A stretch of 64,000 bases of DNA from an uncultured Flavobacteriales bacterium (GCA_913030835.1 CAJWDP010000001.1:1-64000), one strand, 5' to 3'. Shown: positions 1 through 64,000, numbered from the stretch's first letter. Made by a program: numbers and translations. Notes: generated by a model not told the origin, from the letters alone.

Positions 1-780
1 TTTGATGAAGAGGTTACTATCGAACCGAACCTGCTCACCGTACACCCCATTTTCTGCTCTTTTGCCCGCGCTGATCACCATACAGATCTGGGCCTTTCTT
101 GGTAGTTCCAACAATTGTTTTATTCGTTTCGAATCCATCCCTTCCATTGGGCAGGAGTCATAGCCAAAAGCCCTCAGCGACAACATTAAATTCTGGCACG
201 CTAAAGCGGTTGACTTTTGTGCCCAAATTTTCATGTCATTCCTTGAACCCGGCTCCCTTGGAGTAGGCACAGACATGCCCCTAAAAAAAACAATTAACTT
301 TTTCAGAATTCCAAAAGAACCAAGGGGACCTTGGCTGTATGCCAAGGGTACAATTTTCTCATAATAGATCTTGGCTGATTTTGGGATCTTATCTCCTTTT
401 TCCCGGAAAAGTTGAAGCATGCGTTCTGCATTCACTTTCCAAAAATCGTATCGAGCAACACACACTACCAATTCCTGCGCAGTTGCGGCAGCGGGTTGAC
501 CCAAACAATATTCTACCAAACGCTCTTTTTTATTTTGATCTCTCACCCAGTAAAACTCCCAAGGTTGAAGATTTGAAGAGTTTGGAGCCAGCAATGCGAG
601 CTCCAAACATTTTCTCATATCTTCTTCAAGAACAGGCTCATCATTGAATATTCGAACACTTCTTCTGCTTTTGACTGCCTTGATAAATTCATCTCGGTTT
701 ATTTCTTCCGCGGTTTCAACGTGATCATTCTTCGATTCGAAGAGCTCGTTTAAAATCGGCTTTTTCTTCTTATTCCCCAT
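1..780 (-). CDS. Nitroreductase family protein (3' end cut by window)
   Basis: Translating the minus strand from the ATG at 780 gives 260 uninterrupted residues that run off the window, so the C-terminus is missing. Family: FMN-dependent nitroreductases, which reduce nitro or quinone-like compounds with NAD(P)H. Seen: an Arg-rich flavin-binding start (KSRRSVRIFNDEPV, about residues 37-50) and the typical LAPNSSNLQPWEF stretch (about 64-76). Roughly 30 charged residues precede the domain, an N-terminal extension longer than in many relatives. There is no signal peptide, so it is probably cytoplasmic. The physiological substrate cannot be read from the sequence. It lies downstream of the sigma/anti-sigma/outer-membrane operon on the same strand, after a 61-base gap. 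Confidence 0.85.
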   Translation of the reverse strand, partial: MGNKKKKPILNELFESKNDHVETAEEINRDEFIKAVKSRRSVRIFNDEPVLEEDMRKCLELALLAPNSSNLQPWEFYWVRDQNKKERLVEYCLGQPAAATAQELVVCVARYDFWKVNAERMLQLFREKGDKIPKSAKIYYEKIVPLAYSQGPLGSFGILKKLIVFFRGMSVPTPREPGSRNDMKIWAQKSTALACQNLMLSLRAFGYDSCPMEGMDSKRIKQLLELPRKAQICMVISAGKRAENGVYGEQVRFDSNLFIK

Positions 781-841
781 ATTCCTTTTAAAGATGGGAA
801 AATAAATGAAACCCTGATTCAGACCCGTGTCAATCTGTAAT

Positions 842-1705
842 TCAAAACCCATTGAATTGAACGCCAACGGAAAATGGGATCAATTCAGGGCTTTTGTTGG
901 GCTCAAATAATGGTGTAAGAGAATAATTTGCGAAAAAGCCAAAGTCCCCCACTCCAATTCTTGCGGTAGCAGCAAGCCGAAAAGGATTCAAATTATAGTC
1001 GTCAGAAATTCTGTCTTTGTATCGTGTCCCGTCTCTTTCAAATTTGGCTTTTACGATAGACCCGATATTATATCCGGCAACCACTCCTACTTGTAAATTG
1101 AAGGGCTTTTGCTCTCGTTTTACTCTGACTTGTATATTACCATTTTCCGATTCTACTCTTTTTTGAGTCTTACTTCCAAGCCTGATTCCAACAACGAGAG
1201 GAACCTCAATGTAGGTTGCTCTTAATTTATACTTGCGGTAATTCACCACCGTATCAAGAAAATAAGATAACGTGTCGTTGTTTGTTGAAATGTTAATGTT
1301 GTTCTTGAACTTATAGCTGTTCCATGTAAAACCCAGACCCGGACTAATGTAAAATGTCGACGCGTCCATTCGTCCGAAGTACCAGGAGGTCATCATGCTG
1401 AATGATCGAGATTTTGCCATGTCAAGTTCCAACAAGGACATATTATCGGGAAGCGCCAAAGTATTATTTTCAGACAAATAACCATTCGCTCCAATTTGCA
1501 TCAGCCCTACGGATTCCACAAACTGTTTAGAGACACTCTCAGTCGTGTCAGAAAGGTCAAAGTTGTCCCACTCACTGTCTGAATCAGCATCTGAATTCGT
1601 AATGAGCATTAGCTTCTTGTTCCCAAGCTTATACTGTGTGGTATCTTCCTGGGCATTACAGTAAAAACAGCCCAGTGCAAGTATGAATAGTATTCCTTTT
1701 TTCAT
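842..1705 (-). CDS. Outer-membrane beta-barrel protein, third gene of a sigma-factor operon
   Basis: 287 residues from the ATG at 1705, chosen over the in-frame upstream ATG at 1768 because MKKGILFILALGCFYCNAQ is a clean signal peptide and the extra 21 residues are polar. The mature part has an Asp/Ser-rich stretch (about 35-55) followed by alternating beta-strand segments ending in VGVQFNGF, the usual end of a Bacteroidota outer-membrane barrel (PorT-like/OMP_b-brl group). It follows the anti-sigma gene on the same strand and may be the output or the signal partner of that system. Specific function unknown. Confidence 0.75.
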   Translation of the reverse strand: MKKGILFILALGCFYCNAQEDTTQYKLGNKKLMLITNSDADSDSEWDNFDLSDTTESVSKQFVESVGLMQIGANGYLSENNTLALPDNMSLLELDMAKSRSFSMMTSWYFGRMDASTFYISPGLGFTWNSYKFKNNINISTNNDTLSYFLDTVVNYRKYKLRATYIEVPLVVGIRLGSKTQKRVESENGNIQVRVKREQKPFNLQVGVVAGYNIGSIVKAKFERDGTRYKDRISDDYNLNPFRLAATARIGVGDFGFFANYSLTPLFEPNKSPELIPFSVGVQFNGF

Positions 1706-1774
1706 CGTTTCGTATTTAGTGGTTTTCTGTGTGACGTCTGACCTGCTCCATTTGTTACATCCCACCAATAAAGT

Positions 1775-2749
1775 TTAAATTCCCTTTGATCTGCTGAATT
1801 CAAATTTTCCGAATTTGAATCCTACTTTCCGACGGTCGGTTGATTTTGACCGTGTAATTTCGGTTTGTTTATGTGTCACCTTTTCAATTCCTTTCGCCAA
1901 TAGCTCCAGGGGTTCATTTGTCGCCATTTCCTTTGGAGTTCCCAGAATGGTCTCATCCGCCAGCTGTGTCACTTTTTCCATTACCGTGGGTATTTCCGCA
2001 ACCAAGACTTCCTCCGTAAATTCTGGTTTGGCTCTGGGGGATTGAATCCTTTTCTCCAATTCAACCGGAATAGCAGAGGGTACGTTGACGGAAATTGCTT
2101 TTAGGGATGATTGAAGAACTTCTTGTGCAGATCCAGATGTATTTTTTTGATTCTGCTCCTTCTTGTTCGGCTCAATTCGAAATTGAACAAACTCCTGCTC
2201 AGGCGTTGTATTTTCTGAATCCATCCAATTTAAATGAGTCAACCGATCATGGGATGGTCTGTAATCCTGATTCAATCTTTTTTCTGATAGGATAACCAAC
2301 AAGGCCACAGCCGCAGCGGCAGGTACCGCAAATTTTAAAAGCGGTATTACTTTCGTTGATTTTTTAAGCTGTTTTTTCTCAGGGAAAATAAGCGCTTGGG
2401 GCATCAGCTTTGTCTTTTCAAACACACTCAATTCAAGCTGGTAGGCTTCATTATCCCTAATCAAATCATGTGTCTGACTTACTTCTGAATCGGTAAGATC
2501 TCCCTCTATCAGTCCAATGAAATAGTCTTCTCGATTTGAATGATGCGGACCATTATACAAATCACTCTTTTCCATCCTAGAGTCCTCCATTGGTTCCAGA
2601 CAAACGTTTGTGAATGAATAAAACTCTTCCTGCAGATCCGCATTGGTTTCAATGAAAAGCAGCACGATTGATTTTTCCTCATTCGTCAGTTTTCCCTCAT
2701 GGTAATCCAGGAAAAGTTCTTCATAATTATATCTGGTAATTCTCTTCAT
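1775..2749 (-). CDS. Membrane anti-sigma-like protein
   Basis: 324 residues with one transmembrane segment (about 136-156, Ala/Val/Leu-rich). The cytoplasmic N-terminus holds two similar short modules, YEELFLDYHEGKLTNEE (about 9-25) and EDYFIGLIEGDLTDSE (about 74-89), both resembling the zinc-finger-like anti-sigma start seen in Bacteroidota although no Cys/His zinc set is visible. The C-terminal half is an extracytoplasmic, low-complexity charged tail without a recognised domain. Its start codon overlaps the sigma-factor stop by one base (TGATG), so translation is probably coupled. Inference: it sequesters the upstream sigma factor at the membrane. Confidence 0.7.
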   Translation of the reverse strand: MKRITRYNYEELFLDYHEGKLTNEEKSIVLLFIETNADLQEEFYSFTNVCLEPMEDSRMEKSDLYNGPHHSNREDYFIGLIEGDLTDSEVSQTHDLIRDNEAYQLELSVFEKTKLMPQALIFPEKKQLKKSTKVIPLLKFAVPAAAAVALLVILSEKRLNQDYRPSHDRLTHLNWMDSENTTPEQEFVQFRIEPNKKEQNQKNTSGSAQEVLQSSLKAISVNVPSAIPVELEKRIQSPRAKPEFTEEVLVAEIPTVMEKVTQLADETILGTPKEMATNEPLELLAKGIEKVTHKQTEITRSKSTDRRKVGFKFGKFEFSRSKGI

Positions 2750-3234
2750 CAGATCAGCACCTCCATATTTCCGATATACTTCTGTAAAAACTTTCGTGCT
2801 CTATAGATATATACCTTCACCTGGGACTCTGTCAGCCCTGTGATTTCCCCTATTTCGGAATAATTATACCCCTCATAATCCCGCAATAGCACAACCGCCT
2901 TTTGTGCTTCCGGAAGTTGATCGAGTGCAGCAAGTAATACGCTTTGTAGATCTGAGTATTGATCGGTAGTTACATGCCCGAGCAGGTCCGACTCTTCCAT
3001 TCTGGCCTGCTTCTTTTCTTTTCGAATCAGGTCAATCATCGTCCTGTACCCCGTTGAAAACAGATACGATTTGGCTTTTTCCGAGGCAATCTCCCCATGG
3101 CGGTTCCACACCTTTAAAAACGTATCCTGGACAATGTCCTTTGACTTGTCAACATCCTGAATATTCTTCAGTATAAATCGATATAGATTGTCGGCGTATA
3201 AATCCACCGCAGTATTGTATTCTGCTCTTGTCAT
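2749..3234 (-). CDS. ECF-type RNA polymerase sigma factor
   Basis: 161 residues, the usual ECF length. Region 2 is visible at about 10-75 (ADNLYRFILKNI, then DIVQDTFLKVWNR) and region 4 at about 100-155 (LDQLPEAQKAVVLLRDYEG, then a helix-turn-helix EIGEITGLTESQVKVYIYRA). It directs RNA polymerase to a dedicated promoter set. It heads a three-gene operon with an anti-sigma-like membrane protein and a barrel protein. A standard housekeeping-type promoter precedes it (TTTC at 3272-3275, 18-base spacer, TACTTTTG at 3246-3253), so at least part of its expression need not depend on itself. Confidence 0.92.
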   Translation of the reverse strand: MTRAEYNTAVDLYADNLYRFILKNIQDVDKSKDIVQDTFLKVWNRHGEIASEKAKSYLFSTGYRTMIDLIRKEKKQARMEESDLLGHVTTDQYSDLQSVLLAALDQLPEAQKAVVLLRDYEGYNYSEIGEITGLTESQVKVYIYRARKFLQKYIGNMEVLI

Positions 3235-3245
3235 TGACGATTGTT

Positions 3246-3275
3246 CAAAAGTATGACGAACAGCACAATAAGAAA
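3246..3275 (-). promoter_or_regulatory. Promoter of the sigma/anti-sigma/OMP operon
   Basis: On the minus strand: TTTC (3272-3275), 18 bases, TACTTTTG (3246-3253). This fits the Bacteroidota pattern TTTG / TAnnTTTG with one mismatch at -33. Eleven bases separate the -7 box from the ATG at 3234. Confidence 0.5.
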
Positions 3276-3288
3276 GTTACAGTTAGGA

Positions 3289-4185
3289 TTAATTCACCCG
3301 GTGAATTTCTGTGTAGGTACCTCCAAATATTCCGAATCCATTGGTAATGTTACTAAACACCTGAACCGGCTGAGCGAAAGGATTGCCTTGCGTCTCCTGA
3401 TACAACTGAAATGATCTGTTGTAATAATGAGATGACTCCGAAACATTAGAGAAATAGACATCAACAAACTCAATTCGAATATCCAGGAACTCATAAAACC
3501 AGTTACTGACGGGAATGTCGACTGTTTTGGTTTGTCCATCGAACAGCAGGTCAGTCATGATACCCGAATCCCTCCATGAATTGTTCCCAGAACCTTCGAA
3601 AGAAGGGTCGTTCAACAATATCCACATCTGCTCTTCGTAGTAAGTTGAATCAATCCCTCCAGAGAAATCTTCAAATATCTCCCAATACCCCATTTCCACA
3701 GCAAACCTGTAGTAATTTCTTACTCCTGGAGGATCTTTGAAAACAATCTGAACGGTTAAGAGGTCTTCTTCGCCCACCGTATTGGACATCGTATCCAACG
3801 ACTGAACATTTACTGCATTTGGCACTACGTCAGAACCGTAAACCGGCACATAGTTTGGTGCAGCAACATCCACTCTGTAGAGCTGTCCGACTTGAGGCGA
3901 CTGTGTTCCCACGTAATTGCCATATCCATCATAAGTAAGGGTTTCAACAACTGCGCCCGAAGCGTCAGAAATGACGACCGTTGCATTTTCAATATTATCA
4001 AGACTTCCCTGATCGATTACACTAAGGCTTCTACTTACATGAACTGCCCAAGTACTGTCGCTTGCAAATAAGGAATTAACCACCAATTTGGGAGTAGTAA
4101 TCTCAGCATTGAACGGGATCTCTTTCCTACAGCTAAAAACCGCTGCGATCAAAAAGCAAATAATGATGGTTAATACTCTTCTCAT
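3289..4185 (-). CDS. DUF4249 domain lipoprotein
   Basis: 298 residues. The N-terminus MRRVLTIIICFLIAAVFSC ends in a lipobox with Cys19. The body matches the DUF4249 family of Bacteroidota (KLVVNSLFASDSTWAVHVSRS, conserved VDVAAPNY region and a YYRFAVEM core). The gene starts just after the TonB-dependent receptor (3-base gap), the arrangement in which DUF4249 proteins are normally found, so it is probably a surface or periplasmic lipoprotein accessory to that receptor. The ligand is unknown. The next gene downstream on this strand is the sigma factor's own reading direction, but it has a separate promoter. Confidence 0.82.
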   Translation of the reverse strand: MRRVLTIIICFLIAAVFSCRKEIPFNAEITTPKLVVNSLFASDSTWAVHVSRSLSVIDQGSLDNIENATVVISDASGAVVETLTYDGYGNYVGTQSPQVGQLYRVDVAAPNYVPVYGSDVVPNAVNVQSLDTMSNTVGEEDLLTVQIVFKDPPGVRNYYRFAVEMGYWEIFEDFSGGIDSTYYEEQMWILLNDPSFEGSGNNSWRDSGIMTDLLFDGQTKTVDIPVSNWFYEFLDIRIEFVDVYFSNVSESSHYYNRSFQLYQETQGNPFAQPVQVFSNITNGFGIFGGTYTEIHRVN

Positions 4186-4188
4186 GAA

Positions 4189-6537
4189 TCAGAACTTGAA
4201 TGAATAGCTAAATGATGGGATGATCGGGAACAGGCTGTACTGAAATAGCTTTCTATTGCCGGAATTATCGTATCCAAACTCCAGATAAAAAGGGTTTTGT
4301 CTACTGTAAACATTGTACACGCCAAAGCTCCAGGTCCGTTGTCCCCATTTTCTGTCTTTTTTGAGGTTAACAGAAAGATCCAAACGATGATATGCCGGCA
4401 TTCTATAATTATTTCTCCCCTCAATGTGTTCTACTTCCGAGTACCAGTCAAACTGGGATATCGATGCTGGTTGATAGCGCTCAAGGCCCAAAGTGACCGC
4501 GTTTCCGGTTCCATATACCCAAACCATCCCTACACTCACTTTGTCGTTGAATTCATGGGTGACGGCCACACCAAGATCATGTCTCCTGTCATACCGATAA
4601 GGAAATACCTCGCCAAAGTTCAGATTCTCGAATTGTCTGTTCGTCCATGACAATGTATAGCCGATCCAGCCTGTTGTTTTTCCAAGCTTTTTTTCCAGAA
4701 GTAGCTCTCCGCCATATGACCAACCCCTTCCCGACTCGATTTTATCCTGCCAATCCTGATCTGTGCTAAAAAAAGAAGCGCCATCCTTGTACTCAATTAA
4801 ATTGTCCATGATCTTGTAATACCCTTCTAGCGAAAGCTCATACTTCCCTTTAATTGTTTTCGCATAACCTGCAGCCCACTGATGAGCAAGCTGAGGCTTT
4901 ACCCGTTCCGTAGCAGGCAACCAGAGGTCTGTCGGCAATCCAATACCAGCATTCGTCAATAAATGCATAAACTGTGTCATGGATGCATAGCTAGCTTTGA
5001 CCGAGGAATTGCCATTTAATAAATAACGGCCACTGATTCTTGGCTGCAGAGACCAGTAGTTCTTATTGCCCACTATAAATCCTGAAAAATGTAGTCCTAT
5101 ATTTCCTTTGAACTTTTCTCCAATTTTGAGTTCGTCTTCCACATACGCAAACAATTCATGTGCAAATTGCTTGTTCGCTCCGAAAGTAGTGTCAATTGCC
5201 GACGCATTCGATTCAGTTATTTGGTACTGTTGTACCCCCGGCGTATAGGTGTGATAAATATCTCCTGCTCCAAACCGTACAAAATGATTTGGATTCGGAA
5301 CCCAGTCAAAATCTACCTTTCCTGACCAATCCTCTATACCCGATATGTAGGCATAGGAAAAAGCATCCGTGGTACTTGTTCCCCCTGCTGTAGTAATGAC
5401 TTCGTCATCGGCTCCAACAAGGAATCTATACTTACTGTATCGGAGGGTGGTGTTCATGAATATTTTGTTGGAAACCATGTGGTTCCAGCGAATAGCAGTA
5501 ATGGTGTTGCCCCACTTTAGCTGTGCACTTGTCCGATCAGTCGTTGTTTGACCATTATTGGTCCAGGTATCTTCATAGTTAGAATAAGCCTTGTCGTCTC
5601 CCTGGTAAGCACTAACGTAAAGACGGTCTTTGTCTGAAAACTTATGATTCACCTTGGCGTTCAGATCATAGAAATAGTAACCTGCAACCAATCCCTCACC
5701 TGCCGCTCTTATTACAGGTCTGGCTAGCAGATCAATATATGTTCTTCGACCTGAGATAAGGAACGATGTTTTGTCTTTTTTAATTGGACCCTCCAAAGTT
5801 AATTTCGATGAAATCAAACCGACCGATCCTTCCCCATGAAACTCCTTCATGTTCCCTTCCTTCATTTTGATATCAATAACGGATGATAACCGACCGCCAT
5901 ACCTTGCCGGGAATCCGCCTTTAATCAGCTTTACCGAATTGATTGCATCTGCATTGAACACAGAAAAGAAACCGAACAGGTGGGAGGCATTGTACACAGG
6001 CACACCATCCAAAAGAATTAAGTTTTGATCCGGCCCTCCTCCCCGAACGTAAAGTCCGGAAGTTCCTTCCGATCCTGTCTGCACTCCTGGCATAAGCTGA
6101 ATCGTTTTCATGATGTCTTTCTCTCCAAGAAGCACCGGTAGCGTTTTTACCTTTTCCATTGAAATATCAATGGTGCTCATCTCCGATTTCAGGTGAACTT
6201 GCTCTTCCTTATTGCCGATGATCTCAACCTCATCGAGCATATTGAATTCCATTTTAAAGGTAAGCTGCATGTCCCCTTTCGGCAATCCTTTGAAAAACTG
6301 CGTATCGAAACCTGTGTAGGAAATTCGGAGATGGACAGAGTCTTTCGGAAGTGTCAAGCTGTAAAAACCGTAGTCATTGGTTGCGGCTCCTTTTTTAGAT
6401 CGCAAGTCAAAAACCGTTCCGCCCAACAGTTTTTCACCATTTTCAGCGTCCTCAATATAGCCGCTGATAGTAACCATTTCTTGTCCAAAAGAAATGAGCG
6501 GCAACAATAAAAAAGCGATCAAAACTATTTTTCTCAT
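4189..6537 (-). CDS. TonB-dependent receptor with CarboxypepD-regulatory-like N-terminal domain
   Basis: 782 residues from the ATG at 6537; the frame is open to 6606 but MRKIVLIAFLLLPLISFGQ is the signal peptide, which fixes the start. Order of domains: carboxypeptidase-D-regulatory-like beta domain (about 22-100; ISGYIEDAENGEKLLGGTV), plug (about 120-230; GLYVRGGGPDQNLILLDGVPVY, written here as the usual LYVRGGGPDQN and LLDGVPVYN motifs), then a 22-strand-type barrel to the end (last residues SFSYSFKF). It imports a ligand across the outer membrane using TonB energy. Paired with the DUF4249 lipoprotein downstream. No STN signalling domain is visible, so it is not an obvious trigger for the nearby ECF sigma factor. 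Confidence 0.92.
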   Translation of the reverse strand: MRKIVLIAFLLLPLISFGQEMVTISGYIEDAENGEKLLGGTVFDLRSKKGAATNDYGFYSLTLPKDSVHLRISYTGFDTQFFKGLPKGDMQLTFKMEFNMLDEVEIIGNKEEQVHLKSEMSTIDISMEKVKTLPVLLGEKDIMKTIQLMPGVQTGSEGTSGLYVRGGGPDQNLILLDGVPVYNASHLFGFFSVFNADAINSVKLIKGGFPARYGGRLSSVIDIKMKEGNMKEFHGEGSVGLISSKLTLEGPIKKDKTSFLISGRRTYIDLLARPVIRAAGEGLVAGYYFYDLNAKVNHKFSDKDRLYVSAYQGDDKAYSNYEDTWTNNGQTTTDRTSAQLKWGNTITAIRWNHMVSNKIFMNTTLRYSKYRFLVGADDEVITTAGGTSTTDAFSYAYISGIEDWSGKVDFDWVPNPNHFVRFGAGDIYHTYTPGVQQYQITESNASAIDTTFGANKQFAHELFAYVEDELKIGEKFKGNIGLHFSGFIVGNKNYWSLQPRISGRYLLNGNSSVKASYASMTQFMHLLTNAGIGLPTDLWLPATERVKPQLAHQWAAGYAKTIKGKYELSLEGYYKIMDNLIEYKDGASFFSTDQDWQDKIESGRGWSYGGELLLEKKLGKTTGWIGYTLSWTNRQFENLNFGEVFPYRYDRRHDLGVAVTHEFNDKVSVGMVWVYGTGNAVTLGLERYQPASISQFDWYSEVEHIEGRNNYRMPAYHRLDLSVNLKKDRKWGQRTWSFGVYNVYSRQNPFYLEFGYDNSGNRKLFQYSLFPIIPSFSYSFKF

Positions 6538-6598
6538 GGCGTAATTATGATTGAATAACGCTTGTCGATTCAAAAAAGTATGTAACGTTCCGAACAGA

Positions 6599-8389
6599 TC
6601 AATCAAGTTTCAAAACCGCTAGAAAGGCTGCCTGCGGTATTTCAACATTTCCTACCTGTCTCATACGCTTTTTCCCTTTTTTCTGCTTTTCCAACAGCTT
6701 ACGTTTCCGCGTAATATCACCTCCGTAGCATTTGGCAGTTACATCCTTTCGCAGTGCTTTTATGGTTTCCCTTGCAACAATTTTTGCTCCGATGGCTGCC
6801 TGTATAGGTATTTCAAACTGTTGTCTGGGGATTAGCTCCTTCAGTTTGAGGCAAATCTTTTTTCCCAAGTCGTGTGCATTCGATCTATGCACCAATGCAG
6901 AAAGCGCATCCACCGGATCCCCATTCAAAAGAAGGTCAAGTTTAATCAGGTCTGATTTCTGGTATCCAATCGGAAAATAATCAAACGATGCATAACCTCG
7001 GGAGACTGTTTTCAGCTTGTCGTAAAAGTCAAATACAATTTCTCCTAAAGGCATTTCAAATGAAATTTCCACACGATCTTGGGTTAAGTAAACCTGATTG
7101 GTCAGCTCTCCTCGTTTGTCAATGCATAAATTCATGATCTGGCCTACAAACTCGGATTTCGTTATGACTTGTGCCTTTATGTATGGCTCCTCAACATATT
7201 CTGTTTTTGATGGGTCAGGAAGTTCAGACGGATTGTTCACAATGACCTCTTTCTGATCTTTTTTCAAAAACGCCCTGTAAGACACATTGGGAACGGTTGT
7301 AATCACCGTCATATTGAATTCTCGCTCCAAACGTTCTTGAATGATCTCCATGTGTAACATCCCCAAAAATCCACATCGGAATCCAAAACCTAATGCTGCT
7401 GAAGATTCCGGTTCGAAAACCAATGAGGCATCATTCAGCTGAAGCTTTTCCATTGAAGTTCTTAGCTCTTCGTAATCTTCTGTGTCTACCGGGTAAATTC
7501 CTGCAAAAACCATTGGTTTTACATCCTCAAACCCTGTAATTGCTGAATCACATGGGTTGCTTACAGTAGTAATTGTATCCCCAACTTTTACTTCTTTCGC
7601 TTGTTTGATCCCTGAAATGATATATCCTACGTCACCCGTTTTCACTGTTTTTGTCGGATTTAAATCCAACTTCAAAACACCCACTTCATCCGCAAAATAT
7701 TCTTTCTCCGTATTCACAAATTTTACCCGATCTCCTTTATTTATTTCTCCATTCAACACCCTGAAGTAAGCAATGATACCTCTGAAAGGATTAAACACAG
7801 AATCAAAGATCATGGCCTGCAACGGCGCACCAGGCTCACCCGTAGGAGCTGGCACTCTTTTTACAACCGCCTCCAGCACTTTATCCACTCCCAGTCCGGT
7901 TTTTCCAGAGGCGGGGATAATGTCGTCGAGTGAACAGCCGATGAGATCAACGATTTGATCACTTACCTCATCGGGCATGGCACCGGGCAGATCCATTTTA
8001 TTCAACACCGGAATGATCTCTAAATCATTTTCAAGAGCCAGATAAAGATTTGATATGGTTTGCGCCTCTATCCCCTGCGAAGCATCTACAATCAACAACG
8101 CGCCCTCACATGCCGCAATCGACCGCGAAACCTCATAGGAAAAATCAACATGGCCCGGGGTATCAATTAGATTCAATACATAGTCCGATCCATCAAATTT
8201 GTAGTTCATCTGAATCGCATGGCTCTTTATTGTTATCCCTCTTTCGCGCTCCAAATCCATGTCATCAAGAGCCTGATCCTGCATTTCCCGATCAGATATC
8301 GTGCCCGTAACTTGAAGCAAGCGATCGGCAAGTGTACTCTTTCCGTGATCAATATGAGCGATAATGCAAAAGTTTCTAATCTTATCCAT
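6599..8389 (-). CDS. lepA: Elongation factor 4 (back-translocating ribosomal GTPase)
   Basis: 596 residues, full family length. GTPase motifs are intact: HIDHGKST (12-19, P-loop), DTPGHVDF (switch II), NKMD (guanine specificity) and SGKTG. The C-terminal LepA-specific domain follows, with [20 protein letters not shown]. It acts on the ribosome, remobilising stalled or mis-translocated complexes. The gene is divergent from metF and upstream of the TonB receptor on the same strand. A TAATTTTG -7 box lies at 8409-8416, 19 bases before the ATG. Confidence 0.98.
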
Positions 8390-8408
8390 GCGATTTGCTA
8401 TAGCTGTG

Positions 8409-8416
8409 CAAAATTA
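8409..8416 (-). promoter_or_regulatory. -7 box of lepA
   Basis: TAATTTTG on the minus strand matches TAnnTTTG exactly. No clear TTTG is present at the expected -33 position. Confidence 0.4.
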
Positions 8417-8549
8417 AACTTTTAAATGTAGTGACCATAAAGAAAGTCTCGTCTTAATTCTATCTGAATGGCACAATATTGTTCTTTGTCCGAATTGGTT
8501 TCTTTTCGTATATACCAACGGATATTTTCTCTTGTATTTCATTACGGTT

Positions 8550-8557
8550 TATATTTG
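8550..8557 (+). promoter_or_regulatory. -7 box of metF
   Basis: TATATTTG matches TAnnTTTG exactly and ends 17 bases before the metF ATG at 8575. This also argues against the longer open frame starting at 8479, because the promoter would lie inside it. Confidence 0.5.
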
Positions 8558-8574
8558 CACCACAAATCAGAAAG

Positions 8575-9528
8575 ATGAAGGTTATTGACCACATAAATGG
8601 CTCCAAGAAAACACGCTTTTCCATGGAAATCCTGCCTCCCTTAAAAGGACGGAGTATCCAGTCCATCTATGATGGAATCGATCCATTGATGGAGTTTAAG
8701 CCTCCTTTTGTCAATGTGACCTACCATCGTGAGGAACATGTGTACAAGGAACGTCATGATGGTCTCTTACAAAAGATTTCTGTGCGTAAAAGGCCTGGAA
8801 CTGTCGGTATTTGTGCTGCAATAATGAATAAATATCAGGTGGATGCTGTCCCACACATAATTTGCGGCGGTTTTACAAAAGAAGAAACAGAAAACGCATT
8901 GATTGACCTTCAATTTCTTGGAATTGAAAACATTCTGGCACTTCGGGGTGACCCCATAAAAAACGAAACCCATTTTATTCCTAATAAAGCAGGGCACAAA
9001 TATGCAGTGAACCTGATCGAACAAGTTGTCCAGATGAACGAAGGTAATTTTCTCCATGAAGAAACCGGAAATTCAACTGCGACAAATTTTTGCATTGGTG
9101 CTGCGGGATATCCCGAAAAGCATTTCGAATCAATGAATCTAAAAACTGATCTGAAATACCTAAAGGACAAAGTGGATGCCGGTGCTGAATTTATCGTTAC
9201 ACAAATGTTTTTTGACAATCAGAAATATTTTGATTTCGTAAGCGCTTGTCGAGAAAAAGGGATTGATGTTCCAATCATTCCAGGGCTGAAGCCGATTACT
9301 ACGATGAAGCACATTACATTCTTACCGAAATTTTTTCATATTGATTTCCCCGAAGAACTATCGAGCGAGTTGGAAAAGTGCAAAACAAACGATGATGTGC
9401 GACAGGTTGGTATTGAATGGGGTATTCAGCAGTCGAAAGAACTGGTCGATTACGGAGTTCCTCTTCTGCACTACTACACCATGGGAAAAAGCCAAACTGT
9501 TAAGGCAATAGCTTCAGAAATCTTCTGA
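8575..9528 (+). CDS. metF: Methylenetetrahydrofolate reductase [NAD(P)H]
   Basis: 317 residues from the ATG at 8575. It reduces 5,10-methylene-THF to 5-methyl-THF with FAD, feeding methionine synthesis. Seen: the N-terminal SMEILPPLKGR (equivalent of the SFEFFPP signature), VTYHREE, the FAD-binding LALRGD, and the substrate-region FIVTQMFFDNQKYFDFV and IPGLKPI. The open frame extends upstream to 8479, but that extension contains the -7 box and reads as hydrophobic noise. It is divergent from lepA; the ParA-like gene follows 44 bases downstream with its own near-consensus -7 box. Confidence 0.96.
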   Translation: MKVIDHINGSKKTRFSMEILPPLKGRSIQSIYDGIDPLMEFKPPFVNVTYHREEHVYKERHDGLLQKISVRKRPGTVGICAAIMNKYQVDAVPHIICGGFTKEETENALIDLQFLGIENILALRGDPIKNETHFIPNKAGHKYAVNLIEQVVQMNEGNFLHEETGNSTATNFCIGAAGYPEKHFESMNLKTDLKYLKDKVDAGAEFIVTQMFFDNQKYFDFVSACREKGIDVPIIPGLKPITTMKHITFLPKFFHIDFPEELSSELEKCKTNDDVRQVGIEWGIQQSKELVDYGVPLLHYYTMGKSQTVKAIASEIF

Positions 9529-9572
9529 ATATCCAGACAGGATAAACTATCTTTACATACAAAGCTTAGCAA

Positions 9573-10199
9573 ATGACGAAGGTTATTTCATTTATAAGTC
9601 GAAAAGGTGGCACCGGAAAAACAACAAACGCCATCAATCTTGCCACATCTTTACATCAGCTGAAGAAGAAAGTATTACTTGTTGAAACAGACACAAACTA
9701 TACCATAAGTTCCATTCGTAAAATCGAGTTATTTAAACTGAAAAAGAAGAAAGACCCGTACTTTAAAATAATCGGCTCAAGAGACAATCGGGCGGCGACA
9801 GAAATAACTGGGCTTAAAAAATCCGGTGATTACGACTACATTATTGTTGACAGTGCAGGAAAAACAACAGACAAAGGGATCCGAGAGCTTTGTTTGGAAA
9901 GCGATATGGTTTTAATTACAACAAGCCTAACACAGAATGACTTACTCGTTGCCTTCCAAACCGTTAAAGATCTGAGACCGGCTGAGAAATTGAATGCCAA
10001 CTTAAAAATCTGTATCCTCCCAAATAGAATTCATAGCCTAACAAGATTCACTACTGTTATGACGCAGCTGGCGCAGCTGGATTCAGAAATCATTCAGACC
10101 TATGTCCCCCAGCGTAAAACCTATACTACTCCAAGTACAGTTAAAGCGGATCGACGTTACAAAAACGTTGCGAAACAGATCATTAAACAATTAGGATAA
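9573..10199 (+). CDS. ParA/MinD-type ATPase, orphan (no ParB nearby)
   Basis: 208 residues. A deviant Walker A motif RKGGTGKTT (10-18) with the signature Lys, a switch-like ETDTN (about 38-42) and a Walker B-like YIIVDSAGK (about 90-98) place it in the ParA/MinD/Soj group of surface- or nucleoid-dependent positioning ATPases. There is no ParB gene and no parS-like palindrome in the surroundings, so chromosome or plasmid partition is unlikely. It forms a tight unit with the next two genes (1-base gap, then a 4-base overlap), suggesting they are its cargo adaptor and partner. A TATCTTTA near-consensus -7 box is at 9548-9555. Confidence 0.88.
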   Translation: MTKVISFISRKGGTGKTTNAINLATSLHQLKKKVLLVETDTNYTISSIRKIELFKLKKKKDPYFKIIGSRDNRAATEITGLKKSGDYDYIIVDSAGKTTDKGIRELCLESDMVLITTSLTQNDLLVAFQTVKDLRPAEKLNANLKICILPNRIHSLTRFTTVMTQLAQLDSEIIQTYVPQRKTYTTPSTVKADRRYKNVAKQIIKQLG

Positions 10200-10200
10200 T

Positions 10201-10590
10201 ATGGCACGAAAAAACACATTGCGAGACCTAGCAGATTTTCTTCATGAAAATCCAAACGAAATTGAAATTCAAACTACATCAAGAGAGGATTTTATAAAAG
10301 GTAAACCAAATGCGCTGGTTGAAATAGATGAAGCTGAAAGCTGTTCCAAAGAGCTGAACGTACTGGAAGGAGTTTCCATCAAGGAAATCGCCAATTACAT
10401 GCACCGTGTCGCAAAAGATCAAAACAAGAGTTTTGCAGAAGTGTGGCTGGAAATACTGAAAGAAGGTTCAAATCAAGATCCGTTATTGGATAATACTAAC
10501 ATAAGGCAAGCACTTCGGTCTTTGCGCGTCAATTCGACTTCTGTAGCCGCCGATTCAATTGCCTATCTTTTGAAAAGAGGAAGAAAGTGA
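10201..10590 (+). CDS. Unknown small protein linked to the ParA-like ATPase
   Basis: 129 residues, soluble, no family recognised. Seen: a charged N-terminus (MARKNTLRDLADFLHENPNE), an acidic middle, a probable helical region (about 58-90) and a basic C-terminus (AYLLKRGRK). It starts one base after the ParA-like stop and its own stop overlaps the next gene's GTG start by four bases, so the three are co-translated. In other positioning systems a small protein in this place stimulates or loads the ATPase; that role here is inference only. Confidence 0.6.
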   Translation: MARKNTLRDLADFLHENPNEIEIQTTSREDFIKGKPNALVEIDEAESCSKELNVLEGVSIKEIANYMHRVAKDQNKSFAEVWLEILKEGSNQDPLLDNTNIRQALRSLRVNSTSVAADSIAYLLKRGRK

Positions 10591-11285
10591 ACACTACTAT
10601 CCGCTTATTTTATTCGTGTCAACTATTTTTGTTTTTGTGCATTCTTCCATCCATCGGTTTGGCACAATTTGGTGGAAAAGAACGCATGTACGAAGGCTTT
10701 GTTTCGCTAAATGAAGGACTAGAGGAAACAAGAGTAATCACAGCTAAGTTCTCTGAAAGGCTATACTACAATCTCACCTTTTTGCACCAGAACAATGAGC
10801 TCAAAGTAGCTGATGGATTGCGAATAGGAATGCAAATAAGAGATTCCGTTTCATCCCTGATGCACTACTTAAATGAAATGAAATTATTGCTGATTGTAAA
10901 ATGTGAAAATAAAACTCGTACAGAAATTGAAGCGTTAGATACATTGATCAGTTTAAAGCATCTGAACAATTACGATGATTACATTACGCCGGAAACCATT
11001 TTATTTGGGGAAAATGAGGCAAAGCTCAGACGGGGACAGTTTTCGGCTTTTCATCTGGTTAATACCGCCGACAGGTTTATTGCATTTAGCGACAGCCTGC
11101 TAACTTCCGCGAACTTGTCTGTCCCTGACAGCTATCTTTTTGAATACATTACCGATTATGATTGGCTTCGAAGCAATATTAGACACAAGCCATTGGCTGC
11201 TATTATTGCACTTATCTCGAAACTTCAGTTGGACATCAAACTTCAAGAACAGGTGGTCATAAGTAATATAATCGATAAAGGATAG
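10587..11285 (+). CDS. Exported protein resembling the first (helical) domain of GldM
   Basis: 232 residues with a GTG start at 10587 (overlap GTGA with the upstream stop). N-terminal signal or anchor (about 8-27, ending IGLAQ). The helical body resembles the periplasmic D1 bundle of the T9SS motor protein GldM: the start (EGFVSLNEGLEETRVITAKF) parallels the GldM stretch after its membrane helix, and the end (KPLAAIIALISKLQLDIKLQ) parallels the GldM motif of the type 'P-x-IA-x-x-x-x-LS-x-x-Q-x-D-[VI]-K'. The beta domains D2-D4 are absent. Recognition is by eye and from memory of the family. Its coupling to a ParA-like ATPase is unusual. Confidence 0.55.
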   Translation: MNTTIRLFYSCQLFLFLCILPSIGLAQFGGKERMYEGFVSLNEGLEETRVITAKFSERLYYNLTFLHQNNELKVADGLRIGMQIRDSVSSLMHYLNEMKLLLIVKCENKTRTEIEALDTLISLKHLNNYDDYITPETILFGENEAKLRRGQFSAFHLVNTADRFIAFSDSLLTSANLSVPDSYLFEYITDYDWLRSNIRHKPLAAIIALISKLQLDIKLQEQVVISNIIDKG

Positions 11286-11367
11286 GACGCAAATTAGTAA
11301 TCTGCAAAACAACTTTTTTGTGATCGATTTCGTTGCATTTAATCTGTATCTTCACTTGACGGACCAT

Positions 11368-11889
11368 ATGAGGCGTTTTATTCTCTATATCACTCTTTTT
11401 TTTGCGGCGTCCTTTGCTTATTCGCAAGATAAGAAGGTGGTTCTGGACGCAAAGCTCACTGCTGTTCAAGGATTCAAAAAAATAGATGTTGCTACTGTCG
11501 GATTGTACGACGGCAATACTAAAATTGACTCAACTGTGACCCAATCAGGAAGGTGCTTTTTCACCTTGAAAGAAAATAAAACCTACAAAATTGAATTCAG
11601 CAAAACCGGATATGTTTCTAAGCATTTGATTATTGAAACGTCGGATCTTCCGGAGAAAGGCAAAAACCGATATAAGGTTAAAGTAGAAGTTACGTTGTTC
11701 AAAATTAGACCCGGATTAGATGTGGATTTTCTCAAGCAAATGCCCATGGGAATTGCTAAATATGAATCTATTTATAAAAAAATAAAGTGGGATGAAGAGT
11801 ACACCCGAAGTGTAGAAGAAAAAGTGATCCATGAAACTTTGGAATACCATAAAAAATACGGCAAGAAAGAAACAAAGGAAAATAATTAG
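11368..11889 (+). CDS. Exported protein with carboxypeptidase-regulatory-like domain
   Basis: 173 residues from the ATG at 11368 (MRRFILYITLFFAASFAYSQ is a signal peptide; the frame is open from 11320). Mature part: a CarboxypepD-reg-like beta sandwich (about 25-100; DVATVGLYDGNTKIDSTVTQ, then FSKTGYVSKHLIIET) and a short tail with AKYESIYKKIKWDEEYT, a pairing common in Bacteroidota periplasmic proteins of unknown function. Its last four bases overlap the convergent gene that ends at 11886. Confidence 0.7.
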   Translation: MRRFILYITLFFAASFAYSQDKKVVLDAKLTAVQGFKKIDVATVGLYDGNTKIDSTVTQSGRCFFTLKENKTYKIEFSKTGYVSKHLIIETSDLPEKGKNRYKVKVEVTLFKIRPGLDVDFLKQMPMGIAKYESIYKKIKWDEEYTRSVEEKVIHETLEYHKKYGKKETKENN

Positions 11890-12680
11890 CGTCCTATTTC
11901 TATGCCATAGGTTACCATAAAATTCACAAACCATACTTTAAACCCAATGTCGGATAGTGCATTGTCCTCCAAGTCCTGCGCTGTACCGGTTGCTCTGGAG
12001 AAATACTGAGTGAATTCCAAATAGCGTTTTATTTTCCTTCTTGACTTGAAGGTTAGCCCTAGCCCCCCCTCTACAAGCATACCGTCGGTAGCGTTAGAAG
12101 TTGAGGAATTATTGGTGTTGTTGGCCCAACCCAAACGTAATTTACCATACCACATCTTTTTCCCCGTACGAAGCATATACTTTCCTTGAGCATAAATAGG
12201 AAAAGAATGGACTGCCACACTATGACTTGTATTTGGAGTGTTAAAACTGAATCTGTTAAAGTGTGAGCCAATACCAAATCCTAGTTCATATTTGTTCGAA
12301 AATCTTCTGTTAAGGGATAGATTCCAGTGTACACCATTCACTCCTAGTCCCAAAGAATGATTGCATAATATCCCTTCTTTGTAATGAAATCGATTTCGTT
12401 TAAACAATGTGATTTCATGGGGCATATATACCTTAGCAATTCTGTCAGGATTGAAAAAATTGGAGTCCCCTTCGTAATCAACAATCGTCCAATATTTTGC
12501 AGACTGATTCACCAAAGATCCCCGAATATACCCTTGCCCTCTTACCTTAACAATGCAACCATTTTCAATGGCATGTTTTGATTGACCCAAGGCGGATTCG
12601 GCATATACAATTGCCAGTATTGCCAAAACTAATTGGCAATACCTTTTGTTTTTAAACCTATGGATTATCTTAAAATGCAA
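11886..12680 (-). CDS. Putative outer-membrane beta-barrel protein (TTG start)
   Basis: 264 residues. No ATG is available near the N-terminus; the likely start is TTG at 12680, which overlaps the end of the upstream LVIVD-repeat gene by 11 bases. After a basic n-region (HRFKNKRYCQ) comes a signal segment ending ESALGQ. The mature protein starts with a short SH3-like stretch (VKVRGQGYIRGSLV) and continues as alternating strands ending in VTYGIEIGR. The family is not recognised. Translation coupling with the upstream lipoprotein suggests they work together at the outer membrane. Confidence 0.6.
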   Translation of the reverse strand: MHFKIIHRFKNKRYCQLVLAILAIVYAESALGQSKHAIENGCIVKVRGQGYIRGSLVNQSAKYWTIVDYEGDSNFFNPDRIAKVYMPHEITLFKRNRFHYKEGILCNHSLGLGVNGVHWNLSLNRRFSNKYELGFGIGSHFNRFSFNTPNTSHSVAVHSFPIYAQGKYMLRTGKKMWYGKLRLGWANNTNNSSTSNATDGMLVEGGLGLTFKSRRKIKRYLEFTQYFSRATGTAQDLEDNALSDIGFKVWFVNFMVTYGIEIGR

Positions 12681-13935
12681 TTGAGCTAATTAGGGTCATA
12701 GTTCCGTTATCGTAATCCACTTCATATTGGGATAAGCCGTTTTCGCCTGCTCCAAGTATTCTATTTTCTTCTGTTGGATGTGGAATCACATCATAAACTA
12801 CATGAGAAAATTTTATCTTATTCGATGGGTATGAAGGGCTGGAAATATCAAAGATGCTAATCCCGTTTTCGCCCTCACCAACAAGCAAATGGTCGTTTTG
12901 AATACACATGCCGTATGGACTTTCCATCGGAATGTCATCTATGTTTCTAGGATCCTGAAGATCTGATATATCTACTGTCGTTAATACATTTTCCTCACCA
13001 CCGCAGCCGTTATCTAGTGCCGATCTGAGTGTGACATATGCAATATCTCCATTGGGTAATACAGGATCACATGATTGTGGATGCCAATAGGTAGATACAA
13101 CAGTTGGGTTTTCCCCATCGGAGACATCAACAATCACCATTGAAGTTTCTGTTCCTATGAATAATTTTTCATCATCCTCATAAACTGTTTCCATACCCGA
13201 TTGAATGTATCTGTTATCCAACAAATTGATATCCGTTGGTGTATTTCCAAATGTCAATAAGGAAGACCCCGTTATGACATACAGATGGTCGTTGGTGAGT
13301 GCTATCCGATTCAATGTTCCCAATCCTGAGCTGGTTCCGTTCCCAACAAAAGAAGAGGGAATGGATGAATTCGGGATCATATTGTTCATGTAATCGAAAT
13401 ACAACACACTTTCCTCTTTTAGAGCGCGAGCTTCAGGACCATTAAGTTTAAGCGTTTCCGTTACCACTTCGTAGGTAAACCCAATTAATGCCTCTCCATT
13501 GTCATTCATCGCAGGCTCTGCAAAAGCATTTAATTCTCTGTCCACAATTACAGGAGCAGCCATATTTGAAATGTCGATTTTAACCATATCGTAGTGTGAA
13601 ACGGCATAAATAAAATTCTTGTGCACAAAGAATTCATCGGTAAACGGAAGATTAATAAAACTCATCGGAGTAGGGTTATTAGGGTCATTGTTGTCATAAA
13701 CATGGATGCCCAAACCTTTTTCCCCAATTAACAGCATGTTTTCTCCCATGAATATTTTTTCCGGATCTTCAATTTCCCGGCTGGGAGTGATCAACGAAGC
13801 TGAACGAATTTCGTCTAAATCGCCATAAATTGCAGTTGCCTTATTATACGTTAAGGTAACTTCGCCAATGTTTGTATTGCAGCCCGTTAGTGCGGCGAAA
13901 AGGGCTAAAATTGCGGAGTAAATAGTGATTCTCAT
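12670..13935 (-). CDS. LVIVD-repeat lipoprotein
   Basis: 421 residues. MRITIYSAILALFAALTGC gives a lipobox with Cys19. The rest is a series of LVIVD-type blades: LLIGEKGLGIHVYDNNDPNN, YAVSHYDMVKIDISNMAAP, LFIGTETSMVIVDVSDGENP, VLTTVDISDLQDP and LLVGEGENGISIFDISSPS, consistent with a beta-propeller exposed on the cell envelope. Function unknown in this family. It is upstream of, and overlaps, the beta-barrel gene. Confidence 0.85.
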   Translation of the reverse strand: MRITIYSAILALFAALTGCNTNIGEVTLTYNKATAIYGDLDEIRSASLITPSREIEDPEKIFMGENMLLIGEKGLGIHVYDNNDPNNPTPMSFINLPFTDEFFVHKNFIYAVSHYDMVKIDISNMAAPVIVDRELNAFAEPAMNDNGEALIGFTYEVVTETLKLNGPEARALKEESVLYFDYMNNMIPNSSIPSSFVGNGTSSGLGTLNRIALTNDHLYVITGSSLLTFGNTPTDINLLDNRYIQSGMETVYEDDEKLFIGTETSMVIVDVSDGENPTVVSTYWHPQSCDPVLPNGDIAYVTLRSALDNGCGGEENVLTTVDISDLQDPRNIDDIPMESPYGMCIQNDHLLVGEGENGISIFDISSPSYPSNKIKFSHVVYDVIPHPTEENRILGAGENGLSQYEVDYDNGTMTLISSIAF

Positions 13936-14063
13936 AATTTCAATTTTAACAAAAAATTAACAACAACCGTGCCGACTTCCAATTTCGCGCGCCAAATATC
14001 CCATTAAAAATTTCCCCGTGTGATTGCAGTGTTACGTTATCTTTTGCCTGAAAGGTGTACGCT

Positions 14064-14930
14064 CTATTTAGCTACAACCGTTTTCTTTGCTCTCTTTGAT
14101 CTGATCTTCCTCCTAATGACCCAAAACACAATTACTCCAATGATCAGAAACGGCCAACCATAGGTTAAAGCAATAAAAAACAAAACAAATCCATCCCAAC
14201 CTTTTTTGAATCCCATCACAAATTGATTCGAGTATTGTTGTTTTGGACCGCCCTTAATCTCTTTGTAAACAGTGACGTGCAATGTGCTATAATCTACACT
14301 GTGAATAAGGTATTTCAAACGTCCTTCCAACGATTCAATGTCCGATCTCAAATTCGATATTTGTTCCTCTATTTCCAGAATTTCAGCAACCGTTTTTGCC
14401 TCCTTTAAAATTTCACGGTATCTCTGCTCCGTTTCTTTTTTTGTTTTTGTTCTCGCTTCAAGATCAATAAATTCTTCTGTCACATCCTCCGCCGAAATCT
14501 CTTTGTTATCAAAATGGTCAACACCTACTGAAATGGAATTGATTAACTTTTCAAAATTAGCAACAGGAATACGAATTGTAAGATTCAACTGGTCCTGGTA
14601 TGAATAGTGTACCTCAGTTTCAGACGTGCAAAATCCATCCAGCGACCTGACCAAGCTGTCTATACGCGCATTAGTCCGTATAAGATCATTTGTTTGAAAG
14701 GTTAAACGACCCTCTTTCACAATCTTCTGATCCGCCAATTTGCCTTCAGCACTTGTATCTTCATAGTCAACTGATTTTCTATTGTCGGCCCTTTTGTATT
14801 CTTCCTCTGTTTCTGAAGACATGTAACCTGAAGCGTCTAAACCTTTCGGAAGCAGGCTATAATTACTTTCTATACTGCCACAGCTTGCTGTGAAACCGAT
14901 CAATACTAATACAATTATTGTGTTTTTCAT
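14064..14930 (-). CDS. DUF4349 domain lipoprotein
   Basis: 288 residues from the ATG at 14930 (the frame opens at 14957). Lipobox MKNTIIVLVLIGFTASC. DUF4349 hallmarks: KIVKEGRLTFQTNDL, LTIRIPVANFEKLI, a coiled coil around EILEIEEQISNLRSDIESLE, and a C-terminal transmembrane helix (about 255-275) followed by a very basic tail (RRKIRSKRAKK). The family is a membrane protein of unclear function. The protein is therefore anchored at both ends: lipid at the N-terminus and a helix at the C-terminus. It lies 51 bases after a small lipoprotein gene on the same strand. Confidence 0.85.
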   Translation of the reverse strand: MKNTIIVLVLIGFTASCGSIESNYSLLPKGLDASGYMSSETEEEYKRADNRKSVDYEDTSAEGKLADQKIVKEGRLTFQTNDLIRTNARIDSLVRSLDGFCTSETEVHYSYQDQLNLTIRIPVANFEKLINSISVGVDHFDNKEISAEDVTEEFIDLEARTKTKKETEQRYREILKEAKTVAEILEIEEQISNLRSDIESLEGRLKYLIHSVDYSTLHVTVYKEIKGGPKQQYSNQFVMGFKKGWDGFVLFFIALTYGWPFLIIGVIVFWVIRRKIRSKRAKKTVVAK

Positions 14931-14981
14931 TTGGTCTAGTTTATAGCCCCTCCGCACATACGAAGGGGCAAATGCAACATC

Positions 14982-15212
14982 TTATTTATTTTCTGATGAT
15001 AACTCTGCTGTGTCTTTTTCCGGCGTCAACGAACTTTTGGTAGGATCATCTGCTAACGTCGTTGAATCCACCTGAGAATCAACCTCATTGCTAAGATTTG
15101 CATCAGGTTCCGGCAGGTTTAATATCCTATCATTTTCTTCCATGGTTTCCCCATTACACGCTACTAGTGAAATGGTAACTCCGGCTAAAAGAAGCATTAC
15201 AAACTTTTTCAT
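14982..15212 (-). CDS. Small lipoprotein, unknown
   Basis: 76 residues. MKKFVMLLLAGVTISLVAC is a good lipoprotein signal. The mature part is short, acidic and Ser/Thr-rich without predicted structure. It is probably cotranscribed with the DUF4349 gene downstream and is divergent from the ECF sigma gene at 15498. Confidence 0.7.
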   Translation of the reverse strand: MKKFVMLLLAGVTISLVACNGETMEENDRILNLPEPDANLSNEVDSQVDSTTLADDPTKSSLTPEKDTAELSSENK

Positions 15213-15301
15213 TTTTTACTTTTTTGTGCGTTGAACCAGATTCATTCTGGCCGTCGCGGTTAAACATTGTTTTTGGAATTAATGCGAAGAATAATCTTTC
15301 G

Positions 15302-15460
15302 GTAACCCTTGCAAAAATTATTTCTGCCAATTGGGTTACTTTTCAGGGATTTCCTGGATAAAGGTGATTGGCTTTTTGTTCAATTTAGTTGCTGAAACCG
15401 AATTGACATGTTAATTTGAATTTGAGATTTTACCTGAAAAATTAACTACATTGGGTTACC
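15302..15460. repeat. Three GGGTTAC(C) elements in the divergent region before the ECF sigma gene
   Basis: The 285-base gap between the small lipoprotein and the sigma gene contains GGTAACCC (15301-15308, inverted), TTGGGTTAC-TTTTCA (15331-15345) and TTGGGTTACCTTTTCA (15451-15466). The last two are near-identical direct repeats 120 bases apart, and the first two form an inverted pair. They may be binding sites for a regulator or for the sigma factor itself. The same octamer also occurs by chance inside a gene at 17761-17768. Confidence 0.4.
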
Positions 15461-15497
15461 TTTTCAAAATCAAAGAAATAAAGCGACAGAGGATAGA

Positions 15498-16058
15498 ATG
15501 GATAGTGTAAACGAAATACCTGATGAGGTCTTGATCAAAGGTATGCGAGAAGGGAATCATCAAATGATCCAAGCACTATATACACAGCACTACCCGATGG
15601 TACGCAAACTAGTTATAGCAAATAGTGGAAGTGAGTCTGAAGCAAAAGATGTTTATCAGGAAACGATTATCGTTTTGTATGAAAATATCCAGACCAAAGG
15701 GTTCAATTTAACCTGTAAAATCAGAACCTATTTGTATTCCGTCAGTCGAAACATTTGGTTAAAAGAGCTGAAGAAAAGAATCCCTCAGACTACGGATTTA
15801 AATGATCACAAACATTTCGTGGATGTGAACCGAGATTTTGACAAACACGAAGAAAAGCAGAAAAGACTAGATAAAATTCAGCTAGCCCTTGAACAAATCG
15901 GAGAACCGTGCAAGTCAATCCTTACCTATTTTTTCTTCAATCGGCTTACGATGGAAGAAATAGCGACAAAGATGGGATATACAAATGCAGACAACGCAAA
16001 GAATCAAAAATACAAGTGTTTCAAACGCTTGAAAAAATTGGTGCTTAAAGTAAAATGA
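15498..16058 (+). CDS. ECF-type RNA polymerase sigma factor
   Basis: 186 residues. Region 2 at about 20-85 (EAKDVYQETIIVLYENI, RTYLYSVSRNIWLKELKKR) and region 4 at about 125-180 (EQIGEPCKSILTYFFFNRLTM, then a helix-turn-helix with EEIATKMGYTNADNAKNQKY). It resembles the Bacteroidota sigma factors that are paired with membrane proteases or peptidases. Its stop overlaps the start of the next gene (ATGA), so sigma factor and partner are made together. The upstream gap has repeated GGGTTAC elements that could be autoregulatory. Confidence 0.9.
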   Translation: MDSVNEIPDEVLIKGMREGNHQMIQALYTQHYPMVRKLVIANSGSESEAKDVYQETIIVLYENIQTKGFNLTCKIRTYLYSVSRNIWLKELKKRIPQTTDLNDHKHFVDVNRDFDKHEEKQKRLDKIQLALEQIGEPCKSILTYFFFNRLTMEEIATKMGYTNADNAKNQKYKCFKRLKKLVLKVK

Positions 16059-17245
16059 GTAACGACATTAACATATCTGACCTTGACATTGAAAAGTATT
16101 TCGATGGGGAGTTGCCCAAAGAAAAAATAGCAGCATTTGAGGAAAAAGTTGTAAATGATGCTCTGTTTGCAAGAGAAGTCCGGGAACATCGGCAAATGAG
16201 ATTAGATCTTAGTATCATTAGAGAAAGACATACGCTGAGCCAGCTTATGGACCAGATTCATGAGCAAGAATATGGGAAAATTCCAAAATTGATGCCCGAA
16301 AAAGAGCAGGGTTTGGAAAGTGAAAACCCTAAAGCAATAGAGCAGAGCTTGACATCACAAAATGAAAATGAAACTCAACGGTCAAATCGCGTCATTTCAT
16401 TCAAGACTTTTTATTTGAGTGTTGGTGCTGCTGCTGCATTGGCCGCGCTCATCACGTTAGGGAGTGTTTGGATCCTAAATCAACCCGGTGACTCAGCAAA
16501 TACTGCCGCGTCAGGATATCAGGACCTTTTAATGGAAGAATCTCAGGAAAAAAGAGCAGACTCCAGTAGTGATCGAACTGATCGTCACGAAGATAGAAAA
16601 GTAGTTTCCAGTGTTTCAAAAAAATATGTTGCCACCGCATTCGCAATTGCAAAAGATGGTTATTTCGTAACCAACAATCATGTAGTGGAGGACTGTTCCA
16701 ATTTGAAGTTAAAAACGAAAACTGAAGATGGAAAATGGGTAGATTTTGAGGCCAAAGTAATTTTAAACGACACACTGTCTGACCTTGCCTTGGTGCAGGT
16801 AATGGATTCTACGTTCACGGAGCTTGGTGTCCTTCCCTTTACATTTTCGTCAAAAGGGGCGCAAATGGGACAGGATGTTTTTACACTTGGATACCCCAAA
16901 AAAGACGTCGTAATGGAGCCGGGAACCATTAGCTCAACAACGGGATTGGATGGAGACACTACTGCCTATCAATTAGCCATGTCGTTAAACACCGGGAACA
17001 GCGGAGGGCCAATTTTCAATACAAAAGGTGAAGTAGTTGCTGTTGTTAAAGGAAAACACAACGGTAAAGAAGGAACCGGATATGCGGTTCGAGTAGAATA
17101 TATGCTTGATTTGATCGAAGAATTTGAGACTGAAAACTCTATTCGACTAAAAAAGCCGAGATACAATCAAATACAATACAAAAGTCGAGTGAATCAGATC
17201 AACCATATACGACAATTTGTATTCCTTGTAGAAGCGGTAAAGTAA
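16055..17245 (+). CDS. Anti-sigma-like membrane protein fused to a trypsin-like serine protease
   Basis: 396 residues in three parts. Residues 1-110: cytoplasmic anti-sigma-like segment (ISDLDIEKYFDGELPKEKI, the same style as other Bacteroidota anti-sigma N-termini). Residues about 117-141: one transmembrane helix. Residues about 185-355: a trypsin/HtrA-like protease facing the periplasm with a complete triad, His209 (TNNHVV), Asp243 (LSDLALV) and Ser316 (NTGNSGGP). There is no PDZ domain. The end (from about 365) is basic and unlike the family. Inference: the periplasmic protease is the sensory or effector part of the sigma-factor switch. It overlaps the sigma gene by four bases. Confidence 0.85.
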   Translation: MSNDINISDLDIEKYFDGELPKEKIAAFEEKVVNDALFAREVREHRQMRLDLSIIRERHTLSQLMDQIHEQEYGKIPKLMPEKEQGLESENPKAIEQSLTSQNENETQRSNRVISFKTFYLSVGAAAALAALITLGSVWILNQPGDSANTAASGYQDLLMEESQEKRADSSSDRTDRHEDRKVVSSVSKKYVATAFAIAKDGYFVTNNHVVEDCSNLKLKTKTEDGKWVDFEAKVILNDTLSDLALVQVMDSTFTELGVLPFTFSSKGAQMGQDVFTLGYPKKDVVMEPGTISSTTGLDGDTTAYQLAMSLNTGNSGGPIFNTKGEVVAVVKGKHNGKEGTGYAVRVEYMLDLIEEFETENSIRLKKPRYNQIQYKSRVNQINHIRQFVFLVEAVK

Positions 17246-17402
17246 TCTCTTTTGCTGTACCGTTTGTTTCTTTTTTCATTGCACTAACAAACAGCAGGGT
17301 AGAATCCAAGTGAACAAATCGAGACGAATCTATTGCCAGCAGAGGTAAGTCCTTGTTTGTGAAAAATAGAAGCTCCTGCATCTATACATTAAACCTACGA
17401 TT

Positions 17403-18701
17403 ATGAAATTATTTCTCTCAGCAATATGTCTATTCGCATTTGCGATGACAATCCCAGCAAATGACATCGAACAAATCCACCAGGAATTGCAAAAGAATCA
17501 ACTCGCAATTCAAGAATTAGATAGATCACCTGCCCCATCCGGGAAAAAATACCTGTACATCAGTTCATCGTTCGGCAAAAGTAAATTGGAAGATCAATCT
17601 CAGCTTCAGGAAATCAAAAGTGCGCTAATCGAAAAAGTAGAATGTGTAAATACCTCTTACAGTAGAGGGAAAAAATTTGATCAGTTTGATTTGGATAAAA
17701 GGCGTCTGGAAAAATTGGAAAAATTAGCTCCCTGGTTACTACAGCGTAAAATGGTCAACTGGGTTACCATTGCTCAAACCGGCGCCTTGCAGTTTACGGA
17801 TGCAAAAAGAATGTTTCATGGTTTTAGGATTACTTACCGACCTCAATACGATGAAAAAATGGCAAAAGAAGAAGCCGATTATATTGACGAGGTTTTAACG
17901 CGCGGATCTCTCGCTCCTAGCCCCGAATTTCGAGACGATCGAGATTTATCAAGTCCAACCGAAGGAATAATTACCACTTGCGTAATCAAGACTTCTTCAT
18001 CTTTCGGAGAAGCTGAAATCGTCGATACACTTGTTTTCAAGGGAGGCGCCTCCACGCTGTCTTACGCCAAGCCTGACTCAACGATATTTAATGTTCTAGA
18101 AAGGAACAAAGACTGGAAAGACAACATTATCGTCCACGATGTTACAGGCAGCATGTCGCCGTACACAATACAGGTGTTGCTTTGGCACCAATTGAACTTT
18201 GAGAGCAATAGAAATTTAGGGTATGTATTTTTTAATGATGGTAATAACATGCTGGATCAGGACAAGATCGCCGGAAAAGTAGGAGGAGTTTACTTTGCTG
18301 AAGGAAATTCCCTGGACCAGGTGAAGAGAGTGGCAAAAAATGCAATGTTTTCAGGATATGGTGGTGATTTACCCGAAAATAACATTGAAGCTACACTTCG
18401 TGGTATTGAGCAGTTCCCAAAAGCAAAAAATGTGGTCATGATCGCAGACAATTGGGCAACTCCTCGCGATCTCGAATTTGCCGACAAACTAGCTCTGCCA
18501 ATAAAAATCATTTTGTGCGGCACGCATTGGGGGATCAATACTGCTTATCTGGACTTGGCAAAAAAGACCGGTGGATCGGTTCATACTATTGAAAAAGACA
18601 TCGTTGATCTAGCGAAACTGCATGAGGGTGAAAGCTTTGAATTAAACCATATTACTTACAAAATTCTAAAAGGAAAATTCGTCAAAATCGCCTCCTTGTG
18701 A
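17403..18701 (+). CDS. Exported von Willebrand A-like domain protein
   Basis: 432 residues with a signal peptide (MKLFLSAICLFAFAMTIPA). The N-terminal half (about 20-200) is of unknown type, with a charged helical start. The C-terminal half (about 235-410) reads as a VWA fold: a strand ending in DVTGSM (MIDAS-like, with Thr for the first Ser), a Gly-rich GGDLPENNIEAT segment at the expected second loop, then VVMIADNWATPRD. Such domains bind a metal and a protein ligand. It lies 157 bases after the protease-fused anti-sigma on the same strand and could be a member of its regulon; this is inference. Confidence 0.75.
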   Translation: MKLFLSAICLFAFAMTIPANDIEQIHQELQKNQLAIQELDRSPAPSGKKYLYISSSFGKSKLEDQSQLQEIKSALIEKVECVNTSYSRGKKFDQFDLDKRRLEKLEKLAPWLLQRKMVNWVTIAQTGALQFTDAKRMFHGFRITYRPQYDEKMAKEEADYIDEVLTRGSLAPSPEFRDDRDLSSPTEGIITTCVIKTSSSFGEAEIVDTLVFKGGASTLSYAKPDSTIFNVLERNKDWKDNIIVHDVTGSMSPYTIQVLLWHQLNFESNRNLGYVFFNDGNNMLDQDKIAGKVGGVYFAEGNSLDQVKRVAKNAMFSGYGGDLPENNIEATLRGIEQFPKAKNVVMIADNWATPRDLEFADKLALPIKIILCGTHWGINTAYLDLAKKTGGSVHTIEKDIVDLAKLHEGESFELNHITYKILKGKFVKIASL

Positions 18702-18775
18702 CAATCATTAATGAAAGGTGGTGTGTTAACCTATAGAGCAAAGGTTTAGGAAGTTCAATTCGTTGGTTGGGAAAT

Positions 18776-18796
18776 TTTAGGCAACAATAGCCTAAA
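18776..18796. repeat. Inverted repeat TTTAGGC / GCCTAAA upstream of the TPR gene
   Basis: Perfect 7-base arms with a 7-base loop (AACAATA). No T-run follows, so an operator or 5'-leader hairpin is as likely as a terminator for the VWA gene. Confidence 0.35.
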
Positions 18797-18834
18797 CTAC
18801 AGGTATACAGAATAGTAACATCTATTTCTTACTG

Positions 18835-19317
18835 ATGAAAGTCCTTCCAACATTGTTTATAGTTTTAGCTCTTTGCGCTTCACAAGAAACTCGTTCACAG
18901 AGTTTCAAAGAAGATTTCTACAAGGCACACGTTTTTATTGATTACGAAATGTATGATCTTGCTTTGCCTGCTTTTTTGGAATTGAACAGAAACTACCCTG
19001 GAAATGCTAACATTCGGGGTATAATTGGTTATCTATACCTTCAAACTCCTGATCAAAAGCATAAATCGCTAGATTATTTGGCAAATTGTAAGTCCGAACT
19101 CTCCGCATACTACAAATTTGGAAATCACAAAGAATCGGGAACTCCATTAGAAAGCATATGGTTTTTGGGAAAAGCCTATTACGAAAACAAGCAATACGAC
19201 AAAGCAATTGCCCTATTCCAAGAATACAAAGACACCTTAAGAACCGGAAATAAAAAAGACCGCATGATCGTTGAAGAAGACATCAGGCTAAGCCAGATTG
19301 CCAAAAAGAACACTTAA
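18835..19317 (+). CDS. Exported TPR-like protein
   Basis: 160 residues with a signal peptide ending around TRSQS. Tetratricopeptide-like helices: DFYKAHVFIDYEMYDLALPA, FLELNRNYPGNANIRGIIG and AYYENKQYDKAIALFQEYK. Proteins of this kind are periplasmic interaction scaffolds, often near T9SS envelope proteins. The partner is not evident. It is convergent with accC with a 15-base gap. Confidence 0.72.
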   Translation: MKVLPTLFIVLALCASQETRSQSFKEDFYKAHVFIDYEMYDLALPAFLELNRNYPGNANIRGIIGYLYLQTPDQKHKSLDYLANCKSELSAYYKFGNHKESGTPLESIWFLGKAYYENKQYDKAIALFQEYKDTLRTGNKKDRMIVEEDIRLSQIAKKNT

Positions 19318-19332
19318 ATCATCCTGATGTAT

Positions 19333-20676
19333 TTATTTCATCTCGAAGTCGTCCATAAACTTCGTCGTAAAATTGCCTTCGTTAAAGCTTTTATCTTCCA
19401 TCAATTGCTGATGAAACGGGATGGTTGTGCTTACCCCTTTTCCTTCGATTATATACTCGCTCAACGCCCTTTTCATCTTTGTTATTGCTTCATCTCTGGT
19501 TTGAGCAACTGTGATTAGTTTGGAAATCATCGAATCATAATACGGTGAAATGGTATACCCTGCGTACACATGGGAATCTATACGTATTCCATGCCCTCCA
19601 GGCTCATGGTAATCCGTGATTTTTCCCGGACAAGGGATGAATCCTTTGTACGGATTCTCGGCATTAATTCGGCACTGAATTGCATGCAATCTTGGGATGT
19701 ATTCTTTGCCCGTAATTTTTTCACCCGCTGCTAATTTGATCTGTTCTTTGATCAAATCAAAGTCTATCACTTCTTCCGTGATCGTATGCTCCACCTGAAT
19801 CCGGGTGTTCATCTCCATGAAATAAAAATTCCTGTGCTTATCAACCAAGAATTCCACAGTTCCTACGCCTTCGTATTTGATTGCCTTTACTGCCTTCACT
19901 GCTGCTGCACCCATTGCTTCTCTCAGTTCATCCGTCATAAAAGGAGAAGGGGTTTCTTCCACCAATTTCTGGTGCCTCCTTTGTATTGAGCAGTCTCTTT
20001 CGGACATATGACAGGCATTACCATACATATCTCCTGCAACCTGGATCTCGATATGACGAGGTTCTTCCACAAATTTCTCCATGTACATCCCGTCGTTGCC
20101 AAATGCTGCTGCCGATTCTGCTCGAGCGGAATCCCAATGTTCTTCCATCTCCTCTTTTGACCAGACGATTCGCATTCCTTTACCACCGCCACCAGCTGTT
20201 GCTTTCAACATTATAGGATAGCCAATGCTTTCTGCCTGTTTGTATGCATCATCAAGACTCTTTAGAAGCCCTTTGGATCCGGGAACACAAGGCACTTTTG
20301 CTTTTATCATCGTTGACTTGGCGGACGACTTGTCTCCCATTTTCTCGATCATCGCTGCAGAAGCACCGATAAACTTAATTCCGTGGTCTTCACATATTTG
20401 TGAAAACTTTGCGTTTTCCGAAAGGAAACCATATCCGGGATGAATCGCGTCCGCATTGGTTATCTCAGCAGCTGCGATTACATTCGCCATTTTAAGATAA
20501 GATTCCGAACTGGAAGGCGGACCGATACAAACTGCTTCATCGGCAAATCGAACGGGAAGACTTTCTGCATCAGCGGTTGAGTATACAACCACCGATTTAA
20601 TTCCCATTTCTTTACAGGTCCTTATGATGCGCAGGGCTATTTCCCCTCTATTGGCTATTAGAATTTTCTTGAACAT
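19333..20676 (-). CDS. accC: Acetyl-CoA carboxylase, biotin carboxylase subunit
   Basis: 447 residues, normal length. ATP-grasp enzyme that carboxylates the biotin on AccB, the first step of fatty-acid synthesis. Seen: N-terminal [20 protein letters not shown], the Gly-rich ATP loop [14 protein letters not shown], the catalytic [16 protein letters not shown] and [15 protein letters not shown]. It follows accB by 37 bases and ends the lipid operon. Confidence 0.98.
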
Positions 20677-20713
20677 ACCGAACTAAATTAAATTGTATTG
20701 CTCGACCTTACTA

Positions 20714-21238
20714 CTATGCAGGCTCGATCAAGAATAAGGGTTGGTCGTACTCGATCGGAGTTGAATCGTCAACAAGGACTTTCACCACCTTTCCGGCAAT
20801 ATCTGACTCAATCTCATTAAAAAGTTTCATTGCTTCAACTACACAAAGTGTGTCGCCCACTTTTACCATGTCTCCAATTTGAACAAATTCTGGTTTGTCA
20901 GGCGCCGGTTTTCTGTAAAACGTTCCGATCATTGGTGAGTTGACCACGTGGTGATTGCTGTCTTCGTCACTCGATTGAGCGGGAGCCTTTTCTGCAGATT
21001 CGGCAGCCGGAGCTGGCGCAGCAGGACTTGGCGTTTGTGCAGGTGCCGGAGGAGCCGCAACTACCGGCGCTGACATTGGCGCAGATACCACAACTTGTTC
21101 CGGTGCTTGGTTCGTTTTCTTTCTAGCTAGCGACTCTGACTTAATGCAGATTTTAAAGTCCTTTTTCTCAATTTCAACTTCGTTTACGCCTGCTTTTGCC
21201 ACAAACTTAATCAGCTCTTGAATTTCCCTAAGATCCAT
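20714..21238 (-). CDS. accB: Biotin carboxyl carrier protein of acetyl-CoA carboxylase
   Basis: 174 residues. An N-terminal helical segment, a Pro/Ala-rich flexible linker (about 50-90) and the C-terminal biotinyl domain with the biotin-accepting Lys138 in VEAMKLFNEIES. It carries carboxybiotin between AccC and the carboxyltransferase. It lies between fabH (118-base gap with a weak TATCTTTA -7 box) and accC, so accBC may also have a promoter of their own. Confidence 0.97.
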   Translation of the reverse strand: MDLREIQELIKFVAKAGVNEVEIEKKDFKICIKSESLARKKTNQAPEQVVVSAPMSAPVVAAPPAPAQTPSPAAPAPAAESAEKAPAQSSDEDSNHHVVNSPMIGTFYRKPAPDKPEFVQIGDMVKVGDTLCVVEAMKLFNEIESDIAGKVVKVLVDDSTPIEYDQPLFLIEPA

Positions 21239-21356
21239 ATACTAAAGTTATTTGTTTTTCCTTGCTCCTTTAGAGCAAATTAATCACTTACAATGTTTTT
21301 GATAAATCGTTCGTAAAGATATAAATTCTGAACATACAACTAGGAGACCCGATTGT

Positions 21357-22343
21357 CTAATAGGCCCATTTGAGATATATTGCCCCCCAAGTAAATCCTC
21401 CACCAAAAGCCGCAAGAACAACATTGTCACCTTTCTTTAATTGGCTTTCCCACTCCCAAAGGCACAAGGGTATGGTTCCTGAAGTCGTATTGCCGAATTT
21501 TTCGATGTTGATCATCACCTTATCTCTCGTCAATCCCATGCGATTTGCTGTAGCATCTATGATTCTCAAGTTTGCCTGATGCGGAACAAGCCAAGCCACA
21601 TCATCACTTTCGAGATTATTTTTCTCCATAATCTCAGCGGATACATCTGCCATTTTGGTCACCGCGTGTTTAAATACGGTTTTACCATCTTGAAAAACAA
21701 AATGCCTGCGATCTCCTATGTTATCCTCAGTAAGGGGTTCAGCGGAACCTCCCACTTCCTGAAGAAGATAATCGACCCCCGATCCATCATTTCTCATAAT
21801 GCTATCCTTAACTCCATAACCCTCATGATTCGGTTCAAGAAGAACTCCTCCTCCTCCATCTCCAAAAATGATGCATGTAGCTCGATCCGTATAATCGATT
21901 ATTGATGACATGATGTCTACACCGATAACAACTACCTTCTTGTATCTTCCACTTTCAATAAATTGTGTGCCTGTAGTTAAAGCGTATAAAAACCCGGAAC
22001 AAGCAGCCGATAGGTCAAAAGCCCAAGCATTTTTTGCTCCTGACTTTGCACAGATCATATTTCCCGCAGAAGGAAACCGATGATCGGCTGTTACCGTTCC
22101 AACGATTATCAGATCGATCTCTTCCGGAGAAATCCCTCTTTTTTCACAAATTCCCCGAACCACTTCGGCTCCAATGTCTGATGCTGCTTGACCTTTGGAA
22201 ACAATCCTTCTTTCTTTGATCCCGGTTCTGGTCGTAATCCATTCGTCAGTGGTATCGACCATCTTTTCAAGTTCGGCGTTCGAAAGCACTTTTTCAGGAA
22301 CATATCCGTGTAATGCTGTAATGGCCGCTGTTACTGTAGTCAT
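21357..22343 (-). CDS. fabH: 3-oxoacyl-[ACP] synthase III
   Basis: 328 residues. Condenses an acyl-CoA primer with malonyl-ACP to start fatty-acid synthesis. The catalytic Cys is in DLSAACSGFLYAL, the His in VPHQANLRIID and the Asn in FGNTTSGTIPL, all intact. The typical N-terminal WITTRTGIKERRI is present. It starts directly after plsX (adjacent bases), so the two are translationally coupled. Confidence 0.98.
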   Translation of the reverse strand: MTTVTAAITALHGYVPEKVLSNAELEKMVDTTDEWITTRTGIKERRIVSKGQAASDIGAEVVRGICEKRGISPEEIDLIIVGTVTADHRFPSAGNMICAKSGAKNAWAFDLSAACSGFLYALTTGTQFIESGRYKKVVVIGVDIMSSIIDYTDRATCIIFGDGGGGVLLEPNHEGYGVKDSIMRNDGSGVDYLLQEVGGSAEPLTEDNIGDRRHFVFQDGKTVFKHAVTKMADVSAEIMEKNNLESDDVAWLVPHQANLRIIDATANRMGLTRDKVMINIEKFGNTTSGTIPLCLWEWESQLKKGDNVVLAAFGGGFTWGAIYLKWAY

Positions 22344-23282
22344 CTAGTTAAATGCTTCTTTAATTTTACTTGGCAGATTGGCCAAAGTAACGGTTTTTGA
22401 GGCTAAAATCATATTTTTTATTGCCTTCGGACTAGAAATGCCGTGCCCAATTAACACATTCGCATTTACTCCAAGAACAGGAGTGCCTCCATAATTTTCG
22501 TAATTGAATCGGCTGAAATAATCATCCACCAGACCTCTTTTGCTGATGAGTTTAAAAAACGCTTCCGCCTCTTTCAATACAACATTGCCGGTGAAGCCAT
22601 CGCAGACAACCACGTCCGCTGAATTGTCAAAAAGATCCCGTCCTTCTACATTACCAACAAAATTGAATTCATTTGTTTCGTCCATGAGTCGATAAGTGGC
22701 CTGCGTTAACAGGTTTCCTTTTTCCTTTTCCTCGCCTATATTGAGCAAAGCAACCTTCGGATTCTTTATCCCCAAAACATGTTCGGCATACAGCGAACCA
22801 ACTACAGCGAACTGATAAAGCACATCAGGCTTACAATCCGCATTAATTCCCACATCCAAAATGATACCATTACCGCCGTCCTCCTTAGGAAGGTCTGACG
22901 CAATCATCGGTCGGATTACTCCCGGAACGGACCGCACAATGTGCATAGAACCTACTAGCATTGCACCGGAGTTTCCGGCACTCGAAAAGGCATCCAACTT
23001 TCCCGATCTTAGCATTGCAAAACCAATCGCAATACTGGAATTAGGTTTCCTGGAAAAGGCACGCGCAGGATGCTCTTCCATTTCGATTACTTCACTGGCA
23101 TGTACAATGTCAAAAGCGTCATGATCCTGACCCTCTTTCTCTAAAATCTCTTTGATTTTTGTTTCGTCACCTATAAGGACGATTTTATCGTCTTCTTCCA
23201 ACTCCGACAGAGCTTGAATAGCTCCGACCACAGTTGAATCGGGAGCGTAGTCACCTCCCATTATGTCTAAACCGATTTTCAC
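22344..23282 (-). CDS. plsX: Phosphate acyltransferase
   Basis: 312 residues. Makes acyl-phosphate from acyl-ACP for phospholipid synthesis. The N-terminal MKIGLDIMGGDYAPDSTV signature, SAGNSGAMLV and the C-terminal FTGNVVLKEAEA region are all typical. Located between rpmF and fabH in the conserved lipid operon. Confidence 0.97.
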   Translation of the reverse strand: MKIGLDIMGGDYAPDSTVVGAIQALSELEEDDKIVLIGDETKIKEILEKEGQDHDAFDIVHASEVIEMEEHPARAFSRKPNSSIAIGFAMLRSGKLDAFSSAGNSGAMLVGSMHIVRSVPGVIRPMIASDLPKEDGGNGIILDVGINADCKPDVLYQFAVVGSLYAEHVLGIKNPKVALLNIGEEKEKGNLLTQATYRLMDETNEFNFVGNVEGRDLFDNSADVVVCDGFTGNVVLKEAEAFFKLISKRGLVDDYFSRFNYENYGGTPVLGVNANVLIGHGISSPKAIKNMILASKTVTLANLPSKIKEAFN

Positions 23283-23333
23283 GGTAGAAAGCTACGAGTA
23301 TTTTTAATGCGATAAAAAATTACACCGACTGAA

Positions 23334-23525
23334 TTACAGCGATGTATCTTTCTCCATTACCACTTTACCCTTGTAGTATAGTTTTCCCTCTGACCAATAT
23401 GCCCTATGATACAAGTGTGCTTCTCCAGTAGTCGAACACGTCGCAATTTGCTGGCTTTCAGCCTTGTAATGGGTTCTCCTTTTGTCTCTTCTTGTTTTAG
23501 ACTGTTTTCTTTTAGGATGTGCCAT
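23334..23525 (-). CDS. rpmF: 50S ribosomal protein L32
   Basis: 63 residues. [20 protein letters not shown] is diagnostic. Only one Cys remains ([17 protein letters not shown]) where zinc-binding L32 has four, so this is the zinc-independent form, as is usual in this phylum. It sits between yceD and plsX as in many bacteria. Confidence 0.98.
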
Positions 23526-23536
23526 TTTTCTATCTT

Positions 23537-24073
23537 TTATTTTTCTTTTATCAAACTTTTAAGGGCCGACCATCTAGGGTCTTCCTTTTCAATTTCCTCT
23601 GAATCTTGCTCAACTGGTTCCTCAGTAACCAAATACTTGTTCAAACTTTTGATCATCTCTTCGTCGCACTCTCCGTCCCCGTGTAACTTTCTTACGGGAA
23701 AAGACAACTGCACAAACTCATAAATAAAGTTCTCAACGTCAAGCTGATGCTCCGAACTGGACAAATATATAATCTCCTCGGTATTTTGCACTTCTACATC
23801 TGAGAATTTGGCGATCAGGCCGTATTCCCCTTGAATTGGCAGGTTTACACTTCCAGCACATCTATCACACCGGAATTCCACATTACCACCAACATCAAAG
23901 GATAAAACAAGCATTGTGCTTTGTTTTTCAATTGTAACAGTTACCTGACAATTTGCCTTCTCGATGTCCGAATTTTCGCAAGTTTCAAAGAACGTCTCCG
24001 TTACCTCAAAATGAAATTCATGGCTTCCAGGCTTCAACCCAACAAAGGGTATCTTATATCGCTCTTGAACCAC
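23537..24073 (-). CDS. yceD: DUF177 (YceD-like) protein, first gene of the rpmF-plsX-fabH-acc operon
   Basis: 178 residues. Contains the family's CxxC in [14 protein letters not shown] and the acidic C-terminus. YceD/DUF177 proteins are implicated in large-subunit rRNA handling and are almost always next to rpmF. A well-spaced promoter precedes it (see 24095-24124). Confidence 0.93.
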
Positions 24074-24094
24074 TCATTTAAATTTAAGGGACGG

Positions 24095-24124
24095 CAAAGA
24101 TAACTAATTCAACTAGTTTACAAA
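24095..24124 (-). promoter_or_regulatory. Promoter of the yceD-rpmF-plsX-fabH-accBC operon
   Basis: On the minus strand: TTTG (24121-24124), 18 bases, TATCTTTG (24095-24102). Both boxes match the Bacteroidota consensus exactly. It lies in the 57-base gap after pdxA, so the lipid operon can be transcribed independently of pdxA. Confidence 0.65.
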
Positions 24125-24130
24125 AGGACT

Positions 24131-25189
24131 TTACTTAATCTTTTGATTGGTTGGCTTACCTACGGGAAGAGGATTGGAATGAATTTCTTTATACAGCTCT
24201 CTGTTCTTGTAGATATCCCTTGCCATATATACCGCATTTCTAAAAGAGGATGCCGATGCTTTGTTTTTACCAACAAGATCATATGCGACTCCATGATCAG
24301 GGGAAGTTCTGACTATTGGCAACCCGGCCGTGAAATTAACTCCAGAACCAAAGGTCATCGATTTAAATGGAATCAGCCCCTGGTCGTGGTACATGGCCAG
24401 AACACCATCAAATTCTCTAAAAGTAGAGCTGCCGAAAAACCCATCTGCAGGAAATGGGCCATACGCTAGAATACCCATGCTCTTGGCTTTTCGAATGGCA
24501 GGGATGATGATCTTGTTTTCTTCATCTCCAAGCAAGCCATTCTCCCCAGCATGCGGATTTAAGCCCAATACACCAATTTTTGGTTTGCTAATCATGAAGT
24601 CCTTCACCAATGAATTATTCATTTGACCTATTTTGTTAAGCACTAATTCTTCACTTAACGCAGAAGAAACAGAATTCAAAGGAATATGCCCCGTGACTAC
24701 CCCGACTCTCAAATCTTCACCACACATTAACATCAATGCCTCATCAACATTCGATAATTTTGCCAAATACTCAGTATGCCCGGGGAAGTCAAAGCCTGAA
24801 GATTGTATGTTTTCTTTATTGATAGGAGCAGTAACGAGCACGTCAACTTTATTCGATGCGAGATCGGTAGTGGCCGCCTTGAGCGATTTATATGCATACT
24901 CACCTCCTATTTTAGAAAATTCTCCCGGATTCAAAGTGAAATTGTCCTCCCATACCTGAAGTACATTCACTTGCTTTTTAGACGCCTCCTGGGTCGAGCT
25001 GATATAATTGATCGTAACGTTGTTCAATTCCAGTAGGTTGAGATGTTCTGTAAAGATCTTTTTAGACCCGTAAATTATTGGCGTAACATTGCTCAACACC
25101 CTTTTGTCAGCGAACGCTTTAATAATGATCTCCGGGCCTATGCCGTTAATATCACCTACACTAATCCCTATTTTAATATGCTGAGACAT
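24131..25189 (-). CDS. pdxA: 4-hydroxythreonine-4-phosphate dehydrogenase
   Basis: 352 residues. NAD-dependent enzyme of pyridoxal-phosphate synthesis. The three metal-ligand histidines are visible in FPGHTEYLAKL, GLNPHAGENG and MYHDQGLIPFK, and the N-terminal GISVGDINGIGPEII is typical. It starts 2 bases after pepA ends. Confidence 0.97.
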   Translation of the reverse strand: MSQHIKIGISVGDINGIGPEIIIKAFADKRVLSNVTPIIYGSKKIFTEHLNLLELNNVTINYISSTQEASKKQVNVLQVWEDNFTLNPGEFSKIGGEYAYKSLKAATTDLASNKVDVLVTAPINKENIQSSGFDFPGHTEYLAKLSNVDEALMLMCGEDLRVGVVTGHIPLNSVSSALSEELVLNKIGQMNNSLVKDFMISKPKIGVLGLNPHAGENGLLGDEENKIIIPAIRKAKSMGILAYGPFPADGFFGSSTFREFDGVLAMYHDQGLIPFKSMTFGSGVNFTAGLPIVRTSPDHGVAYDLVGKNKASASSFRNAVYMARDIYKNRELYKEIHSNPLPVGKPTNQKIK

Positions 25190-25191
25190 AC

Positions 25192-26619
25192 TTAAGTCAA
25201 TCCTGATTCAGTTTTGTTTTTGAAAAATTGGTAAAGCAATCGGACACCAACTCCAGAACCCCCCTGCGTTCTGTAGTGAGAATTTTCCTTTAACCACGCA
25301 GGGCCTGCTATGTCAAGATGAATGTAGGGGTAGCTTGTAAAATGTTCTAAAAACTTGCCTGCCGTTATTGCCCCTCCCTCTGGTCCGCCAATGTTTTTAA
25401 CATCCGCAATTTTTGACTTGATCTGGTCTCCATACTCCTCCCAAAACGGAAATCTGGCAATACGCTCGTATACTTCTAATCCTGCTTCAGACAGCTCCTC
25501 AAATTCTTGTTCATCAGCGGTTCCCATAGCAACAATTCCTGCACTACCTATTGCCCGCGCTGCTGCGCCAGTCAATGTAGCACCATCAAGCACCAGTTTT
25601 GGATTGTATTGACTTGCATAGGCCAATGCATCGGCCAAAATCATTCGGCCCTCAGCATCTGTATTTAATACTTCAACGGTTTTACCACTATACATCTTGA
25701 TCACGTCTCCCGGGGCATAAGCCGATCCGCCCGGTCGATTATCAGTGGCCGGTATTAAGCAAATTATATGTACCGGCAGGTTGTTGGCAGCAATGGCACG
25801 CATTGTACCGATCATCATGGCCGCTCCCGCCATGTCACATTTCATAATGTCCATACTGTTAGCTGTTGGCTTTAGGCTCAGCCCGCCTGTATCATAGACC
25901 ACTCCCTTTCCAACTATAACATATGGACGCTCATTGACCGCTTCTTTTGGGCACCATTCCACTATTGAAAATGTTGCGGGCTCAAGACTTCCTTGGTTTA
26001 CCGCTAGAAGTCCGCCCATTTTAAGCGCTTTTATCTTGGACTGATTAAATACTTCTACCTTCAGTCCAACCTCATTGCTAATTCGTTGTATTTCCTCCGA
26101 GAGTTTAACCGCAGTAAGGTATGATTGGGGTTCGTTCACCAAATTTCTTGTCTCAAAAACCGACGCAACAACTTGCCTCAGCTCCTCTAGATGTTGCTTT
26201 TTTACATCGGCATGGGTTACCTCAATTGCAGCTAGTGAATTGCTTCGCTTTTTTGCATCGGAAAAGTACTTTAAGAACTGGTAGTTTGATAATGCCAACC
26301 CCTCAGCAAAGGCCAAAACCAGCTCAAAATTTACGGTCCCTGAAATATGAAGTCGCTTTATCTTTTCTTCATTGCAATATGCCGTTAATTTCGATCCTGC
26401 AACTCTAACTTTTTCAATGTCATTTTTATGGTCGTTTAATATAACAACAGCCTGTTCGTTGCCTTGGTTAACAAACATTGTTCCTTTGCTTACAATATTT
26501 TGAGCAACACGAGACTTTGATCCAGCTGGTAATTTTAATTTGGATACATCTTCCTTTCTAGCAATAAGATGGACCTGAACTGAATGCTTACTTGGGGTTT
26601 TGACGTTTTTTATTACCAT
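25192..26619 (-). CDS. pepA: Leucyl aminopeptidase (M17 family)
   Basis: 475 residues. Cytosolic dizinc aminopeptidase. Signature NTDAEGRMILADALAYA and the metal/catalytic KCDMAGAAMM and GKGVVYDTGGLSLKP segments are intact. Near-consensus -7 box TACTTTTA upstream on the minus strand, about 20 bases before the start. Probably cotranscribed with pdxA. Confidence 0.95.
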   Translation of the reverse strand: MVIKNVKTPSKHSVQVHLIARKEDVSKLKLPAGSKSRVAQNIVSKGTMFVNQGNEQAVVILNDHKNDIEKVRVAGSKLTAYCNEEKIKRLHISGTVNFELVLAFAEGLALSNYQFLKYFSDAKKRSNSLAAIEVTHADVKKQHLEELRQVVASVFETRNLVNEPQSYLTAVKLSEEIQRISNEVGLKVEVFNQSKIKALKMGGLLAVNQGSLEPATFSIVEWCPKEAVNERPYVIVGKGVVYDTGGLSLKPTANSMDIMKCDMAGAAMMIGTMRAIAANNLPVHIICLIPATDNRPGGSAYAPGDVIKMYSGKTVEVLNTDAEGRMILADALAYASQYNPKLVLDGATLTGAAARAIGSAGIVAMGTADEQEFEELSEAGLEVYERIARFPFWEEYGDQIKSKIADVKNIGGPEGGAITAGKFLEHFTSYPYIHLDIAGPAWLKENSHYRTQGGSGVGVRLLYQFFKNKTESGLT

Positions 26620-26745
26620 GTACTATCGTTTGAGGATGTAAAAGTAACCATTAGATGAATCCAATTACTCTGTATTGTCGGATTTAGCTGTGATCTCCTC
26701 CATACTCAATCCGAAAATTACTGTATCGTCACAAAATAAATTGGC

Positions 26746-26753
26746 TAAATTTG
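26746..26753 (+). promoter_or_regulatory. -7 box of the 882-residue surface protein gene
   Basis: TAAATTTG matches TAnnTTTG and ends 30 bases before the ATG at 26784. No clear -33 box. Confidence 0.4.
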
Positions 26754-26783
26754 TGTTTAATTCAAGGCTATAGCCATTTCCGA

Positions 26784-29432
26784 ATGAAGCAAATTATTTC
26801 ATTGTTCTTGTTTTTTGTGCCGATTGCAATTTTTTCGACTCACAATCGAGGAGGAGAAATTACGTATAAGCATTTGTTTGGGCTTACCTATGAATTTACC
26901 ATCTCAACATGCACCAAATCCTCCAGCCCTGCTGATAGGCCAGAACTTGAAATAGATTTTGGAGATGGTCAGATAGACACGGTTGCCCGAGAATCGATTA
27001 CCCCAATTCCCGGCTACGATGCTCAGAAAAACGTATACAGAATTACCCATTCGTACGTGGGCTCCGGGACCTATCAAATTTGCGTTAGCGATCCGAATAG
27101 AAATGACGGGATAATCAACGTTGGGGGCACGGTAAGTTCCGACAACATTGCTTTTTCCATCCAATCCCAGCTGGTGATCAGTCCGTTTATTGGCGCCGGA
27201 AATAATTCAGTGACATTTGCCGATTGCCCCTGTCCGGAATACGCTTGTGTTAATTTCGCATATTGTTACAATCCCGAAGCGATAGACGAAGATGGTGACA
27301 GCCTAGGTTATGAACTCGTCGTGCCATTGGATGAGAATTGCTCACCATTGTTCTTGGGAGTCAACTACACCTATCCCAACACACTTGGAGGCGGATCAAT
27401 TTCTCTAGATCCTTTAACAGGGGACTTCTGTTGGAATAACCCCGGCTTAACAGGGGAGTACAACATTGCAATAAAAATCACTGAATATCGGCATGGAGTG
27501 CCGATCGGTTACGTAATTCGGGACATTCAAATAACCGTTATACCCGGTTGCAACAATGAGCCTCCGGTCATAGATCCGATCCCGGACACCTGCGTTGTTG
27601 CAGGCTCTAACATATCCTTTGATGTGACTGCCACAGATCCTGACTTTGGTGATAACATAACCCTTACCGGGTCCGGTCTGCCTTTCACCGTTTCATCTAG
27701 CCCAGCAAACTTCAGTTCAATTACTGGAAGCTCCCCTATAACCAGTCCGTTTTCCTGGACAACAGACTGTAGCCATATTCGCCTAGCGGACTATCAGATT
27801 TTCTTTAAAGCTGAGGACAACGGATTTCCTGAGCTATCCTCAACACAATCCATGAATATTAAAGTCGTGCCCCCGGCTCCTTCCGGTTTAACCGCAGTGC
27901 CATTAGGAAACTCAATCACCGTATTCTGGAATGCAAATCCATGTTCCACCGTTTGCGAAGGCTACAACATTTACAGAAGTTCCAACGCTCTGCCAATACC
28001 GAATGATCCATGCTGTTACAATCGTGATTTAACCCCATTTAATTACGAGCTCATAGGTTCTGTTTCAGGAAGTGGTGTGTTGAGCTATACCGATAATGGA
28101 TTGAATATAGGTAATCAATATTGTTATGTCGTAACTGGGCTTTATGAAAACGGACTTTTAGAAAGTTGTCCCAGCGATTCTGTTTGTTCAAGTCTTATTC
28201 AGGATGTCCCGGTAATCACCCATGTTTCTGTTGTTGAAACAGACGTATCGACAGGGCAGGACTCCGTAATTTGGGCCAAACCAACAGAATTGGATACTGC
28301 ACTTATCCCAGGACCATATTACTATAAGGTGTATCATGGAAACGGTTTTACGGGAGCAAGCACTTTGGTTTATACAACGGCAGCATCGGGTTTTTTATCG
28401 TTGACCGATACCTTTTTTGTTCACTCCGGGATCAATACGGTTGACAGTGCGAATGTGTATCGAGTTGAGCTTTACGCAACAATTAACGGGGTTCCTGATT
28501 CGCTAGTAGGAGGGACAAATGATGCATCGTCGGTCTATTTATCAACAGCGCCTAACGACAATCGGGTTATTTTGAGCTGGACTGAAAACGTGCCTTGGAT
28601 AAACAATTATTATGAAATCTACAGGTCCAGTGCATTTGGCGGCCCCTACGCTTTTATTGGCACCTCTTCAACTCAATCCTATGTGGACAGCAATTTATTG
28701 AATGGCGTAGAATATTGCTATTACGTTCGAAGTGTCGGAGGCTATTCCGTTCCAGGAATACTCAACCCTTTACTGAATCGCTCACAAAGAAAATGCGAGA
28801 CTCCTATCGATCTTACACCACCCTGCCCTCCAACTTTGGATATCGAACCCGACTGTCCAGATGCGACAAGCACACTAACCTGGAACAACCCTAACAATTC
28901 ATGTGCTGATGATGTTACCATGTATACCGTATATTATACCGATACTCTTGGAGGTGAATTTACCGCAATTGGAACCGTCAATTCCGCCACAGATACGACA
29001 TTTACTTTTTCAAACAACGGGTCTATTGCAGGGTGCTATTATGTGACCGCCACCGACTCAATTCAGTACGGAAATGAGAGTGATAGTAGCAATGTGGTTT
29101 GTGTGGACAACTGTCCAATTTACTTTCTTCCAAATGTATTCACGCCTAACTCAGACGGCCAGAACGATCTCTTTATCCCTATCCTGCCGTATAAATACGT
29201 GCAAGATATCGATATCCAAATTTTCAATCGTTGGGGTCAGGTCGTGTTTACGTCAACGGACCCTATGATTCGTTGGGACGGAAGATCAATGGAAAGTGGC
29301 GCTCTTGTTCCTGATGGTGTGTACTATTTCATTTGCACAGTAAATACAATACGACTTTCGGGAATCGAACCCGTTGAGCTTACTGGGGTTCTTCATCTTT
29401 TCAGCAACACGGGAACAACAAACGGAAACTAA
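26784..29432 (+). CDS. Large secreted protein with gliding-motility-associated C-terminal (CHU_C) domain
   Basis: 882 residues from the ATG at 26784 (the frame is open from 26751; MKQIISLFLFFVPIAIFS is the signal peptide). After a conserved start common in these proteins (THNRGGEITYKHL) come beta-sandwich domains: a PKD/cadherin-like part (about 60-370) and several fibronectin-III-like domains (for example SGLTAVPLGNSITVFWNAN, VILSWTENVPWINNYYEIY). The last 85 residues are the CHU_C type B sorting domain (NVFTPNSDGQNDLFIP, FNRWGQVVF, RWDG, DGVYYF), which routes the protein through T9SS. Probably a surface adhesin. It ends 1 base before ribE. Confidence 0.9.
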   Translation: MKQIISLFLFFVPIAIFSTHNRGGEITYKHLFGLTYEFTISTCTKSSSPADRPELEIDFGDGQIDTVARESITPIPGYDAQKNVYRITHSYVGSGTYQICVSDPNRNDGIINVGGTVSSDNIAFSIQSQLVISPFIGAGNNSVTFADCPCPEYACVNFAYCYNPEAIDEDGDSLGYELVVPLDENCSPLFLGVNYTYPNTLGGGSISLDPLTGDFCWNNPGLTGEYNIAIKITEYRHGVPIGYVIRDIQITVIPGCNNEPPVIDPIPDTCVVAGSNISFDVTATDPDFGDNITLTGSGLPFTVSSSPANFSSITGSSPITSPFSWTTDCSHIRLADYQIFFKAEDNGFPELSSTQSMNIKVVPPAPSGLTAVPLGNSITVFWNANPCSTVCEGYNIYRSSNALPIPNDPCCYNRDLTPFNYELIGSVSGSGVLSYTDNGLNIGNQYCYVVTGLYENGLLESCPSDSVCSSLIQDVPVITHVSVVETDVSTGQDSVIWAKPTELDTALIPGPYYYKVYHGNGFTGASTLVYTTAASGFLSLTDTFFVHSGINTVDSANVYRVELYATINGVPDSLVGGTNDASSVYLSTAPNDNRVILSWTENVPWINNYYEIYRSSAFGGPYAFIGTSSTQSYVDSNLLNGVEYCYYVRSVGGYSVPGILNPLLNRSQRKCETPIDLTPPCPPTLDIEPDCPDATSTLTWNNPNNSCADDVTMYTVYYTDTLGGEFTAIGTVNSATDTTFTFSNNGSIAGCYYVTATDSIQYGNESDSSNVVCVDNCPIYFLPNVFTPNSDGQNDLFIPILPYKYVQDIDIQIFNRWGQVVFTSTDPMIRWDGRSMESGALVPDGVYYFICTVNTIRLSGIEPVELTGVLHLFSNTGTTNGN

Positions 29433-29433
29433 T

Positions 29434-30027
29434 ATGTTCACAGGAATCATAGAGGAATTGGCGGTAGTTCAACAGATTGAACAGGAAGGGACAAATGTTC
29501 ATTTTACATTCCAGTCATCTGTCGCTTCCGAACTCAAAATCGACCAAAGTGTGGCTCATAACGGCGTGTGTTTGACCGTTGTTAAAATTAACGGCTTAGA
29601 ATACATGGTAACGGCTGTAGCGGAGACTCTTGAGAGAACTAATTTGTCTTCCTTGCAAATTGGAGATGGGGTTAATCTTGAACGGTGCACCAAAGTTGGA
29701 GACCGATTGGATGGGCACATTGTTCAAGGACATGTTGATACCGTTGCCACATGCACAAACGTTGTCGATCTTGGAGGAAGCTGGAAATTCACCTTTGAAT
29801 ACGAAAAAAACAAAAGCCACATTACTGTTGAAAAAGGCTCCATAACAATAAACGGTGTAAGTCTTACGGTTGTTGATAGTCAAGACAATCTATTTTCTGT
29901 ATGCATTATTCCTTATACATACGACCATACAACTTTCAATCAGCTTCAACCCGGTTCAAAGGTGAATGTTGAATTCGATATCATTGGAAAATACGTGGCT
30001 AAACTTCAGGAGTTGAAAGAGCAATAA
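29434..30027 (+). CDS. ribE: Riboflavin synthase, alpha chain
   Basis: 197 residues from ATG 29434, one base after the preceding stop; the longer open frame from 29374 overlaps that gene and is not needed. Dismutates two 6,7-dimethyl-8-ribityllumazine to riboflavin. N-terminal MFTGIIEELAVVQ, two repeated lumazine-binding halves, and LDGHIVQGHVDT are typical. Its last 29 bases overlap the convergent dxs gene. Confidence 0.96.
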   Translation: MFTGIIEELAVVQQIEQEGTNVHFTFQSSVASELKIDQSVAHNGVCLTVVKINGLEYMVTAVAETLERTNLSSLQIGDGVNLERCTKVGDRLDGHIVQGHVDTVATCTNVVDLGGSWKFTFEYEKNKSHITVEKGSITINGVSLTVVDSQDNLFSVCIIPYTYDHTTFNQLQPGSKVNVEFDIIGKYVAKLQELKEQ

Positions 30028-31753
30028 TTAAGTTCTCTAAAGCCACTGAATCATAGCCGCATTCAGCATACAGCTCTTCCTGACTTCCATGCCCAACAAA
30101 TTGATTTCCGATACCAAGGGTGTGCACCTCCCTATCAATCCCATTCGTGTTCATCCACGCAAGGATCGATGAGGCCAATCCTCCATTGATCACACCGTCT
30201 TCAATCGTTATTATTTTTTCGTGATTGGTAAATGCATCCATCAAAAGGTTGTGATCAAGTGGTTTTAGCGACCGCATGTCGTAATGAGAGAATCCATGCC
30301 CCTTTACTCGAACTTCACGAACAATATTTCCGGCATGCCCTATGGACAATACGGCTATTTCTCCGGATCTGCACAAGACTCGTCCTTGCCCAATATCGAC
30401 CTTTCGAATTGGCTGCTTCCAATCCAGATATACCCCTCTACCGCGTGGATAACGAATGACTACCGGGCCTTTCATGTTTATCGCGGAACCCATCATGTCA
30501 CGCAGCTGCAATTCATTCATCGGAGCTAGGATCTTTAGGTTTGGAATTGGGTTTAATAAAGACAAATCAAATGCACCATGGTGCGTGGCTCCGTCGTTAC
30601 CGGCGATTCCGGCTCTGTCTACACAAAATATCACATGAAGATCTTGCAGAGCCACATCATGGATCACTTGATCAATTGCTCTTTGCAGAAATGTCGAATA
30701 TATGGAGCAGATTGGGATCATGCCGTTACGCGCCAACCCTGCTGAAAACGTTACGGCGTGTTGCTCTGCAATACCAACATCAAAAAATCTGTCGGGATAT
30801 CGCTCGGAAAACTGCGTCATCCCCGACCCCCAGGCCATTGCAGGAGTAACCCCGACGATTCGATCATTCGATTCCGCCAGCTCGATCAATGTCTCTCCAA
30901 AAACATCCTGATACTTTGGGGGCAGCAGTTCCGAAGTTCCATGAAGTTCTCCCGTTTCTGGATCAAACTTACCCGGAGCATGCCAAAGTGTTGCATCACC
31001 TTCCTGAGCAGGTGTATAACCATGTCCTTTGACTGTCTTTACATGGATGATATGGATTCCTTTCGAATATTCTTTTTTTGATAGTTCTTCTATCAACAAG
31101 GGTAAATTATGTCCATCAATAGGACCTCTATAATTCAACCCAAGTTTTGTAAACAAGTTGCTATAAGGGTCTATTTTACTCAATTGCTCTTCTATGGCGC
31201 CAACGTTTTTGTCAATTGACATCCCATTGTCGTTCAATATCACAATCAAATTAGCAGAACTAGCCGCAGCATTATTGAGCGCTTCAAAAGCCATTCCTCC
31301 TGTTAATGCACCATCACCTATTACCGCGATATGGCGGCGCGATTCTCCTTTAATCCTGCTTGCCTCCGCCATTCCCAGTGCTGCCGAAATTGAGGTAGAA
31401 GAATGTCCACATCCAAACGAATCGAACTCACTTTCGTCCATTTTAGTAAATCCGGACAAACTGCCCTTTTTTCGAATTGTTTCAAAATCCAAACGCCTTC
31501 CCGTCATTATTTTGTGAGCATAGGTTTGGTGACCAACATCCCAAACTACCTGATCGAATGGGGTGTCAAAAACCTTGTGAATCGCCACTGTGAGTTCTAC
31601 CACCCCCATACTTGCACCAAAATGTCCGGGGTTCTTTGACATTACTCTCGTAATGGTTTCACGCAGCTCCGAGCACACCTGATGCAGTTCATCCAAAGAC
31701 AAGTCTTTGAGCTGATCAGGATGATCTATCAATTTTTGAACAAGTGTTTTCAA
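29999..31753 (-). CDS. dxs: 1-deoxy-D-xylulose-5-phosphate synthase (TTG start)
   Basis: 584 residues. Thiamine-diphosphate enzyme of the MEP isoprenoid pathway. Seen: HFGASMGVVELTVAIH, WDVGHQTYAHKIMTGR, the ThDP-binding GDGALTGGMAFEALNNA and DRAGIAGNDGATHHG. The start is TTG at 31753: an in-frame TGA lies two codons upstream (31762-31760) and the next Met is about 38 codons in, past conserved sequence. The -7 box TACATTTG ends seven bases before the TTG. The 3' end overlaps ribE by 29 bases on the opposite strand. Confidence 0.96.
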   Translation of the reverse strand: MKTLVQKLIDHPDQLKDLSLDELHQVCSELRETITRVMSKNPGHFGASMGVVELTVAIHKVFDTPFDQVVWDVGHQTYAHKIMTGRRLDFETIRKKGSLSGFTKMDESEFDSFGCGHSSTSISAALGMAEASRIKGESRRHIAVIGDGALTGGMAFEALNNAAASSANLIVILNDNGMSIDKNVGAIEEQLSKIDPYSNLFTKLGLNYRGPIDGHNLPLLIEELSKKEYSKGIHIIHVKTVKGHGYTPAQEGDATLWHAPGKFDPETGELHGTSELLPPKYQDVFGETLIELAESNDRIVGVTPAMAWGSGMTQFSERYPDRFFDVGIAEQHAVTFSAGLARNGMIPICSIYSTFLQRAIDQVIHDVALQDLHVIFCVDRAGIAGNDGATHHGAFDLSLLNPIPNLKILAPMNELQLRDMMGSAINMKGPVVIRYPRGRGVYLDWKQPIRKVDIGQGRVLCRSGEIAVLSIGHAGNIVREVRVKGHGFSHYDMRSLKPLDHNLLMDAFTNHEKIITIEDGVINGGLASSILAWMNTNGIDREVHTLGIGNQFVGHGSQEELYAECGYDSVALENLIIALSTPEV

Positions 31754-31760
31754 AACTTTT

Positions 31761-31768
31761 CAAATGTA
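31761..31768 (-). promoter_or_regulatory. -7 box of dxs, seven bases before a TTG start
   Basis: TACATTTG on the minus strand is an exact TAnnTTTG match. The predicted transcription start falls at or just before the TTG start codon. Confidence 0.45.
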
Positions 31769-31818
31769 AGGACAAATAAAATTAGTTCCTGTGATCGCAG
31801 CTCCAATAAGCACCGGGC

Positions 31819-34800
31819 TTACATTCCACTTCTCATGGTCCAGCCTCCTAGCTTGAAAATCCAACGCTTCAATCGAAATAACAAATAGTAAGTTACCGGG
31901 ACAACAACTAGGGTAAGGAACGTCGCAAACGTCAACCCGTAAATAATAGTCCAGCTCATTGGTCCGAAAAATATGACATTGTCACCTCCAACAAATATCT
32001 TTGGATCATTCGTTGTAAACCAGGAAACAAAATCTATGTTCAGGCCAGTAGCCAGGGGCAAAAGACCCAATATGGTGGTTATAGCTGTCAGCAAAACAGG
32101 TCTTAGCCTTGTTTGGCCCCCTTTAATTATCGTTTGTTTTACTTCATCAACCGAAAGCTGTTCCGTTTCGCTAAGTCCCAACTGATCTTTTCTCTGTTTC
32201 CGAAGCAAATTCGTGTAATCAATTAAAACGATAGCATTGTTTACCACAATACCAGCAAGTGAAATGATCCCGATCATGGTCATTATGATCACAAAATCCT
32301 GCCTAAAAATTACCAATCCTAAAAACACACCTGTTAAACTTAAGAGGACAGACAATAATATGATCGACGGAGCTGAGAAGGAGTTGAATTGAGTTACTAT
32401 GATCAGGAGGATCAGAAAAACCGCAATTAATAAAGCCGTACTTAAAAAGCTCATTTCTTTGGCTTGCTGTTCCATCTGACCGGTAAATTTCGCGGCGAAT
32501 CCATTTGCTGAAAACTCCTCTCCTGCTTCCGAGTTCAAAAACCGATTAAGTTCGACTTTCATATTCTCAACTACCTCCGTAGGATTTGCTCCTTCCACGA
32601 CACTTGAGCTGATCGTAATCATATCCTTCAAGTCTTTTCGTTTAACCGAGCCATAAGTGATGTGTTTTTTTGGAGACTTTACTACCGACCTGATGGGGAT
32701 GCTCAATTTTTTCCCCCTGTTGTTCATAAACATGATCTTTTGATCAAGCAGAGCATCTATGTCTCCCCTGAAGTCTTTACCAAACCTTAAAGCAACATCG
32801 TAGTTTTTATCTCCTTTCTTAAACATTGCAATGTCCTTTCCAAAAAGGGCGGTACGAATTGACTGTGCAATCTGATAAGTGGATACCCCTGCTGCATTTG
32901 CCTTTTCTTTATCCACAGTTATTGGAAGTTCGGCTTTACCTGTTTCCACATTCAGTTTGAGTTTAGCAACACCATCCACAGGGTACCGTTCCAAATGTTT
33001 TTTTACCGATTCCGCCTTATGCAAAAGATCAATATACGGCAATCCAGGGCGTCCAGTAATCTCAATGTTTACCGGTGGTTCCTGAGGAGGACCATCCTGA
33101 TTTTTGTCTGCAACTAACTTAACATCGGCACTAAATGGAGCTCTTTGAATTGCAGCATCCAATGTCTTTTTGTATTCACTCGTTTTCCGACCGTTCCTAT
33201 CCTTGAATTCTGCAAATGCAATCGTGATTCTTCCCTTGTGAGGAGTCGTCCCAAATTGTGGCCCCGCCATGGGATCACTTGTTCCTTCTCCTACCTGCTC
33301 AATGATGGATTCAATGAACTTGCTTTGACCAGCGGTGTCTTTTCCGGCTTCAATTTCATTTGAGAAAAAGTCGAGGGTCACCTGATCCACAATCTCTTTG
33401 ACCTTCTTCGTCGTTTCATTTGTTTTCGCAATTTCTGTACCTACCGGATGTTCGATAAATACATTAATGTATTGTGGTTGATTTTCTGGAAAAAACAAAA
33501 TCTTGGGCGGCAAAACGGTCACAAGAGCAAATGACACGATGAGTAGTGCAAAGGTTCCCAGCAATACCCAAGCAGGCCTCCACCGCTTCAAGCTTTTCGC
33601 TAAAAAACTAAAATATTTACGCTCTAGATAGGGAAGCACCCTTCCTTGGAAAACTCGTGTTCCGGGAGACAACAACAACAAATTGAAAATGGTAATTCCA
33701 CCAACAACCAGAAAGAAATTACCCCAGGAAATGGCCCCTAAAGTTTGAAAAACCAATCCCAGGCCGATTCCTAAGAAACCAATGACCAATGCGCGTTTTA
33801 CCTTTGGCTTTTTTGCGTCAATTTTCATAGCAACAGCTGTGAGCACAGGGTTAATAACTAAAGCTACGAATAGTGAAGATCCAAGAACGATCATCAGGGT
33901 TATTGGTAAATATTGCATGAATTCTCCCATGATTCCCGGCCATAGGGCGAGGGGGACAAAAGCCGCTAATGTTGTTGCCGTTGAAGCAATTATTGGCCAA
34001 GCTACTTCTCCAACTCCTTTCTTTGCTGCTTCGATGCCCGAATACCCATCGTCCATCCATCGATAGATGTTTTCAACTACAACAATTCCATTGTCTACCA
34101 GCATTCCCAGAGCTAATACGGAAGAAAATAGAACCATAATATTCAGCGTAACACCAAACATGTTGAGTAATGCAAAGGACATAAACATGGAAAGAGGAAT
34201 GGCAACTCCTACAAAAAGGGCGTTCCTGCCTCCAAGGAAAAACAACAACACCAAAACCACCAGAATTACTCCAAAGATGATCGAGTTTTCCAAATTACTG
34301 ACCTGATCACGAATTTGAATGCTCTGATCATTCGTAAATGAGATTTCTATGTCTCTTGGCAGCACTTTCATTTCGGTTAATCCTGTTACCTTTTCTTTCA
34401 CTGCATCTAAAGCATCAAGTAAATTTTCGCCTCCACGTTTTTGAACGTCAAGCATCACTACAGGATTTCCGTTTTGTCGGGCATAGCTGGTTGTATCCGA
34501 ATCCCCAAAGTACAAATCCGCTACTTCAAATAGATGCACACTGTTCCCCTCCTCACTTTTCACCAACAAACTATCAAATTGGTGCACCTTCGTAAACTTG
34601 TCTCCCACAATAACTGCTTGATCAACACCATCTATGGACAAATTGCCGGCACCCATATTCATATGTCCTTCCCGAATAGCTCGTTCAACGTCGCCGAAGC
34701 TCACTCTCTTAGCCTCTGCGTCATCCCTTCTGATTTCTATATTCAGCTTCTGCTGCTGAACACCCCGTATATTCACCTCGGAGATTGCTTCTATAGATTC

Positions 34801-35358
34801 TATTTCCTCTTCGAGTATCTCGGCTTTTGCATTGAGTTTTTCAACAGGATAATTTCCAGACAGATTGATATTCACTACTGGAAATTGTGTTATGTCCATT
34901 TTTTGAATAGTGGGCTCTGAGGGTAGATCTTGGGGAAACTCCTTATCTGCCCTTGCTTCCTTTACCGCGTTGTCCACCAAGTCCTTGGCTTCATCGGGGC
35001 TTATGACAAAATCAAACTTTATCTGTATTGATGCATAGCCTTGAATCGCTGTCGACTTAATTTCATCAACATTTTTGACCGTGTTGATCTCATTCTCTAT
35101 GGGCCGGATTATTTTATCCTGAATGATCTCCGGTGAATTACCCGGATAAGGAACCCCGACATAAATTTCCGGAATTTGAACTTCAGGAAAACTTTCACGT
35201 GGCATTGATATATAGGAGACAAGACCCCCAATAACAATAATAACCAGAAGTAGAAATACTGTTTTTCTATTGTTCACTGAAAGGGTAGACAGCCCAAACT
35301 CCTTGTGCATACCTAATTTATCCTCCGCTTGATTTTTCCTAACACTGTTTTCCTCCAT
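31819..35358 (-). CDS. RND family efflux transporter permease (HAE1/AcrB type)
   Basis: 1179 residues, about 130 longer than AcrB. Twelve-helix RND layout with two large periplasmic loops; typical SMPRESFPEVQIPEIYVGVP after helix 1. In helix 4 the proton-relay site is LVDNGIVVVEN (Asp422, with Asn423 replacing the second Asp of AcrB). About 20 cytoplasmic residues precede helix 1. It pumps hydrophobic compounds outward using the proton gradient, with the adaptor and TolC proteins encoded upstream (5-base gap). Substrate unknown. Confidence 0.95.
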   Translation of the reverse strand: MEENSVRKNQAEDKLGMHKEFGLSTLSVNNRKTVFLLLVIIVIGGLVSYISMPRESFPEVQIPEIYVGVPYPGNSPEIIQDKIIRPIENEINTVKNVDEIKSTAIQGYASIQIKFDFVISPDEAKDLVDNAVKEARADKEFPQDLPSEPTIQKMDITQFPVVNINLSGNYPVEKLNAKAEILEEEIESIEAISEVNIRGVQQQKLNIEIRRDDAEAKRVSFGDVERAIREGHMNMGAGNLSIDGVDQAVIVGDKFTKVHQFDSLLVKSEEGNSVHLFEVADLYFGDSDTTSYARQNGNPVVMLDVQKRGGENLLDALDAVKEKVTGLTEMKVLPRDIEISFTNDQSIQIRDQVSNLENSIIFGVILVVLVLLFFLGGRNALFVGVAIPLSMFMSFALLNMFGVTLNIMVLFSSVLALGMLVDNGIVVVENIYRWMDDGYSGIEAAKKGVGEVAWPIIASTATTLAAFVPLALWPGIMGEFMQYLPITLMIVLGSSLFVALVINPVLTAVAMKIDAKKPKVKRALVIGFLGIGLGLVFQTLGAISWGNFFLVVGGITIFNLLLLSPGTRVFQGRVLPYLERKYFSFLAKSLKRWRPAWVLLGTFALLIVSFALVTVLPPKILFFPENQPQYINVFIEHPVGTEIAKTNETTKKVKEIVDQVTLDFFSNEIEAGKDTAGQSKFIESIIEQVGEGTSDPMAGPQFGTTPHKGRITIAFAEFKDRNGRKTSEYKKTLDAAIQRAPFSADVKLVADKNQDGPPQEPPVNIEITGRPGLPYIDLLHKAESVKKHLERYPVDGVAKLKLNVETGKAELPITVDKEKANAAGVSTYQIAQSIRTALFGKDIAMFKKGDKNYDVALRFGKDFRGDIDALLDQKIMFMNNRGKKLSIPIRSVVKSPKKHITYGSVKRKDLKDMITISSSVVEGANPTEVVENMKVELNRFLNSEAGEEFSANGFAAKFTGQMEQQAKEMSFLSTALLIAVFLILLIIVTQFNSFSAPSIILLSVLLSLTGVFLGLVIFRQDFVIIMTMIGIISLAGIVVNNAIVLIDYTNLLRKQRKDQLGLSETEQLSVDEVKQTIIKGGQTRLRPVLLTAITTILGLLPLATGLNIDFVSWFTTNDPKIFVGGDNVIFFGPMSWTIIYGLTFATFLTLVVVPVTYYLLFRLKRWIFKLGGWTMRSGM

Positions 35359-35363
35359 AGCAA

Positions 35364-36530
35364 TTACTGGTTAGTTAGCTCTTCCACTTCAAGACCATCA
35401 AATACCGACTGACTTCCCTTGACAATTACTTGGTCTCCTGCGTTCAAGCCCTCGATAATTTCTGTCATTCCATTGTACGTCATGCCCGTTTTAACCGGCG
35501 CTGAGCTCACAACAAAATGATCTCCTGAGGAAGCGGCAGTAAATACAATTTCTGATCCTTCTGCATTTTGCGTAATTGTACTCGATGGAACTGCAATTGC
35601 AGAATCTCTCATGTAATCCCTAATTCTAAGGGTCGCAACCAAATTTGGGATAAACTTGTTGTTCTGAGGAAGCTTTACCCTTACCTTAATTGTTCTATTT
35701 GCGGGGTTTACAAACTTACCTACATTGGAAACGCTCAAGCTATCAACGGTCATGTTTAACGCACTAAACGAAACCGAAGCGAAATTGTCTTTTTTCATTT
35801 TGCTCAAATAAACTTCCGAAATATCAGCCGTCACATACACATTATCTAGGTTGATCAATCGAGCAACCGGCATTCCGGGCATGGACATTTCACCCACCAC
35901 TGGAATTAGCTCCTCAATATATCCTTCAAAAGGCGCTATTAGGTTTGATTTCCCCGCTTGAGTGTTTAAGGTTTGTTTTGTTTTCAGCAAGGTGTTCAAT
36001 TGTGCTTCCGCCTGTTTTAAATTGAATTCCGTACCAACTCCTTGATCAAACAATGATTTTTGCTTATTGAAATTATAGCTGGCCAATTCGATCTGCTCCT
36101 CGAGTTCCTTGATGTTTGCGGCAACCATCGATGCATCAAAGGTGGCTATAATCTGACCCTTTTTCACCAATTCTCCTTCTTTCACATTGAGCGACTTGAC
36201 AATCCCGCCAACCTCGGGAATCAACAGCACATTTTGTTCTGACTCCAGATGACCCTGAACAGAGAAATAATGCTCAAAATTCAACGGCGTTGTTTCAAAC
36301 AAAGTAACTTTCGGGTACACCATATTGTCACTTGTGTCTAAAGCCATTATTTGTGCCTCGATCATTCTGATGGAATCTTGAAATTTTGATTTTTCTGCCT
36401 TCAACCGATCGATCGAGTTGTCAGCTGGACTCGGGCCGCTTCCACAGGCCACTACCAAGGTTAAACTCGCTGTATATAATAATACAGCTAGGCTATTTTT
36501 TTGCTTTAAACGTATCATCCCACTATTCAT
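35364..36530 (-). CDS. RND efflux periplasmic adaptor (membrane-fusion) lipoprotein
   Basis: 388 residues. A lipobox ends at Cys29 (LTLVVAC). Seen: a coiled coil near the start (SIDRLKAEKSKFQDSIRMIE), lipoyl half-motifs (GGIVKSLNVKEGELVKKGQ and LIAPFEGYIEELIPVVGEM) flanking a helical hairpin, and a C-terminal beta-barrel and membrane-proximal domain. It bridges the RND pump and the outer-membrane channel. Its start overlaps the tolC-like stop by 8 bases; an alternative ATG at 36518 would avoid the overlap and keep the lipobox. Confidence 0.93.
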   Translation of the reverse strand: MNSGMIRLKQKNSLAVLLYTASLTLVVACGSGPSPADNSIDRLKAEKSKFQDSIRMIEAQIMALDTSDNMVYPKVTLFETTPLNFEHYFSVQGHLESEQNVLLIPEVGGIVKSLNVKEGELVKKGQIIATFDASMVAANIKELEEQIELASYNFNKQKSLFDQGVGTEFNLKQAEAQLNTLLKTKQTLNTQAGKSNLIAPFEGYIEELIPVVGEMSMPGMPVARLINLDNVYVTADISEVYLSKMKKDNFASVSFSALNMTVDSLSVSNVGKFVNPANRTIKVRVKLPQNNKFIPNLVATLRIRDYMRDSAIAVPSSTITQNAEGSEIVFTAASSGDHFVVSSAPVKTGMTYNGMTEIIEGLNAGDQVIVKGSQSVFDGLEVEELTNQ

Positions 36531-37854
36531 TGTTGCTTAGTTTATCCAGTTCTAATTTAGATTTGAGCATACTGTATGCGGAATTGATATAATCTGATTG
36601 CGATTGTATCAATTGATTCTCCACCTGAGTAAATTCTGTGCTTGAAATAATGCCCTCTTTAAATTTAATTTGAGCACTGTTCAACAGTTTTTCCGCGATT
36701 TCCATTCGCTGTTTGTTAACAAGCAGCATGTCCCAGGATGCTTTAAGATTCACTTTTGCATTCATTACCTGAAGCTGCAACCCCTCCTTGACTGAACCGA
36801 TCAACAGCTCCGTTTTGTCCCTCATTAGCTCCGCCTGTTTCACTTTTGCGTTGCGCTGACCAGAACTAAATATTGGCACCGAAAGATTCAACCCCCAAAC
36901 ATTTGCAGGATACCACGGTTTGTTGCTGAAGAAATCAAAATCATTTCGAAAAGCTTGTTGCTGTGTTTGAAAAAATGCCGCTAGGCTGGGGTATCCAGCC
37001 GACTGCTCATTCTTAATGTTTAGACCATCCAAAACCAGTTGAGTTTCCAAAAGTTGCACATCCAAGTGATTCGAAGATTCAAATTTTTTGTCTGTGTATT
37101 GGTTGATGTCAATCGACTTTATGAATGTATCAAGAGAATCCGTAGTTGCTATCTCCTGGTCCATACCCAAACCCATTTTCAATTTCAGAAGCTGAAGCGC
37201 TAAATCATTTTGTTTTCTTGCAAGGATCAAATTATTGTTGATCACTGTATAATTCAAAGCCATTTGATCCGCTTCTGATTGCTCAACTACTCTTTCGTCC
37301 GCCAATGTTTGTAAATCCTCTTTAATCTTTTTGATTTTCTTTTCTGTTTCTTCCAGGATCTTTATTTGCTCTGCAGATACTGCCACCATATAGTAGGCGT
37401 CTTCAGCTTCCTCTCTTGCCACTTTTTCTGTTTTCTTCAAACTTTGATTAGAAATCTGAGCCAGCATTTGTATTGCCTTTAAGCCAATCAAATATCTGCC
37501 ATCAAATAACAGTTGTGAAACGGTTAAATTGGCACTTACCGAATGGTCTGTGCCAAATTGAACTCCTATCAACTCATCTGCCGGAGCAAAGGGGTTAAAC
37601 GCCTGAGCCGGGATAACCTGAGTAGGAATGTCTATAAAATTCTGAAACGAACCTTCCATATTCACTTGAGGTAATCCGATCGCTTTTGTTTCCCAAATGC
37701 GCTTTTCCATAATTTGAACGTCAAGTTCAGCACTCTTTACTGAAGAGCTGTTTTCTACGGCAAGCTTTTTTGCGGACTCCAAGGAATATGCTTCCTGTCC
37801 AAGCAAACCGCTACCCGATAACACTAGCATAAGAAAGAGCATAAATTTATTCAT
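36523..37854 (-). CDS. TolC-family outer-membrane efflux protein
   Basis: 443 residues with a signal peptide ending around SGLLGQ. Two long helical repeats typical of the OEP family, for example LESAKKLAVENSSSVKSAEL near the start and QMNALNVKLKASWDMLLV-like helices in the second half. Forms the exit duct for the RND pump. Lies 11 bases after tetR. Confidence 0.93.
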   Translation of the reverse strand: MNKFMLFLMLVLSGSGLLGQEAYSLESAKKLAVENSSSVKSAELDVQIMEKRIWETKAIGLPQVNMEGSFQNFIDIPTQVIPAQAFNPFAPADELIGVQFGTDHSVSANLTVSQLLFDGRYLIGLKAIQMLAQISNQSLKKTEKVAREEAEDAYYMVAVSAEQIKILEETEKKIKKIKEDLQTLADERVVEQSEADQMALNYTVINNNLILARKQNDLALQLLKLKMGLGMDQEIATTDSLDTFIKSIDINQYTDKKFESSNHLDVQLLETQLVLDGLNIKNEQSAGYPSLAAFFQTQQQAFRNDFDFFSNKPWYPANVWGLNLSVPIFSSGQRNAKVKQAELMRDKTELLIGSVKEGLQLQVMNAKVNLKASWDMLLVNKQRMEIAEKLLNSAQIKFKEGIISSTEFTQVENQLIQSQSDYINSAYSMLKSKLELDKLSNNE

Positions 37855-37865
37855 GGTTTCAACGA

Positions 37866-38486
37866 TTAAAAAATAAATGGTTTTTTACCTATTGTCTTTG
37901 TGAGATAGCTTACTCCTTTATCATTTGCCACCCCTCTAATGTGGTATCTCATCAACTCCATATAAACCTGGAAAAAGGTGAATTTGCCGACCGGGAAGAT
38001 CGCCGGGTCGAAAATGCAGTCTATTTTCTGGATGTACAATTTTGAGATAATGTCCGGATTGATGTTGTTTCTATAAATATCTTCGCTGATTCCACGTTCC
38101 AAATTTGATTTTACACAACCCAAAACGAAGTCTTCTTTGTGATCCATAAAAACCTTCCAAGCGTCAGGGTAGTACTTTTCGAGGTCATAATGAATTGAGG
38201 GGTTCATTTTTTGTAGCTTTTTGCACGCAATTTCACTTATGATCATGAGCTCATCTATAGCGTTCTCTGCTGAAGTGACCGCTTGCTCAATAATTGCCTT
38301 TTCCTCGGCACATTGCGCCTCCATGATTTTAACGACTAAGTCTGATTTATCCTTTACAAACTGATACAGCGTTTTTTTTGAAATTTTGAGCTCTCTGGCA
38401 ATGTCATCCATAGTAACCGATTTTATGCCATAGCGCATAAAAATTAGGGTAGTACTTTCAATTAAATCTCTCAGTCGTTCGGACAT
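37866..38486 (-). CDS. TetR-family transcriptional regulator of the efflux operon
   Basis: 206 residues. N-terminal helix-turn-helix: SVTMDDIARELKISKKTLYQ followed by FVKDKSDLV (about 23-52). The C-terminal ligand domain has no recognised subfamily. It is the first gene of the operon tetR-tolC-adaptor-RND, all within 12 bases of each other, and the palindrome at 38512-38549 overlaps its promoter. Inference: an autorepressor that releases when the pump substrate binds. Confidence 0.92.
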   Translation of the reverse strand: MSERLRDLIESTTLIFMRYGIKSVTMDDIARELKISKKTLYQFVKDKSDLVVKIMEAQCAEEKAIIEQAVTSAENAIDELMIISEIACKKLQKMNPSIHYDLEKYYPDAWKVFMDHKEDFVLGCVKSNLERGISEDIYRNNINPDIISKLYIQKIDCIFDPAIFPVGKFTFFQVYMELMRYHIRGVANDKGVSYLTKTIGKKPFIF

Positions 38487-38491
38487 GGCGG

Positions 38492-38521
38492 CAAATATAG
38501 AGAAAATTTAAACTCAGGAAA
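38492..38521 (-). promoter_or_regulatory. Promoter of the tetR-efflux operon
   Basis: Minus strand: TTTC (38518-38521), 18 bases, TATATTTG (38492-38499). The -33 box lies inside one arm of the palindrome. Only five bases separate the -7 box from the ATG at 38486. Confidence 0.55.
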
Positions 38522-38549
38522 CGTTTTAATCATAAAATGTTTCCTGAGT
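38512..38549. promoter_or_regulatory. Long palindrome, candidate TetR operator
   Basis: ACTCAGGAAAC (38512-38522) and GTTTCCTGAGT (38539-38549) are perfect 11-base inverted arms. Between them TTTTA and TAAAA continue the symmetry, with one mismatched pair and a 4-base centre. It overlaps the -33 box of the efflux operon, a position suited to repression. Asparagine-tRNA ligase starts 124 bases away on the other side. Confidence 0.7.
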
Positions 38550-38673
38550 GTATGTGAAAGACCCTGTATTGAACACCTAAAAAACCAAAAGCTGGAACGA
38601 TGAGGGAGAATTGTAACTATATTCGGATTCTTTCAATGAAAGTTTGTTTTTTTGTACTCCAAATCCTAATTGA

Positions 38674-40113
38674 ATGAAACGATATAAGATCAAATCACTT
38701 TTTGCAGAAAGCCCTTTAGATGCCAAGGTTCAAGTAAGTGGTTGGGTGCGAAGCTTTCGAAATGATCGATTCATTGCCATTAACGATGGATCATGTTTAA
38801 AGACTTTACAGATTGTCGTTGACCCCGACACATTAGCGTCAGAAATTCTAACTAGTGTAACAGTAGGTTCTGCCATAACCGTCCAAGGAAAATTGGTTGA
38901 ATCTCAAGGAAAAGGTCAGTCAATTGAACTCGTTTCTAACCAATTAACTGTAGTTGGAAAGGCCGATAGCGATGCTGTATCCAAAACCATTCTGCAACCC
39001 AAAAGGCATTCACTTGAAACGCTTAGGGATCAAGCCCACCTTCGTTTCAGAACCAACACATTTGGAGCTGTATTCCGAATCCGGCACCATTTATCTTATG
39101 CGATCCACAAATATTTTAACGACCGCGGGTTCTTTTACATTCACTCTCCCATTATTACTGGCTCCGATGCGGAAGGAGCAGGGGAAATGTTCCGGGTTTC
39201 TTCCATGGACCCAACAAACATTCCACTGAATGAATCGGGAGAAGTTGACTACACCAAAGACTTTTTCGGAAAAGAAACTCATCTTACCGTATCGGGACAG
39301 CTTGAAGCAGAATTAGGCGCTTTGGGGCTTGGTCAGGTGTACACATTCGGACCCACTTTTAGAGCAGAAAATTCAAACACCTCAAGACACCTTGCAGAAT
39401 TCTGGATGATAGAACCGGAAATAGCTTTCGCTGACCTAAACGACGATATGGATTTAGGGGAAGACTTCCTTAAATACTGTGTCAGTTATATTTTGAATGA
39501 GTGCAATGATGACCTCCAATTTTTAGTTGAAAGAGAAATTAACGAAGAAAAGAGTAAGCCTCAGAATGAAAGGAATGAGCTGAATCTTAGAGAGCGCATG
39601 GAGCTCGTAGTTGGCAATGAATTTGAGCGAATTACGTACAGTGATGCTATAGAAATCCTTCAACGATCCAAACCATTTAAAAAGAAGAAATTTAAATTCC
39701 CGGTGGAATGGGGAAAAGACCTAGCTAGCGAGCATGAGCGATTTTTGGTTGAAAAACATTTTAAAAAACCAGTGATCATATACAATTATCCTGCTGACAT
39801 CAAGGCGTTTTACATGCGGAACAACGACGACGACAAAACAGTAGCTGCGATGGACGTTTTATTCCCTGGTATCGGTGAAATCATCGGGGGATCACAACGG
39901 GAAGAAAGGTTGGACGTTTTAAAGCAAAAATGCGTTGATTTCGATATCCCGGAAGAGCACATTTGGTGGTACATTGAAACGCGAAAATTTGGAACTGTTC
40001 CTCATGCAGGTTTTGGCCTGGGTTTTGAACGACTTGTGATGTTTTGTACAGGAATGGGGAATATAAGGGATGTTATTCCATTTCCTCGAACACCAAACAA
40101 CGCCGAATTTTGA
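38674..40113 (+). CDS. asnS: Asparagine-tRNA ligase
   Basis: 479 residues. Class II synthetase with an N-terminal OB-fold anticodon domain ([20 protein letters not shown]), motif 2 ([20 protein letters not shown]) and motif 3 ([15 protein letters not shown]). It charges tRNA-Asn. The intact C-terminus ends [15 protein letters not shown], typical. rpoN follows after 36 bases. Confidence 0.98.
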
Positions 40114-40149
40114 TTGCATTTTTTAGTATTTTGACCTTACTTTACAGCA

Positions 40150-41604
40150 ATGCTTAAGCAACGATTACAACATAAACTTTTACAAAAGCTATCTCCCCAG
40201 CAAATTCAATTGATGAAATTGCTGCAGGTACCAACAGTCGAGCTCGAGCAGAGAATAAAGGAAGAAATTGAAGAAAATCCCGCATTAGAAGAAGGCGCTG
40301 AACTTGAAGATGCACAAAATGAACTGGAGCAAGATGACAAATTTGACGGTGACGATTCAGAGTCGAGGGATTCCGACGAATTTGACATTAACGACTACCT
40401 GGACGATGACATCCCCGCCTACAAGACCCACTCAAATAACTCGAGTTCTGAGAACGACGAAAAGGCGATTCCCTTATCAGGAGGGAAAACATTTCAGGAA
40501 CTATTGGATGACCAAATTGGACTTCGAATAGCCGACAAAAAAGAGCTTACAATTGCGAGAACAATAATTGGCAATTTGGACGACGGTGGTTATTTAAGAA
40601 GGGAAATCATTAATCTTGTTGATGATCTGGCATTCTCACAGAATGTAATTTGCGATGAGGAAGAGGTAAAATCGGTATTGAAAAAAGTGCAGAACCTGGA
40701 ACCTGCCGGAGTTGGAGCAAGAGACCTGCAAGAGTGTCTTCTGCTGCAATTGCGACGAAAAGACCAGATGAGCATTGAGCAAAAAACAGCCGAGGTTGTT
40801 CTTGAAAAATTTTTCGAAGAATTCACAAAGAAGCACTACAGTAAAATTGTCAAGAAGCTAGAAATCGAGCCCAGCGACCTCAAAGATGCGGTTGAAGAAA
40901 TAATAAAGCTAAACCCAAAGCCTGGCAATTCACTTAGGGCTACTTCACACTCCATACATCAGATCATTCCCGACTTTATTATCCGAGAAGATGACGGGGA
41001 GCTGAGTCTTAGCCTGAATAGCAGGAATGCCCCTCAGTTAAAAGTTAGCCGCAGCTACTCGGAGATGCTGGAAACTTATGCAGCCAGCCAAAAGACAAAA
41101 AAGGACAAAGAGGCCATCATGTTTGTCAAGCAAAAGATCGATTCCGCCAAATGGTTTATTGACGCAATCAAGCAAAGGCAACAAACGCTTTTGGTCACTA
41201 TGGAAGCAATCATGAACTATCAGCGAGAATTTTTTCTTTCCGGAGACGAAACAGCCTTAAAGCCGATGATATTAAAAGATATCGCAGAAATTGTGGACTT
41301 GGACATCTCAACTATCTCACGAGTAGCCAACAGCAAACATGCGCAGACTCCATACGGAACCTATTTGCTCAAATATTTCTTTTCCGAATCGTTGTCTACA
41401 GAGTCAGGCGAGGAAGTATCCACTCGCGAGGTGAAAAAAATACTTCAAGACGCTATAGACGGAGAGGTCAAAAACAAACCTCTTACGGATGAAAAGCTAG
41501 CCGCTCTGTTGAAAGAAAAAGGGTACAATATTGCGAGAAGAACGGTTGCAAAATATCGGGAACAACTCAACATCCCGGTAGCTAGATTGAGAAAAGAACT
41601 TTAG
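40150..41604 (+). CDS. rpoN: RNA polymerase sigma-54 factor
   Basis: 484 residues. Region I is Gln/Leu-rich (QQIQLMKLLQVPTVELEQRI, about 18-37), followed by an acidic region II (about 48-95), the core-binding region, DISTISRVANSKHAQTPYGT, and the RpoN box ARRTVAKYRE (462-471). It needs AAA+ enhancer-binding activators; none is encoded in this window. Downstream of asnS on the same strand. Confidence 0.97.
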   Translation: MLKQRLQHKLLQKLSPQQIQLMKLLQVPTVELEQRIKEEIEENPALEEGAELEDAQNELEQDDKFDGDDSESRDSDEFDINDYLDDDIPAYKTHSNNSSSENDEKAIPLSGGKTFQELLDDQIGLRIADKKELTIARTIIGNLDDGGYLRREIINLVDDLAFSQNVICDEEEVKSVLKKVQNLEPAGVGARDLQECLLLQLRRKDQMSIEQKTAEVVLEKFFEEFTKKHYSKIVKKLEIEPSDLKDAVEEIIKLNPKPGNSLRATSHSIHQIIPDFIIREDDGELSLSLNSRNAPQLKVSRSYSEMLETYAASQKTKKDKEAIMFVKQKIDSAKWFIDAIKQRQQTLLVTMEAIMNYQREFFLSGDETALKPMILKDIAEIVDLDISTISRVANSKHAQTPYGTYLLKYFFSESLSTESGEEVSTREVKKILQDAIDGEVKNKPLTDEKLAALLKEKGYNIARRTVAKYREQLNIPVARLRKEL

Positions 41605-41613
41605 AGCTACAGC

Positions 41614-42264
41614 ATGCAATTTGCCGCAAAGCTAATTTCATATACGTTTCATCCTATTTTTATGCCTGCAATCGGGTTTGTTCTAGTGATGGGGATGGGT
41701 GTGGAATTTGTACCATTCATGAGTCAAGAGATTAAAAGCAAGATTCTATTTTATCTGGTTCTGCCTTTTACTGTTTATTTCCCAATAAGCTACTTGATTT
41801 TACTTCGGCTCAGCAAAAATGTAAGTAGCTTTAATTTGGCTATACGAAAAGAGCGTATCCCGTTATTTATCGGGACATTGATTTTCTATGTTGCTGCTTA
41901 TGTTTTTGCTCGATCACTTGTATTTGTTTTGCCCACCATTTATTACTCCATGATGATTGGGGGTATACTAAGTGTCTTTCTTGCAACCATCATTACTTTA
42001 AAATGGAAAATTAGCGTACACGCAATGGGTATCAGTGGTGTATTGGGAATGTTATTTGCTACTGGAGAGCATATATCCAGTTCTTTTTACATGCTTCCAG
42101 AGAACCCAATTTTCTGGCCCGTCATCAGTTTCATATTCTTGTCCGGTGCTATCTGCAGTTCTCGCCTGATTTTGAAAGCTCATACTCCCGGGCAGATTTA
42201 TGCGGGCTTAATCGTCGGTTTCTTTTGCCTTTATTTGCCGGTTAAATTCTTAATCGTGCTTTAA
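41614..42264 (+). CDS. PAP2-superfamily-like membrane protein
   Basis: 216 residues with about six transmembrane helices. Remnants of the phosphatase signature are visible: AIRKERIP (cf. KxxxxxxRP), SVHAMG (cf. PSGH) and SRLILKAHTPGQIYAGLIVG (cf. SRxxxxxHxxxD). The last Asp is replaced by Gln, so lipid-phosphatase activity is uncertain. It starts 9 bases after rpoN and is convergent with the gene ending at 42272. Confidence 0.7.
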   Translation: MQFAAKLISYTFHPIFMPAIGFVLVMGMGVEFVPFMSQEIKSKILFYLVLPFTVYFPISYLILLRLSKNVSSFNLAIRKERIPLFIGTLIFYVAAYVFARSLVFVLPTIYYSMMIGGILSVFLATIITLKWKISVHAMGISGVLGMLFATGEHISSSFYMLPENPIFWPVISFIFLSGAICSSRLILKAHTPGQIYAGLIVGFFCLYLPVKFLIVL

Positions 42265-42271
42265 AGCAGTG

Positions 42272-42985
42272 CTAGAAACGAATCCAGGAAACCCCGATTG
42301 AAATCGGGTATAGCTCAACTCCTTTTCCACTTTCAAACAGTGGGCTCAAACTATAAAAGCCAAATACAGCGAACTTATTGAATGCTACCCGAAGCGTTAC
42401 GCCGTAACGGTAACCTAAAACATTTTTGATGTTGTACACCTTATACTTTATTTCATCGTCTTTCCACTTCACATGATTGTTAAGCAGTGCTCCTACCTTA
42501 AATCCGGGATAAAACCGAAAGCTCTTGGTTCTGCGATCCTCCGAACGAGGCTTTATATTCATATTTCTAAATCTAAGCTCTATCGGAACATCAATGTAAT
42601 TGGCCACAAACTTATTCTTCTTCCACTCAGTTGTAGTTGAAAGCGGGTGCAAATCAGTATAGCTGTTTCCTGAAGTTTCATGGACAAATTCTCCATTGTG
42701 ATGAACATTGTGCGATCCCACGCCCAAGCCAAAAGCAATCGCAACACGACTCTTTTTACCCAAAGGAATGTCCTTGTACCAACAAGCATTTAACCCTAAT
42801 GAAGCTACGTTGGTTTCGACATCAGCCGGCAAGCCCATCCAGGAGTCCAAAGTAAAATCCACCGCGATCCTATCAAACTTTTCCGGTCCATCATCGGCTG
42901 CAGTTAGCTTAAAATATTCAAACAGCCCCTGAGAAAATCCCGATAGCTGCAAACAAATAGCCAATACTGTAAAAATGTGCCTCAT
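42272..42985 (-). CDS. Outer-membrane beta-barrel protein coupled to galE
   Basis: 237 residues from the ATG at 42985, which overlaps the galE stop as ATGA; the open frame extends to 43018 but MRHIFTVLAICLQLSGFSQ is the signal peptide. The body has alternating strands and the ending FYSLSPLFESGKGVELYPIS, then IGVSWIRF. That ending is strikingly like the barrel protein at 842-1705 (YSLTPLFEPNKSPELIPFS, then VGVQFNGF), so the two are members of one family (PorT-like). Function unknown. Confidence 0.75.
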   Translation of the reverse strand: MRHIFTVLAICLQLSGFSQGLFEYFKLTAADDGPEKFDRIAVDFTLDSWMGLPADVETNVASLGLNACWYKDIPLGKKSRVAIAFGLGVGSHNVHHNGEFVHETSGNSYTDLHPLSTTTEWKKNKFVANYIDVPIELRFRNMNIKPRSEDRRTKSFRFYPGFKVGALLNNHVKWKDDEIKYKVYNIKNVLGYRYGVTLRVAFNKFAVFGFYSLSPLFESGKGVELYPISIGVSWIRF

Positions 42986-43995
42986 TTTTTGTTCTCTAAT
43001 GATTGTTGCCATTTCCATGCATGATTAACCGCGTCGTCAATAGTCATTTTTGCCTCCCAATTCAGTATATTCTTTGCCTTTTCAACGGAAGCAAAAATGG
43101 CTGGTATATCTCCCGCTCTTCGCTGACCAATTTCTTTAGCCACGTTTATTCTTGTCTGTTTCTCAAACGTATCCACTATTTCTTTTACACTATGTCCTCT
43201 TCCGCTTCCAATATTAAACGCTTCTATATTACCTGCTGTATCTTCCCATTGAATAGCTTTTACATGTGCCCTTGCCAAATCCTGAACATGAATAAAGTCT
43301 CGGATGCAAGTTCCGTCAGGAGTTTCATAATCATTCCCAAAAATCACCAACTTGTCGCGCCAACCGGCTGCCGTTTGGGTAATAAATGGCACTAAATTAT
43401 CCGGCGGCCCTTCCGGCAGTTCACCGATCAGCCCACTTGGATGCGCGCCGATCGGGTTAAAATACCTCAACAAAACCACATTCAACGCCTTATTATATTT
43501 ACATAATCCATAAAGAACTTGCTCGGAAATCTGTTTTGTGTGAGCATAGGGATTGGTCGCTTCTCCGATTGGGTGGTGCTCATCAACCGGCACTTGTTCG
43601 GGGATACCGTAAACCGTGCAGGATGACGAAAAAACAAATTTCCTCACCCCATACTTTTCAATAGATGTACAAATACTTGTGAGGCTAGCCAAGTTGTTTT
43701 CATAGTAACGCTCCGGTTTGTTTACAGATTCCGAAACCGATTTATACGCAGCAAAGTGAATTACTCCAGTAATATCCGGGTGTTCTGCAAAAACAGAATC
43801 AAGTGCCTTCTGATTTCTACAGTCAAGGTCATACGAAGTAATTTTTTGTTCAATAATTTCTTCAATTTTCCCAATAACCTTCCGTTCAGAATTGGAAAAG
43901 TTATCTACTATAATTGGCTCATAACCAGCACTTACCAGCTCAACTACTGTATGACTTCCTATAAAGCCAGCCCCTCCCGTTACCAATATCTTCAT
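42982..43995 (-). CDS. galE: UDP-glucose 4-epimerase
   Basis: 337 residues. Interconverts UDP-glucose and UDP-galactose for surface polysaccharides. NAD-binding GGAGFIGSHTVVEL at the N-terminus, catalytic Ser in SSSCTVYG and the YAHTK Tyr/Lys pair; RDFIHVQDLARAHV is typical. TAGATTTG (44000-44007, minus) ends four bases before the ATG, so the mRNA is probably leaderless. Confidence 0.97.
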   Translation of the reverse strand: MKILVTGGAGFIGSHTVVELVSAGYEPIIVDNFSNSERKVIGKIEEIIEQKITSYDLDCRNQKALDSVFAEHPDITGVIHFAAYKSVSESVNKPERYYENNLASLTSICTSIEKYGVRKFVFSSSCTVYGIPEQVPVDEHHPIGEATNPYAHTKQISEQVLYGLCKYNKALNVVLLRYFNPIGAHPSGLIGELPEGPPDNLVPFITQTAAGWRDKLVIFGNDYETPDGTCIRDFIHVQDLARAHVKAIQWEDTAGNIEAFNIGSGRGHSVKEIVDTFEKQTRINVAKEIGQRRAGDIPAIFASVEKAKNILNWEAKMTIDDAVNHAWKWQQSLENKK

Positions 43996-43999
43996 TGAA

Positions 44000-44007
44000 C
44001 AAATCTA
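44000..44007 (-). promoter_or_regulatory. -7 box of galE, four bases before the ATG
   Basis: TAGATTTG on the minus strand matches TAnnTTTG exactly. No -33 TTTG is visible at the usual distance. Confidence 0.45.
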
Positions 44008-44079
44008 ATATTATCTCCAATATGGGTTGATGCGCTCGGGAATATTATTATTTTTATGATTAACCTTAAGCGATATTGC

Positions 44080-44751
44080 ATGCATTGCCTGATTGTAGAT
44101 GATGATGATACCTCAAGAAAAGTAATTGAGAGCTTTGTGGAGCAGACTGAAGATCTGGATCTTGCCGGAAGTTTTGGCAATCCTCAGGAGGCACTTCAAT
44201 TCTTGAAAAAAAATCCTGTGGATGTAATTCTTGTAGATATTGAGATGCCTGAAATGAATGGCTTCGACATGGTTGATTCTTTACAGGGAAATCCGTCAGT
44301 TATATTTATTACTGGTAAAGAAAAATATGCTGTTGAAGCATTTGATAAAAATGCCATTGACTATCTGGTTAAACCTGTAAAGTACGATCGTTTTATTAAT
44401 GCTTTGGAAAAGGTTCAGCTTCCTGATGCGGTTGGCGACACTAAATTTATTTTTGTCAAGTCGGGGTCTGTATTGGTAAAGCTGGACATTTATGACATCG
44501 ATTATGTTGAGTCTATTGGAGACTACATTGGAGTTCATGTCGGAGGCAAAAGGTACGTGGTGCACACCACAATGAAAGAGGCGGAACAGAAACTACCAAG
44601 TGAACAATTCTGTCGAATTCATCGATCATTCATCATCAATTTTGGAAGAATCAATCAAATTGAAGAGAATACTGTTTCGGTGGTCGGCAAAGTTCTTCCC
44701 ATCAGTCGAACGTACAGGAAAAATTTAATGAAACGTATGAATACGTTTTGA
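44080..44751 (+). CDS. LytTR-family response regulator
   Basis: 223 residues from the ATG at 44080 (MHCLIVDDDDTSRKVIESF); the frame opens at 44056. Receiver domain about 1-115 with the acidic pocket DDDD, phospho-acceptor in VILVDIEMPEMNG and Lys in LVKPVK. LytTR DNA-binding domain about 125-223 (DIDYVESIGDYIGVH, FCRIHRSFIINFGRI). A histidine kinase is not adjacent; the next gene, after a 3-base gap, is an Hpt protein. Divergent from galE. Confidence 0.93.
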   Translation: MHCLIVDDDDTSRKVIESFVEQTEDLDLAGSFGNPQEALQFLKKNPVDVILVDIEMPEMNGFDMVDSLQGNPSVIFITGKEKYAVEAFDKNAIDYLVKPVKYDRFINALEKVQLPDAVGDTKFIFVKSGSVLVKLDIYDIDYVESIGDYIGVHVGGKRYVVHTTMKEAEQKLPSEQFCRIHRSFIINFGRINQIEENTVSVVGKVLPISRTYRKNLMKRMNTF

Positions 44752-44754
44752 TTC

Positions 44755-45051
44755 ATGCTTGACCCTAACGCACCAATATTCGAAGTTTCTGAGGAAGTAA
44801 GAAATTCAATTCTCGAAGTATACCTGAGGGATGCAAAACAATCCATTGGGGAAATTGAGTTCGGCACAATTCAAAAAAACCATGAGGACGTTAGAAAAGC
44901 AGCGCATAAATTGAAAGGTGCCAGCGCTACTATTGGAGCTACCCAAATGACCAACATTTGCCGAAGCATGGAGAATCCTTTGATGCAAAATCTTGAGATG
45001 CTTTCCGAACTTAAGAATACGTTTGAAACCCTCAAAAAAGAAATCGGCTGA
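44755..45051 (+). CDS. Stand-alone Hpt phosphotransfer protein
   Basis: 98 residues. The Hpt signature with the phospho-accepting His is AAHKLKGASATIGA (about 43-56), preceded by helices SEEVRNSILEVYLRDAKQSI. Such proteins carry phosphate between kinases and receivers. It follows the LytTR regulator by 3 bases, so the two probably belong to one phosphorelay whose kinase is elsewhere. Confidence 0.88.
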   Translation: MLDPNAPIFEVSEEVRNSILEVYLRDAKQSIGEIEFGTIQKNHEDVRKAAHKLKGASATIGATQMTNICRSMENPLMQNLEMLSELKNTFETLKKEIG

Positions 45052-45084
45052 TCGATTTTCTGTGCTGCAAAGCTACATCCATTT

Positions 45085-45127
45085 GCAATCAAACAAAAAG
45101 ACAAAAGGCCCGAATTATCGAGCCTTT
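45085..45127 (-). terminator. Rho-independent terminator of tRNA-Ala
   Basis: On the minus strand AAAGGCTCGA and TCGGGCCTTT (45104-45127) pair around a TAAT loop with one mismatch, then a T-rich run (TTTTGTCTTTTTGTTTG). It begins five bases after the tRNA 3' end. It may also end the plus-strand Hpt transcript, though no T-run follows in that direction. Confidence 0.75.
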
Positions 45128-45132
45128 CCAAG

Positions 45133-45206
45133 TGGAGAAGATGGGATTCGAACCCACGACCTCTTGACTGCCAGTCAAGCACTCTAGCCAACTGAGCTAC
45201 ATCCCC
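45133..45206 (-). tRNA. tRNA-Ala (anticodon GGC)
   Basis: Full cloverleaf on the minus strand: acceptor GGGGATG / CTTCTCC, D-arm GCTC...GAGT, anticodon stem CTTGA / TCAAG with loop CTGGCAG (anticodon GGC, reads GCC), T-arm GTGGG-TTCGAAT-CCCAT, discriminator A. The G3-U70 pair that specifies alanine is present. A U6-U67 mismatch sits in the acceptor stem. CCA is not encoded. A TATATTTG -7 box precedes it (45220-45227) and a strong terminator follows. Confidence 0.95.
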
Positions 45207-45219
45207 GACTAGTTGGTCA

Positions 45220-45251
45220 CAAATATATTAGTTCTTTCGCTATGCCCCAAT
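45220..45251 (-). promoter_or_regulatory. Promoter of tRNA-Ala
   Basis: Minus strand: ATTG (45248-45251), 20 bases, TATATTTG (45220-45227), ending 13 bases before the mature tRNA 5' end. The rest of the 315-base gap 45052-45366, which holds the tRNA, its terminator and this promoter, shows nothing else. Confidence 0.5.
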
Positions 45252-45366
45252 AATTCGTTGAATATTCGATACGATGGGAATCACAAATGCCCCATTTGAA
45301 ATGAAAGAACATGCATTCGCATAATAATTGGAACAATTTGTAACAAGATATAGTAAATTTAACCCT

Positions 45367-47397
45367 ATGAGATTTGCCTTACTGTGCTTAATTCTGATCA
45401 GCATCCTGCAAGCAAATTGCCAAACCAGTTTGTCCGGAGTGGTGAACTCATACTACGCAGTAACGGCACTGAATACTCCTAATGCAACACTCACAGTTTC
45501 ATCAGTTTCCGGAATTAATGTTGGAGACATTTTGTTGATGATTCAAATGAAAGGCGCTTCTATTGACCAATCGTCTTCATCTTCTTATGGAGATGTGAAT
45601 TCATACAATGGGGCCGGGTCATTTGAGCTCGTGGAAGTGTGCGAAATCATAGGAAACGATGTTGTCTTAACAGGACGCCTTGTCAACTCTTATTCAGGAT
45701 CAGGGGCCATTCAGCTTATTTCCTTCCCCGACCTGACTTCCATTAGTATTGATGGGAAAATCGAAGCTCAGGAATGGAATGGAGCTACTGGCGGGGTTGT
45801 TTGTATGAGGGCACAAAACAGCATTACCCTTAACGACAGCATTGACGTGTCGCATCAAGGTTTTAGAGGAGGGGATCATTTGGTTTCACCTTTTGATTGC
45901 AACTTTTTATTCACATTAGACGCCTATGAATACGAGGCATCAACCGGCTATGGAGCCATGAAAGGTGAAGGCATAGCAAACTACACAGTGAATAACGGAG
46001 GTCGCGGACCTCTTGCCAATGGTGGCGGAGGAGGAAACGACCACAATTCCGGCGGCGGTGGGGGATCAAATGCAAGCTCAGGAGGAATGGGAGGTATAAA
46101 CGACGAGCCTTCTACTTTCAATTGTCAAGGAGACTTCCCAGGAGAAGGTGGTAAATCACTTTCGTCCGGCGGAGACAAGGTTTTTCTCGGCGGAGGTGGC
46201 GGCGCAGGCCATTGCAACAGCACATTCAACAACAAAGCAGGCGACGGTGGAGGCATTGTCATTCTCATGGCAAATGAAATCATTGGAAACAATCAAAGTA
46301 TTTTGGCCAATGGAGAAGATGGATTGAGAGGCTTCGGGGATGGAGGAAGCGGAGGAGGCGCCGGTGGTTCTGTTTTGCTTTTTGCCGACAATTTTTCCAG
46401 CACGCTGAACATCCAGGCAATCGGAGGAAACGGAGGAAACGGAAACGGTTCTTACCTGGATGATCTAGGAAATGTGTTCAATACGGCATCGTTTAGATGT
46501 TTCGGACCAGGCGGAGGAGGAAGCGGTGGCTTCGTTTGGTTCAAAGGCGGAACTACACCAGCAGGCGTCAACATCGCTTACCCCGGCGGAGCATCCGGAT
46601 TGGTTTCCAACACTCAGGAAACCGGATGTGACGGCCTTTCAAATGGCGCTACGTCCGGAGAGTCCGGAGTTACTGATCACAATGCCATCGTTCCAACGAG
46701 TAACAAGATCAATACTGCATGTACGGCAAATCCGCAGCTGAATTTAGGTAACGATACCCTGATCTGTTACTCTCAGAACCTTACCCTGACAGCACAATTA
46801 TCCGGCACTTACGAATGGTCAACAGGAGAATCAACCCAATCCATCACTGTTACTGATGCAGGAACGTACTGGGTAAAAGTGAATATTAATGGATGGTTCA
46901 TCTGCGATACAATTGTTGTTACAAATAGTGGTGTAAACGTCGATCTTGGTCCTGATCAAACCATTTGTGGCGACCAAACGATTACACTCGATGCGGGTTC
47001 CGGAGGAACCACCTATATATGGTCCACAGGCGAAACAACTCAATCCATTGATGTTTTAACGGGAGGAGTTTATTCAGTAACTGCTGATGATGGGTATTGC
47101 TTCAATTCGGGAGAAATTACAATTACGGAATGTGTAGAAAATCTGTTCATCCCAAATACTATCACTCCAAATGGAGATGGCGAGAATGATACGTGGATCA
47201 TTGACGGACTGAATAACTATCCCGGCAATCACGTTACTATTATGAACCGCAACGGAATGAAAGTCTACGAGTCCACGGACTACAATAATGACTGGGACGG
47301 TTCTCAATTGCCCGCAGCAACTTACTTTTTCATACTGGACCTTAACGACGGAATAAGCCAATTTCATGGCACCATAACACTAATACGACAACCATGA
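45367..47397 (+). CDS. Glycine-rich secreted adhesin-like protein with CHU_C domain
   Basis: 676 residues from the ATG at 45367 (signal MRFALLCLILISILQANCQ); the frame opens at 45328. The middle (about 46000-46700) is glycine-rich, with runs such as NGGGGGND and SGGGGGSN, like proteins that pack Gly-rich stretches around a beta-helix. Then two Ig-like repeats, both containing a YxWSTGExTQSI core (TYEWSTGESTQSITV and YIWSTGETTQSIDV), and a CHU_C type B T9SS sorting domain (NTITPNGDGENDTWII, NDWDG). The PorP/SprF gene follows with an ATGA overlap, the normal pairing for type B cargo. A TAAATTTA box ends 5 bases before the ATG. Confidence 0.88.
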   Translation: MRFALLCLILISILQANCQTSLSGVVNSYYAVTALNTPNATLTVSSVSGINVGDILLMIQMKGASIDQSSSSSYGDVNSYNGAGSFELVEVCEIIGNDVVLTGRLVNSYSGSGAIQLISFPDLTSISIDGKIEAQEWNGATGGVVCMRAQNSITLNDSIDVSHQGFRGGDHLVSPFDCNFLFTLDAYEYEASTGYGAMKGEGIANYTVNNGGRGPLANGGGGGNDHNSGGGGGSNASSGGMGGINDEPSTFNCQGDFPGEGGKSLSSGGDKVFLGGGGGAGHCNSTFNNKAGDGGGIVILMANEIIGNNQSILANGEDGLRGFGDGGSGGGAGGSVLLFADNFSSTLNIQAIGGNGGNGNGSYLDDLGNVFNTASFRCFGPGGGGSGGFVWFKGGTTPAGVNIAYPGGASGLVSNTQETGCDGLSNGATSGESGVTDHNAIVPTSNKINTACTANPQLNLGNDTLICYSQNLTLTAQLSGTYEWSTGESTQSITVTDAGTYWVKVNINGWFICDTIVVTNSGVNVDLGPDQTICGDQTITLDAGSGGTTYIWSTGETTQSIDVLTGGVYSVTADDGYCFNSGEITITECVENLFIPNTITPNGDGENDTWIIDGLNNYPGNHVTIMNRNGMKVYESTDYNNDWDGSQLPAATYFFILDLNDGISQFHGTITLIRQP

Positions 47398-48335
47398 AAA
47401 AAGCATTCTTAATCTCGGCTTTCCTTGTAGTCTGTTTTGTTGGTGTCGGTCAACAGCTTCCGGTCTATTCTTTATTTGGTGCAAACAAATATGCGCTAAA
47501 TCCTGCGTTCGCAGGATCCGAATACTACTGGGACTTTGCCATTCTGCATAGGTCCCAATGGGTTGGATTCGACAATGGGCCGAGCACCCAGTTATTTTCC
47601 TCACATTCTAGAATTGACGGAACGGCATCCGGCTTTGGCGCAACATTCTATAATGATAGAAATGGTGTAATTGGAAATATGGGGGTAAGTCTGGGTTATG
47701 CCTATCACGTTGATCTGTCTGATGAATTTGAGCTCTCATTTGGGTTAAATGGGTCCTATACTCAATATAAATTGTTTGGTGATCGAGTTTTGCTGCATAG
47801 TAATTCCGACAATTTGCTGAACCAGCATCGAGGCACTTCAGGTGAATTCAACGCTTCTTTTGGCACCTTACTCTATGCCGACAATTTTTATTTCGGAGTG
47901 TCTGCCTTAAATCTGTTCTCCCCAAAAATCGACTATTTCAATGGTGCAAGTACCCCTTTGCAAAGGCACTATTATCTGCAAACCGGCGGAAGGGTTCAAA
48001 TCACTTCCAATGGAGCGATATCAGCTGACATCTTATGCGACTATTTAGCAAACAATCCCTTTCAAGTTGATTTCAGATTCAATTATGAATACGTTGATAT
48101 TTTTAAGATTGGCGCCGGATACAGGTGGACCGATTCTTTTGTTTTGACTGCCGGATTCAAGGTGATCGAAGAGTTGTATCTGAATTATGCCTATGATATG
48201 GGAATTTCCAAGCTCAACTCAGCTCACAGTGGGTCGCATGAAGTACTGCTGAGCTACCGTTTTTATTACAATCCGATCTATAAAAACAGTAAGGCCCGCT
48301 ACAATTTTAAGCGAATCAAAAAACGTGGAGATTGA
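47394..48335 (+). CDS. PorP/SprF family T9SS outer-membrane protein
   Basis: 313 residues with a signal peptide (ending GVGQ). Family start QLPVYSLFGANKYALNPAFAG is diagnostic, then IAILHRSQWVGFDNGPSTQ-type sequence and a beta-barrel. SprF-type proteins are required for secretion or surface attachment of the adjacent CHU_C protein, here the glycine-rich protein at 45367. Its start overlaps that gene by four bases and its stop overlaps the next gene by one. Confidence 0.95.
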   Translation: MKKAFLISAFLVVCFVGVGQQLPVYSLFGANKYALNPAFAGSEYYWDFAILHRSQWVGFDNGPSTQLFSSHSRIDGTASGFGATFYNDRNGVIGNMGVSLGYAYHVDLSDEFELSFGLNGSYTQYKLFGDRVLLHSNSDNLLNQHRGTSGEFNASFGTLLYADNFYFGVSALNLFSPKIDYFNGASTPLQRHYYLQTGGRVQITSNGAISADILCDYLANNPFQVDFRFNYEYVDIFKIGAGYRWTDSFVLTAGFKVIEELYLNYAYDMGISKLNSAHSGSHEVLLSYRFYYNPIYKNSKARYNFKRIKKRGD

Positions 48336-49207
48336 TGAATATGGATCTAGCCCTGCTTGAAGAGGAAATAGGTCGGATTACCGGAGAAAATGTATCCATT
48401 CTTTCTTGTCAGGAATTAACCGGTGGAGACATCAATAGAGTGTATTCAATCGAAACAAACCAGGGTGCAAAGTGTGTAAAGCTGAATTCCGCAATTGACT
48501 TTCCAGGAATGTTTGAAGCAGAGATGAAAGGCCTTTTAGAGCTGAGCCGTAAAAACACAATCGACGTTGCAATACCTCTCGCATGTGGGTCAATAGAAGA
48601 AACGTCATTTCTATTTCTTGAATACATTCATTCGGGTCAGCAACAATCTACATTCTGGATTGATTTCGGCCGAAAACTAGCCAAAATGCATAGGGCTACT
48701 GCTCCGTTTTTTGGCTTGGAGCACAACAATTACATTGGTTCATTGCAACAATCCAATGAGCACCAATCATCCTGGGCAGACTTCTTTATTACTTGCAGAC
48801 TGGAACCGCAAATCAAACTCGCAAATGCACAACGGTTGCTTGATCGAAAAGATCTGGATTACTTTGAGCAATTTTACACGAAGATTCCAGAGCTATTCCC
48901 AAAAGAAAATCCTTCTTTGCTTCACGGTGATCTTTGGCAAGGTAATTTTATGGTAGGTCCAAATGGTCAGCCGGTACTAATAGATCCGGCCGTGTATTAT
49001 GGGCATCGTGAAATGGATGTTTCCATGACTTTATTATTCGGTGGGTTTCCTGGATCTTTTTACGAAAGCTACAATGAACAATGGCCATTAGAAGCCGGCT
49101 GGAGAGACCGTGTTGACTATTGCAATCTCTACCCACTGCTGGTCCATTTAAACTTATTTGGTAACAGTTACCTGCCGGCCATACGGCGAATAATAAAAAA
49201 GTTTTAA
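48335..49207 (+). CDS. Fructosamine/ketosamine kinase family protein
   Basis: 290 residues from the ATG at 48335, sharing one base with the upstream stop (TGATG). The kinase core has LLHGDLWQGNFMVG (catalytic loop) and LIDPAVYYGHREMDVSM (metal site) typical of fructosamine-3-kinases, which phosphorylate glycated amines so that they fall apart. The N-terminal lobe (about 1-100) has ELTGGDINRVYSIET and a KLN Lys. Its coupling to a T9SS gene pair is unexplained. Confidence 0.93.
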   Translation: MNMDLALLEEEIGRITGENVSILSCQELTGGDINRVYSIETNQGAKCVKLNSAIDFPGMFEAEMKGLLELSRKNTIDVAIPLACGSIEETSFLFLEYIHSGQQQSTFWIDFGRKLAKMHRATAPFFGLEHNNYIGSLQQSNEHQSSWADFFITCRLEPQIKLANAQRLLDRKDLDYFEQFYTKIPELFPKENPSLLHGDLWQGNFMVGPNGQPVLIDPAVYYGHREMDVSMTLLFGGFPGSFYESYNEQWPLEAGWRDRVDYCNLYPLLVHLNLFGNSYLPAIRRIIKKF

Positions 49208-49341
49208 CGGACATGTGACTGAATGGCTTTTACTCGTTTATACCAATACACTGCTCTCGATTAATAGCGTGCATGATGTTATTGATAGTCAGTCTGTGAA
49301 TAATTATTGTCGCACTCAATAAATTAATCAAGTAAGCAACT

Positions 49342-49349
49342 TAATTTTG
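49342..49349 (+). promoter_or_regulatory. -7 box of the pseudo-phosphatase/OmpA gene
   Basis: TAATTTTG matches TAnnTTTG and ends six bases before the ATG at 49356. Confidence 0.4.
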
Positions 49350-49355
49350 AATGGT

Positions 49356-51077
49356 ATGAAGTTCCTATTGGTCTTATTTTGTTCCTGTATTTTGTTTCCC
49401 TTGTCTGGTGTTTCACTGCAAGACCCGGGAGATCCGGATTCTGTTGTCAATGAAGTTGACACCATCTGTTTCCGACAAGACTCACTCATTTACATAAATG
49501 ACCCGCGGCATACCTTCTCTACAAATTTTAATTGGCTGGATTCATCCGAGCGTACCATCCTTCCTTCTCCTGAGTTTTATAAAACGCGTTATCAGGAGGG
49601 AGATCTAATGTATAAAGTAGTAGACAATTGGGGCAAGGGGTTTGATTCTCTCTATGGAACAAGGAACCTGAGACCAATACTACATGGTGTTGCTTATCGA
49701 GGTGGAGCGAACAATTATTTTCATGAATCCAAAAAGAGAAAAAACAGCAATCCATTGCCTGCTGATGGAATTGACAATTTATGTGAAGAAGGATTTTCAC
49801 AATCCGTTTATTTGTACCGGACTAATTTTGATTCCGCCCCGCTTACTCACAGTTGCAATTGCTCCAATGGCGGTATCAATCAAATGAAATATGCGCAATA
49901 CGATTATTATGATGAGCAGCATATTTACGACATGCTAAAAATTGTTTATGAAAGTGCCATAAATGATAGCGTTGGGCCTGTTTACTTGCACTGCTGGAAT
50001 GGCTGGCATGCCTCTGGGTACATTTCTGCGTTGATTCTCAAACAATTCTGTGGGATGTCGGATATCGAGGCAACGGCTTATTGGGACCTGGGCACAGATG
50101 GGGCAAATACCAGTCCACGATACAATTCAATTCGTGAGAACATAAAAAACTTTCAGCCCTATCAGGAATTTATGCTGACCAGTGAAAACGGCGAGCGCAT
50201 TTGCCCACCGATGCCGGAGATCATCGACAGCAGCATGCTTTTTCTAACCGTAGAGCACCTGGCCATTGTGCCTGAAGCAATCCCTATAGGAACGATTATG
50301 ATCATGAGCAATGTAAAGTTCGCTCCAAACAGCACAACTCTGCCTGCGGCCGCTTCCAACCCGGACTTGAACTATTTGCTTGATGCACTTCGAAAGAATG
50401 CGGACTTGAAAATAGAGATAGGGGGCCACACGGATAAATCAGGTAAAGCCACAACCAATAAAACGCTATCGGAAAAAAGAGCCCGTTGGGTGCACGACTA
50501 CTTGGTAAAAAATGGGGTTTATCGAGAGCAGCTAACATTTAAAGGTTATGGACACTACAAACCCGCATATACCAACAGAACAAAAGACGGGCGCGCAGCA
50601 AACAGACGAATAGAAATAAAATTGCTTTCCAAAAATAGAGGGAATCAATCACTCTTAGTTGATGAGAGCCCTGCAGATTCATCGTCTAACGAACAGCAAT
50701 TGAAGCTGGAAAACTTACCCACTAGTGAAATAGGAGCGTGCATCATACTGGATGAAGTTACTTTTGAACCGGGTAAATCTGCGATAACAGATTCAAACAG
50801 CACGCAGCTTAAAAATGTTGTTGGCCTCATGAAGGAAAATCCAACCATGATGATTGAGATCGGCGGTTATACAGATAAGTCAGGAATTCCAGAAAAAAAC
50901 CTGTTGATCTCACAAGGCCGGGCGCAAGCTGTTTTCGATTTTCTTATTTCCAAAGGAGTAGAAAAAGAAAGGCTGACCCATGTTGGCTATGGAGATGCAA
51001 AGCCCATCGCGCCCAACAAGTACCGGTGGGGAAGAGATAAGAACAGACGCATAGAGCTTAAATTGACGGCACTGTAA
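49356..51077 (+). CDS. Pseudo-tyrosine-phosphatase domain fused to two OmpA domains
   Basis: 573 residues from the ATG at 49356 (signal MKFLLVLFCSCILFPLSGVS). About 100-285: a dual-specificity-phosphatase-like domain with RPILHGVAYRGGANN at its start and the loop LHCWNGWHASGY. Compared with HCxxGxxR[ST], Cys213 is kept but the essential Arg is Ala219, so catalysis is doubtful. About 315-435 and 460-573: two OmpA C-terminal domains, each with the peptidoglycan-binding set (GGHTDKSG ... NRRIEIKL and GGYTDKSG ... NRRIELKL). Both lie in the periplasm, so the protein probably clamps the cell wall while presenting a binding module. I know no family with this order. Confidence 0.8.
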   Translation: MKFLLVLFCSCILFPLSGVSLQDPGDPDSVVNEVDTICFRQDSLIYINDPRHTFSTNFNWLDSSERTILPSPEFYKTRYQEGDLMYKVVDNWGKGFDSLYGTRNLRPILHGVAYRGGANNYFHESKKRKNSNPLPADGIDNLCEEGFSQSVYLYRTNFDSAPLTHSCNCSNGGINQMKYAQYDYYDEQHIYDMLKIVYESAINDSVGPVYLHCWNGWHASGYISALILKQFCGMSDIEATAYWDLGTDGANTSPRYNSIRENIKNFQPYQEFMLTSENGERICPPMPEIIDSSMLFLTVEHLAIVPEAIPIGTIMIMSNVKFAPNSTTLPAAASNPDLNYLLDALRKNADLKIEIGGHTDKSGKATTNKTLSEKRARWVHDYLVKNGVYREQLTFKGYGHYKPAYTNRTKDGRAANRRIEIKLLSKNRGNQSLLVDESPADSSSNEQQLKLENLPTSEIGACIILDEVTFEPGKSAITDSNSTQLKNVVGLMKENPTMMIEIGGYTDKSGIPEKNLLISQGRAQAVFDFLISKGVEKERLTHVGYGDAKPIAPNKYRWGRDKNRRIELKLTAL

Positions 51078-51106
51078 CTTTCAACTACGATTTTCCAGTA
51101 GTACAA

Positions 51107-51128
51107 AAGAGCTAATTAATTCGCTCTT
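51107..51128. terminator. Bidirectional terminator hairpin between the OmpA-domain gene and ridA
   Basis: AAGAGC (51107-51112) and GCTCTT (51123-51128) with a 10-base AT-rich loop. Read from ridA (minus) the stem is followed by TTTG; read from the OmpA-domain gene it is followed by ATTAAT. The arms are short. Confidence 0.45.
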
Positions 51129-51129
51129 A

Positions 51130-51558
51130 TTAATCAATAGTAGCTATACACTTTAACTCGATACAAATGGGTGATGGAAGCGCATTGACCTCTACGGTCG
51201 TACGACAGGGTTGATTCTCAGCAAAATATTCTGCATACACTTTGTTGTACGTTTTGAAATCTCTTTTCATGTCAGTAAGAAACGTCGTAACATCCACCAA
51301 ATTCTCCCAGGATGACCCTGCCTCTTCTAAAATTAGCCTTACATTATCAAAAACAGATCTACACTGTGCTTCAAAATCAAATGAATCATAATTCCCATTT
51401 TTATCATACGAAAGTCCGGGAATATTAGCTTCCTCACTTCCGGATCCGGGCACTCTTGGACCTACCCCACTTAGAAAAAGCAAGTTTCCCACTTTTCTGG
51501 CGTGCGGATATTTCCCCATTGGCTTTGGTGCGTTCTCTGCATTTACTTTATTCGACAT
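51130..51558 (-). CDS. RidA family protein
   Basis: 142 residues. RidA/YjgF fold: KVGNLLFLSGVGPRVPG, the FDNVRLILEEAGSSWENLV helix and the ending ALPSPICIELKCIATID. RidA enzymes hydrolyse reactive enamine/imine intermediates; the ending and the insert near 40-52 are like the 2-aminomuconate deaminase-type branch. The RidA Arg expected near the C-terminus is seen as RTTVEVNALP. Upstream TAACTTTG (51585-51592, minus) is an exact -7 box. Confidence 0.88.
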   Translation of the reverse strand: MSNKVNAENAPKPMGKYPHARKVGNLLFLSGVGPRVPGSGSEEANIPGLSYDKNGNYDSFDFEAQCRSVFDNVRLILEEAGSSWENLVDVTTFLTDMKRDFKTYNKVYAEYFAENQPCRTTVEVNALPSPICIELKCIATID

Positions 51559-51584
51559 GTTTGGAAGTTTTCATTTTATCTTTC

Positions 51585-51592
51585 CAAAGTTA
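51585..51592 (-). promoter_or_regulatory. -7 box of ridA
   Basis: TAACTTTG on the minus strand, 26 bases before the ATG at 51558. No clear -33 box. Confidence 0.4.
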
Positions 51593-51706
51593 ACCTTCTT
51601 ATGTAAATCGATGTGAAAGCATATCGCTTTTTGTTGTTTTAAGATTAAAACAAATTGAAAATATTTAATTACTTTTCATGACTCAATTTACTTTTTCATA
51701 AACTTC

Positions 51707-52129
51707 ATGATTGATAACCTACCTGCAGATTTCCGACCGGACAGTAATGTTGAAATTCACAAAATGGATTCAAGCTTCGTTTGGTCAGAGGACAACATCT
51801 TTTTTATTCATTCAATGCCGGATATTGATCATACATTAGAACATGCAAAAAGGCAATTTGAATTTTATAGAAACACATACCTTTCCGAAATAAGACCTAA
51901 ACTCCCTATGATCTGTGACGTGCGGATTGCGCGACCCATAAAAAAAGAGGTTCGGGATTTCTATAGCTCAAAATTTGTTGGAGGTCACACAACAAGATTC
52001 GCTTTTTTGGTAGATTCTCCGGTAAGTATGGTCATTGCCAACTTTTTCATTAGCGTTCAGAAGCTTTCTGTGCCGGTACGTATGTTTACAAAACCGAATG
52101 ATGCGATCATTTGGTGCAAGCAAAATTGA
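51707..52129 (+). CDS. STAS-like small protein preceding a HisKA_2 kinase
   Basis: 140 residues, soluble, no signal peptide. The fold reads as a STAS/SpoIIAA-like alpha-beta unit of the type found next to kinases in Bacteroidota: KLPMICDVRIARPIKKEVRD (central strand and helix), FAFLVDSPVSMVIANFFIS (second strand and helix) and the ending PVRMFTKPNDAIIWC. The Ser of canonical anti-sigma-factor antagonists is not conserved. The downstream kinase gene overlaps it by about 32 bases, so they are coupled. It is more distant from the STAS-like pair at 53644 and 54194 than those are from each other. Confidence 0.65.
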   Translation: MIDNLPADFRPDSNVEIHKMDSSFVWSEDNIFFIHSMPDIDHTLEHAKRQFEFYRNTYLSEIRPKLPMICDVRIARPIKKEVRDFYSSKFVGGHTTRFAFLVDSPVSMVIANFFISVQKLSVPVRMFTKPNDAIIWCKQN

Positions 52130-53162
52130 ACTTAGATTGGATCCGAATCTAGATCAAATATTAAGTCGCTTGGCGACAACTTTGTTGGAATCCACCGATG
52201 AATGGCAATCTGTAGTCAAAAACCTACCCATCGATGCATCAACAAAAAACTCATTAGCTGGACTACATAAGGTCATTCACAGCAAGGCTGATTTTCGAAA
52301 ATTCGAAGACCGCATACAAGAAATGCAAGCCGCACTTATGGCCTATGCTAAACTCGAATTTGATTCCGAATTACCATTGACGGGAGCAACGGATTACATG
52401 GAGGCTCTTGCCATCACAATAAACGTTATCGGGGAGGAATTGAAATCCAGCTACCAACTCAATACAGAACAAAAAGCGAAACTCAACGAGGACTCAATTA
52501 AATTAAAAGACCTAAACGATGAATTGATATCATCCTTGACCACTCAAAAATTCTTGACCAGGGAGCTCCATCATAGAGTTAAAAACAACCTACAGTTTAT
52601 ATCTTCCCTTTTGTGGTTTCATATTAAGGATACAAGTAATGAAGAATTACATGAGGCGTTTTCTTCGCTTGAAAAACAAATAAATGTGATTGCAGAGGTT
52701 CATGAGCTGATGTTGAAATCGCGGGAAGACAATGCTGTTGAACTCAAAGAGTATATTACTGCACTAGGCTCATCCATTATTGCAGCAAGTCCAATAAAAG
52801 GCGAATTACTTGTGTTAGGTGAAACTGTAGATATCAATTCAGAGTGCGCCAATTATCTTGGGATCTGCATGAATGAATTGATCACCAATACGATAAAGCA
52901 TGGGTGGTCAAAGTTACCCTCCGAAGAAAATCGTGTGTTAACAATTTCCATTTCAGTGGATGAAAACGATCTTTCGATTCATTATCAGGAACAAGGATCT
53001 AACTTCGATTATAAATACGAGACTCGGGGAATTGGGTCAGAGTTATTGGAAAAATTGTTATTCCAGCAGCTTCGAGCCAAATCCACTACTTGCGAGGATG
53101 ATCTTGGTTGCCAAAAGTTTGTGATCGGCAAATCGTTTTGGGGACCAATAAAACGCCCCTAA
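52098..53162 (+). CDS. HisKA_2-family soluble histidine kinase with a degenerate ATP-binding site
   Basis: 354 residues from ATG 52098 (52101 is equally possible; the frame opens at 52035 inside the upstream gene). No transmembrane helix. About 95-150: a helical stretch with MEALAITINVIGEELKSSYQ, a known linker in Bacteroidota kinases. About 150-215: HisKA_2 dimer/phospho helix with the RELHHRVKNNLQF H-box (His158/159). About 255-354: HATPase with N-box MNELITNTIKHGW. The G1 box reads HYQEQGSNF where active kinases have DNGxG, so ATP binding may be impaired. Convergent with the receiver gene downstream. Confidence 0.85.
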   Translation: MMRSFGASKIELRLDPNLDQILSRLATTLLESTDEWQSVVKNLPIDASTKNSLAGLHKVIHSKADFRKFEDRIQEMQAALMAYAKLEFDSELPLTGATDYMEALAITINVIGEELKSSYQLNTEQKAKLNEDSIKLKDLNDELISSLTTQKFLTRELHHRVKNNLQFISSLLWFHIKDTSNEELHEAFSSLEKQINVIAEVHELMLKSREDNAVELKEYITALGSSIIAASPIKGELLVLGETVDINSECANYLGICMNELITNTIKHGWSKLPSEENRVLTISISVDENDLSIHYQEQGSNFDYKYETRGIGSELLEKLLFQQLRAKSTTCEDDLGCQKFVIGKSFWGPIKRP

Positions 53163-53187
53163 ATCGAACCTATTCCATTATCAGCAT

Positions 53188-53205
53188 GTAAATGGGACCG
53201 TTTAC
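53188..53205. terminator. Possible terminator hairpin between kinase 1 and the receiver gene
   Basis: GTAAATG and CGTTTAC pair around GGAC (7 pairs including one G-T). No T-run in either direction, so support is weak. Confidence 0.25.
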
Positions 53206-53208
53206 CAA

Positions 53209-53583
53209 CTAAACTTGCTCTTCTTCCCTCCCTTGACGAAGAAGCTCAATCGCTGCAATCACATTGTCTTCATTAAATGGTTTGGTAATATAAGCAATAG
53301 GGTTCGTCTTCAATGCGCTGCTCATCGTGGCTCGGTCACTATTGGCCGTTAGGTAAACAAATGGAATGTCATTTTTATCTAACGATTTACTAATATCAAT
53401 TCCGCTTTCTCCCCCAGACAATCGTATATCCAACAAAGCAATATCCGGACAAAGCACTTTTATTGAATTGGCAACGGTTTCAGTAGTATCGGCAATTCCA
53501 GTCACATAATACTCGTTCTTTTCAAGAACATATTTGATGTAGTTGGCAATAAGTACATCATCTTCAATTATTAAAACTTTCAT
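53209..53583 (-). CDS. Single-domain response regulator (receiver only)
   Basis: 124 residues from the ATG at 53583 (MKVLIIEDDVLIANYIKYV). Receiver pocket: EDD, phospho-acceptor Asp in IALLDIRLSGGES, Thr in FVYLTANSDRA and Lys in AYITKPFNEDN. No output domain follows, so it acts by protein contact or as a phosphate shuttle for the neighbouring kinases. It is convergent with kinase 1 and divergent from the STAS-like gene at 53644, with which it shares a compact promoter region. Confidence 0.92.
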   Translation of the reverse strand: MKVLIIEDDVLIANYIKYVLEKNEYYVTGIADTTETVANSIKVLCPDIALLDIRLSGGESGIDISKSLDKNDIPFVYLTANSDRATMSSALKTNPIAYITKPFNEDNVIAAIELLRQGREEEQV

Positions 53584-53589
53584 AACCCA

Positions 53590-53635
53590 CAAATATGCAT
53601 TATTTGGTGATTAAACACAAACTATATTAACTTTG
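53590..53635. promoter_or_regulatory. Back-to-back promoters of the receiver and STAS-like genes
   Basis: Plus strand: TTTG (53603-53606), 21 bases, TAACTTTG (53628-53635), 8 bases to the ATG at 53644. Minus strand: TTTG (53618-53621), 20 bases, CATATTTG (53590-53597, one mismatch), 6 bases to the ATG at 53583. The two promoters interleave, and the TGATTAAACAC element (53608-53618) lies between them. Confidence 0.55.
53608..53618 (+). repeat. Shared 11-base element TGATTAAACAC, copy 1
   Basis: Identical copies lie at 54082-54092 and 54627-54637, each upstream of a different gene of this signalling cluster. Here it sits between the -33 and -7 boxes of both divergent promoters. Confidence 0.6.
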
Positions 53636-53643
53636 ATTCGCAA

Positions 53644-54045
53644 ATGCAAAATGTTGTCTTAAAACGAGTACACCTGCTGGAGAGTGAGGAAACCTTTTCT
53701 CACCCTGTCATTTGTTTCAACGAATCTAAAACTACCTCTCCCGATCAGGTCTATCTTGATTTTCGTGAAATGCAAAGGTTGTCGGGAGATCGGCCGTTTT
53801 TTGTTTTGGCTGACCTTACTAAAGCCGACCCGCCAAATTTGCAAGTAAGAAGAGCGCTTTCTGCGGCATTTCGTGAATTTAACAGCGATAATTTTATAGG
53901 TGCATATATACACGTAGGGAAATCTAAATTTATAATGGTTGCCGCTAAGTTTGTTTTTGGCTTAATTGGCAAACAAAAATTTCACTGGTTCGATTCAAGA
54001 GAAGAAGCAATTGATGCAATTCCAAAAAATAGAACCAAAATTTGA
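53644..54045 (+). CDS. STAS-like small protein (paralogue B)
   Basis: 133 residues, soluble. Same plan as its downstream paralogue: VYLDFREMQRLSGDRPFFVL, ADLTKADPPNLQVRRALSAA, then FIMVAAKFVFGLIGKQKFHW and a C-terminal EEAIDAIPK helix. Alignment by eye with the protein at 54194 is continuous from LLES/LLSN to AIPK, so this is a tandem duplication. SpoIIAA-like folds usually pass a phosphorylation or binding signal to an anti-sigma or kinase; the partner here is unknown. The -7 box ends only 8 bases before the ATG. Confidence 0.7.
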   Translation: MQNVVLKRVHLLESEETFSHPVICFNESKTTSPDQVYLDFREMQRLSGDRPFFVLADLTKADPPNLQVRRALSAAFREFNSDNFIGAYIHVGKSKFIMVAAKFVFGLIGKQKFHWFDSREEAIDAIPKNRTKI

Positions 54046-54081
54046 ATGGGTTGTATCCGTTTTGAGAAACTCAAGAAAACT

Positions 54082-54092
54082 TGATTAAACAC
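54082..54092 (+). repeat. Shared 11-base element TGATTAAACAC, copy 2
   Basis: Lies 11 bases upstream of the TAACTTTG -7 box (54104-54111) of the third STAS-like gene. Confidence 0.6.
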
Positions 54093-54103
54093 AATCCTAT
54101 TCG

Positions 54104-54111
54104 TAACTTTG
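54104..54111 (+). promoter_or_regulatory. -7 box of the third STAS-like gene
   Basis: TAACTTTG is an exact match, with CTTG 20 bases upstream. Unlike its neighbours this transcript would have a leader of roughly 75 bases. Confidence 0.45.
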
Positions 54112-54193
54112 CACAAATTTTGCGAACCTATTAATTTTTAGGGTAATTCATTTATTTGTATCCTTTTGTTTTACACCATAAAATCAATGAAAA

Positions 54194-54595
54194 TTGAACA
54201 CAGAATCCATCGTTAAAGAGAAAACAAGCAAAGTTGAGCTTCTATCTAATTCTGATGACTTTTCTTGCCCCGTCATTTATTTTAAAGAGGCAATTGAACC
54301 AGAAATTGAGCAGGTTAAACTTGATTTTGCTGAAATTCGGCGGTTAGGAAATAATGCTCCTTTTTACTTGCTCATAGACCTTTCTCAAACAAACCCTCCA
54401 AGAGTCGAGGTCAGGGCTCAATTGTCCAAAGAATTTAATTCTTTTGGAAATTCGTGCAAAAGAGTTTTGGTTTCAACGGGAAAAAATAAATTCTTAACCG
54501 TCGCAGCTAAATTTATCTTCTCTCGTTTTGGGTTTAAAAATTTCGAATTTTTCACTTCAATTGAGAAGGCATTGTTAGCTATTCCAAAAAAATGA
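54194..54595 (+). CDS. STAS-like small protein (paralogue C), uncertain start
   Basis: 133 residues, paralogue of the preceding STAS-like gene (QVKLDFAEIRRLGNNAPFYL, IDLSQTNPPRVEVRAQLSKE, FLTVAAKFIFSRFGFKNFEF, KALLAIPK). In-frame TGA at 54188-54190 leaves TTG at 54194 as the only early start. An ATG at 54187 lies in another frame; loss of one A from the run AAAA (54190-54193) would place it in frame as MKLNTES. So either a TTG start or a sequence or biological frameshift must be invoked. It precedes kinase 2. Confidence 0.68.
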   Translation: MNTESIVKEKTSKVELLSNSDDFSCPVIYFKEAIEPEIEQVKLDFAEIRRLGNNAPFYLLIDLSQTNPPRVEVRAQLSKEFNSFGNSCKRVLVSTGKNKFLTVAAKFIFSRFGFKNFEFFTSIEKALLAIPKK

Positions 54596-54626
54596 AATCT
54601 TACCCTTTTTAGAAAAGATCCTAAAA

Positions 54627-54637
54627 TGATTAAACAC
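54627..54637 (+). repeat. Shared 11-base element TGATTAAACAC, copy 3
   Basis: In the gap between the third STAS-like gene and kinase 2, 22 bases before the kinase ATG at 54660. A TAATTTTA -7-like box begins 2 bases later. Confidence 0.55.
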
Positions 54638-54659
54638 CTTAATTTTATGTAAATTGCTA

Positions 54660-55877
54660 ATGGCTTCTACCACAGTTGAGAAACAACCCAAATACATGAA
54701 TGCTGACGAATTGTCCAATTTTTTTATCGATGTACTTGAAGGGAACCTAAGTATAACTCTCGACGAAATTATATCGGAAAATGATTTAGAAAGACAAAAA
54801 GTTTTATACGGTCTTCACACGCTTCATGAGGAATTAAATTTTGAAAAGGAACGGAGGCTGAAACTACATGAAGATATTAAAGCGGCTTTCCTGAATATTT
54901 CCAGTGTTGTTCTTCTCAACAAAGACTGGGAAATTGAAGAGGCAAATGGCAACTTTTTAAATTTTACCAATCGCCCTCTAGATTCAATAGAGGGCTTTTC
55001 ACTTAACGATTTACTTGAAATTGGAGACAAAACAACTGAGAATTGGAACGCTCTAAAAATTTCAATTGAAAACAATAGCAGTTGGCAGGGAATACTCGGT
55101 TTCAAAAAATCTAAGACAAAAGTCGGCTGGTTGGATGTGAAGGCAATTGTTCTTGCGTCCGGAAAATACCATCAAGAGCAAATCTGGTTAATTGGCAAAG
55201 ACATTACCGATGAAATTGAGTTAGAGCAAGAACTCAAAGAAACGAATCAGAATCTTCGGGATTCATTGGATCAAAAGGAGTTTCTCCTTCGCGAGCTGCA
55301 CCATCGTGTAAAGAATAATTTGCAAATGATTGCAAGTGTGTTTGTTTTGCAATTACAAACTGAAAAAGATGAAAAGCTTGCTGATCATTTGCAAACAATT
55401 CAAACTAAAATTTTTTCGATCAGTAAACTCCATGATATTCTTGTCGAGCAAGCTAGCTTAAATAATGTTGATTTATTGGGATACCTTAAGGCCATAGCCG
55501 AAAACCTTCAAATATCCACTGGTTTTAAAGGTGAAATTTATCTAGAAGGAGATTATTTTGAAATCTCTACACAGTCCGCTCCTCATTTTGGCATCATTCT
55601 AAATGAACTAATTACAAACAGCACCAAGCATGCGTGGACCTCCAATAGTACAGAAAATGAAATTCGAGTCGGTATCTACAAAGAACCGGACAATCTCGTT
55701 TTTCATTATGCGGACAATGGCAAAGGGTTCAATAAAAATGAAGTGACTAGAGGGCTTGGCAGAAAACTTCTGGACATGCTCATATTAGGCCAGTTCAAAG
55801 CCGTAGAACTACAATGTGGTGAAAATGAACATAGCAATTGTCTGTGCTTTAAGATTGACTTAGCTAATATAAATTAA
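54660..55877 (+). CDS. PAS-HisKA_2 soluble histidine kinase
   Basis: 405 residues from the ATG at 54660 (a TTG at 54654 would add two residues). No transmembrane helix. About 20-75: a helical module with a GLHTLHEELNFEKERR stretch matching the GEELKSS linker of kinase 1. About 80-190: a PAS domain (SSVVLLNKDWEIEEANGNFL, then IWLIGKDITDEIELE). About 205-270: HisKA_2 helix with RELHHRVKNNLQM. About 300-405: HATPase with NELITNSTKHAW, YADNGKGF and RGLGRKL, all intact. So kinase 2 keeps what kinase 1 lost. It is the last gene of the cluster. Confidence 0.9.
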   Translation: MASTTVEKQPKYMNADELSNFFIDVLEGNLSITLDEIISENDLERQKVLYGLHTLHEELNFEKERRLKLHEDIKAAFLNISSVVLLNKDWEIEEANGNFLNFTNRPLDSIEGFSLNDLLEIGDKTTENWNALKISIENNSSWQGILGFKKSKTKVGWLDVKAIVLASGKYHQEQIWLIGKDITDEIELEQELKETNQNLRDSLDQKEFLLRELHHRVKNNLQMIASVFVLQLQTEKDEKLADHLQTIQTKIFSISKLHDILVEQASLNNVDLLGYLKAIAENLQISTGFKGEIYLEGDYFEISTQSAPHFGIILNELITNSTKHAWTSNSTENEIRVGIYKEPDNLVFHYADNGKGFNKNEVTRGLGRKLLDMLILGQFKAVELQCGENEHSNCLCFKIDLANIN

Positions 55878-55888
55878 CAGCCGCTATC

Positions 55889-55909
55889 TGGCCTTCCTAA
55901 AGAAGGCCA
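55889..55909. terminator. Terminator hairpin between kinase 2 and the large T9SS cargo
   Basis: TGGCCTTC (55889-55896) and GAAGGCCA (55902-55909), perfect 8-base arms with a CTAAA loop, in the 40-base gap of two convergent genes. No T-run follows in either direction, but position and stability suit a bidirectional terminator. Confidence 0.6.
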
Positions 55910-55917
55910 TTCCCAAC

Positions 55918-58401
55918 TTATTTTCTGACTACTATCCTTCTTGTAATCAACTTTTCGCGGGATGTAATTTTTACCAAATACACGCCGGCTGACTCACCTG
56001 AAATATCGATTCTATTGGAGTTCCCTGGGTTCTGAACCACTGCTATGGTATTCCCTATAATATCCACAATCTCGATTGTGGTATTTGAATAATTCGAAAG
56101 GTTCACGTTAAACAAACCATCCGAAGGATTTGGGAATAAGGTAATGTTCCCTTTGCCATTATTTTCAATCACACTACTTACGTTGTCAACGAAAACCGAT
56201 ATAGAATCCGAACACCCCAACGAATCTGTAACGATAACTGTATACGTTCCTGTTGACAAGCCTGTTAGATCCTCGGTGTCGTCATTGTCTCCGGTGCCAT
56301 CGTTGTCCCAATCGTAGGTATATCCACCGTTTCCACCAGTGACTGTCAAGTCGATCTCACCATTTGAACCGGACGCAATTTCATCAGTAACTGAAGAACC
56401 TAACCCTAGGGTATCCGGTTGACTGATGCTTACAGAATCAGTAAGTGTACATCCGATAGAGTCTGTTACTGTATATGTGTGCGTTCCCGCAGGAAGACCG
56501 GAACCACTCATCATTCCCCAGTCCACTGAGCTGGGCCCGACATTTCCCGTAATAGTAATTACTGCTGTTCCATTTGTATCGCCGTTGCACACTGCATTCG
56601 TTGTTGCCGCAGAAGCCATTAGACCTGAAGTTACTTCAACATCAAATGAGCAGGACCCGGAGTTACCGGAAACATCCGTAACTGTGTAGGTCACTGTAGT
56701 AATTCCCTGAGGAAAAATATCTCCTGAATTATGTGAACTCGACACGGTCAGGCCGGACGCGCAATTGTCCATTTCTGTGGGAGCAGTCCAAGTCACGATT
56801 GCGAGACAACCCGAATCTGAGGAAGCAATAGATACATTTGACGGACAATTCATAAAATACGGTGATAGCGTATCAAGTACCGTTACCGCGGCAACACAAA
56901 AATCTGTGTTAGACAATGAATCTGTTGCCGTCAATGTTACTGAAGTGCCACCCAGAGCAGGGCTGTAAGATGCTAGGGGCACCGGGAAAGCGGCAAACAT
57001 ATTCGAGATTGCTCCATCCAATGCATTAGTCCCGCTAAATCGCCAATCATTGTGGTCAAATGTAGTTCCTAAAACTCGAGTGTCATTGGAGTAGGCCCAT
57101 CCATCCATGTAATCCCATGGCTCACCTGTTCCATCTGTATTGATATCTCCAAATACGTCAACGGCGGAGCCCATATGAAATAACTCGATCGCATCGTCAC
57201 CATTGATTCCCATTGAATTATCTATGTAATCCGCATCAAAACCGAAAAAATCTCTGAATCCGGCAGAATCAGAAGTAACATAAATGAATTGGCCAGCCGC
57301 AACTGAAACCGCCGGGAATGTAAACTCCTCTCCGTCGGTTCCTCCACCGTTATTCGCTGAACCAACTCCATACATGCTTAAGTCAGCAATTGCATTTAAC
57401 GCATACAGCTCAATCCCTTTCGGGACACCACCTGAAAGTGGTCCATCATATGCTGCTGAAATAGCCAAACTGTTTGCGGATGGTGGCACAATGTCCCCGC
57501 AATTGAAGGAGTTGATGTCTATTGACATGCTAAACGGACTGCAATTGTCCGTTGTGCCGCCGTCCACGTCTGCTGCAGTTATCGTCGCCGTACCACTGCT
57601 GTCTAAATAAACATCAATGTTTTGACATGCAACAACAGGCGCTTCCCCATCCGTAACCGTTACGAATATCGTATCCTTATCGCAAAACGGTGTTGGATCG
57701 CAAACTTGGTACGTAATGGTGTCCAATCCGCAAAACCCGGCAGGAGGATCGTAAGAAATACTATCCCCATTTAAGACGGTTGCATTTCCACCAGAAGTTG
57801 GTGGCGCCATAAGGTTCGTCACCAACAAATCTCCGTTAGGGTCGGTATCGTTCGCCTGAACATCAAAGATGTTTCCTGTCGTCCCACCAGAAACTGTGTA
57901 ATAATCCGTATTGGCCACCGGTGGTCCGGGCGCAACTGGATAAACTACTGTTACTCGTGCATATACTCCTGCACCCCAAGCGCTATTGTCTCCTATCTCA
58001 TAGGTTGCAAATATGGCATTGTAGTCAAGATCAACTGTGTTAGAGCCTCCCACCGCGTAATTGGCAGGAGTCAATGGAATTGAAACAACCAATGCTCCAC
58101 AACTGTTAACTGCACCATATGAGCCGTCAGAGGCGCCATTCAGCGTAACAGGGATGCCTGATCCGCCATCATTCCACAATTCATAAATTTCCAAATTCAC
58201 AGAAGTGGGCGTTGCAGCTCCTGTACTTGTCCAAGAAATGTTCAGCGGAGATCCAAGGTAATATTCCCCCGATACAGAACAATTACATCCTGGGCAATCC
58301 GAAGCAGTCAAACCTGATGAAGTGATATCATAAACCACCGTTTGGCTTTGCAAAGCCAAACAGAATAAGAACAAAACAATTGAAGAGTATATTTTTTTCA
58401 T
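55918..58401 (-). CDS. Multidomain secreted protein with T9SS type A sorting domain
   Basis: 827 residues with signal MKKIYSSIVLFLFCLALQSQ. In order: an adhesin-like N-terminal region (about 20-160), a Big/cadherin-like region (about 160-250; NTDYYTVSGGTTGNIFDVQA), a lamin-tail-like domain (about 300-430; PKGIELYALNAIADLSMYG), an HYR domain (about 510-590), SprB-type repeats (about 590-740; GGNGGYTYDWDNDGTGDNDD, GTYTVIVTDSLGCSDS) and the type A C-terminal sorting domain (last 80; ITLFPNPSDGLFNVNL ... GVYLVKITSREKLITRRIVV). Exported by T9SS and cell-surface attached. Ligand unknown. Confidence 0.9.
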   Translation of the reverse strand: MKKIYSSIVLFLFCLALQSQTVVYDITSSGLTASDCPGCNCSVSGEYYLGSPLNISWTSTGAATPTSVNLEIYELWNDGGSGIPVTLNGASDGSYGAVNSCGALVVSIPLTPANYAVGGSNTVDLDYNAIFATYEIGDNSAWGAGVYARVTVVYPVAPGPPVANTDYYTVSGGTTGNIFDVQANDTDPNGDLLVTNLMAPPTSGGNATVLNGDSISYDPPAGFCGLDTITYQVCDPTPFCDKDTIFVTVTDGEAPVVACQNIDVYLDSSGTATITAADVDGGTTDNCSPFSMSIDINSFNCGDIVPPSANSLAISAAYDGPLSGGVPKGIELYALNAIADLSMYGVGSANNGGGTDGEEFTFPAVSVAAGQFIYVTSDSAGFRDFFGFDADYIDNSMGINGDDAIELFHMGSAVDVFGDINTDGTGEPWDYMDGWAYSNDTRVLGTTFDHNDWRFSGTNALDGAISNMFAAFPVPLASYSPALGGTSVTLTATDSLSNTDFCVAAVTVLDTLSPYFMNCPSNVSIASSDSGCLAIVTWTAPTEMDNCASGLTVSSSHNSGDIFPQGITTVTYTVTDVSGNSGSCSFDVEVTSGLMASAATTNAVCNGDTNGTAVITITGNVGPSSVDWGMMSGSGLPAGTHTYTVTDSIGCTLTDSVSISQPDTLGLGSSVTDEIASGSNGEIDLTVTGGNGGYTYDWDNDGTGDNDDTEDLTGLSTGTYTVIVTDSLGCSDSISVFVDNVSSVIENNGKGNITLFPNPSDGLFNVNLSNYSNTTIEIVDIIGNTIAVVQNPGNSNRIDISGESAGVYLVKITSREKLITRRIVVRK

Positions 58402-58570
58402 AGCAATATTTTTGCAGTTTAACGGGTGCGTAATTTATTACAAAATGTGCAAACATCAACTATTTATCTGACAAAATAAGGGTTCTAGCGTATTGCGCTA
58501 CTCAATCATTTTGCTAATTCTAAAGATAAGCAACCTGCAAACTGGGTTTAGCATTGTTGTGAATCTTCTC

Positions 58571-58578
58571 TATTTTTG
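58571..58578 (+). promoter_or_regulatory. -7 box of aroA, seven bases before the ATG
   Basis: TATTTTTG matches TAnnTTTG exactly; TTTA lies 20 bases upstream (58547-58550). Confidence 0.45.
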
Positions 58579-58585
58579 TCGCGAA

Positions 58586-59836
58586 ATGCAGCGGGTCATA
58601 CCGGGAAAATATATAGGTCAAGCCAAATCGAACTCCTCGAAAAGCATGATGCAGCGGGCTGTGGCCTCGGCAATCTTAGCAGAAGGAATTACAATAATTA
58701 ATAACCCCTGTAAAAGTGACGACAGCAAGGCTGCGCTTGATGTCGCACGATCTTTGGGGGTTCTAGTGTCTGGGGACTCCACGCTGACCATCACTCGAAA
58801 ACCTGAATTGCTGACTCCCAAAGAAATTACCTGTGGAGAGTCCGGATTTTGTGCTCGATTGTTCCCTCCATTACTTGGGGTTATTTGTGATAACATAAAA
58901 ATAAATGGAAAGGGCACTTTGACAAAAAGACCTATGGATTTTATGGTTCAACCTCTGCATGAATTAGGGGTGGAATACGCCTTATCCAATGGCAAACTTC
59001 CCGGTCAACTAAGTGGCGCTCTGAAAGGAGGGAACATTGTAATTGATGGGTCGATTACCTCTCAGTTTCTCTCCGGACTTTTAATGGCTTTAGTTAAGGC
59101 AAAAGAAGATTCAATTGTCCAAGTCGCCAATCTTAAAAGTAAGGGTTACATCGACTTGACTTTGGATGTAATGAGCAAGTTCGGTGTAAACGTGGAGCAT
59201 CAAAATTACAAAGACTTCCATATCCCGGGAAATCAAAATTACACACCATGCGAGCTGACCATCGAAGGTGATTGGAGTGGTGCGGGATTCCATCTGGTTG
59301 GAGGAGCGATCAATGGAAGGGCCACTGTAAAAGGACTTCAGCTTGAATCAAAACAACCGGATAAGGAAATTTTAAAAGCCATAAGATTAGCAGGGGCATC
59401 CATTTCCACCTCAGCTGATAGCATAACCGCCACTGGCAGAACGTTACAAGGCTTTGATTTCGATGCGACAGATTGTCCTGACTTATTTCCTCCTCTTGCA
59501 GCATTAGCGGCAAATTGTAACGGCACATCACGAATCAACGGGGTTAACAGACTTTTCTCAAAAGAGAGCAATCGAGCCGAATCCATTATGTCTGCCCTAA
59601 GTAATGTTGGTATTCAAACTCAACTAAAAGAGAACACCATGTACATTGCCGGGGGTGAAATTTCGGGTGGCTCTATTGACTCAAAAAACGATCACAGAAT
59701 TGCCATGATGGGTGCAATTCTGGCAATTAATGCGAAACAGCCGATAGAAATATCAAATACTTCATCCGTAAACAAATCATATCGGGATTTTTTCCAAACT
59801 TTGGCGCAATTTGGAATACAGGTGGAAACATGTTAG
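58586..59836 (+). CDS. aroA: 3-phosphoshikimate 1-carboxyvinyltransferase
   Basis: 416 residues from the ATG at 58586 (MQRVIPGKYIGQ); the frame opens at 58493 but that part contains the promoter. EPSP synthase of the shikimate pathway. Seen: AKSNSSKSMMQRA (PEP/shikimate site), CGESGFCARLFPPLLG, DATDCPDLFPPLAALA with the catalytic Asp, KESNRAESI (cf. KESDR) and DHRIAMMGAIL. Its stop overlaps queA by seven bases. Confidence 0.95.
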   Translation: MQRVIPGKYIGQAKSNSSKSMMQRAVASAILAEGITIINNPCKSDDSKAALDVARSLGVLVSGDSTLTITRKPELLTPKEITCGESGFCARLFPPLLGVICDNIKINGKGTLTKRPMDFMVQPLHELGVEYALSNGKLPGQLSGALKGGNIVIDGSITSQFLSGLLMALVKAKEDSIVQVANLKSKGYIDLTLDVMSKFGVNVEHQNYKDFHIPGNQNYTPCELTIEGDWSGAGFHLVGGAINGRATVKGLQLESKQPDKEILKAIRLAGASISTSADSITATGRTLQGFDFDATDCPDLFPPLAALAANCNGTSRINGVNRLFSKESNRAESIMSALSNVGIQTQLKENTMYIAGGEISGGSIDSKNDHRIAMMGAILAINAKQPIEISNTSSVNKSYRDFFQTLAQFGIQVETC

Positions 59837-61035
59837 ACGGAATTAACGACATATCGATCAGTGAATACGATTACTCTCTTCCGGATGATAAAATTGCCAA
59901 GTTCCCAAAAGAAAATCGATCAGATTCTAAATTGCTGATCTCTAAAAGGGCAGGTTTTCTTACGGATTGCAAGCTGTCGGATATTGGCGACTATCTGCCA
60001 TTCGACAGTTTACTTATCTTCAATAAAACCAAGGTGTTGCACGCTCGATTACATTTCAAAAAAGCAACCGGGGGAGCAATTGAAATTTTCTGTCTGGAGC
60101 CTGCAGGGGAAGAAGATCCCCAGGTGATTCTTCAGTCATCAAAGACCTGCACTTGGAAATGCCTGGTAAGAGGTGCAAAAAAATGGAAGGGAGAACCCTT
60201 GACTCTTGAATTGGGAGAGTTGGTTTTGGTTGCTTCCTTGAAAAATCGGTTGGATGACAGCTTTGAGATCTGTTTTGAGTGGAGCGAAGGACCCTCTTTT
60301 GCAGAAATCCTGCTCATGGCCGGAGAAATTCCTCTACCCCCCTACTTAAACAGAAAGGCTGAAGCATCAGACAAAAAAGCGTATCAGACCATTTTTGCTC
60401 AAAATGAAGGTTCCGTAGCTGCACCAACGGCAGGACTTCACTTTACGAAAGAGCTTATGGAGTCATTTCCCTCGAAAGGTGTATCAACGGACTTTATCAC
60501 GTTACACGTAGGAGCAGGAACTTTCAAACCCGTTCAAAGTGAAAAAATTGTTGATCATCACATGCATGCGGAGCTAATTGACGTTTCAATCAATACCCTA
60601 TTCAATATCATTGACGCATTTGGACCAATTATCCCTGTAGGAACCACTTCTTTACGCACCCTTGAAAGTCTTTATTGGTTTGGTGTGCAAGCACACCAAG
60701 GTGAACTGCACAACGCCCGGCCTGAATTAGATCAATGGTATCCTTATCAGGATCACCCAAACCTCAGCCTAAAAGAAAGTCTTCGTGCATTATTGAGCCA
60801 TCTAGACAAGCAAGGAAAAACTCGCCTGGTAGCGAAAACCCAGCTGATGATTGCTCCTGGATATAAATTCAAAGTAGCACGCGGATTGGTCACCAATTTT
60901 CATCAGCCCAAAAGCACCTTGCTGTTGATCATTGCGGCAATGATCGGAGACAATTGGAAAAAGATGTATGAACACGCACTCAAACACAACTTCAGATTCC
61001 TCAGCTATGGCGACTGTTGTTTTCTACTGCCCTAG
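59830..61035 (+). CDS. queA: S-adenosylmethionine:tRNA ribosyltransferase-isomerase
   Basis: 401 residues, about 45 longer than the E. coli enzyme. Builds epoxyqueuosine on tRNA. Seen: N-terminal YDYSLPDDKIAKFPKENR, VAAPTAGLHFTKELM, HVGAGTFKPV, VGTTSLRTLESLYW and TNFHQPKSTLLLIIAAMIG. The extra length lies mainly between LRTLESLYW and the last motif (about 285-345). Starts inside the end of aroA (overlap of seven bases). Confidence 0.95.
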   Translation: MLDGINDISISEYDYSLPDDKIAKFPKENRSDSKLLISKRAGFLTDCKLSDIGDYLPFDSLLIFNKTKVLHARLHFKKATGGAIEIFCLEPAGEEDPQVILQSSKTCTWKCLVRGAKKWKGEPLTLELGELVLVASLKNRLDDSFEICFEWSEGPSFAEILLMAGEIPLPPYLNRKAEASDKKAYQTIFAQNEGSVAAPTAGLHFTKELMESFPSKGVSTDFITLHVGAGTFKPVQSEKIVDHHMHAELIDVSINTLFNIIDAFGPIIPVGTTSLRTLESLYWFGVQAHQGELHNARPELDQWYPYQDHPNLSLKESLRALLSHLDKQGKTRLVAKTQLMIAPGYKFKVARGLVTNFHQPKSTLLLIIAAMIGDNWKKMYEHALKHNFRFLSYGDCCFLLP

Positions 61036-61115
61036 CCTACTTATCTGCTTCAAAAAGCGGAACTGTAATTTTCGTATCTTTTAATCCCTTAGACATTACA
61101 TTAACTCCAAAATTG

Positions 61116-61520
61116 ATGAAAAGATTAATCCCCATTTTGATGATCATTCCCGTTTGTCTTCTTTCTATTTCCGCTTCCTATACCGAACTGGATTGCGGTG
61201 AGTACGAAGCCAAAAGTATTGACAAAAACTGTATGGATGAAAAGAAGAATCTGATCAAAAAGTTGCTTTCATGTGAAGATTGTGACTGGGAGGGGATTAA
61301 ACTGTGCGGTAAGGTTCAATTCGTCACTAGTTTCCCAGACATAAAAATTCAATACGTAACAAGTTTCCCCGATATAAAGGTCAAATTTGTAGATGCTTTT
61401 CCTGACGATTGCGGTGAGTGGCAAGAGGTAAGTAGTTTCCCGGATTTTAAAGTTCAGATTGTCAATAGTTTTCCTGACCTAAAAGTGCAAAAAGTTACCA
61501 GCTTTCCAGGAATGAACTGA
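61116..61520 (+). CDS. Small exported protein with six SFPD beta-strand repeats
   Basis: 134 residues from the ATG at 61116 (MKRLIPILMIIPVCLLSISA signal); the frame opens at 61017 inside queA. A Cys-rich part (about 27-64, five Cys: LDCGEYE, KNCMDE, LSCEDCDW, LCGK) precedes six repeats of the form K-V-[QK]-x-V-[TNDS]-[SA]-F-P-D (SFP at 72, 83, AFP 94, SFP 107, 118, 129). The spacing is 11, 11, 13, 11, 11, so the strands probably stack as a small beta-solenoid. I do not recognise a named family. It is 80 bases after queA. Confidence 0.72.
   Translation: MKRLIPILMIIPVCLLSISASYTELDCGEYEAKSIDKNCMDEKKNLIKKLLSCEDCDWEGIKLCGKVQFVTSFPDIKIQYVTSFPDIKVKFVDAFPDDCGEWQEVSSFPDFKVQIVNSFPDLKVQKVTSFPGMN
61311..61517 (+). 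repeat. Tandem repeats coding for the SFPD motif
   Basis: DNA of six degenerate 33-39 base units (for example GTCACTAGTTTCCCAGAC, GTAACAAGTTTCCCCGAT). Divergence is mainly at third codon positions, so protein-level selection rather than recent DNA duplication maintains them. Confidence 0.6.
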
Positions 61521-61689
61521 TTTTCAATAGCAGTCTTGCACAAACATCGCTGGAATCAAAGCTTAACATTCATTGAGCACTGCAGTTCGGCAATTCGTCA
61601 CCGTTATCGGTTCATCCATCAAAGATGTGGTTTATGGATTAAACGTTATCCTTCGTTATGTGTCTTATTAACAAACCAAAATTATCATT

Positions 61690-62280
61690 ATGAAAAAGAC
61701 ACTTTTAATAAAATGTGCATTTATGATCGGCCTATCGTTGTGCATTGGAAATTCAGCCCTCGGTCAGAATAAAAAACACAGAGTTTATAAAAAAAAGGCA
61801 GTAGTAAAACAAAAGAAACATGTGCATCGTCATGCCCGGCCATATCGTTATGCTCATCATCCCAGGTGCGGCGTCACAGTTAGAGTTAGGCCTGCCGGGG
61901 GGAGAATTGTTGCTTACCGAGGTGTTAATTATCACTTTCACAACGGGGTTTGGTACAAACCTCGCGGAAACAAATTCGTTGTATTCAGGCCATTTGCAGG
62001 GATCAGAATTAAGGTGTTGCCTCCATCTTGTTTTGCATTCACGTTAAGGGCCAAAAAGTACCACTACTATTACGGAACTTACTACGTTTACATTCCGGAA
62101 GCTCAGGAATATGAGGTCGTGGCAGCACCCGAGGGAGCACAAGTAGACACGCTTCCAGACGACTGCACCGAGGAAACGATCGGGGACACAACGTATTACG
62201 TATTAGATGACACCTATTATGTGTATTCAAAAGAAGACGATTTATACAAGGTTGTTAGTCCTTCTGAAGCAGCAATGTAA
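61690..62280 (+). CDS. DUF6515 family exported protein
   Basis: 196 residues with a signal peptide (ending SALGQ). A His/Lys-rich segment (about 25-60; KKHRVYKKK, HVHRHARPYRYAHHP) is followed by GVTVRVRPAGGRIVAYRGV, then YHFHNGVWYKP, YYYGTYYVYIPEA and the DUF6515-type ending YEVVAAPEGAQVDTLPDDC. Two further Tyr-rich TYYV strands close the protein. Function unknown; the basic part may bind nucleic acid or acidic envelope polymers. Separated from the SFPD protein by 169 bases in which I see no feature. Confidence 0.78.
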   Translation: MKKTLLIKCAFMIGLSLCIGNSALGQNKKHRVYKKKAVVKQKKHVHRHARPYRYAHHPRCGVTVRVRPAGGRIVAYRGVNYHFHNGVWYKPRGNKFVVFRPFAGIRIKVLPPSCFAFTLRAKKYHYYYGTYYVYIPEAQEYEVVAAPEGAQVDTLPDDCTEETIGDTTYYVLDDTYYVYSKEDDLYKVVSPSEAAM

Positions 62281-62398
62281 TATCGGTTGCGGCGGGCGGA
62301 ATTTTGCGCTGTTAAAAATGAGCCGTTTGTTTGTCTATTCACAATCTTAAATCAATCGCTATTTTCATTATCTTCGCGAACCTTTTTACGGATTTGGA

Positions 62399-64000
62399 AT
62401 GGGCATGAAATATCAGGAATACAAGGGCTTAGACCTTCCTTCTGTAGCAAAAGCTATTGCTCAGCGCTGGGAAGAAGATAAGACCTTCGAAAAAAGCATC
62501 ACTTCGCGCGAAGGAAGTAAACCATTTGTCTTTTTCGAAGGTCCGCCTTCTGCTAATGGTCTTCCGGGGATTCATCATGTAATGGCAAGAACCATTAAAG
62601 ATCTCTTTTGCCGGTATAAAACGCTACAGGGTTTTCAAGTAAATCGAAAAGCAGGATGGGACACTCACGGCCTGCCCGTTGAGCTTGGTGTAGAAAAAGA
62701 ATTGGGCATTACCAAGGAAGATATTGGCAAGTCCATTTCGATTGAAGAATACAATGATGCATGCCGAAAAGCGGTCATGAAGTACACGGATGTGTGGAAT
62801 GACCTTACCCGAAAAATGGGGTACTGGGTGGATATGGATAACCCCTACATCACCTACGACAACAAATACATGGAAACAGTATGGTGGTTGCTCAAAGAAA
62901 TCTTCAATAAAGGTCTGATTTATAAAGGGTATACTATTCAACCCTTTTCACCTGCTGCAGGAACCGGATTAAGCTCACATGAGTTGAATCAGCCGGGCAC
63001 GTATCAAAATGTAAAAGATACCACAGTTGTCGCTCAGTTCAAGGTGAAACCAAATCAAGTACTGCCGGACAACACCTACATTTTGGCATGGACAACAACC
63101 CCTTGGACGCTACCCTCAAATACTGCGCTATGCGTAGGGCCAAAAATTGATTATGTTCTGGTAAAAACATTCAATCAATACACCCACGAATCCGTTAACC
63201 TTGTCCTTGCAAAAAATCTAATCGGCAGTTTATTTTCGGGCAAATATGTGCCAGCAGACGAGGAGCACCAGCTTGATAATTACGATAGCGAACAGAAAAA
63301 AATTCCATACGAAATAATCCAGGACTTCATTGGTTCGGATTTGGTAGGTATTGAGTACGAGCAATTACTACCTTATACGTTACCCCACGAAAATGCAGAT
63401 AAGGCGTTCAGGGTTATCCCCGGAGCATTTGTAACTACAGAAGATGGTACAGGTATCGTTCATATTGCTCCAACCTTTGGAGCAGATGATGCACTGGTTG
63501 CTAAGGAAGCCGGCGTTCCTCCTATGTTAATTCTGGATGAACATGACAATCCTGTCCCACTTGTTGATCTGCAAGGAAGATTTGTAGAGCAGATGGGAGA
63601 TCTGGGAGGCAAGTATGTGAAACAAGAGTATTACACCGAAAACCCTCCAGAAAAATCCGTTGATGTAGAAATCGCCATCAAATTGAAAGAGAATAATCTG
63701 GCTTTCAAAGTTGAAAAATACGAGCACAGTTATCCGCATTGCTGGAGAACCGACAAACCAATTTTGTACTATCCTTTGGACTCTTGGTTCATCCGCGTCA
63801 CAGAAGTGAAGGATAGAATGGTTGAACTTAACAACACCATCAACTGGAAACCTCCTAGCACAGGAACGGGGCGGTTTGGCAACTGGCTTGAAAATGCGAA
63901 CGATTGGAATCTCTCTCGGTCGAGATTTTGGGGGATCCCTTTACCAATATGGAGAAGTGAGGATGGATCGGAAGTGAAGTGCATTGGCTCAGTCGAGGAG
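62399..64000 (+). CDS. ileS: Isoleucine-tRNA ligase (3' end cut by window)
   Basis: 534 residues visible from the ATG at 62399 (MGMKYQEYKGLDLPS; ATG 62405 is also possible). Class I synthetase: HIGH-type motif GPPSANGLPGIHHVMAR, the IleRS-specific GWDTHGLPVELGVEKELGI, the CP1 editing domain (WTTTPWTLPSNTALCVG, GTGIVHIAPTFGADD) and the post-editing HCWRTDKPILYYP. KMSKS and the anticodon domain lie beyond the window. The gene has a TATCTTCG near-consensus -7 box (62369-62376). Confidence 0.97.
   Translation, partial: MGMKYQEYKGLDLPSVAKAIAQRWEEDKTFEKSITSREGSKPFVFFEGPPSANGLPGIHHVMARTIKDLFCRYKTLQGFQVNRKAGWDTHGLPVELGVEKELGITKEDIGKSISIEEYNDACRKAVMKYTDVWNDLTRKMGYWVDMDNPYITYDNKYMETVWWLLKEIFNKGLIYKGYTIQPFSPAAGTGLSSHELNQPGTYQNVKDTTVVAQFKVKPNQVLPDNTYILAWTTTPWTLPSNTALCVGPKIDYVLVKTFNQYTHESVNLVLAKNLIGSLFSGKYVPADEEHQLDNYDSEQKKIPYEIIQDFIGSDLVGIEYEQLLPYTLPHENADKAFRVIPGAFVTTEDGTGIVHIAPTFGADDALVAKEAGVPPMLILDEHDNPVPLVDLQGRFVEQMGDLGGKYVKQEYYTENPPEKSVDVEIAIKLKENNLAFKVEKYEHSYPHCWRTDKPILYYPLDSWFIRVTEVKDRMVELNNTINWKPPSTGTGRFGNWLENANDWNLSRSRFWGIPLPIWRSEDGSEVKCIGSVEE

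Follow-up and report, generated by a model that had tools for sequence, protein, structure and literature searches.

STAS-like protein and HisKA_2 kinase pairs around a single receiver in an uncultured Flavobacteriales bacterium: a possible exchangeable input module

A six-gene signalling cluster lies in a 64,000-nucleotide stretch of DNA from an uncultured Flavobacteriales bacterium (GCA_913030835.1, CAJWDP010000001.1:1-64000; hereafter, the window). On balance, we read it as two cognate input–kinase pairs arranged around one receiver, with an input module that is exchangeable across Bacteroidota outputs. A STAS-fold protein made beside the HAMP-like front of varied signalling proteins is apparently an undescribed design in this phylum.

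ORF calls and domain scans gave six genes in the order A, K1, R, B, C, K2 (Table 1), exactly as the initial annotation had placed them, including two HisKA_2 kinases and a lone receiver on the opposite strand. Two further points of that annotation held up: the Pfam scan returned no DNA-binding or enzymatic output domain in the cluster, and hydropathy indicated no membrane helix in its proteins (the highest value in A, 1.71, probably reflects its buried core). The best start of K1 is an ATG inside the end of A, so that the two genes overlap; the ATG of K2 is at 54660. Ahead of A in the window, a protein with two OmpA domains has an N-terminal phosphatase-like stretch, 'HCWNGWHAS', without the usual Arg.

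Table 1. Coordinates of the cluster and neighbouring features in the window
Feature	Position	Strand	Evidence or remark
Protein with two OmpA domains	49347..51077		
A, STAS-like protein (DUF7793), 140 aa	51707..52129	+	PF25056, E 1e-18
K1, soluble HisKA_2 protein, 353 aa	52101..53162	+	HisKA_2, E 1e-19, 70 bits
HAMP-like element of K1 (A-type)	52314..52469	+	profile A7, E 5e-19
R, lone receiver	53209..53583	-	PF00072, E 1e-18
B-C-K2 cassette with flanks	53584..55917	.	interval absent at orthologous same-genus site
TGATTAAACAC before B and 25 bp upstream of R	53608..53618	+	exact copy
B, STAS-like protein (C-type), 133 aa	53644..54045	+	~41-42% identity to C
TGATTAAACAC upstream of C	54082..54092	+	exact copy
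C, STAS-like protein (C-type), 133 aa	54194..54595	+	predicted model matches SpoIIAA fold
TGATTAAACAC upstream of K2	54627..54637	+	exact copy
K2, HAMP-like + PAS + HisKA_2 + HATPase kinase	54654..55877	+	HisKA_2, E 1e-17, 64 bits
HAMP-like element of K2 (C-type)	54711..54860	+	profile A7, E 3.5e-15
T9SS-tail gene	55918..58401		next window gene after K2

The label 'STAS-like', given earlier to A, B and C, proved right for all three. A scored 67.8 bits against DUF7793 (PF25056; cut-off 26 bits) and is homologous to the solved structure 3bl4 (E 5e-19), itself an uncharacterised protein without known function. B and C matched no Pfam family above cut-off and gave no PF25056 match; profile comparison nevertheless established their homology to A (P 5e-6), to which they are only distantly related. 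The model of C (pLDDT 83.4) matched SpoIIAA (1tid, E 1.7e-4) and the SpoIIAA-like protein 2q3l (TM 0.70). The predicted STAS/SpoIIAA fold thus comes from the model for C, and from the profile and 3bl4 for A. When genome contigs were searched with the close alignment, one named relative was found, Crocinitomicaceae bacterium SI075_bin79, and a search for plasmid carriage of A gave no match. DUF7793 is named in no paper of the literature we searched, whose partial coverage falls short of proving absence.

Such a fold, together with the weak resemblance of HisKA_2 ATPase domains to RsbW-type ATPases and one RsbW-like protein in the genome, could point to classical partner switching, in which a Ser/Thr kinase phosphorylates STAS proteins that then swap partners (RsbV/RsbW or SpoIIAA/SpoIIAB type). 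However, the N-cap position of the STAS helix, which we take to be the equivalent of the SpoIIAA phosphoserine, varies between D, S, T and N within the family, and is Lys in A (in the helix 'ISKEARD') and Arg in its ortholog, while B and C have no Ser/Thr there. Judged by sequence, A, B and C all seem to lack the conserved phosphorylatable Ser/Thr of anti-anti-sigma factors. The mixed N-cap, with Lys in A, makes partner switching unlikely for these proteins. Moreover, no RsbW/RsbT-like gene was found in the cluster or among the neighbours scanned, and the genome's sole RsbW-like gene lies away from it on contig C30, where it is flanked by a YbeY-like gene and a gene for a large membrane-type protein. 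Overall, we consider this explanation very improbable.

Both kinases have a HisKA_2 DHp domain with the HRxxN signature (HHRVKNN in each). The ATP-binding N, G1 and G2 boxes of K2 are intact (G1 box, DNGKGF), whereas the G1 box of K1 is degenerate (EQGSNF, and EGESNF in its ortholog L017) beside an intact His box, and K1 may have residual ATP binding. When 35 HisKA_2 cores were aligned, degenerate G1 boxes among the 33 others were those of the K1 ortholog and of the unrelated L066 (EESLSGF). An AlphaFold model of K1 built from three sequences was too poor for use (pLDDT 47), and the PAS domain of K2 is weak in Pfam.

In the tree of the same 35 cores, the kinase core of K2 was sister to K1 plus its Crocinitomicaceae ortholog (100/100). 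The N-terminus of K2 told a different story: it scored best with L015 (z 16.7) and L014 (z 12.8), against 9.6 for the best A-type sequence, and these two proteins of the same family (PAS-HisKA and PAS-GAF-SpoIIE, respectively) are each encoded directly after a C-like STAS gene. The best matches of the K1 element were all A-type. With a core sister to K1 but a C-type front, K2 is a chimera; the N-terminus thus follows the STAS type even where the output behind it differs. The duplicated [STAS-like + kinase] unit suggested initially is therefore borne out for the kinase cores and not for the rest, A being distant from B and C and K2 chimeric.

R contains all key receiver residues (EDD, LLD, LTAN, TKPF), and the NCBIfam models nearest to it are the PhyR / PRK13435 receivers. 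PhyR-type receivers are known to pair with HisKA_2 kinases; this pairing, adjacency and the conserved triad suggest K1 or K2 as the partner kinase of R. No response regulator that might receive the phosphate in a relay was found. A role in anti-phage defence was dropped, as a PADLOC scan gave only a weak match to the receiver of R.

The Crocinitomicaceae genome mentioned above (G002), which belongs to the same genus, has OmpA-RidA-A-K1 and then a convergent R, in the order of the window, with identities of 50% for A, 37% for K1 and 68% for R. Two of its contigs, one carrying A-K1-R and the other the next window genes (the T9SS-tail gene and aroA), share 125 identical end bases, implying that the T9SS-tail gene comes straight after R. 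What is missing from this site is exactly B-C-K2. On this evidence, A-K1-R would be the older unit, and B-C-K2 is a separable cassette. C had no match in either of two same-genus genomes (G001 and G002), and a K2-like gene was not found in G002; the lack of B and C in both genomes favours a gain in the window's lineage rather than a loss in G002. This comparison of close relatives had been set beforehand as a test of the view that all six genes form one pathway. It upheld A-K1-R and detached B-C-K2, so that the six genes need not make up a single pathway. Since one genome of the genus has the added branch and another does not, the two amount to a natural experiment.

The same data could mean that A-K1-R and B-C-K2 are independent and adjacent by chance, with no functional link between them: the cassette is absent from the site in G002, and in two same-family genomes a C-like gene abuts a K2-like N-terminus without any R. 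On the other hand, the sister relationship of the two kinase cores favours a shared receiver specificity, and the cassette borders directly on R, with a common divergent intergenic region of 60 bp. We doubt a chance neighbourhood, while granting it a real minority share of the probability.

An 11-bp sequence, TGATTAAACAC, occurs in three exact copies in the window (0.06 expected), one before each gene of the cassette (Table 1). The whole genome has five copies, of which the remaining two are inside coding sequence, and no intergenic site other than those before B, C and K2 has one. TGATTAAACAC is possibly a private operator, and its first copy, lying in the R/B divergent interval, may act on R too. 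At B and C, TAACTTTG follows 9 and 11 bp beyond TGATTAAACAC and matches the Bacteroidota -7 box. The C-like genes of the cassette relatives showed no copy of TGATTAAACAC, and no hairpin was found before K2.

Both K1 and K2 contain a previously unannotated, 52-residue HAMP-like element, and an element of ~50 residues recurs N-terminally in the products of genes that immediately follow a STAS-like gene. Its motif reads ..YAxxdF....SexxDexDAlxxGiNMLGEEL in A-type partners and ..lYGLxxLxEDLxF in C-type ones. The Pfam HAMP model did not match K1 or K2, and an hhalign comparison with canonical HAMP was weak (12%, P 0.0025), though in register; 'HAMP-like' is a descriptive name for what, by these scores, would fall outside the HAMP domain proper.

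A search with the element profile (A7) through 120 related genomes and the window's own found only 29 places, and at 27 of these the element-bearing gene was immediately preceded by a STAS-like gene in the same orientation or fused to one. The arrangement also held at 12 of the 14 places outside the profile seed (exceptions, G018:C205 and G007:C22). By our own estimate, from ~65 STAS-like genes among ~300,000, chance adjacency would be ~2 in 10,000 per gene. Start and stop codons overlapped in 18 of 35 distinct pairs of STAS-like gene and partner. The converse association was looser, as 15 of 56 A-type STAS places in relatives were paired with a HAMP-like partner. More pairs occur elsewhere in the phylum, some with weak element scores.

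Within the genus there are also three natural fusions of STAS, HAMP-like element and PAS (L009:4878-6512, L194:3040-4605 and L195:2030-3604), spread over all three of its genomes, including one on contig C55 of the window's own. Conserved order, overlapping genes, STAS-matched N-termini and these fusions strongly support the proposal that a STAS-like protein and its kinase form a functional pair. Two of the three fusions have a C-terminus resembling a histidine kinase without its His.

Behind the element, the outputs vary: HisKA_2 (K1, K2 and L019-L021), HisKA_3 followed by a LuxR-type regulator (L116, L145, L149-L151), HisKA (L015, L137, L139, L144, L179), a hybrid HisKA-REC-Hpt (L141), a SpoIIE phosphatase (L014) and an AraC HTH (L146, L148). 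The original suggestion that the cluster acts by protein contact fits the six genes, yet relatives use this input module to drive LuxR-type and AraC regulators and the SpoIIE phosphatase. The AraC-type HTH at the end of the L146 and L148 partners suggests a possible part for DUF7793 in transcription there. In the phylum sample, DUF7793 scored highest at loci L146, L147, L148 and L155, and each of these genes is followed by one for a protein with a weak HAMP-like element.

STAS proteins serve as outputs in some pathways, and since R has no output domain and solo STAS-like copies exist, A, B and C might be downstream targets of the kinases instead of inputs. In relatives, however, the pair already has an output, being located upstream of a LuxR-type response regulator or having a partner that ends in an AraC HTH, and the fusions place the STAS part N-terminally, the usual position of a sensor. 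We therefore hold a role as targets to be unlikely. As to the STAS-like proteins as inputs, it seems rather probable that they belong to a Bacteroidota-wide toolkit, in which small STAS-fold proteins from several subfamilies would each work in trans through the HAMP-like element that suits them, so that one kind of cytoplasmic sensor could be connected to three histidine kinase classes, SpoIIE phosphatases and AraC regulators. The specificity of a pair would reside in the element, and K2 would be an example of its transfer to a new kinase core.

As for binding, docking site, direction of phosphate flow and signal, we infer the following scheme. K1 would be bound by A, and K2 by B and C; these soluble STAS-fold proteins would dock on the N-terminal HAMP-like/coiled-coil element of their kinase and shift the signalling state of its dimer, phosphorylation of a STAS serine being unnecessary. 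Its ATP boxes being intact, K2 would provide the kinase activity, with R accepting the phosphate, while K1, with a degenerate G1 and an intact His box, would be a phosphotransfer protein or a phosphatase acting on R, as PhyT is for SdrG. The degenerate G1 box of K1, the PhyT precedent and the PhyR-type models nearest to R are what suggest this direction of flow. A-K1-R would be ancestral, with other HisKA_2 kinases feeding it in relatives and serving R in G002, and B-C-K2 would be an added input branch.

The initial annotation knew of no described pathway of this composition, and our searches, within the same partial coverage of the literature, on STAS-like proteins and histidine kinases in the phylum likewise gave none. 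The closest known systems offer partial likenesses. In Pseudomonas aeruginosa, SiaC binds the helical stalk of the dimeric SiaD and sets its activity (PMC8457831); there, too, a small STAS-related protein is encoded beside its target, a dimeric signalling enzyme. However, SiaC is a DUF1987 protein controlled via phosphorylation by the kinase SiaB, whereas the cluster has DUF7793 and its relatives, no conserved phosphosite and targets that are mainly histidine kinases; the Pfam scan found no DUF1987, SiaA/SiaB or diguanylate cyclase in it. RsbT acts in trans on the linker of RsbU, a module that also fronts phosphatases, histidine kinases and diguanylate cyclases (PMC12143880). This, again, is an in-trans partner working on an exchangeable N-terminal/linker module, but RsbT belongs to the GHKL kinases rather than the STAS proteins and its target has a different N-terminal domain, and the cluster is without RsbR/RsbS/RsbT. 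By analogy, the STAS-like protein would be an in-trans input docking on the element, working like SiaC-SiaD and RsbT-RsbU while being a member of neither.

The third system, Pak-SdrG-PhyT-PhyR, resembles the cluster in combining HisKA_2 kinases with a lone receiver domain and with a HisKA_2-type protein whose ATPase is degenerate. PhyT, which has an HRxxN DHp and such an ATPase, acts as a phosphotransferase together with SdrG, a single-domain receiver (PMC5898713). By its sequence (degenerate G1 box, intact His box), K1 is a candidate PhyT-type protein, and a lone receiver is adjacent. Yet PhyT is membrane-anchored and encoded beside PhyR, whereas K1 is soluble and STAS-paired, and the cluster has no PhyR. 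Nor did the PhyR-NepR-EcfG system appear: R is a lone receiver, and no sigma-like or NepR gene was found among the scanned neighbours.

Bacteroidota have many soluble kinases that lack an obvious sensor. Should the STAS-fold protein be the missing input, many such orphan kinases would gain a partner and a family of unknown function a role, and the idea of an exchangeable toolkit, drawn from RsbT-RsbU, would obtain a second case, independent of the first, whose docking element can be tested.

Some relatives show further elaborations. Tandem arrays contain at least five C-type STAS-like genes (L103/L109/L113, in G589) or five A-type ones (L140, in G463); the last STAS-like gene of the L140 array abuts a gene for a HAMP-like + PAS protein. 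At L142 (5235-7934), the C-type element is tandemly repeated at the start of a 900-aa protein encoded behind a C-type STAS gene.
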